DNA from: a virus
IMG/VR virus record: IMGVR_UViG_3300021425_002203
Span: 1 to 25,286 of that record
Length of the DNA stretch: 25,286 nucleotides
Strand: one strand, 5' to 3'
Below are positions 1-25,286 of the stretch, piece after piece. The notes beneath the pieces were generated by a model that saw only the letters and a program-made list of their open reading frames with translations, had not been told where the DNA came from and searched no databases. Each line of letters starts with the position of its first letter. Position 1 is the first letter of the stretch. The position numbers and the translations under genes were made by a program.

Positions 1-675
1 GTCTAACTCTTTGTTGATAAATATTATTCCATCTGGATTAAACATATCACTTACCTTTTCGCTACCATAATATACTGGTATTGTCCCACATGCAAAGCAG
101 TCTGTCAATTTTTCTGTAAAGTATGTGTCGTATTTTTCATTCTCTATGGCGACAGAAAACATATAATCTCGTAGACCATCTTCTTTGTAGTCTAAAGTTT
201 TAAACCCTCTACCATACAAGTCTACTTTGTCCCGCCACTTTTCCACATATCTCAGCCTTCTTCTATGACCCTCCGCCCAGGCTTTATTAGACGAAATCAT
301 AGATAGAAGTTTAGTTTTTTGATATATTTCTTTAGTTAAAATCCACGGAGAAGCGTTACTAATTGTATAAAGAAATCCAGGCTTATCTGTTAGAGAGTTG
401 TCACATGTAAAAATTCCTTCACAATGTTGTAATATCTCTTCGTAATTTTCTTCTACATATTTAAATACATCAGGGATAATGGTGCGTGACTCTAACAACC
501 ATGCAAACTTTTTTCTACCGTCATCATTCTTTATGATGTTAAATATTTCTCCGTCAATATAAATATCAACATCTCCGTCGTTATTATCAGACCATTGAAA
601 CTTTTTATTTATATTATTATGAGAAGTGCTGCGGGTGGAAGTAAAAGATTCTCCAGAAATAGCATTAAACTTCAT
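1..675 (-). CDS. GT10-family (fucosyltransferase-like) glycosyltransferase, C-terminus cut by window edge
   Basis: The minus-strand frame is open from an ATG at 675 to the window edge (225 codons), so the C-terminus is missing. The last third holds the GT10 signature: FSVAIENEKYD followed by a TEKL segment and GTIPVYYG (about residues 174-205). This corresponds to the donor-binding region of alpha-1,3-fucosyltransferases (F-x-x-A-x-E-N, then TEK and G-x-x-P-V-x-x-G). The family transfers L-fucose, and in some enzymes related L-sugars, from a GDP donor to a glycan. The first 11 bases overlap the end of the upstream epimerase/dehydratase gene, which suggests coupled translation. It is the last visible gene of a cluster with GDP-mannose 3,5-epimerase, a methyltransferase and a second epimerase, so the donor may be GDP-L-galactose or a derivative. 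The acceptor (virion protein, host glycan or other) is unknown. Family assignment is confident; substrate is inferred. Confidence 0.85.
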   Translation of the reverse strand, partial: MKFNAISGESFTSTRSTSHNNINKKFQWSDNNDGDVDIYIDGEIFNIIKNDDGRKKFAWLLESRTIIPDVFKYVEENYEEILQHCEGIFTCDNSLTDKPGFLYTISNASPWILTKEIYQKTKLLSMISSNKAWAEGHRRRLRYVEKWRDKVDLYGRGFKTLDYKEDGLRDYMFSVAIENEKYDTYFTEKLTDCFACGTIPVYYGSEKVSDMFNPDGIIFINKELD

Positions 676-1495
676 CTTCCATTGCCCTTGCCACTAGTTC
701 GATACCCTTGTTTATACTTGTCTTTGGCTGCCAGTAATTAAGAATAAACTTATCTGGCTGGTTTCTTTTATCCATCTGAACAGAATCTTTTTTATCTGAA
801 GGAACAACTTTAGCGTCATATCTCATGGCGATAATGTTTGCAATATCAATGATTGTTGTAGATAAGAAACTTGTAATATGAAGAGGTGCTTCTTCGGGAA
901 TATCATCATACCTATTCATTAATGTAATTAAAGCCTCAGTACAATCTTCTGCGTAAAGAAATTCTCTTTCTTCTTCGCCGTCCGTCATCATGTCGATTAC
1001 ACCAGCATTACGAGCCTTGTTAATAAAGTCAGTAATAACGTGAGACTTTTCTGGATCATGCTCTATACCATAAACATTCCAGAACTTTACAGTTCTTCCC
1101 TGCAAAACCCTTGTATACTGTTCTCCTACCGCCTTTAATATTCCATATGGCGAGTAGGACATATTACTCATTTGACTGCTGGCAAAAATAAATGGAGTCT
1201 TGTACTTATTCAAGTAACTAAATACCGTATCCATCATCTTAATATTGTTATCTAGAAATTGAAATGTATGCTGGTACTTTGAAAGATATCTAGATCCTCC
1301 GACATCAAAAGCCAGGAAGAAAACAAAGTCTGATTCAGATATATAAGTTTCTAACTTGTCAGACTTTATTCTTAAATCTTCTTCTAACCCATTTACAATA
1401 TCCATGGTAAAAACTTTGTGACCATGTTCTTTTAATTCATTAACTAGGTAGGCACCTACTTGACCAGAAGATCCTAATACTAAAACTCTTTTCAT
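665..1495 (-). CDS. NAD(P)-dependent nucleotide-sugar epimerase/dehydratase (extended SDR)
   Basis: A 276-residue Rossmann-fold protein of the extended short-chain dehydrogenase family, which acts on nucleotide-activated sugars. The dinucleotide-binding loop GSSGQVG is at residues 8-14 and an acidic residue (D32) closes the second strand. The catalytic Tyr-x-x-x-Lys is YGILK (Y117, K121), preceded by a serine-rich strand (ASSQMS). The C-terminal half is substrate-binding and includes RNQPDKF near residue 245. The ATG at 1495 overlaps the stop of the methyltransferase gene as TAATG. It lies between a methyltransferase and the GT10 enzyme in a sugar cluster, so it probably carries out a further step (epimerisation, reduction or dehydration) on the GDP-sugar made by the upstream epimerase. 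The exact reaction cannot be read from sequence. Confidence 0.85.
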   Translation of the reverse strand: MKRVLVLGSSGQVGAYLVNELKEHGHKVFTMDIVNGLEEDLRIKSDKLETYISESDFVFFLAFDVGGSRYLSKYQHTFQFLDNNIKMMDTVFSYLNKYKTPFIFASSQMSNMSYSPYGILKAVGEQYTRVLQGRTVKFWNVYGIEHDPEKSHVITDFINKARNAGVIDMMTDGEEEREFLYAEDCTEALITLMNRYDDIPEEAPLHITSFLSTTIIDIANIIAMRYDAKVVPSDKKDSVQMDKRNQPDKFILNYWQPKTSINKGIELVARAMEDEV

Positions 1496-2094
1496 TAATC
1501 TATCACCTTAACTTTATATTTATCTCCAAATTCAACAACAGCCGTCCCAGAAAAATGACCAATGTCTGTTACGTCGTGAGTTACATATTTAATTTCAGAA
1601 ACAAAGTCAGCAATCTGGGGCCAAATATCGGCTCTTGTATCATCTAAAATAATTATCCCAGACCATGAAATAGATTCAAGAAAATCAAACATTATTCTTT
1701 CCTGAGATCCATCATGGGGGTCAACATCTATCATGATTAAGGGAATATTTTCCCAGTCCAAGCCGGACTCTTTTGTAAAATCCTTAACCTTAAACTCTAT
1801 GTTTTCCTTTTTTAACTCTGTTTGTGCTGGAAGTTTTACTATGTCATAACTAATTACTTTATTAGATTCATTTTTAGACAAAGCCAGGGCGGAATTTCCA
1901 CCTCTTGTTCCTATATCTAAAATGATAGAATTATTAAACTTATGAGAAATATTGGAATAGAGTTTATATTCTGTTTCTCCAGCAGATAGCCTCCATAAAT
2001 ATTCTTCATCACTAAATGATGATATGTATTTAGCAAGGTGCTGTATTTCTTCATTTTGTACTTCCTGTTTACTTATCGTTATTAATTTGCTCAC
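1495..2094 (-). CDS. Class I SAM-dependent methyltransferase (Methyltransf_24-like)
   Basis: A 199-residue protein with a class I methyltransferase core: motif I LDIGTRGGNSALAL (about 59-72), an acidic second strand ending YDIV, and MIDVDPHDGSQ (about 121-131), which resembles the metal-binding acidic motif of Methyltransf_24 and sugar O-methyltransferases. The strand IIILDDTR follows. The start is a GTG at 2094, inside the last 26 bases of the GDP-mannose epimerase gene, behind a GGTGGA Shine-Dalgarno-like stretch. No in-frame ATG lies near. Placed among sugar epimerases and a GT10 transferase, it most likely methylates a sugar hydroxyl on the nucleotide sugar or the finished glycan, but a protein or small-molecule acceptor is not excluded. 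Confidence 0.8.
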   Translation of the reverse strand: MSKLITISKQEVQNEEIQHLAKYISSFSDEEYLWRLSAGETEYKLYSNISHKFNNSIILDIGTRGGNSALALSKNESNKVISYDIVKLPAQTELKKENIEFKVKDFTKESGLDWENIPLIMIDVDPHDGSQERIMFDFLESISWSGIIILDDTRADIWPQIADFVSEIKYVTHDVTDIGHFSGTAVVEFGDKYKVKVID

Positions 2095-3103
2095 TTATCC
2101 ACCCATATGTTTGTCTAATTCCTTCTTTAAGTGGTTGAGAATAATCCCATCCCAACTTTTCTCTAATCAAAGTATTATCAGAATTTCTTCCGTTAACTCC
2201 AATGGGTCCATCAATATGCTTCTTATAAATTTCTTTTCCAGAAACTTCAGAGGTGATATCCACTAGTTCATTAATAGATACCATTTCCTCTGATCCGATG
2301 TTTACTGGTCCTGAAAAATCTGAATCCGTTAGCCTTCTTGTTGCCTCAATGCACTCATCAATATATAAGAATGATCGTGTCTGATCTCCTGACCCCCATA
2401 CTTCAATGGTGTCTCCGCTATCTGCATAGGCCACCTTACGACAAATTGCAGCAGGGGCCTTTTCTTTACCCCCGCGCCATGTTCCTTCGGGTCCAAAGAT
2501 GTTGTGATATCTAGCAATTCTTACTGGGATTCCATGATTTCTAGCGTATGCAAGATAAAGTCTTTCACTAAAAAGTTTTTCCCATCCGTATTCAGAATCT
2601 GGCTCTGCTGGGTATGCTGAATTCTCTGAACAGTTTGGATTGTTTGGATCTAATTGATTTCTTTCTGGATACATGCAGGCAGAACTGCTATAGAAAATTT
2701 TTGTTTTATTGTTTTGTTTTTTTTCATTAAACTTTCTTACAGACTCTAAAACATTTAGATTGATCGTTGCTGAATTATGCATAATATCAGCATCATTTTC
2801 ACCAGTAAAAACATATCCTGCACCACCCATGTCAGCGGCGAACTGGTAAATTTCATCAAACTGTTCGTGGAACTTTGGTGCTATGTTTTCATAGAAATTT
2901 CCTTGCTCTCCATGGAATCTTACAACTCTATCGACAAGCCTGGGGTCTCTAAGATCTCCTACGATAAATTCGTCTGCACATGTCTCTGAGAATTCTGGCT
3001 TTTTAAGATCTACACCTCGTACCCAATGTCCTTCAGACTTGAGTCTTTTTACCATATGACTTCCAATAAAGCCACCAGCACCTAAAACCAACGCCTTTTT
3101 CAT
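2069..3103 (-). CDS. GDP-mannose 3,5-epimerase-like protein
   Basis: A 344-residue extended SDR closely resembling GDP-mannose 3,5-epimerase, which converts GDP-D-mannose to GDP-L-galactose (and GDP-L-gulose). Counting from MKKALVLG, the NAD loop is GAGGFIG (8-14). Residues matching the plant enzyme's catalytic set are present at a constant offset of two: C143 in SSSACMYPE, Y172 and K176 in YGWEK, and K215 in GGKEKAPAA. The AADMGGAGYVF stretch and RYHNIFGPEGTWRGG are also typical. The frame opens upstream at 3136, but the ATG at 3103 is preferred: it has an AAGGGA Shine-Dalgarno and overlaps the stop of the upstream gene as ATGA. It sits in an operon with a methyltransferase, a second epimerase and a GT10 transferase. 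The best-known members are plant enzymes of vitamin C synthesis; prokaryotic and viral homologues act in glycan synthesis. Confidence 0.88.
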   Translation of the reverse strand: MKKALVLGAGGFIGSHMVKRLKSEGHWVRGVDLKKPEFSETCADEFIVGDLRDPRLVDRVVRFHGEQGNFYENIAPKFHEQFDEIYQFAADMGGAGYVFTGENDADIMHNSATINLNVLESVRKFNEKKQNNKTKIFYSSSACMYPERNQLDPNNPNCSENSAYPAEPDSEYGWEKLFSERLYLAYARNHGIPVRIARYHNIFGPEGTWRGGKEKAPAAICRKVAYADSGDTIEVWGSGDQTRSFLYIDECIEATRRLTDSDFSGPVNIGSEEMVSINELVDITSEVSGKEIYKKHIDGPIGVNGRNSDNTLIREKLGWDYSQPLKEGIRQTYGWISEQINNDK

Positions 3104-3279
3104 TCTACTTTCCCTTCTATAATACAATCTATACAATACAACTCAGCCCAATTCTTTGACGCATCCTCCGTCAGGAGGTGTGAGAGAAAATTGTTTTTGG
3201 CTGTTTCATTTAAACAGTCGTAGTTTATGCAAAAAAATTCTTGAGGCTGCTTATACTCTACAGGATTCTTTTTAAACAT
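3100..3279 (-). CDS. Small cysteine-containing protein, unknown function
   Basis: A 59-residue protein filling the space between GMP reductase and GDP-mannose epimerase. I start it at the ATG at 3279 because GGAG lies eight bases upstream; longer versions would run far into the reductase gene without a ribosome site. The stop overlaps the epimerase ATG (ATGA), and the start lies within the last eight bases of the reductase gene. It has a C-x4-C pair (CINYDC) and a later C-x2-C pair (YCIDC), an arrangement that could bind one zinc ion. I recognise no family. Tight coupling on both sides supports a real gene. Confidence 0.6.
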   Translation of the reverse strand: MFKKNPVEYKQPQEFFCINYDCLNETAKNNFLSHLLTEDASKNWAELYCIDCIIEGKVE

Positions 3280-4285
3280 TGATTGCTCCATGGGGGATGT
3301 TTTCGGAAATACTGTTAGGAGATATCCTTCTAACATCTGCGAATAAACAGAGTTCGGAGAGTCTACGCACTCCAGAATAGGAGCAACCACTTCTTAAACC
3401 TCCAGAAATATCATTTAGAATATTGTCTACTGGACCCTTTATCGGAATCATTGTTTCGGCTCCTTCAACAACGGAGATCTTACCGCGAGTATCATTCTGG
3501 GCAGATCTTGAAGCCATTCCCCGAAAAACCTTCTTGTCTCCTATTATCTCACCAGGAGACTCATTGGTTCCCGCCAACATGGAGCCAATCATTACAAAGT
3601 CTGCTCCTAAAGCAAATGCTTTAATCATGTCTCCAGAATTTCTTATTCCACCATCAGCAACAATGGCACAGTCTATTTTATGAGAACTTCGCGCCTTCTC
3701 CGCCTCTATAACAGACTGAAGGGTGGGCAGTCCGTGACCCGTGACAATTCTGGTAGTACACATAGATCCACCACCAATTCCTACACGAATACTCTTAGCC
3801 CCCGCCTCTGCCAAATCTAAATATCCCTGTCCTGTGGCGACATTTCCAGCCATAACATGAATTCCAAATTCTTGGTATACAGATCTTACGGCATTTATTG
3901 TTCTGTCATTATGACCATTTGCTACATCAATACAGATTCCAGAGACTCCTGCATTAATCAATCTTCTTGCATCCATCAGGAAGTCGCCATCTATTCCAAT
4001 AGATCCAAAAATATTTTTATGACCTTGGTCAACAACTGATTTGACCATGGACACCTGGCTTTCTATTGGCTGATGTCTATGCACTATTCCAAGGCCCCCT
4101 CTTGCCGCGAGGGACGCCGACATTTTATCGTCACATACTGTATCCATAGGGGCGGCAATAATAGGAAGATTAAGCCTTAGTCCACCAGCCCTCATTGACA
4201 AGTTAACTTCTTTTCTAGATTCTATTTTGCTGTTTTGAGGAGCCAATAAAATATCATCAAAACATATTGCTTCAGTCTGATTCAT
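3272..4285 (-). CDS. GMP reductase-like enzyme (IMPDH/GMPR family)
   Basis: A 337-residue TIM-barrel enzyme of the IMP dehydrogenase/GMP reductase family. It shows the N-terminal FDDILLAP, the catalytic cysteine loop GGGSMCTTR (C176, T178), [10 protein letters not shown], the phosphate-binding [13 protein letters not shown], and [12 protein letters not shown] near the end. Two points favour GMP reductase (GMP + NADPH to IMP + ammonia) over IMP dehydrogenase. No CBS domains interrupt the barrel near residue 90, and the IMPDH flap with its catalytic Arg-Tyr pair is absent: only a short linker joins [10 protein letters not shown] to VVEGAE (E274, likely catalytic). Its length also suits GMPR. 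CBS-less IMPDHs exist, so this is not certain. The ATG overlaps the preceding gene by 14 bases. With the nearby dCMP deaminase it suggests purine and pyrimidine pool adjustment during infection. Confidence 0.85.
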
Positions 4286-4442
4286 AATCTATTCCCATAT
4301 CAGATAAACTAACTAAGTCTTCATTTTCTATAATTTCTTCATGAAACATTCCGTCTTTATAAAAACGGACAATGGAAAAAGTCACGGTTTGTTTAATAAT
4401 TTCACCCCAACACCGCTCAGACTCTATCCATATATTTTCCAC
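4272..4442 (-). CDS. Small hypothetical protein with GTG start
   Basis: A 56-residue acidic protein of unknown function. The frame is open further upstream, but a GTG at 4442 is the better start: AAGGAG lies six bases before it, and it overlaps the previous gene's TAG stop by one base (TAGTG). The longer version would read 45 bases into that gene. The protein contains predicted beta-rich sequence (ECIIKQ-like WGEIIKQTVTFSIVRFYKDG core) and an acidic tail; no cysteines form a metal site. The stop overlaps the GMP reductase gene. I recognise no family. Confidence 0.6.
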   Translation of the reverse strand: MENIWIESERCWGEIIKQTVTFSIVRFYKDGMFHEEIIENEDLVSLSDMGIDYESD

Positions 4443-4690
4443 TATATGCTCCTTGGGGGGTCGCCCGGAACGCCTTGAAAATGGCACTTATATCCAAAGT
4501 CCATTACTATTTTTCTCATCTTGTGAAGATACTCCATAACAAGAAGTTGCCTCTCATTTGATAAGGACATGACTTCATTTTCATAAACTCTCAAGGCAAC
4601 ATAATGTGGTGTTTCTACTAGGTCAACAATTACATCGAAAGGAGGTTTGTTATCTTTAAGTACCTTTACTAACAGTTTATTTATCATCAT
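4442..4690 (-). CDS. Hypothetical protein downstream of WhiB
   Basis: An 82-residue protein of unknown function. I start it at the ATG at 4690, which overlaps the WhiB stop as ATGA; a second ATG follows immediately at 4687 and has better spacing from the AGGGGA ribosome site, so either could be used. The sequence alternates short strands with a central helix (NERQLLVMEYLHKMRKIVM). It has one cysteine and no transmembrane segment or recognised motif. The arrangement between WhiB and another small gene suggests one transcript. Confidence 0.6.
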   Translation of the reverse strand: MMINKLLVKVLKDNKPPFDVIVDLVETPHYVALRVYENEVMSLSNERQLLVMEYLHKMRKIVMDFGYKCHFQGVPGDPPRSI

Positions 4691-4956
4691 TCCCCTGAGA
4701 TTAACGGTAGTAACTTTTCCCATATTATATCAGTTTTATGAGAGTTTCTTACATTGTCCAGTTTACCTTCATTAAGAAAGATTCCACCCCAGACTCCGTA
4801 AGATTCGGTATTAACACCTTCTTCAAAACACTCCTTGACCACGGGACAAGACAAACACATTCTATCTACTTCTTTAGCAAGTTCTTCATCTTCTTCATAA
4901 AGATCAAAGTATTTTTCTGTATTTGTCCCTGCACAAAGGGCTTCACTCATCCACAT
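4687..4956 (-). CDS. whiB: WhiB-family iron-sulfur transcription regulator
   Basis: An 89-residue Wbl protein. The four cluster-binding cysteines are C8, C34, C37 and C43 in the spacing C-x(n)-C-x2-C-x5-C, followed by the family's G-V-W-G-G turn (54-58). In known members this coordinates a 4Fe-4S cluster and contacts region 4 of the housekeeping sigma factor. The basic C-terminal tail used by many host Wbl proteins for DNA binding is weak here: the tail contains only scattered basic residues. Wbl proteins are confined to Actinobacteria and their phages, so this is the strongest host clue in the window. The ATG at 4956 or the one at 4950 may be the start; both overlap the preceding gene. Phage WhiB proteins are known to interfere with host division genes and superinfection (mycobacteriophage TM4). 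Confidence 0.93.
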   Translation of the reverse strand: MWMSEALCAGTNTEKYFDLYEEDEELAKEVDRMCLSCPVVKECFEEGVNTESYGVWGGIFLNEGKLDNVRNSHKTDIIWEKLLPLISGE

Positions 4957-5161
4957 ATTTTTTAGGAACCTTCCAGCCCTTATCTCCTGGGGAATATCTT
5001 ACAGCCGTTCCCCATCGACCATTGCGGTACATTCCATTCTTTTTATAAAAGCCATCTCTATTAGACTTCCACTCCACAATGTCCCATCCCTCCCAAAATA
5101 AGTTAGGAAACTTGTCAACTAGGGTATGGGCCTGGTCGTAGTTAATAAATCTGCTATTCAT
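4943..5161 (-). CDS. Small tryptophan-rich hypothetical protein
   Basis: A 72-residue protein with six tryptophans and many aromatic and charged residues (for example FWEGWDIVEWKS and GRWGTAVRY). The start is the ATG at 5161, overlapping the deaminase stop as TAATG with GAGGA just upstream. The stop lies 14 bases inside the WhiB gene. No signal sequence or metal motif is seen. The composition suggests a small compact beta-rich fold, but I recognise no family. Confidence 0.65.
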   Translation of the reverse strand: MNSRFINYDQAHTLVDKFPNLFWEGWDIVEWKSNRDGFYKKNGMYRNGRWGTAVRYSPGDKGWKVPKKYVDE

Positions 5162-5544
5162 TATTCCTCACTTGTTGTATAGACAATTTTTCTTATACCT
5201 AGTTCTGTCATTGTTTTATAGCAATTAGAACAAGGCTTGCTGTCACGATTTTGTCCACGCTTATTTACTCTTGCAACATATACAGTTGCTCCAGAAACAT
5301 CACGCGCCTTTCTAATAGCATCAATCTCGGCATGTACAGAACAATGCTGCTTGATATGATCTGTAGAAACAATCATGGGATGGTTTCTTTCTTTGTTTGT
5401 TCCAGTACCTAGGACTCTGCCGCCTCGAACGACAACAGCCCCATGCTTCATCCTGCACTTAGACTGAGTAGCCATATACGATGCTACTGACAAATATGCT
5501 TGGTCGCGCTTAGATATGGCGACCTGCTCCTTTGATAGCCACAA
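5161..5544 (-). CDS. dCMP deaminase-family zinc hydrolase
   Basis: A 127-residue cytidine/deoxycytidylate deaminase-fold protein. The catalytic zinc site is complete: H71-A-E73, with E73 as proton shuttle, and P104-C105-S-N-C108. Upstream GAVVV and GTGTN are the usual strand and substrate loop. The family converts dCMP to dUMP (the route to dTMP) or deaminates other cytosine and pterin-like bases; phage members of this type are usually dCMP deaminases. The start codon appears to be TTG at 5544 behind AGGAG; the next ATG would remove the first strand. The gene is TAATG-coupled to the next. GMP reductase and a MazG-like gene elsewhere in the window also point to nucleotide pool management. Confidence 0.88.
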   Translation of the reverse strand: MWLSKEQVAISKRDQAYLSVASYMATQSKCRMKHGAVVVRGGRVLGTGTNKERNHPMIVSTDHIKQHCSVHAEIDAIRKARDVSGATVYVARVNKRGQNRDSKPCSNCYKTMTELGIRKIVYTTSEE

Positions 5545-5550
5545 TTTCTC

Positions 5551-5919
5551 CTATACTTTGTATACACTAACAGGTATGTTATTGTTTTCTGCATCTGCAA
5601 TGATCGTGTCAAACAATTCAGATCGATCATTTTTAGTTGATAAATATACTACACCATCAACACCATAAGAGTCAAAGTTTTCCACAACATCATTCTTTAA
5701 AACTCTATAAAACCTTGACTTTATCCCCTTTTGTTTAAAAAATTGTTCCGTTTTATTCACAAACTCAGCGGTAAACTGATTAATTTTATATGGTCCAGCA
5801 GTATAAATGTCTAATTTATTTTCATTACCCTTAGCGAGATTATCTATAGCAACAACTACTGCACGGGTAAACGTGTCATAATCTGAGAACTTAGTGTTCC
5901 CGTAAACAAGAATTTTCAT
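5551..5919 (-). CDS. SLOG/DUF2493-like nucleotide-binding protein (tentative)
   Basis: A 122-residue alpha/beta protein. The N-terminus MKILVYGNTKFSDYDTFTRAV resembles the strand-loop-helix of the SLOG superfamily (DUF2493/YspA-like), where G-x-R-x-F-x-D-Y precedes a helix and binds a nucleotide or related ligand. Two further strand-helix units follow (LDIYTAGPYKI and VDGVVYLST), consistent with a Rossmann-like fold, ending in a strand IPVSVYKV. The usual arginine after G is replaced by asparagine here. Such domains sense or process nucleotide signals in several immunity and phage systems, but no partner effector is visible next to it. The ATG is at 5919, seven bases after the tail-type gene's stop region. 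Confidence 0.5.
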   Translation of the reverse strand: MKILVYGNTKFSDYDTFTRAVVVAIDNLAKGNENKLDIYTAGPYKINQFTAEFVNKTEQFFKQKGIKSRFYRVLKNDVVENFDSYGVDGVVYLSTKNDRSELFDTIIADAENNNIPVSVYKV

Positions 5920-5928
5920 TCTTGGCTC

Positions 5929-6417
5929 CTAATATATGTCGGGGAATTCTCCTGAAAGAATCCAAGTATCAGTATCAACTTTAATCAAATCTATATCAGA
6001 CCATTGTGCGGTTAGGTATATGTCAGAAGGGGAATTGATTGTAACTCCGCTTTCTCCAGTAAATTCTACACTACCCTCACCAGATCGTACAACCTTTATT
6101 GAAGACCCCACGGGGATTTCATATGTTTCATTAGAAGGAACAATAAAATTAACAGAAGAAGCCGAATCAGCGAGGAGGATGGAATTAGAGTCTTCATAAA
6201 GAACTGCATAAGAGAATGAAGAAGACCCATTAGATATAGTAGAAACCGATCTTGATGAAGTAATGTTATAGTTATTTGTATCTATAATATTTACCCAAGA
6301 TCCAGAAGTTCCTACTTTAAATCTATTTTCTGATGAATTAAAATATAATTCACCCTCTTCTACAGATAAGGGATCGCTATCAAGTTTTACTAATTTTAGA
6401 GTAGATACTAATTTCAT
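5929..6417 (-). CDS. Tail or virion surface protein (tentative)
   Basis: A 162-residue serine-, threonine- and asparagine-rich protein. The N-terminal part contains EEGELYFNSSENRFKV (about 20-35), a short repeat-like motif frequent in phage tail fibre, baseplate and minor structural proteins (G-x-L-x-F-N-S-x-x-x-x-F-K-V). The rest is predicted beta-rich with SIKVVRSGEGSVEF and a terminal WILSGEF, also typical of such proteins. No enzyme motif or membrane segment is visible. It begins at an ATG that overlaps the preceding stop (ATGA). A role at the virion surface is inferred from composition and motif only; it is a possible acceptor for the glycosyltransferases in this region. Confidence 0.5.
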   Translation of the reverse strand: MKLVSTLKLVKLDSDPLSVEEGELYFNSSENRFKVGTSGSWVNIIDTNNYNITSSRSVSTISNGSSSFSYAVLYEDSNSILLADSASSVNFIVPSNETYEIPVGSSIKVVRSGEGSVEFTGESGVTINSPSDIYLTAQWSDIDLIKVDTDTWILSGEFPDIY

Positions 6418-6932
6418 CTAAATCTACCGCCCCAAAAACTTCTTGTAATCATATCTGGACTGTCATCTGGCGGAGTTGGTGACTTTACATACCCTGGAGG
6501 AATTGCTGCCAATCTGCACTTTCCACCTTCTTCAATTTTATATGAAAGAATCATACATCCAATGCTGCCGTCATCATTTTCATAATGCATGGAACAGTTG
6601 CCACACATTACTCCAATAGCGGCATCCGTATTCATTTCTGCACTTTCATATCCAATCCAAATTCCAGTTTCTTCTGCGTCAAGAGGTCCGTATTCTTCTG
6701 CTATAGATACCAGCGAGTCGTGGAATTTTTTCTCCGCAGGAGGAAGTTCATCATAAAGATTATGCTCCATCTTTGTAACTTCTTTCTTAGAATTTTCCTC
6801 CGCTGCATATAAAGCACGTTGTTGAGCGACAGCCTCCTGTCTAGTAGCATGTGTCCCCCTGACGCTACCATCAGGGCTTACTACGGAATATCCTGACCTT
6901 CCTCTATAGTTATGTCTTACATCGTATGGCAT
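6414..6932 (-). CDS. Phage protein with Cys4 (HiPIP-like) motif
   Basis: A 172-residue two-part protein. The N-terminal part (about 12-45) has VVSPDGSVRGTHATRQEAVAQQ followed by a helix, a small strand-strand-helix unit common at the start of phage hypothetical proteins. The C-terminal part has four cysteines, C110, C113, C126 and C139, in the order C-x2-C, C-x-I, G-x-C-x-L-x-x-I-P-P-G, which resembles a high-potential iron-sulfur-like or zinc-binding knuckle seen in phage structural-region proteins. No catalytic motif is visible. The ATG at 6932 follows AGGGGT and begins one base after the GT4 stop. Function unknown. Confidence 0.6.
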   Translation of the reverse strand: MPYDVRHNYRGRSGYSVVSPDGSVRGTHATRQEAVAQQRALYAAEENSKKEVTKMEHNLYDELPPAEKKFHDSLVSIAEEYGPLDAEETGIWIGYESAEMNTDAAIGVMCGNCSMHYENDDGSIGCMILSYKIEEGGKCRLAAIPPGYVKSPTPPDDSPDMITRSFWGGRFR

Positions 6933-6933
6933 A

Positions 6934-8058
6934 CTAATGACCCCTATTCATGTGAATTAATTCTATTGCTTCCGACCACTTATATTTTACCAGATTTATG
7001 TTGAAGTTCCTTGATACTATTGTGTGGTTGTTTTTTCTTTCTTCTTCACGAACCTCTGGGTCAAGGAGTTGCTTAAAATTTTTAATCCAGTCCTTATTGG
7101 ACTTGGCAATTCTTCCGACTCCAAGTTCTGCAAGATCTCTGTATTCTTTCGTATCTGAGGCGACAAAGGGTATACCAGATAACGCATATTCTAATCCCTT
7201 CAAATTACTCTTTGCTTCATTAAATTCACTTTTTACTAGGGGGACAATTCCTATGTCTATTGGAGTAAAAACATTAGCATAGAATTGTGGCCTTGCTCCT
7301 GTATATTTACTCATATTGCTTGGATCAATTCCTAGAATCTCTGCTGCCCAATTAGGTTTATCCAACATAATTCCTGTGTGATGAAACTTTAATCCATAAG
7401 AATCTACCATTGTTTTTACTGGACCGCTGACAGTCCTGATATCTTCTACTCTCCACATCATTATTCCAACCCATCCAATAGTTGGCTTGTCTTTAGCAAA
7501 GTCCATTCTATAAATAAATGTGTTTGGATCTAATGAATTTGGAACTCTATAAACATTGTCATTGTATTGCTTCATTCTATTTTCCAGGAATTTTGTGCTA
7601 GCAATAATTCCATCGGCAACAGAATATGTATCGATTAGATGCTTTCTATTGTTTGTGGGATTAGTTTCTGGATCTGTTGTTCTGAAAGCAAGATTATCTT
7701 CTGGCAATTTTTCAAAGTGGTCATCGGTATCAATAATGATAGTTTGACCATATGATTTTGCTAACTCAATATACTTTACTGCTTCCTTATACATGAATAA
7801 CTTAAGAACAACTACATCTAACTTTTCAAATCCATAGTCATAGTTTTTTATCGGCCCCCTATCCTTTGCCCTGAGCCTTTCATATGGCCTAACAGCAACA
7901 AAACCCTCCCCATCTTTCCATCCTGCCTCGCCTACCATAACTTGGTGACCAATAGTGGAAAGATGGTGACCAGGGAGCATCATTCTAATGTTAGTGCATC
8001 CACCAGGCTGGGCTTCTCTATGGTCGCCCCAATCTGTAGAAAGAAATCCTATTCTCAT
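6934..8058 (-). CDS. GT4-type (GT-B fold) glycosyltransferase
   Basis: A 374-residue glycosyltransferase of the GT-B fold. The N-terminal domain has MRIGFLSTDWGDH with a glycine-rich PGGCTN acceptor loop near residue 20. The C-terminal domain starts near PTIGWVGIM (about 190) and ends with FNEAKSNLKGLEYALSGIPFVAS (about 285-307). That stretch is the E-x7-E-like donor-phosphate motif of GT4 enzymes, with K and E in the expected positions. These enzymes use a nucleotide sugar with retention. The start is the ATG at 8058 with GGAG upstream. It lies between the lysin and a Cys4 protein, apart from the GDP-sugar genes at the left end, so it may add a different sugar. It could glycosylate a virion protein or cell-surface polymer. 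Confidence 0.85.
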   Translation of the reverse strand: MRIGFLSTDWGDHREAQPGGCTNIRMMLPGHHLSTIGHQVMVGEAGWKDGEGFVAVRPYERLRAKDRGPIKNYDYGFEKLDVVVLKLFMYKEAVKYIELAKSYGQTIIIDTDDHFEKLPEDNLAFRTTDPETNPTNNRKHLIDTYSVADGIIASTKFLENRMKQYNDNVYRVPNSLDPNTFIYRMDFAKDKPTIGWVGIMMWRVEDIRTVSGPVKTMVDSYGLKFHHTGIMLDKPNWAAEILGIDPSNMSKYTGARPQFYANVFTPIDIGIVPLVKSEFNEAKSNLKGLEYALSGIPFVASDTKEYRDLAELGVGRIAKSNKDWIKNFKQLLDPEVREEERKNNHTIVSRNFNINLVKYKWSEAIELIHMNRGH

Positions 8059-8068
8059 TTATTCTCCA

Positions 8069-8602
8069 TTAACAAGGGTATTGTGCGTAGTAACGCTGAT
8101 ATGGCTCTACAATCCAATTATATAACTGCCACTCAGACCACATTCCATAGTTTGTAAAATTAAATTCGTTGTGATCACCCATTCCCCAAGGCTGCCAGTT
8201 TTTGCCGCCATCGCTTAATTGGTAGGCGATCTTGGCATTGTATACTGGGGTCAGAAGCATCTGTGTATTCCACCACGGCTTACCTCCCCAACTTGGACGA
8301 TTAAACTGAAACAGTCCATGGTCTACACCACTTGAAATCTGTGTGGGCTTTCCGTTGCTTTCACGCATAGCAATTGCCCATGCCTCACGAATATTATGCC
8401 CTCTAAAGCCAGCCTCATGCAGCCACTTATAAAGTTGATTATTGCATTGTACGCGAGGTAACCTTTGATTTTTCTTCTGTCTTTTCTCAAATTTAGCATA
8501 TTCGACAGCATTCACCTTGGGTGTTTGAAGATGGTCTGGAGGAGATGTTGAGGGAAATACTGACATGACAAAAGACATAATTCCTGCAATAACAACATTC
8601 AT
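8069..8602 (-). CDS. Secreted lysozyme-like transglycosylase (candidate endolysin or virion lysin)
   Basis: A 177-residue protein with a hydrophobic N-terminus (VVIAGIMSFVMSVF, about 3-16) that could be a signal or anchor, then a linker and a lytic transglycosylase/goose-lysozyme-like core. The likely catalytic glutamate is E81 in AIAMRESNGKP, followed by VDHGLFQFN (G-L-x-Q, the second family motif) and WGGKPWW. The overall order resembles actinobacterial resuscitation-type and phage SLT domains, which cut peptidoglycan between MurNAc and GlcNAc. The start overlaps the thermonuclease stop as TAATG. No holin-like gene is recognisable in the window, so export may depend on its own N-terminal segment, or the enzyme may be virion-associated. 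Confidence 0.75.
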   Translation of the reverse strand: MNVVIAGIMSFVMSVFPSTSPPDHLQTPKVNAVEYAKFEKRQKKNQRLPRVQCNNQLYKWLHEAGFRGHNIREAWAIAMRESNGKPTQISSGVDHGLFQFNRPSWGGKPWWNTQMLLTPVYNAKIAYQLSDGGKNWQPWGMGDHNEFNFTNYGMWSEWQLYNWIVEPYQRYYAQYPC

Positions 8603-8925
8603 TACTTATATTCCTTTGCTAGATTATTTTCTAGAAGAATCTTGTTTAAACTTTTCAGTTCATCTGGTCTATAAATTTCTCCAAGAACTCTACCATATTT
8701 ATCGGTACTATCCAAAGAAGTTTTAACAACAACATTGCTTCCTACGGGAATTGTTTGTTTAACAAACTCTGTTGCCTTTTTACCTTCATCACTAAATCGT
8801 TCAGGCGTATCAATATAAGCAAGACGTATTCTTTTTGTCACCCAGATATGAAATCCAAGGTCTATGTTTAAATCAACGGTGTCCCCATCAACAATATTTA
8901 CTACGGTAGCGTTATATTGATACAT
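8602..8925 (-). CDS. Staphylococcal nuclease-like (SNase) thermonuclease
   Basis: A 107-residue SNase-fold protein. Residues matching the Ca-dependent active site are present: D13 and D15 in IVDGDTV, R34 in KRIRLAYIDTPE, D39 and E42 in the same stretch, and R79 in KYGR. The family cleaves DNA and RNA phosphodiesters. No signal peptide is visible, so it would act in the cytoplasm or be carried otherwise. It is short for the family but covers the whole beta-barrel core. The start overlaps the previous stop (TAATG). Possible roles are host DNA degradation for precursors or removal of competing nucleic acid. Confidence 0.88.
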   Translation of the reverse strand: MYQYNATVVNIVDGDTVDLNIDLGFHIWVTKRIRLAYIDTPERFSDEGKKATEFVKQTIPVGSNVVVKTSLDSTDKYGRVLGEIYRPDELKSLNKILLENNLAKEYK

Positions 8926-9311
8926 TAGTACACCGACAACCTTGTTGCCTTGACATTGAACCCCGCACTTCTTTCAAGAACCATGTAATGGTAGTCAATA
9001 AGTCCAAAGTTATCTTTTAGATCTTGAATAACTTTTTCTTCTGGAAGATGTGAACATGTGTAAAGATCAAACTGAATAAGCGCAGGTTCTTCTTCGTCCC
9101 AAATATGTACAGCAATATGAGATGTTTCAATCATTACTGTACAGGTAATTCCACGGTTTCCCTCTTTTGTTACATAAGAGGCATATGGACCTTGGATGAT
9201 CTTCATATCAATTTTTTCTACTAAATTTGTCATCCAGTCAATTACTTCATCTTCGTTCGCCATCGCATTAGTAATATGACCATTAAGAAGTAGTTGATTA
9301 TGAAGTGCCAA
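8925..9311 (-). CDS. speD: S-adenosylmethionine decarboxylase proenzyme
   Basis: A 128-residue class 1B-type AdoMet decarboxylase, which supplies the aminopropyl donor for spermidine synthesis. It self-cleaves to form a pyruvoyl group from serine. The key segment is IETSHIAVHIW: the cleavage serine S64, H65, and H69, with the catalytic C86 in DLYTCS. The bacterial E-S-H is here T-S-H; I recall the same variation in cyanophage-type homologues. The start is probably TTG at 9311, directly after the lipoprotein stop; starting at the next ATG would remove the first conserved strand (LLLNGHI). No spermidine synthase or ornithine decarboxylase is present in the window. Confidence 0.88.
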   Translation of the reverse strand: MALHNQLLLNGHITNAMANEDEVIDWMTNLVEKIDMKIIQGPYASYVTKEGNRGITCTVMIETSHIAVHIWDEEEPALIQFDLYTCSHLPEEKVIQDLKDNFGLIDYHYMVLERSAGFNVKATRLSVY

Positions 9312-9704
9312 TTAAACCACCGCCAATGGACATAGATAATTTTCAGCACCTACAATTATTGCTGCTGCAAACTGAGCGCCGTTTTGATTGTTCATGCCAT
9401 TTTCTGTCAAAGCATAAGCGAGGGCTTCTACTACATCATCTTGAGATAGGCCATTTGAATAACCCTCACAAACAATGTTTCCAAGATTAATTAAATCACC
9501 AGGGGTAGCCATAGATGCATAGAGTCCGCCCTTATTTTTAACAAAATCAACATATTGTGCTACGTTAGAAACTACGCCATCGTCCTGATTAACAGGAGGT
9601 GGTGCCTGTTCTGTTATTGTTACCGTAGGAGTAGGCTCTGAATTTGCAGAACATCCTACCAAAGCCACCATAGAAATTGCGGCGGCTGCCAAAATCTTTT
9701 TCAT
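9312..9704 (-). CDS. Lipoprotein with DUF732-like domain
   Basis: A 130-residue exported lipoprotein: positively charged start, hydrophobic stretch AAAAISMVALVG, and a lipobox ending LVGC (C18) for signal peptidase II cleavage. A threonine- and proline-rich linker follows. The C-terminal domain (about 48-128) has a helical pattern with two cysteines in LGNIVCEGYSNG and ENYLCP, matching the layout of DUF732 proteins of Actinobacteria (G..vC..l..G ... yCP). The ATG at 9704 follows AGAGATATT. A cell-envelope lipoprotein expressed close to a strong promoter could block superinfection or act in lysis; function is not known. Confidence 0.75.
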   Translation of the reverse strand: MKKILAAAAISMVALVGCSANSEPTPTVTITEQAPPPVNQDDGVVSNVAQYVDFVKNKGGLYASMATPGDLINLGNIVCEGYSNGLSQDDVVEALAYALTENGMNNQNGAQFAAAIIVGAENYLCPLAVV

Positions 9705-9715
9705 AATATCTCTTT

Positions 9716-9898
9716 CTACTCAGTATAATCCCAACGAATAATCATCATAGCATAGCGAATGCCTTCACGAAACCATTTTGATCTTTCTGCATCTGTATCG
9801 GTTTCTTGAGGCCAATGCACATTATGAGCCTCTTCTAACTGGTGAGCAAATATATCTCGCCAATATTTTTGGCATTCATCATCTGTGTGCATTTCCAT
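9716..9898 (-). CDS. Small hypothetical protein, first gene after the promoter
   Basis: A 60-residue protein, predicted largely helical, rich in histidine, tryptophan and acidic residues (YWRDIFAHQLEEAHN). It is the first gene behind the promoter at 9921-9949. The ATG at 9898 (or 9892) follows AGAGATGA. No transmembrane segment or metal-site pattern is clear, although histidine and aspartate are frequent. I recognise no family. Confidence 0.6.
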   Translation of the reverse strand: MEMHTDDECQKYWRDIFAHQLEEAHNVHWPQETDTDAERSKWFREGIRYAMMIIRWDYTE

Positions 9899-9920
9899 AT
9901 TGAATCATCTCTATCATATT

Positions 9921-9949
9921 ATTATACAGGTGTATATAGGGCTTTACAA
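9921..9949 (-). promoter_or_regulatory. Sigma70-type promoter
   Basis: Reading the minus strand, TTGTAA (9949-9944) is followed by a 17-base spacer and a consensus TATAAT (9926-9921). The -35 matches four of six bases of TTGACA. It lies in a noncoding stretch, with a start expected near 9914 and the first ATG at 9898. It would drive the lipoprotein, speD, nuclease, lysin and glycosyltransferase genes. This is read from sequence only. Confidence 0.6.
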
Positions 9950-9958
9950 CATATCCTT

Positions 9959-9977
9959 TGTCTGTTTTTACCAGACA
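9959..9977 (-). repeat. Small hairpin between promoter and tRNA
   Basis: TGTCTG and CAGACA form a 6-bp stem around a 7-base A-rich loop (on the minus strand). It lies just 3' of the tRNA and 5' of the promoter. There is no following U-run on the minus strand, so it is not a convincing terminator; it may take part in tRNA 3' processing or be chance. Confidence 0.3.
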
Positions 9978-9999
9978 CCAAAATGTAAATAACGGCACG

Positions 10000-10071
10000 C
10001 TGGTCTGGTAGGATTCGAACCTACAACCCATCGGTTAACAGCCGATTGCGCTGCCATTGCGCCACAGACCA
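10000..10071 (-). tRNA. tRNA-Asn (anticodon GTT)
   Basis: A complete 72-base tRNA on the minus strand. The 7-bp acceptor stem is TGGTCTG/CAGACCA with G as discriminator, the D-stem is GCGC/GCGC, the anticodon stem is ATCGG/CCGAT with loop CTGTTAA (anticodon GTT), and the T-arm is GTAGG-TTCGAAT-CCTAC. CCA is not encoded, so it must be added by the host enzyme. Asparagine discriminator G is as expected. It follows the structured element at 10075-10175 by only three bases, and both are likely on one precursor transcript. It may support AAC-rich translation or replace a cleaved host tRNA. Confidence 0.95.
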
Positions 10072-10074
10072 AGG

Positions 10075-10175
10075 CCGATATGCCAGCGGGTAACTATACC
10101 ATCCTAAGTAACTGCACGTTTGACGCAACTCATACTGGAATCAACCGCGTAACTCAGACGTTGCTGGCATATCGG
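10075..10175 (-). ncRNA. Candidate structured RNA closed by a 13-bp perfect inverted repeat
   Basis: Positions 10075-10087 and 10163-10175 are perfect inverted repeats of 13 bases, enclosing 75 bases. Transcribed on the minus strand this gives a stable closing helix. The interior carries the hexamer AGTTAC three times and a variant AGTTGC, at about 17-24-base intervals (minus-strand starts 10154, 10130, 10113 and 10095). A short GGTA/TACC hairpin lies next to the 3' arm. It starts three bases after the stop of the head-domain gene and ends three bases before the tRNA. No long ORF on the minus strand explains it. It may be a processing element, a regulatory RNA or a 3' end stabiliser; I do not recognise a family. 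Confidence 0.5.
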
Positions 10176-10178
10176 AGT

Positions 10179-10553
10179 CTATTCTGTTATATCGAAAGCG
10201 GAGCCTTTCCACATCTTGCTAGACTGCTCACGCCTTCTCATAATTTGGTTTCTCTTAGATTCCGCCCAGGACTTACCAGAATCTCCGCCCCACAGCAACC
10301 ATGCAATAAGACCATTAGAAGGGTATCCTTCTTCTCCCTGCTTCCACCCCTTGCCCTTCTTGTCAACTTCGTGACGGCTAAAGAATGAATGCATTCTTAA
10401 CACGGTGCTCTCGCTTAGATTTTTTTTATTAGCAATATCTCTTGCGCGAGCAATGCCAACAGCGGTTCCTCCACGATTAAATTCATCTCTTAGTGCCAGA
10501 CCTCTACGAGCATTTGATGCCATAGAATCAGTCGGCTTGTACGTTTCTGCCAA
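10179..10553 (-). CDS. Head-associated small phage domain protein
   Basis: A 124-residue basic protein with a pattern I recognise from phage head regions: YKPTDSMASNARRGLALRDE, GGTAVGIARARDIANK, LRMHSFFSRHEVDKKG and LIAWLLWGGDSGKSWA. In other phages this domain appears alone or fused to prohead protease or other head proteins; its biochemical role is not established as far as I know. The start is a TTG at 10553 with GGGAG nine bases upstream; starting at the next ATG (10523) would cut the conserved N-terminal YKPT segment. It overlaps the small zinc gene by 26 bases and lies after the terminase group, consistent with head function. Confidence 0.65.
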   Translation of the reverse strand: MAETYKPTDSMASNARRGLALRDEFNRGGTAVGIARARDIANKKNLSESTVLRMHSFFSRHEVDKKGKGWKQGEEGYPSNGLIAWLLWGGDSGKSWAESKRNQIMRRREQSSKMWKGSAFDITE

Positions 10554-10683
10554 GGTTAGTAAACTCCCATCCGATCATAGATGTGTAATAGGCAAAATAA
10601 TGATTTCTACAAAGATAAAGATAACTTTTATTAACAAGACCTCTACCTATTGATTGATCTAAACAAAAATCACAGGTTGCCAT
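10528..10683 (-). CDS. Tiny zinc-finger-like protein (51 aa)
   Basis: A 51-residue ORF below usual length cut-offs that exactly fills the gap between the SpoU gene and the head-domain gene. Its ATG at 10683 begins three bases after the SpoU stop, and its TGA lies 23 bases inside the following gene. It has C4 and C7 in CDFC and C25 and H28 in CRNH, a C-x2-C ... C-x2-H arrangement that could bind one zinc ion. The aromatic segment between (YLYLCRNHYFAYY) would form a compact core. A weak AGGA lies about 15 bases upstream, so translation is probably coupled. No family recognised. Confidence 0.6.
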   Translation of the reverse strand: MATCDFCLDQSIGRGLVNKSYLYLCRNHYFAYYTSMIGWEFTNLGRNVQAD

Positions 10684-10686
10684 AAC

Positions 10687-11223
10687 TTATTGTAGCATTC
10701 CTAGTTTTGTAACATAATCGTACATTACAATACCGCTGGCTACGCTGACATTTAGGCTTCTTACGCTACCCAATTGAGGTATATAAACAACTTCGTCTGC
10801 CATATTTAACGCTAGATCGCTGACGCCCCTTTGCTCCTCACCAAAAATCATAAACGAATCTGGCCTCCACTCATAATCAGTAATAGGAACAGCACCAGGA
10901 ATGTTGTCTACTGCCACCCATTTTGCCTTACGAACATGTTTGTTTTCTAGCCAAACCTGACCAAGAAAATTAGCATACTTTAAATGAATATAATTATGAG
11001 AGCCAACCGCGCCCCTTCTATCCCATCTTTTCTTTCCTACTATCCAAGTTTCTTTTGCCATAAAAGCATTACTGTTTCTTATTCCAGAAGACTTATTTAA
11101 ATCACCAGAAATATTTTCAAATGCTGTGATGAAAGGAAGACGGCGGGTATCAAGATCCGCCTTTATTTGTTCAGTTTCCCATTCTTTATAATAATCAATG
11201 ACATTACGAGTTGTTGGCTCCAT
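10687..11223 (-). CDS. SpoU/TrmH-family RNA 2'-O-methyltransferase
   Basis: A 178-residue protein with the three SPOUT (SpoU) motifs: ENISGDLNKSSGIRNSNAF with an N..R pair near residues 37-49, FMIFGEEQRGVSD (GEE..G) near 125, and VVYIPQLGSVRSLNVSVASGIVMYD near 145-170, where SLN and the trefoil knot bind S-adenosylmethionine. The family methylates ribose 2'-OH of tRNA or rRNA; several family members modify tRNA position 18 or 34. It is single-domain, without the L30e-like RNA-binding domain of many rRNA enzymes, so it resembles TrmH or TrmL-type enzymes. The start overlaps the previous gene by 20 bases behind AGGAG. It neighbours the phage tRNA-Asn. Confidence 0.85.
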   Translation of the reverse strand: MEPTTRNVIDYYKEWETEQIKADLDTRRLPFITAFENISGDLNKSSGIRNSNAFMAKETWIVGKKRWDRRGAVGSHNYIHLKYANFLGQVWLENKHVRKAKWVAVDNIPGAVPITDYEWRPDSFMIFGEEQRGVSDLALNMADEVVYIPQLGSVRSLNVSVASGIVMYDYVTKLGMLQ

Positions 11224-11548
11224 AGTATGCTCCTGTGCTATAGATTAAATACATCATGGCTTTTTCTTCTTCTACTAAATCGTCTGAATTTATCCAGGAA
11301 TCTGATTTATCATTCAGGTAAATAAATCCAAGACCATTCTCGTCCATCATTAAATCAATGTAGCCCTTAAACCATAGACTATTTAGGAGGTCGGAGTCAA
11401 TCTTTTTCATTTCTTCTACAAGTTCTGCCTGCTCTTCATAAAATAGTGGAGTGATTCTATATAAAGGATCTCCAGCAGAATTAAATCCTGCTTCCTCTAA
11501 GTATCCTTTCCTCATCATTGCGTCAATGATCTCATCACTAAAATCCAT
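11204..11548 (-). CDS. Hypothetical protein downstream of terminase
   Basis: A 114-residue acidic protein, mainly helical by its pattern, with a short N-terminal segment MDFSDEIIDAMMRKGYLEEAGFN that resembles winged-helix or MarR-like starts in phage proteins. An internal LYRITPLFYEEQAELVEEM follows, then a more beta-like centre (GLGFIYLNDKSD). It has no cysteines or membrane segments. It is encoded three bases after the terminase stop and overlaps the SpoU start. Function unknown; position suggests packaging or head assembly. Confidence 0.6.
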   Translation of the reverse strand: MDFSDEIIDAMMRKGYLEEAGFNSAGDPLYRITPLFYEEQAELVEEMKKIDSDLLNSLWFKGYIDLMMDENGLGFIYLNDKSDSWINSDDLVEEEKAMMYLIYSTGAYYGANNS

Positions 11549-11550
11549 AA

Positions 11551-13338
11551 CTATACCATTCCTATAGAGTCTATATATTCATCTAAATTTCTTTGAGGGG
11601 CTTGAATAACATTTCGATCTTTTTCTTGTTGTTTTTTTAAATCCTCCGCCTCGTTGTCTCTGGTAAAAGACTTGTATGTATGAACCTCAATCTCTACTTC
11701 TCCAGCAGATTTTCTTGTATGTGCAATTGAATTATAAATTGAACCACATACTGCATCCGAAAGGTCTTTTGAACCTTTTCTTGGATGGTCTACCTTATCA
11801 CGAATAATTCTTAGTTGCAATAATTCATCTATGAGAAGAGAAATTTCTGGGCCGATAATTCTTTCTTCTCCTACAAGCATTGCCATATCGTCATAATGTT
11901 TTTTAGCAACAGATAGAGTTTCTGTGTCAATGCCGATCATTCTTAGTTCAGACATAATATCGTGTGAATTCCACCTATCAAAGGTGACCTTTCTGATATT
12001 AAATCCGCGAGACCTTAAATCAACAATGAACTGTTTGACTTCTGAAAAATCTACTGATTTGTCTGAGGTTGGAGTCCACCACCTAACAACATCTACAACG
12101 ACAATAGGGCTGACAACATTGTGTCCCATAAAACTTTTTATCTGCACCCACCTATCAACGTGTGACATGGCTACGGCACAATGGTCATGCTTTTGTGCAA
12201 GGTCAACGTGAACGTAATATTCTTTTTCATCTTGTGGTTGGAACCAGTCTTTAAACCTGCCACCCTCATCCACACCATTGTTTGTCTGATTGAAGCAGGC
12301 CATGATCTTCTCCCTTGATTTAAAGAAAGCATCTACGGCGTCTGGTGGCATACATGCAAATCGACCCAAAGCATCTACTGGATTGTTATAAAAAGCAATC
12401 TTAAAATCTTCTATCCTTCTTGTTGGATTAACTTCCCATGTTGGACGGCGGAGTGCAAAGACTTTAGGATATTTATATGCATTAATATGATCTTCTTCCC
12501 AGGATATTGAGAATTCATTTTCTCTTACATCGTCTAGTTCCTCGTCAAGTTTAAAAGTGTGATCTCTGATTATTGTTTCTTTGTCAGCAATTACGGAGTT
12601 GTATCTTTGCTGAATAAAGTCATTACGATATCTAGGAAAGGAGAGCAGGGCTACCTTGCCAAAGTCTGGAAACCGTGAATCAACAGAGGCTCTATACATA
12701 TCGTAGATCGCCTGACCTGTTTTAGACTGCTCATTACCACTTGTTGAACTACTACTAAATCCAGAAATCTCATCCAGAATTACACAAATTACGTTATAGC
12801 CCTCCCAAGACTCTCTTTCGGAGTGACCTGAGTAACATGTAATAGATTTGTCAAATGATATGCTCTGTGCAGTAATATTATATTTTCCTACAAACCACGG
12901 AGATCTTTCTACCCTCTTCCTTAGTTCTTTGAAGAAAACATTCTTCGCCTGCTCTGCGTTAATAGCAATGTTTAGGATGTCTATGGAGTCTCCTGGCGGC
13001 TTCCCAAAATATTTGGCGGGGTCTTTTAGGCACAGCAATAAATATACTAAATAAGTAACAGCAATAGTGGATAGATAATCCTTACCGCTTCCTTTTCCTA
13101 ACTGTAAAATTACTTCATTGCAGGTTTGTCGATATCTTTTTTCACCATCGACTTCTCCGTAAAGTTTAATTAAAGTTTCTTTTTTATAAATCTGAGTCAT
13201 TGCTTTTATTGCTTGATATTGATATTCAGAAAGCGGGGGTAGTTGTAGATATTCGTCGCTTGTCACAAACTTTTCAATAGGTACTGGCTTTTCATCAAAG
13301 TCATCTTCATTCAAGACTTCCAGAAAATCATTAAACAT
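11551..13338 (-). CDS. terL: Terminase large subunit
   Basis: A 595-residue packaging motor and nuclease. The ATPase domain has a Walker A-like QLGKGSGKD (79-87), Walker B VICVILDE (183-190; D189 with catalytic E190), and a coupling region near 220-235 (KVALLSFPR). The RNase H-like nuclease domain carries likely metal ligands D379 (YVHVDLAQKHDHCAVA), D454 (VTFDRWNS) and D525/D528 (KGSKDLSDAV). It hydrolyses ATP to pump DNA into the prohead and cuts the concatemer. The gene starts TAATG-coupled to the small-subunit gene. No frameshift or intein is seen. Whether packaging is headful or site-specific cannot be told. Confidence 0.95.
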   Translation of the reverse strand: MFNDFLEVLNEDDFDEKPVPIEKFVTSDEYLQLPPLSEYQYQAIKAMTQIYKKETLIKLYGEVDGEKRYRQTCNEVILQLGKGSGKDYLSTIAVTYLVYLLLCLKDPAKYFGKPPGDSIDILNIAINAEQAKNVFFKELRKRVERSPWFVGKYNITAQSISFDKSITCYSGHSERESWEGYNVICVILDEISGFSSSSTSGNEQSKTGQAIYDMYRASVDSRFPDFGKVALLSFPRYRNDFIQQRYNSVIADKETIIRDHTFKLDEELDDVRENEFSISWEEDHINAYKYPKVFALRRPTWEVNPTRRIEDFKIAFYNNPVDALGRFACMPPDAVDAFFKSREKIMACFNQTNNGVDEGGRFKDWFQPQDEKEYYVHVDLAQKHDHCAVAMSHVDRWVQIKSFMGHNVVSPIVVVDVVRWWTPTSDKSVDFSEVKQFIVDLRSRGFNIRKVTFDRWNSHDIMSELRMIGIDTETLSVAKKHYDDMAMLVGEERIIGPEISLLIDELLQLRIIRDKVDHPRKGSKDLSDAVCGSIYNSIAHTRKSAGEVEIEVHTYKSFTRDNEAEDLKKQQEKDRNVIQAPQRNLDEYIDSIGMV

Positions 13339-13856
13339 TAAAAGCCCTCAGCCTTACCTGTCACTTCAGATAGCCGTTTATGAACTTCTACTTTACAATG
13401 ATCGCAGTCTGCTACAACTTCTTTTAGTATTTTAACTAGTAGTTCTTGCTTTCTCTCTGTTTCAAGGATGTGATCAGCCATCTCATTATCTTCAATGACT
13501 CCAGCCTTTTGTAGCATATCAATTTGTTTTTGTTGTATGTCTGCTACTAGTTTGATTCCAGCAGTTTTCTTAGCAAGATCTCCCATTGTGTCAGACTGTT
13601 TTATAACGTCCCATCCTTCTTCTATGAGCATGGAATAATGTTTATCGGCACCCGTTAATGCTTCACGAGCACGAACTTGAATTTGCTGGTCGCTATGAAT
13701 AACGGATCGCCATTCATTTAAATAGTCAACAACGTCTACTCTTTTAAATCCAGTAACCTTTGCTATCGCAGAAGGGTTGGTCGTACCCTTGAGAAATACA
13801 TCAACGACTCTGTTGATATTTTCCCACCTATCAGCAAAATCAAGTTCCTTTGACAT
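13338..13856 (-). CDS. Probable terminase small subunit
   Basis: A 172-residue protein directly upstream of the large subunit. It has an N-terminal helix-turn-helix-like segment (about 25-50, NPSAIAKVTGFKRVDVVDYLNEW), followed by long helical and coiled-coil-prone sequence (about 80-140) suited to oligomerisation, and a short C-terminal tail. That order, DNA-binding then coiled coil, fits small terminase subunits, which recognise the packaging site and regulate the motor. Assignment rests mainly on position and the domain pattern, as small subunits diverge quickly. The ATG overlaps the previous gene by 17 bases. Confidence 0.7.
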   Translation of the reverse strand: MSKELDFADRWENINRVVDVFLKGTTNPSAIAKVTGFKRVDVVDYLNEWRSVIHSDQQIQVRAREALTGADKHYSMLIEEGWDVIKQSDTMGDLAKKTAGIKLVADIQQKQIDMLQKAGVIEDNEMADHILETERKQELLVKILKEVVADCDHCKVEVHKRLSEVTGKAEGF

Positions 13857-14145
13857 TCATCTTCTTTCTTATACTCTTCTTTGCTCTGATCATACCCTTG
13901 AATTTGTCCACATAAAATGAACGATACTCACCGCTCGTTTTATCCATGCAGTCAATCCACGAAACATCTTTACCCCTATGATGAACTAATTGAATAAACT
14001 TAAAAGTTCCTCTTATGTTTTTAAATTTAATTAAATCCCCAGGCTTTATTTCTTCATTACCGTATTTCATTTCATAAAATACGGAGATATTATCATTATA
14101 GTAATAAGGTTTTATTTCTCTTTTAGAGGCATTCTTTTTAATCAT
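13840..14145 (-). CDS. Basic beta-rich hypothetical protein
   Basis: A 101-residue protein if translated from the ATG at 14145; an ATG two codons upstream (14151) is possible, but AGGA is better spaced for the former. It is basic, with a lysine-rich tail (GMIRAKKSIRKKMNVK) and a central strand pattern containing EIKPGDLIKFKNIRGTFKF, which looks like a small barrel with a nucleic-acid-binding flavour. No catalytic motif is visible. It lies between a zinc-ribbon gene and the small terminase. I recognise no family with confidence. Confidence 0.6.
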   Translation of the reverse strand: MIKKNASKREIKPYYYNDNISVFYEMKYGNEEIKPGDLIKFKNIRGTFKFIQLVHHRGKDVSWIDCMDKTSGEYRSFYVDKFKGMIRAKKSIRKKMNVKGT

Positions 14146-14161
14146 GACCATCCTAATTTTA

Positions 14162-14341
14162 TCAGGTTCTGAATCCAGTACCTTTACTTGATGTTGGTGC
14201 CCATACTAGACCTGGCCTATCTAATCCACGAATAAGCCTGTTGCCACAACTATCACACATGGCCTGATCGCGCATTTCCATCTTAATCAACTTTTCAAAA
14301 TCTTGGTCACAAGCCATGCAGTAATATGTATACATCGGCAT
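14162..14341 (-). CDS. FmdB-like zinc-ribbon protein
   Basis: A 59-residue zinc ribbon. From MPMYTYYC, the metal ligands are C8, C11, C29 and C32 in two C-x2-C knuckles, the typical FmdB/CxxC-CxxC arrangement starting M-P-x-Y-x-Y-x-C. I choose the ATG at 14341, which overlaps the previous stop as TAATG and matches the family N-terminus; the upstream ATG at 14350 is less likely. The role of FmdB proteins is poorly known (regulatory or nucleic acid-binding). Phage copies are often small accessory proteins. Confidence 0.75.
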   Translation of the reverse strand: MPMYTYYCMACDQDFEKLIKMEMRDQAMCDSCGNRLIRGLDRPGLVWAPTSSKGTGFRT

Positions 14342-14646
14342 TATTTCCATGTCTCCTTCTGTGCAATACTCAATAATACCATATACCCCATAAGATCATC
14401 AATATCATTATCTCCTGGAAATTCATTGCCTCGCAAAAATCTTGATAACTTATCGTCTATACGAACCTTTAACTGCTCAACATTATCAGATTTAGAAAAT
14501 ATGCGGCAGGGGTCAAGCGCGGAGTTTCCATATGATCGGTTTTTAGATATTAACATCTCTGCCAATCTATCGCATTCCTTTTTAATAGCCTCTTCTGTTT
14601 TGTTTCTAGGATAATCAAGACCTGATATTTGATCAACTTCTATCAC
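14341..14646 (-). CDS. Nmad1 (DUF1599)-like nucleotide modification-associated protein
   Basis: A 101-residue protein with the pattern of DUF1599/Nmad1: ECDRLAEMLISKNRSYGNSA, then RIFSKSDNVEQLKVRIDDKLSRFL, and DIDDLMGYMVLLSIAQ. The conserved K-N-x-x-Y-G, the I-F-S-K and the R-I-D-D-K-L-S-R motifs are clear. The frame is open to 14721, but a GTG at 14646 is the better start: its GTG overlaps the TGA of the upstream HTH gene (GTGA) and has AGAGG before it. Nmad1 is associated by genomic context with phage base-modification systems and is also common as an uncharacterised phage protein. No known hypermodification enzyme lies in the window. Role uncertain. Confidence 0.75.
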   Translation of the reverse strand: MIEVDQISGLDYPRNKTEEAIKKECDRLAEMLISKNRSYGNSALDPCRIFSKSDNVEQLKVRIDDKLSRFLRGNEFPGDNDIDDLMGYMVLLSIAQKETWK

Positions 14647-14804
14647 GATAGTTTCCTCTGGTTTCTTATTAGTCCGAATTTTGATAGGTATAAATATATT
14701 GTTTGGTGGCTCACATTGCATTCCGCTGCAATTTCTTCAAGGCTTTTCTTTTCCACAACATATCTTTTTACAAGATAGGCTTTGTTTTTATATAGTTTAG
14801 ACAT
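14643..14804 (-). CDS. Small helix-turn-helix protein (53 aa)
   Basis: A 53-residue ORF not found by length-filtered calling. The ATG at 14804 overlaps the RuvC gene by eight bases, and its TGA overlaps the GTG of the Nmad1 gene. It has a clear helix-turn-helix: SLEEIAAECNVSHQTIYLYL (about 21-40), as in sigma factor, resolvase and MerR-like minimal HTH domains, flanked by basic residues (KLYKNKAYLVKRYVVEKK and FGLIRNQRK). It probably binds DNA, perhaps as a regulator. Because it runs through the stretch formerly used as an N-terminal extension, it explains why Nmad1 should start at 14646. Confidence 0.7.
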   Translation of the reverse strand: MSKLYKNKAYLVKRYVVEKKSLEEIAAECNVSHQTIYLYLSKFGLIRNQRKLS

Positions 14805-15363
14805 GTCTGGTCAATTTCTCGTAGGCATAAAAAGCAATACCCATGCTGTCAGCAACATCATTATCGTCAATATCTATATTATACTTTTTATTAAAAAAGT
14901 CAATGGTTCTTTGCTTTCTAATAACCCTAGCCTGATTTCTATACCAAGATTCTGAGCGACCAGGGGTTTTTTCCTTTATGTCTAATTTTTCCTGTTTTGT
15001 CAGGTTTTTATTTCCGATGTAGTTTTGCCATGCACTTGGGGGAATAGTAATGATTTTTTGAGAATCATCAGCAAGGATGCTAATAATTGACCCCACAATC
15101 ATTGCCATGTTAATTGCGACTGATTGAGATTTTACCATGATCGCAGACTCTACACAAATATAATCAGGAGATATATTCTCTTTAATAAAAGAAATTTTAT
15201 TTCTACAGTCAACAACCTTGTCATAGATAGTCGTACCATTAAAATCTAATTTACCCCACTTTATTGGCTCTCCATCGAACAAAGTAAATGCTATTGAACT
15301 TGGGGAAGAATCGATGCCCATTACTGTGTTAGCGTTTTGTTTTATTAATTTTTTTAATGACAT
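14797..15363 (-). CDS. RuvC-like Holliday junction resolvase
   Basis: A 188-residue RNase H-fold nuclease of the RuvC type. From the ATG at 15363 the active-site acids are D18 in VMGIDSSPSS, E72 in YICVESAIM, and D169 and D172 in DDNDVADSMGIAFYA, the normal D, E, D-x2-D order. It carries an insertion rich in charged residues near 120-150 (KQEKLDIKEKTPGRS). It resolves four-way junctions, which would clear branched DNA before packaging. The frame is open to a TTG at 15369, but the ATG has better spacing from GGGGG. It shares its N-terminus with 35 bases of the preceding zinc-finger gene. A second junction-nuclease candidate lies at 16717-17025. Confidence 0.88.
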   Translation of the reverse strand: MSLKKLIKQNANTVMGIDSSPSSIAFTLFDGEPIKWGKLDFNGTTIYDKVVDCRNKISFIKENISPDYICVESAIMVKSQSVAINMAMIVGSIISILADDSQKIITIPPSAWQNYIGNKNLTKQEKLDIKEKTPGRSESWYRNQARVIRKQRTIDFFNKKYNIDIDDNDVADSMGIAFYAYEKLTRHV

Positions 15364-15625
15364 TATCAATCACCCCCGAAATTTTTCCACTATCATTTTC
15401 TTTTTGTTTTTCTATGCATATGAAACATTGATCGCTTTCATTATATCTGCTTAAGAGTTGACCGCAATCACAATATCTTTTTTGACCAGACAGGCGAGCC
15501 TTTTTTTCATAGTAACGCTCCATTATTTTTTTGTTGGTTGCTACACGACAACATGAAGGAGTGCAATACTTTTGATTCTTTTTATTTGATTCAAAGTCAA
15601 CGTTGCAATTTGCACATTGTTTCAC
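15329..15625 (-). CDS. Two-site zinc-finger protein
   Basis: A 98-residue protein beginning with a GTG at 15625 that overlaps the stop of the Cas4-like gene (GTGA). It has two sets of cysteines: C4/C7 with C21/C25 (CANC ... CTPSC), a pattern found in small treble-clef/TRASH-like fingers of phage HNH neighbours, and C52/C54 with C67/C70 (CDC ... CFIC). The C-terminus is lysine-rich and overlaps the RuvC gene. It may bind DNA at recombination sites; no enzyme residues are visible. Confidence 0.7.
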   Translation of the reverse strand: MKQCANCNVDFESNKKNQKYCTPSCCRVATNKKIMERYYEKKARLSGQKRYCDCGQLLSRYNESDQCFICIEKQKENDSGKISGVIDNVIKKINKTKR

Positions 15626-16398
15626 TTCGTACCAACCTTGAGATTAGGAATCTTTTCTACGCCCTCCACTCTTTCAGAGCAGGCATCAGATACTGGGCAT
15701 CCTTTACATGCCCATGAAGAAGGAGAAAATCCTTTTTTAGGAGGTACATCTTTTTTGTAGTGAGAATAAACATTTTGCATCCAGTCAAAAACATAATCTA
15801 TGTATTCTTTATTCTTGTCCGACATTTCAATTGGTATGGCAAGCAGTTCATTGTCATTTTTATTCTCGTAAAGAATAAACCCCTCATCCACACCCTCTAC
15901 CTTCATATATATCAAAAGTTGTAGTAGATGGCTATCGGAAGGATGCCCTTCAGATTTACGTTGAATAAAATATTGATCTTTGATTGTTTTTATTTCTCCG
16001 ATAATTTCTTCACCGTCTACATCAAGAACTAGGTCAGCAAAGCCCCTGATGGGTGGATCTTCTGATTTTATTTCACGTTCTCTTTCCTTTAGCATACCTG
16101 TGGACTCAACAAGTTTCTCTATTCTTTCATGGGCGTCTGTTCCAGATCTCATTGAGGCAATGTTGGCGGCGGGAATGTTTTCAGTAAACTCCGCACCATT
16201 AAAAGCAATCCACCAATATCTAGCACAGGTTCCATGACCAAAGCCAATAGTTGATGGAGCGAATGTTTTCTTTTGCTTGAACTCTTTTACAGAGTTGCTA
16301 TTCTGATAAGCAGAATTGAGCATCTTTACAAACTTTTTTGTATTTAGTGTAGTATTTTTAGGCTTCGACATTAAGGAAGCAAGATAGTTTTTAGTCAT
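15622..16398 (-). CDS. Cas4/RecB-like PD-(D/E)XK nuclease with Fe-S cysteines
   Basis: A 258-residue nuclease. The motifs are in family order: H90 (GTDAHERIE), D122 (RGFADLVLD), E135-I-K137 (IIGEIKT) and Q160-L-L-I-Y. Four cysteines, C58 near the N-terminus and C231, C234 and C240 at the C-terminus (CKGC ... C), flank the core like the cluster-binding set of Cas4/AddB enzymes. This predicts a 5'-3' exonuclease or end-processing nuclease. No cas genes or repeats are seen, so it belongs to phage recombination or replication rather than CRISPR adaptation. ATG at 16398; weak AGG upstream. Its product could make single strands for RecA. Confidence 0.88.
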   Translation of the reverse strand: MTKNYLASLMSKPKNTTLNTKKFVKMLNSAYQNSNSVKEFKQKKTFAPSTIGFGHGTCARYWWIAFNGAEFTENIPAANIASMRSGTDAHERIEKLVESTGMLKEREREIKSEDPPIRGFADLVLDVDGEEIIGEIKTIKDQYFIQRKSEGHPSDSHLLQLLIYMKVEGVDEGFILYENKNDNELLAIPIEMSDKNKEYIDYVFDWMQNVYSHYKKDVPPKKGFSPSSWACKGCPVSDACSERVEGVEKIPNLKVGTK

Positions 16399-16400
16399 AA

Positions 16401-16733
16401 TTAACCTAAATTATACCTTACTATATACTTCAGAGAGTCCACGAGTTTATCTAGTGAATCTTTAGATGAATAATAAATATTCTTTTTAATGTTATTTGGA
16501 GATCCAGTTGGACCTTTAGCCGCCGTAGAATACCATGCAGCAAGAATTCCAAACTTAGCAGACAAAGCCTGTAGTTTTGCAATAAGTGTGAGGGCTTGTG
16601 TCGGAGGGATATCTGGCTTAGAAATAATCTTTACGACTGCTGCCATTGCTTCATCAAGTCCCTCATCTTTTACAAAATCGTGAATATCTGCAAACTCAGA
16701 AACTTGATTTATTAGATCAATTGTGTTGTCCAT
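16401..16733 (-). CDS. Helical hypothetical protein in recombination module
   Basis: A 110-residue mostly helical protein, with IIPPTQ-type turn (KPDIPPTQALTLIAKLQALSAK near 38-60) and a basic, tyrosine-rich C-terminus. No cysteines, membrane segment or catalytic motif is visible. It overlaps the preceding nuclease gene by 17 bases and has GGAG before its ATG. It sits between a junction-nuclease candidate and the Cas4-like nuclease, and I have the impression that similar proteins accompany Cas4-like nucleases in actinophages. Possible partner of one of these enzymes; unproven. Confidence 0.6.
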   Translation of the reverse strand: MDNTIDLINQVSEFADIHDFVKDEGLDEAMAAVVKIISKPDIPPTQALTLIAKLQALSAKFGILAAWYSTAAKGPTGSPNNIKKNIYYSSKDSLDKLVDSLKYIVRYNLG

Positions 16734-17025
16734 TTAACTCCTCCAATAATTCTTCTAGCACTTCCCACTCAATAACGGCGAGTCTAGTTTTTCTGCCCCC
16801 GCTTCCTAAAACCAACATAAGCATTGGGTTTTTCGTATTATCTGTTCTTAGACAGTCAGTAACCACCTTTGCCCATATATCTTCATTGATAGAAATAGAT
16901 TTTGAATATTCTTTTACATCAACAATAAATCTATCTGTGTTTCCATCGGCTTTTTGGTATCTACCTCTGCCAGAATTCTTATGAGCCTTGGCACCTATTC
17001 TTTTTAATTCACCGCGCTCGCTCAT
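16717..17025 (-). CDS. PD-(D/E)XK-type junction-nuclease candidate
   Basis: A 102-residue protein. The N-terminus is basic and glycine-rich (KNSGRGRYQKADGNTD), followed by a strand with D36-V-K38 (RFIVDVKEY), a serine/threonine turn (SKSISI), a W helix and a strand PMLMLVLG. This is the order of a minimal PD-(D/E)XK Holliday-junction or VRR-NUC-like nuclease, with D31 or an upstream acid, D36 and K38 as catalytic candidates. The frame is open to 17088, but AAGGAGG eight bases before the ATG at 17025 makes this the start; it overlaps the zinc-ribbon gene by 17 bases. Function inferred from motif and position. Confidence 0.6.
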   Translation of the reverse strand: MSERGELKRIGAKAHKNSGRGRYQKADGNTDRFIVDVKEYSKSISINEDIWAKVVTDCLRTDNTKNPMLMLVLGSGGRKTRLAVIEWEVLEELLEELNGQHN

Positions 17026-17209
17026 ATCTAGCGCCTCCTTCATGACCATTAGGGCAAACCCAGAAGACTTTTCTATTTTCTTCATCATATTCCGCTTCAG
17101 TAACTACTTCATAGCATCCTTGTTCTGGGCAGGAAAATGTTCCTTCTACAGTTGGAAGTTCTTTATTCTTAGACTGATCTGAGGATATAAAATCTTTTGG
17201 ATCTATCAT
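17009..17209 (-). CDS. Small zinc-ribbon protein following RecA
   Basis: A 66-residue protein with C27, C32, C52 and H56 (FSCPEQGC ... WVCPNGH), a zinc-ribbon-like set. The N-terminal 20 residues are polar and probably flexible. The ATG at 17209 overlaps the RecA stop as ATGA, so it is coupled to recA. It may bind DNA or a protein partner in recombination. No family recognised beyond the zinc-ribbon type. Confidence 0.7.
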   Translation of the reverse strand: MIDPKDFISSDQSKNKELPTVEGTFSCPEQGCYEVVTEAEYDEENRKVFWVCPNGHEGGARYERAR

Positions 17210-18213
17210 ATCTTTTCATATACCAATCTCGTTAGTTCCTCTTGCATGTCAAGGTTTTCTCTTACTGCTGCAATGACATTGGCGCGTCCTTGAATTCTTT
17301 CATCTAGTACGGTGTACCAAGCGCCGCCTCTTTCAATAACGCCAAGCATCTCAGCGGTATCAACAAGGTCTGCTATAAAATCTACACCGACATGTGAACC
17401 CTGAAAATAAAAGTCATACGATCCAGTAACAAACTGAGGACCAGTTTTGTTGTAATCAATTGTCCAATTGACTGGCCTACCTACTTTTTGTTCTATCAAT
17501 TTATCACCGACTGAAATCTTGTCTTTGATAGATGAAGCCTCTGCCTCACTAGACCACAATTTAATAATTGTGCTAGAGAAAAACTTGACCGCCATTCCTC
17601 CAGTTGGAATATGGGAAGCGTGCATAGATCCAAACTGATTACGTTGTTGAGAAATTAAAACTAGCAAGGTTTTCTCATTAACATAGTTGAGCATTTTGAC
17701 AGCATGAGTCATATCTTTTGCCTCTGCACCAATTTGTTTCGTGTCTTGAAGTTGCTTAAGTTCTGATCCATCTTTTTCAAAGTAGATAGCGGGAAGTAGG
17801 GCTGAAATAGAATCTACTACTAGCATGTCAACACCCGATTCAATCAACTGTGTGCCGATATCCACCATGTCATTAATTGTTTTAGCAGAAGAATAAATTA
17901 ACTTTGATGAGTCTACTCCAAGTTTTTCTGCCCATTCTGGAGAGTAAGACTGCTCTGAATCAATCCAGGCGCAGAGTTTTCCTTCTTTCTGTGCTTCACT
18001 TATCATTTGTAGGCAAAATGAAGACTTGCCTGATGATTTATTTCCCCAGATTAAAACCTGTCTTCCATAGGCAAGACCGCCCTTAAGTGCATTATTCAAT
18101 GACAGGCTTGGGGTTTTTTGTTTTTCTATAGTAACGTTGTCTGCGCTCCCCACCATTTTTCTTATCTTCGGGTCCAGACGAGATAGAACGTCCTCCATCA
18201 TAATATCGCTCAT
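17206..18213 (-). CDS. recA: RecA-family recombinase
   Basis: A 335-residue RecA homologue. The Walker A motif is GNKSSGKS (57-64), where host RecA typically has GPESSGKT; the family's catalytic glutamate is E87 in WIDSEQSYSP, Walker B is MLVVDS (130-135), and the L2 region includes ISQQRNQFGS and IPTGGMAVKF (about 188-211). It lacks a long C-terminal acidic domain. It forms filaments on single strands and drives strand exchange, probably for replication-linked recombination in this phage. The ATG at 18213 has GGAGAG nine bases upstream. It is surrounded by nuclease and resolvase genes. Confidence 0.93.
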   Translation of the reverse strand: MSDIMMEDVLSRLDPKIRKMVGSADNVTIEKQKTPSLSLNNALKGGLAYGRQVLIWGNKSSGKSSFCLQMISEAQKEGKLCAWIDSEQSYSPEWAEKLGVDSSKLIYSSAKTINDMVDIGTQLIESGVDMLVVDSISALLPAIYFEKDGSELKQLQDTKQIGAEAKDMTHAVKMLNYVNEKTLLVLISQQRNQFGSMHASHIPTGGMAVKFFSSTIIKLWSSEAEASSIKDKISVGDKLIEQKVGRPVNWTIDYNKTGPQFVTGSYDFYFQGSHVGVDFIADLVDTAEMLGVIERGGAWYTVLDERIQGRANVIAAVRENLDMQEELTRLVYEKI

Positions 18214-18367
18214 TAAAATGACTCTCCAATACTTCCGCTAACGATCTTATATTTTCATCTCTAGATTTTTTTATCAAATCTATAATTTTTATCATTATGT
18301 CTTCATCATATCCACGAATTACTATGAGCATTTCGTCGTCTGATCCATAAAGGAAATATGACTTCAC
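18092..18367 (-). CDS. Hypothetical protein overlapping the RecA start by 122 bases
   Basis: A 91-residue frame. The first 51 residues fill the gap between MazG and RecA and look real: YGSDDEMLIVIRGYDEDIMIKIIDLIKKS, an alpha/beta pattern. The last 40 residues are read in a second frame of the recA 5' end and are highly charged (PEDKKNGGERRQRYYRK), as expected for a shadow or an unstructured tail. The ATG is at 18367; the region before it is not obviously a ribosome site. The long overlap is unusual in this genome. It is probably a true small gene with a disordered end, but a shorter or interrupted gene is possible. Confidence 0.5.
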   Translation of the reverse strand: MKSYFLYGSDDEMLIVIRGYDEDIMIKIIDLIKKSRDENIRSLAEVLESHFNERYYDGGRSISSGPEDKKNGGERRQRYYRKTKNPKPVIE

Positions 18368-18374
18368 AAGTATA

Positions 18375-18716
18375 TCATCCCTTAACGCCGTGCAGTTTCG
18401 GACGAGATTGATTTGTTATTGATTTGCTCATAACCATCTCTTCTAATGAAGGATACTCTTCAGAGTCATAAATCGTTAGCCCCTTCCAAAGATCTAGAGT
18501 TCTAATAATAATGTCTGCAAGTTCCTCGACCACTTTGTCTGGTCCATGGGACTTTCTTAGTGCCTCTAAAACTTCTGTTGCCTCAGACTGGATCATGGCA
18601 ATTTGTTTTGCATAAAATATAAATGTGTCTTGATTTTCCATGCGAGACAAGGGTTCCCAAAAACCTTTATCTGTTGATGTGTTGTGAAGTTGTGATGCTA
18701 GTGTATCTAAATTCAT
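18375..18716 (-). CDS. MazG-like nucleotide pyrophosphohydrolase
   Basis: A 113-residue all-helical protein with the MazG-type metal motif: E45 and E48 in AMIQSEATEVLEAL, then E64, E65 and D68 in VVEELADIIIR. The spacing E-x2-E ... E-E-x2-D is characteristic of the MazG/dUTPase-like superfamily, which hydrolyses NTPs or dNTPs to NMP and pyrophosphate. Single-domain MazG proteins are common in phages and may clean damaged nucleotides or affect ppGpp and dNTP pools. The ATG overlaps the polymerase stop as ATGA, tying it to replication. Confidence 0.82.
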   Translation of the reverse strand: MNLDTLASQLHNTSTDKGFWEPLSRMENQDTFIFYAKQIAMIQSEATEVLEALRKSHGPDKVVEELADIIIRTLDLWKGLTIYDSEEYPSLEEMVMSKSITNQSRPKLHGVKG

Positions 18717-21700
18717 CTAATAAATCCTTTCAATGCCAGGTTTCCTGACTTAGTTTCCATAAATTCTGGACGGCAGTTAGTTCCTGGCTTCATCTTTGCT
18801 ACTGCCTGCCCATAAACTCCTGGGAATACCGTTAAAGGTATTAAGTTTTTATCTTCATCAGACAAGACTGCGTTTGCCATCTTGTCACCCTTCTTTGTTT
18901 TTCTTGGCTCCATCTCTACAACATAATATTCCCCTGGCCCCAAGGTCATAGTTCTGGCCTTTAAATACTTTACAAAAGAGGACTGTGTTGAGTCAAGGTC
19001 GTCTGGGCTAACAAATGACGCCACCCTATTGTCGGACACTAGGAATATATACATTCTTCCAGCCTCAATGGTAGTGTCGTGCTTGTGAAACACACCAATG
19101 CTTCCTGTCTTATCAACGATCTCTATTCGACTCCACCCGTCGCCCCTTTTTATACTTTTTACCATCCCCATGATGATGAAGGCTCCATCCTCTTGGTAAT
19201 CTTCGACAGGTCTAAAATATGCTTCTACCCATCTTGGAATATTAGTGACAAACTCAGGAATATTAAGAAACTCGTAGAAGTTTTCCTTTTCATTGCCAGA
19301 TCTAGGGTTATCTTCGAACGCTGCGGCTCCCACACGATTCAGGGCATCCACCGCACGACTATTTACACCAGACCCCTTCTTGGTACTGAATGTTATAAAT
19401 TGGTTATAATTCTCAAACGGTCTAGCGGAGATAATCTTCCTAGCGATGCCTGCGGAGATGAACTTGATATTTCCCAGACCAAATCTAATGGCGTCACCCT
19501 CAAGTTTAAAATCCTCTTCAGATTCATTGATGTGAGGTAGACGAACCTTGATACCCATTCTTTTGGCTTCAATGAGGTAGTCCGTTCTCTTTTCTTTGTC
19601 TCCTTCATTCTTAAGGAGTGAATACATAAATTCTACAGGATAGTGCTTCTTCAGCCACGCCGTCCAGTAAGAAAGCATAGAATATGCGACCGCATGGCTT
19701 TTGTTAAAGGAATATCCAGCATGAGCCTCAAAATCATGCCAAAGATGTTCTGCCGCCTCCTGGCTGATGTGATTTGTAGCGCCAGAAATAAATTTTTCTT
19801 TGAATTGCTCAAATTCTTTTGCATCCTTCTTCTTACCAATAATCTTACGAACTTTATCTGCCTCAGCCATAGTCATGCCGCCAAGATAAACACAGGCTTG
19901 CATAACTTGCTCCTGATAAATGATACACCCGTAGGTTTCTTGCGTAAAGTCTTTCATTATTGGATGAACATACGAGACCTGAGCGCGACCCTTTTTCCTC
20001 TTAATATAATCGGCCCCAATAGTATTCATAGCACCTGGGCGAACAAGGGCATTAGAGGCGGCAAGTTCATTAAAATTATGAACACCCATCTTCATTAGAA
20101 GATTGGTATAGGGTACTGCTTCTGCCTGGAACACCCCTTTGGTAAATCCAGCAGATAGATCATCATATATTTCTCTATCATCTAGAGGAATATCTGTTAG
20201 ATTTATTTCCTTTCCAGTTCTTTCTTTTACACTTTTAATGGTGTCCTGAACAACTGTAAGAGTCTTAAGCCCTAGCGCATCGATTTTAATCAAGCCAATA
20301 TCCGCCGCCTGATCCATATCTACACCGACGACAGGAACCCTTTCATCACTCTGGGTATCTTTTCTAGTCTCAATTGGCGCGTAGGAAGATATGTCTGTCT
20401 TGGCAGTCACAATTCCTGCCGCGTGCATTCCAGTACCACGAATTCTTCCTCTAAGTCTATTGGCATATTCAACGACTTCTGGATACTTTTGCCTAAACTC
20501 TAGGGTGTTCTTAGACGATATAAAATCATCCCACCCGTCAACATTCTTAAGGTATTTGTTTACCTCCGCCAAGGGGACATGGAAGGCTCTAGCGACATCT
20601 CTGACAACGCCTTTGTCCTTGAAAGTATTGAAGGTAGCAATAGAAGCGACATGCTCATATTCTTGAATAAGATGCTCCTTGACTTCTCCACGGCGGCGGT
20701 CCTCATAATCAGTATCAATGTCAGGAAAGTCATTTCTCTCTGGATTAATAAATCTAAAAAATAGCAGTCCATATTCAATGGGGTCTACTTCTGTAATTCC
20801 TAGTGCATAACAAACCAGGCTTCCTGCCGCTGATCCGCGCCCTGGACCAACGAGAATGTCCTGACCCTTGGCCCAATTAATCATATTAGAAACTACAAGA
20901 AAGTAAGAGGCAAAATTCTTTTCCTTGATAATCTGTAATTCTTCTTCTACTCTTTCATCATACTCAGGCCCAGAGATATTACGAGCCTTCATGCCTTCTA
21001 CAACTTTTTGACGTAGTTCCAAATCTGGATCTGCACTTCTCATGGGAAGGAGGTCAACATTTCTTTTAATGTTGTACCCCTCAATCTTTTCAGATACCTC
21101 CACAGAGTTTTCGTAAATATCCTCTCTGTCGATTCCCTGGGCCAGCATTCGTGACTTTACATCTTCGTAATTCATAAGCCAGATATCAAGTTCACGGAAA
21201 GTCATTTGCCTATCTCCATAAAGATAGTCAAGTCTGTCCATTAGATCCTTATGCTTTTTACTAGTCTCGTATGTTGAATCTTTTTCAATCTTGGGATGTG
21301 TTCCAAGGATAAGCATGATTTCTTCTGCCACCCGATCTTCTGGTGAAGCATAGTGACAGTCTAATGTTACGACAGATTTAATACCTTGAGTGTCAGCCAG
21401 GTTGAGCAAAGAATGATTAACAGCAGCAGGGTTATGTGGCTGAATCTCAATGTAAAAGTCTTCTCCGAAAACATCTCTAAACCATCCAGCGTATTGTCTA
21501 GCAAGTTCTTCATTGTTATTCTCCAATGCCTTAGTAATAATTCCATTCAAACATCCTGATAAAACAACTAGACCATCTTTATTTTGTTCTAATATGTCAA
21601 AATCAGTTCTTGGCTTAACAAAAAATCCCTCTTCCCAGGCATTCTTAGAAATCTTATTTATATTTTCTAACCCCCTGTCATTCTTTGAAAGAATAATGAG

Positions 21701-21970
21701 GTGGTTATAAATTTGATCATCTGGCTGACGATCCTTACGAGATCTTTTGTCCAACCTATCCGTAGTAAAGTAAGCCTCTAGTCCAAGAATTGGTTTTACA
21801 CCATTTTCATTGGCAGCATCAACAAACTCTCTGTGGCTAGAAAGGCTGCCGTGATCTGTAATAGACAATGACGACATTCCTATCTCTGCCGCTCGTTTTA
21901 TTAATTCTTCTGGAGAGGAATACCCGTCCAATAAAGAGTAGTATGAGTGGCTGTGATGATTGTGAAACAT
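18713..21970 (-). CDS. dnaE: DNA polymerase III alpha subunit (DnaE-type)
   Basis: A 1085-residue C-family polymerase. The PHP domain begins at residue 1 and has all likely metal ligands: H6 and H8, D39-H40, E65, H90, C140, E175/H179, D204 and H206, so cis-proofreading activity is plausible. The polymerase core has GPGRGSAAGS (375-384) and the catalytic acids D417 and D419 in PDIDTD, with the third, D562, in LIKIDALGLKTLT. A helix-hairpin-helix region and an OB fold (VKSIKRGDGWSRIEI) follow. GGAGG precedes the ATG. No separate epsilon exonuclease, clamp or clamp loader gene is in the window, so the host clamp may be used. Slightly shorter than bacterial DnaE. Confidence 0.96.
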   Translation of the reverse strand: MFHNHHSHSYYSLLDGYSSPEELIKRAAEIGMSSLSITDHGSLSSHREFVDAANENGVKPILGLEAYFTTDRLDKRSRKDRQPDDQIYNHLIILSKNDRGLENINKISKNAWEEGFFVKPRTDFDILEQNKDGLVVLSGCLNGIITKALENNNEELARQYAGWFRDVFGEDFYIEIQPHNPAAVNHSLLNLADTQGIKSVVTLDCHYASPEDRVAEEIMLILGTHPKIEKDSTYETSKKHKDLMDRLDYLYGDRQMTFRELDIWLMNYEDVKSRMLAQGIDREDIYENSVEVSEKIEGYNIKRNVDLLPMRSADPDLELRQKVVEGMKARNISGPEYDERVEEELQIIKEKNFASYFLVVSNMINWAKGQDILVGPGRGSAAGSLVCYALGITEVDPIEYGLLFFRFINPERNDFPDIDTDYEDRRRGEVKEHLIQEYEHVASIATFNTFKDKGVVRDVARAFHVPLAEVNKYLKNVDGWDDFISSKNTLEFRQKYPEVVEYANRLRGRIRGTGMHAAGIVTAKTDISSYAPIETRKDTQSDERVPVVGVDMDQAADIGLIKIDALGLKTLTVVQDTIKSVKERTGKEINLTDIPLDDREIYDDLSAGFTKGVFQAEAVPYTNLLMKMGVHNFNELAASNALVRPGAMNTIGADYIKRKKGRAQVSYVHPIMKDFTQETYGCIIYQEQVMQACVYLGGMTMAEADKVRKIIGKKKDAKEFEQFKEKFISGATNHISQEAAEHLWHDFEAHAGYSFNKSHAVAYSMLSYWTAWLKKHYPVEFMYSLLKNEGDKEKRTDYLIEAKRMGIKVRLPHINESEEDFKLEGDAIRFGLGNIKFISAGIARKIISARPFENYNQFITFSTKKGSGVNSRAVDALNRVGAAAFEDNPRSGNEKENFYEFLNIPEFVTNIPRWVEAYFRPVEDYQEDGAFIIMGMVKSIKRGDGWSRIEIVDKTGSIGVFHKHDTTIEAGRMYIFLVSDNRVASFVSPDDLDSTQSSFVKYLKARTMTLGPGEYYVVEMEPRKTKKGDKMANAVLSDEDKNLIPLTVFPGVYGQAVAKMKPGTNCRPEFMETKSGNLALKGFIR

Positions 21971-21990
21971 TTTCCTCCAATAAAAGAGTA

Positions 21991-22018
21991 TGGCACTAGG
22001 AAGTATATCCTAGTGCCA
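21991..22018 (-). terminator. Hairpin between ssb and dnaE
   Basis: A perfect 11-bp stem, TGGCACTAGGA at 21991-22001 and its complement at 22008-22018, with a 6-base loop. On the minus strand it is followed by TACTCTTTTATT, a broken T-rich run, and then the GGAGG of dnaE. It lies 17 bases after the ssb stop. It could partly terminate transcription so that ssb is made in greater amounts than dnaE, or stabilise the ssb mRNA 3' end. Confidence 0.65.
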
Positions 22019-22035
22019 CACTCAGGTCAACAATT

Positions 22036-22689
22036 TTACCAGTCAACAGATGAACTTGAACTTTCGTCTACATCTACACCCATGAAGAATGACTCCTGAT
22101 CTGGGTATGAGATATTTCGTACTGCAACCTTCTCAAGGTTGAAGGGGTCTACGTTTGACCAATCGAACTTATCCGAATCATTTGCTAGGGGGATAAGAGT
22201 GTAATTAGTCTGAGTTCCCGTTCCGCTTCTCTTAAGACGCCATTGCAAATTACTAATTGATCCAGTATCTGTTGCATACTCAATAAGGATGTTTGTTGCA
22301 GGAGACTTTGGCCCTACTCCCTGTGACCAAACAGCAACATACTCTTCTGTTCCATCATCAACTAGTACGTTGGTGTAGAAACGAAGGCGAGCCTTCCATC
22401 CAGCCTTGGGATCTTTACGATGCATTTCACATCCAAAGCAACGACCCTCATCATCTAGGGTGCAAATAGCCTTGCGGCGATAATCTCTTGGATTTGTATG
22501 TTCTGCAACGACAATTGCAAGGCCACGATCCTTTTCATAATGTGGCGAATCTGCATCTAGTTCATTAATAAATCTAATCTTAACACTTTGTCCGTCGTCC
22601 AACTTGAGCCAACGTGCTCGTGATCCTTCTTCGACCTGTGGACGGTCCATCTTACTCTTAATATTCTTCAAACCTGTAATAACTGACAT
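22036..22689 (-). CDS. Single-stranded DNA-binding protein (gp32/phage SSB-like)
   Basis: A 217-residue OB-fold-type single-strand binding protein. It has a zinc-like set, H64, C76, C84 and C87 (EHTNPRDYR, AICTLDDEGRCFGC), as in T4 gp32-type proteins, an aromatic and basic core (WKARLRFYTNVL, LQWRLKRSGTG) and an acidic, serine-rich C-terminal tail ending SSSSSVDW (the tail that recruits replication partners). It would coat template at the fork. The ATG at 22689 follows AGGAG. It sits directly upstream of dnaE and after the primase, and a hairpin downstream of it may keep its expression high. Confidence 0.82.
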   Translation of the reverse strand: MSVITGLKNIKSKMDRPQVEEGSRARWLKLDDGQSVKIRFINELDADSPHYEKDRGLAIVVAEHTNPRDYRRKAICTLDDEGRCFGCEMHRKDPKAGWKARLRFYTNVLVDDGTEEYVAVWSQGVGPKSPATNILIEYATDTGSISNLQWRLKRSGTGTQTNYTLIPLANDSDKFDWSNVDPFNLEKVAVRNISYPDQESFFMGVDVDESSSSSVDW

Positions 22690-22711
22690 GTCTTTCTCCT
22701 AATTAGTATTT

Positions 22712-22728
22712 GGCTCTGTACATGAGCC
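22712..22728 (-). promoter_or_regulatory. 5' leader stem-loop upstream of ssb
   Basis: In the 49-base gap before ssb, GGCTC (22712-22716) and GAGCC (22724-22728) can pair around a loop containing the palindrome TGTACA. It would sit at the 5' end of an RNA begun at the adjacent putative promoter. It could stabilise the mRNA or act as an operator. Short, so confidence is low. Confidence 0.35.
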
Positions 22729-22737
22729 TATCTGTAT

Positions 22738-22766
22738 ATTATATCGCTAAGTTTAACTTATTTCCA
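22738..22766 (-). promoter_or_regulatory. Possible promoter for ssb-dnaE
   Basis: On the minus strand TGGAAA (22766-22761, four of six against TTGACA) is followed by a 17-base spacer and a consensus TATAAT (22743-22738). It overlaps the last codons of the primase gene, and start would be near 22731. TATAAT is common by chance in such AT-rich DNA, so it is tentative. An internal promoter here would raise ssb and dnaE. Confidence 0.35.
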
Positions 22767-23683
22767 GAGATTTTAAATATTTCAATAATTTGAATATCGG
22801 ATAAATCCCCTACGTCTTTAACATCTTGTAGCCTTAGCACCTCTACCTCTTTTTTACAATACTTCATAATTCTTTCCTCTAACTTACTACCCGCCGCATC
22901 GTTATCTGGGCAGACTATAATCCCACTAGTATATTTATTAAGAAGTTCTATCTGAGTTCTACTTATAGAGGCACCCAATGTGGCAACGGCTGGTATGCCT
23001 AGTTGCCACAACCTGATAGCATCAAACGATGATTCAACAACCACCACTCGCTCTCTTAGACAATTATTAAGATTAAACAGAACCTTGCTCTTTGGCAGCC
23101 CCGTACTATTCTTAAATGATTTTCCTTCTACTGACCTACCAACAAATCCTAAAGGTCTGTTTTCATGGTCAAAGACTGGGACGGTAACCATATCTTGTTT
23201 TTTAGAGTAACCTAGTTTAAGGAAAGTCATAGATTCTATTGTTATTCCGCGAGATTGAAAATACTCTACGCCCCTGGCATTTCTCATTAGATCATCGTGA
23301 AGTCTTGATATCAAAGCATTGTCAAACTCTGGAAGATTGTTTTCTTGGTCAATGATAAAATCTACATCATCTTCTATGTTACTTAATTCTTGATATGAGT
23401 TTATTAGCCTGACGGCCTCAAAGTATGTTCTACCAGTTGAATGCATGACCATATCTATAATGCCGCCAGATTCACCACAGGAAAAGCAAATAAACATTCC
23501 ATTGTTTTTATCTACTTCACATGCTGGAGTGTTAGTGTTGTAGTGATATGGACAGTATATTAGAAAGTGTGTATCGATCTCTCCTCCGATTTTAATATCG
23601 CAGGATCTCAGGACGGACTCTATTTGTTCCGACTGGTAAAATCTATCGGTATTAGGTTGTTTCCGCTTACTGCTAAATAACAT
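22739..23683 (-). CDS. DNA primase (CHC2 zinc finger plus TOPRIM)
   Basis: A 314-residue DnaG-like primase. The CHC2 zinc finger is C44-x2-H47 with C66-x2-C69 (YCPYH ... FICFSCG). The TOPRIM catalytic residues are E217 in VVVVESSFDA and D260/D262 in VCPDNDAAG. It synthesises RNA primers for the DnaE polymerase. It is half the length of host DnaG because the C-terminal helicase-binding region is absent or very short. The ATG at 23683 follows AAGG and overlaps the preceding gene by 64 bases. The replicative helicase is encoded two genes upstream. Confidence 0.93.
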   Translation of the reverse strand: MLFSSKRKQPNTDRFYQSEQIESVLRSCDIKIGGEIDTHFLIYCPYHYNTNTPACEVDKNNGMFICFSCGESGGIIDMVMHSTGRTYFEAVRLINSYQELSNIEDDVDFIIDQENNLPEFDNALISRLHDDLMRNARGVEYFQSRGITIESMTFLKLGYSKKQDMVTVPVFDHENRPLGFVGRSVEGKSFKNSTGLPKSKVLFNLNNCLRERVVVVESSFDAIRLWQLGIPAVATLGASISRTQIELLNKYTSGIIVCPDNDAAGSKLEERIMKYCKKEVEVLRLQDVKDVGDLSDIQIIEIFKISGNKLNLAI

Positions 23684-23922
23684 CTAGCCTTGGCCTTTCC
23701 TATATAGATACCATATATTGTAAGTAAAAAGGTGTATCTTTCTCCAGTATATTCTAGACTAAATGCTGGGTCAACGTCAAGATGTGGGACATAGCCCTGT
23801 GATCTCATCATGTCTATTAATATAGATTCATATCTTTCTCTTATCTTAGGAATGGATGAATCATCATCAATTATTCCATCGATATGAAATTCTTTTATTC
23901 TTTTATGACCGACGTATTCCAC
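23620..23922 (-). CDS. Hypothetical protein between helicase and primase
   Basis: A 100-residue protein starting from a GTG at 23922, 24 bases after the helicase stop. It begins EYVGHKRIKEFHIDG and has a central alpha/beta stretch (IPKIRERYESILIDMMRSQGY) followed by beta-rich sequence (ERYTFLLTIYGIYIG). No catalytic motif is seen. The C-terminus overlaps the primase by 64 bases. Similar unknown genes seem to accompany primase in other phages, so it may be a replication accessory factor, for example a helicase-primase linker; this is inference. Confidence 0.6.
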   Translation of the reverse strand: MEYVGHKRIKEFHIDGIIDDDSSIPKIRERYESILIDMMRSQGYVPHLDVDPAFSLEYTGERYTFLLTIYGIYIGKAKARCYLAVSGNNLIPIDFTSRNK

Positions 23923-23946
23923 AATATCTATATTATATCTGGTTAA

Positions 23947-25170
23947 TTATTCAATTGGATCTAATATCTCTTTAAATATTCCTTTATCAAAGTCTACTTC
24001 CATGAAGAAGTTACCCATAAATCCATTACGATTTTTTCTTAGTGCAAACTCAAGGATATCTGAATTTGCTGCTCTACCCATAGCGCCCACCCAATCACTA
24101 TCATAAGCAATCTGGCGAGACCATGCTACCTGACCCAACTGTGGAACAGACTCTAAATCTGTTGAATCATCAGGTGTCGCAGACGCAATAGCGACAACAG
24201 GAATCTGTTGAGAGATAGCAAGAAGTTTAAGTTCTCTGGAAAGATTCTTAATCTTTACCGTTTCATTTTGAGATGTTCCATTGTTGTCAGTCATCAACTG
24301 CAAGTAGTCAATGATAACAATGTCCGGCTTGTACTGATCTATCTTAGATGTAATAAGATTAGGAGTCATTTCAGATCCAGTATCATTGGAGATAATCTTA
24401 AATGGTGGCTTTCCCTTAAGATTCTCTTCCGCCCACGCTTTAAATTGTTCATCATCTACTCTACCTGCGCTCAGGGCGCGGTGAGAAAAATGTCCATTAC
24501 CAAGAATAGTGAAAATACGGTTACGAACTTCATACTCCGTCATCTCAAGCGAGACAATCATTGGCTTGTACCCGTGCCTCCAGGCTTGTGCTGCAAAATA
24601 AAGGGCAAGCCATGACTTTCCAATGGCAGGATAGGCTAACAAAATACCCAACTGACCTTTAGCAATTCCCATCGGAAGGCATACGTCAAACGACGCGATT
24701 CCAGTTTTAATTCCAACATTGCCGTCTAAAGCAGACTGTCTTGTTTGCTCAAAATATGACAGCGCATTTTCTACATCTGTAACATCAATGTCTCTTACCT
24801 TAGCGCCTATTCTAGACATCTTTGTGACATCTCTAGACAACTCTCTCAGGGCATTAACTGATTCATTGTCATTGACAAGTTTGGCTGCACGGCGGAGAGT
24901 GTTTCTTAGCGATTCATCCAAATATGTTTCTCTAAGACGCTCAATGTGGTAAACAGTTGGTCCAGATTCTACTGGATCAAAATCCTTAAACCTCGTGGTA
25001 AGCAATTGTGCGTCTGGAACTTGTCGGGTTTGATCGTAATAATCTTTAATAAAACCCCAAACATCGGCGCAGTCATGAATTAATTCATCTGCATTATTAT
25101 CAAACATTACATGGATATCTTTATTCCTACAAACTGAGGATATTACCTCTACTTCTTCGCTATATCCCAT
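23947..25170 (-). CDS. Replicative DNA helicase (DnaB/RecA-fold)
   Basis: A 407-residue helicase. The N-terminal helical domain runs to about residue 150, and the motor domain has an unusual Walker A, AYPAIGKS (179-186), catalytic E209 in SLEM, Walker B IVIID (284-288) followed by YLQL, and a C-terminal arginine-rich finger-like segment (LRKNRNG, near 375). DnaB helicases form hexamers that unwind DNA 5'-3' on the lagging strand. The ATG at 25170 overlaps the upstream gene by 11 bases, with GCGGAG upstream. The primase lies two genes downstream, as in other phage replication modules. Confidence 0.93.
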   Translation of the reverse strand: MGYSEEVEVISSVCRNKDIHVMFDNNADELIHDCADVWGFIKDYYDQTRQVPDAQLLTTRFKDFDPVESGPTVYHIERLRETYLDESLRNTLRRAAKLVNDNESVNALRELSRDVTKMSRIGAKVRDIDVTDVENALSYFEQTRQSALDGNVGIKTGIASFDVCLPMGIAKGQLGILLAYPAIGKSWLALYFAAQAWRHGYKPMIVSLEMTEYEVRNRIFTILGNGHFSHRALSAGRVDDEQFKAWAEENLKGKPPFKIISNDTGSEMTPNLITSKIDQYKPDIVIIDYLQLMTDNNGTSQNETVKIKNLSRELKLLAISQQIPVVAIASATPDDSTDLESVPQLGQVAWSRQIAYDSDWVGAMGRAANSDILEFALRKNRNGFMGNFFMEVDFDKGIFKEILDPIE

Positions 25171-25286
25171 TTAAATACTCCGCTCGCAATTTCTCTGTCA
25201 TCTTTCTTTGTTCTGCACGAACTCTATTATCTTTATCTACTGAAAGTCTAGAGGAATGAATGGAAGAAAAGTTAATAGAGTTCGTG
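25160..25286 (-). CDS. Unknown protein, C-terminal fragment (5' end outside window)
   Basis: A minus-strand frame enters at the right edge and runs 42 codons to a TAG at 25160-25162, eleven bases inside the helicase gene. The visible tail is polar and basic (DNRVRAEQRKMTEKLRAEYL), likely helical. It contains an AACTCTATT-type inverted repeat (25216-25229 and 25273-25286). Too little remains to name it. Confidence 0.55.
   Translation of the reverse strand, partial: TNSINFSSIHSSRLSVDKDNRVRAEQRKMTEKLRAEYLNGI
25216..25286. repeat. 14-bp perfect inverted repeat at the window edge
   Basis: CACGAACTCTATTA at 25216-25229 is the exact reverse complement of 25273-25286, with a 43-base spacer. It lies inside the truncated gene. 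The outer arm coincides with the end of the sequence, so it may continue or may reflect a fold-back at a contig end. Confidence 0.6.

Follow-up and report, generated by a model that had tools for sequence, protein, structure and literature searches.

A conserved structured RNA element of uncultured phages with a candidate antisense match to helix 69 of 23S rRNA

We identified a conserved structured RNA element in a genome fragment of an uncultured phage (IMG/VR record IMGVR_UViG_3300021425_002203; "the window" is the whole ~25-kb stretch analysed, 25,286 nucleotides). Covariation supports its assignment as a structured RNA, and no Rfam family matches it. The conserved core of the element is, minus one base, the reverse complement of the actinobacterial 23S rRNA segment GGUAACUAUAACCAUCCUAAGG, which comprises helix 69 (H69) together with the flank on its 3' side. 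The element probably belongs to a new class of phage RNAs, which would base-pair with 23S rRNA.

Setting of the element

The window contains a perfect 13-bp inverted repeat with arms 75 nt apart. The earlier note on this DNA placed the repeat 3 nt from a tRNA-Asn gene and 3 nt from a stop codon, and this is correct; the stop codon is the TAG of a minus-strand open reading frame that ends just upstream of the element (Table 1). The arm sequence is unique in the window. The same note took this to be the only noncoding stretch, which is incorrect: positions 9899-9998, 21971-22035 and 25171-25286 are also noncoding, and two of these stretches have strong hairpins. The strong intergenic inverted repeats at 21986-22023 (16 bp, 6-nt loop) and at the window end (25216-25286, 19 bp) are likely terminators or other elements.

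The main genes (for helicase, primase, DNA polymerase, RecA, large terminase and SpoU methylase) are all on the minus strand. The SpoU-family RNA methylase gene (10687-11223) is directly before the open reading frame upstream of the element, and a link to rRNA or tRNA modification is possible. The terminase is ~63% identical to terminases of Streptomyces phages, e.g., Gilson (Stanwilliamsviridae), in which tRNA genes also follow the terminase region. These similarities suggest that the host of the phage is probably an actinobacterium.

Table 1. Features of the element and its surroundings, in window coordinates
Feature	Position	Strand	Basis or remark
Structured RNA element, three-way junction	10074..10176	-	CM R1 match and covariation in 17 sequences
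P1 5' arm CCGAUAUGCCAGC	10163..10175	-	13/13 pairs kept in 17/17 sequences
P1 3' arm GCUGGCAUAUCGG	10075..10087	-	Partner of P1 5' arm
P2 5' strand CUGAGU, pairs with ACUUAG (10104-10109)	10152..10157	-	MFE fold, consensus
Variable P2 arm	10111..10151	-	Only GUGCAG (10112-10117) kept in nearly all relatives
Core UACUUAGGAUGGUAUAGUUACC, 22 nt	10089..10110	-	Antisense to actinobacterial 23S H69 and 3' flank (GGUAACUAUAACCAUCCUAAG)
P3 hairpin GGU-AUAGUU-ACC	10089..10100	-	Fold, consensus, covariation alignment
Conserved 5' flank UAGAC	10177..10181	-	UAG usually ends the upstream ORF, but in L028 it does not
Upstream ORF, 124 aa, phrog_2859-like, no assigned function	10179..10553	-	A relative of this ORF lies before the element in every flank that was read
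tRNA-Asn(GUU), first gene downstream of the element	9999..10071	-	Replaced by other tRNAs in relatives

A conserved three-way junction

The predicted fold has an energy of -40.3 kcal/mol on the minus strand (z -4.55) and -35.5 kcal/mol on the plus strand (z -4.87), and on both strands it beats all 200 shuffles. The chance of finding a perfect 13-bp arm pair in 25 kb is only moderately low; we conclude that the inverted repeat is not a chance occurrence because it is conserved with compensatory changes. Relatives were gathered by IMG/VR pattern scans and protein-based fetches, which gave several dozen contigs, all of them metagenomic. The element occurs once per contig in the 12 contigs that were searched whole. 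The alignment comprises 17 distinct sequences of 81-105 nt, and the covariance model (CM R1) was built from 12 training sequences. The window scores 106 bits with this model, being itself one of the training sequences.

P1, the helix formed by the inverted repeat, is paired in all 17 distinct sequences, with 5 of its 13 pairs changed on both sides and none broken. Pair 3 occurs as G-C, C-G and A-U, pair 6 as A-U and G-C, and pair 10 as C-G and U-A, and there are further changes at pairs 11 and 12. Over the whole structure 28 cells are changed on both sides, and none of 500 shuffles attains the covariation score. When the partners are slid by 1-3 columns, the share of paired cells falls from 94.5% to 27-41%. 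In the consensus, a three-way junction joins P1, a P2 arm that is variable in length and sequence, and P3, a small hairpin (GGU-NNNGUU-ACC). Lengthening P1 by UAGAC/GUCUA was rejected, as it suits only some relatives. The sole wobbles in P1 and P3 (in L139 and L226 for P1, and L009 for P3) are G-U pairs on the minus strand. Together with the direction of the genes, they point to a minus-strand RNA as the product.

These results bear out the novel structured RNA that the earlier note had put forward among other readings. It had proposed a covariance search as the check, and named a lack of compensatory changes in the stem, or a conserved protein frame at homologous loci, as arguments against. 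Compensatory changes are present, no such frame was found, and there is no Rfam match. A plus-strand open reading frame (10080-10388) was rejected as a protein because the frame starts inside the element, is antisense to a conserved gene, and the DNA covaries as a stem. A promoter inside the element was also rejected; the window has a -10-like TATAGT there, but relatives do not conserve it. The four AGTTRC copies listed earlier are present, on the minus strand, but only the last, in P3, is kept in divergent relatives. Three of the four are missing in short relatives, and the protein-binding array that these copies had suggested is not supported.

In searches of Rfam 15 at the gathering cut-off, tRNA alone matched in the window. 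A permissive scan of the window gave two chance matches, and the relatives (as well as the B groups described below) gave tRNA or nothing. ARAGORN, searching for tRNA and tmRNA, called only the tRNA-Asn, and the element forms no cloverleaf. There is no Rfam match to an HDV-like (theta) ribozyme, and P1 encloses the whole element, in contrast to the nested double pseudoknot of that class. The stem is followed by CCTT in the window, where a terminator scan gave no call, and in relatives by TTA, TCTA or TCA, or by TTTTA in L029 and L110. By its sequence, the element is not a terminator in most relatives.

The upstream open reading frame and the UAGAC motif just upstream of the element are conserved (Table 1); in L028 the frame ends earlier and the motif stays. 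Most relatives have a tRNA 3-5 nt downstream of the element, and its identity changes (Asn, Gln, Pro), as if this site were a hot spot of tRNA exchange. For example, two kinds of Asn, two kinds of Gln and Pro tRNAs occupy this place in L003-L019, L102, L143 and L144. Genes for tmRNA were identified in related phage contigs (L232, 8677-8901; L147 and L148, 8960-9213).

The spacing to different tRNAs would fit an intercistronic insulator or tRNA leader, in which the stable stem would shield the end of the mRNA once RNase P has cut at the tRNA, and the likeness to 23S rRNA is incidental. However, L226 and L232 have a protein gene in place of the tRNA directly downstream, L029 and L110 have a promoter (TTGACA-17-TATAAT) between element and tRNA, and the core is kept in all of these. 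Thus, the element is not tied to the processing of tRNA, which also weakens an earlier suggestion that it is a processing signal separating the tRNA from the mRNA. Moreover, an insulator requires a stem but has no need of invariance in the loop and junction. We consider this explanation unlikely.

Complementarity to 23S rRNA

Sequence conservation is best in the 3' part of the element, around CUURGGAUGGUNNNGUUACC. The complementarity of this part to 23S rRNA was spotted by eye first and tested afterwards; it had been missed in the earlier note, the interpretation of which was in part supported overall. The H69 sequence was verified in records of Streptomyces, Tsukamurella, Actinomyces, Nonomuraea and Arthrobacter.

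When the element is taken whole, the match of the window is only moderately unusual (reached by 2 of 200 shuffles, p about 0.01), and the rest of the element has no antisense match to rRNA that is significant against shuffles. The signal is in the core. All nine distinct cores align best at one site of a 4.7-kb Streptomyces rRNA stretch, with scores of 15-18, and for each of the nine no shuffle out of 500 reaches the core score. On sequence, this is what is expected of an rRNA-targeting antisense RNA. Core/23S duplexes, predicted for four variants, have energies of -30 to -34 kcal/mol, versus shuffle means of -19 to -23 kcal/mol.

The loop variants keep the match. With the loop triplets GUA, AUA, UAU and UUG every core base is paired and one rRNA base is bulged, and by our own count only 12 of the 64 possible triplets are able to pair fully in this way. 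The stem sequence GGAUGG fits H69 of actinobacteria (ACCAUCC), not that of E. coli (ACGGUCC). For the full complex with an H69 fragment, a modest net gain is predicted (-0.5 to -10 kcal/mol), since co-folding without pseudoknots must open P1.

Related cores in other phages

If the core is antisense to H69 of the host, phages of other hosts are expected to carry TTAGGACCGT-loop-GTTACGG. A scan for this pattern with a 3-nt loop identified 13 loci, with the loop TTA in 12 of them; the 3-nt-loop core was found in none of 793 bacterial genomes from two phyla. When loops of 1-8 nt were scanned, those of 3, 4, 5 and 6 nt gave 13, 17, 15 and 4 matches (49), and those of 2, 7 and 8 nt gave none. Loops of 1 nt gave four matches, all of one repeated coding-like sequence. 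A few matches are uninformative: L290 is rRNA contamination, and L245 and L288 resemble chance matches. The remaining matches are recurring families in unrelated phages, in scaffolds other than that of the element described above (A).

Group B1 consists of hairpins placed at a stop codon or behind one, mostly upstream of a DsbA-like gene of T4-like contigs. In cultured phages, the regions upstream of dsbA relatives were without the core. In group B2, which is located after ribonucleotide reductase or other genes, the core is followed by a hairpin that is an intrinsic terminator in most variants. B2 variants have only two blocks in common: the core, and (U)CGCUAC within the hairpin that follows. 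The block UCGCUAC, in the terminator loop in most variants, is antisense to GUAGCGA, the 23S rRNA segment next to H69. B1 and B2 loci of T4-like and Bacteroidota-like phages include L248, L249, L254, L261, L262, L263, L269, L281, L296 and similar ones; none of eight B loci tested has an Rfam match. The loops TGTC, TTGCT and ACTT of the B groups do not fully pair with H69 loop bases 1915-1918. Thus, pairing there may rest on the flanks. Antisense of B1 to 16S rRNA (530 loop, 338 region) was dropped: there are exact 9-11-mers, but shuffles score about equally. Host genomes gave three pattern matches, none of which is a CM match, and the cultured phages Gilson and DSL-LC01 gave no CM match. A phage collection searched with A and B elements gave nothing, or chance and rRNA matches only.

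Three further explanations can be weighed against these groups. A protein- or polymerase-binding RNA, e.g., put-like antitermination before an untranslated tRNA array with UUAGGA and GUUAC as protein contacts, would account for the position ahead of tRNA arrays and for the highly conserved hairpin loop and junction. We regard this as quite unlikely, because it leaves unexplained the match to 23S rRNA, a hairpin stem that differs along with the H69 version (A versus B groups) and the adjacent 23S block UCGCUAC in B2. Alternatively, the plus strand, which reads like H69 (GGUAACUAUACCAUCCUAAG), could be the product, a mimic that decoys rRNA-modifying enzymes or ribosome factors; P1 is palindromic and so folds on both strands. 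However, the G-U wobbles of L139, L226 and L009 are A-C mismatches on the plus strand, the genes are on the minus strand, and B2 follows co-directional genes and its terminators have their longer T-run on the antisense strand, which make a mimic very unlikely. Finally, the resemblance to rDNA in inverted orientation could indicate that the element is a leftover of captured DNA from an rRNA gene and has no function today. Already disfavoured by covariation, given the compensatory stem changes, this is extremely improbable, as the loop variants keep pairing and similar cores recur in unrelated phages.

Proposed function

From the structure and the host-type-matched antisense sequence, we infer that the RNA may base-pair with the ribosome in the cell. 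It seems rather probable that the phage makes a minus-strand RNA of ~101 nt that presents the H69 antisense on a three-way-junction scaffold and most likely pairs with 23S rRNA, which would capture or inactivate ribosomes or take effect at the upstream stop codon. The scaffold would expose an antisense copy of H69 and of the segment 3' of it, and the target would be 23S rRNA on 50S subunits or immature ribosomes, at the intersubunit bridge B2a. H69 forms this bridge and contacts the decoding site (PMC3973299). The first contact may be loop-loop, between the P3 loop AUAGUU and the H69 loop AACUAU, with pairing then extending along UUAGGAUGG / CCAUCCUAA. A synthetic PNA directed against H69 inhibits growth of E. 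coli (Kulik et al., 2017, as cited in PMC7038079), so this site is accessible to antisense.

One possible outcome is that host ribosomes or 50S subunits are captured or inactivated and host translation is shut off. Another is that the RNA acts on ribosomes as they terminate at the immediately preceding stop codon. It might function in cis, on the mRNA that carries it, or in trans once RNase P has freed it from the tRNA. The placement directly after stop codons is suggestive of function but is a weak pointer, as phage genes are tightly packed.

The similar, host-matched cores of unrelated phages suggest that phages make RNAs that pair with ribosomes. We give an even chance to the broader proposal that phages of several host phyla encode RNAs, on at least three scaffolds, with host-matched antisense to H69 (sometimes to GUAGCGA) that would bind the 50S subunit to control translation.

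Comparison with known systems

Like the element, T4 rnaC and rnaD (species 1 and 2) are small structured phage RNAs beside tRNA genes, and we know of no function for them. They differ in having no match to the element and no significant antisense to 23S or 16S rRNA. The hairpin loop of T4 rnaD (L301, 1554-1672) contains UCGCUACC, the same 23S-antisense block as in B2.

CopA/CopT and RNAI/RNAII are antisense RNAs that start with loop-loop kissing. They share with the element a hairpin complementary to a target hairpin, but the target there is an mRNA or replication primer and here, putatively, ribosomal RNA. Archaeal and eukaryotic C/D and H/ACA guide RNAs also contain short stretches antisense to conserved rRNA, the H69 region among their targets. 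The element is without box C/D or H/ACA architecture, and to our knowledge such guides do not occur in bacteria or phages.

In the literature searched, we found no natural phage or bacterial RNA antisense to the 23S decoding-bridge helix. The anti-H69 PNA mentioned above, which inhibits bacterial growth (Kulik et al., 2017, cited in PMC7038079), is antisense to H69 like the element but is man-made and without a scaffold. If the proposal is correct, phages would have a direct RNA-to-ribosome route of takeover, orphan noncoding RNAs near phage tRNAs would gain a function, and the element would be the natural counterpart of what synthetic anti-H69 PNAs do.
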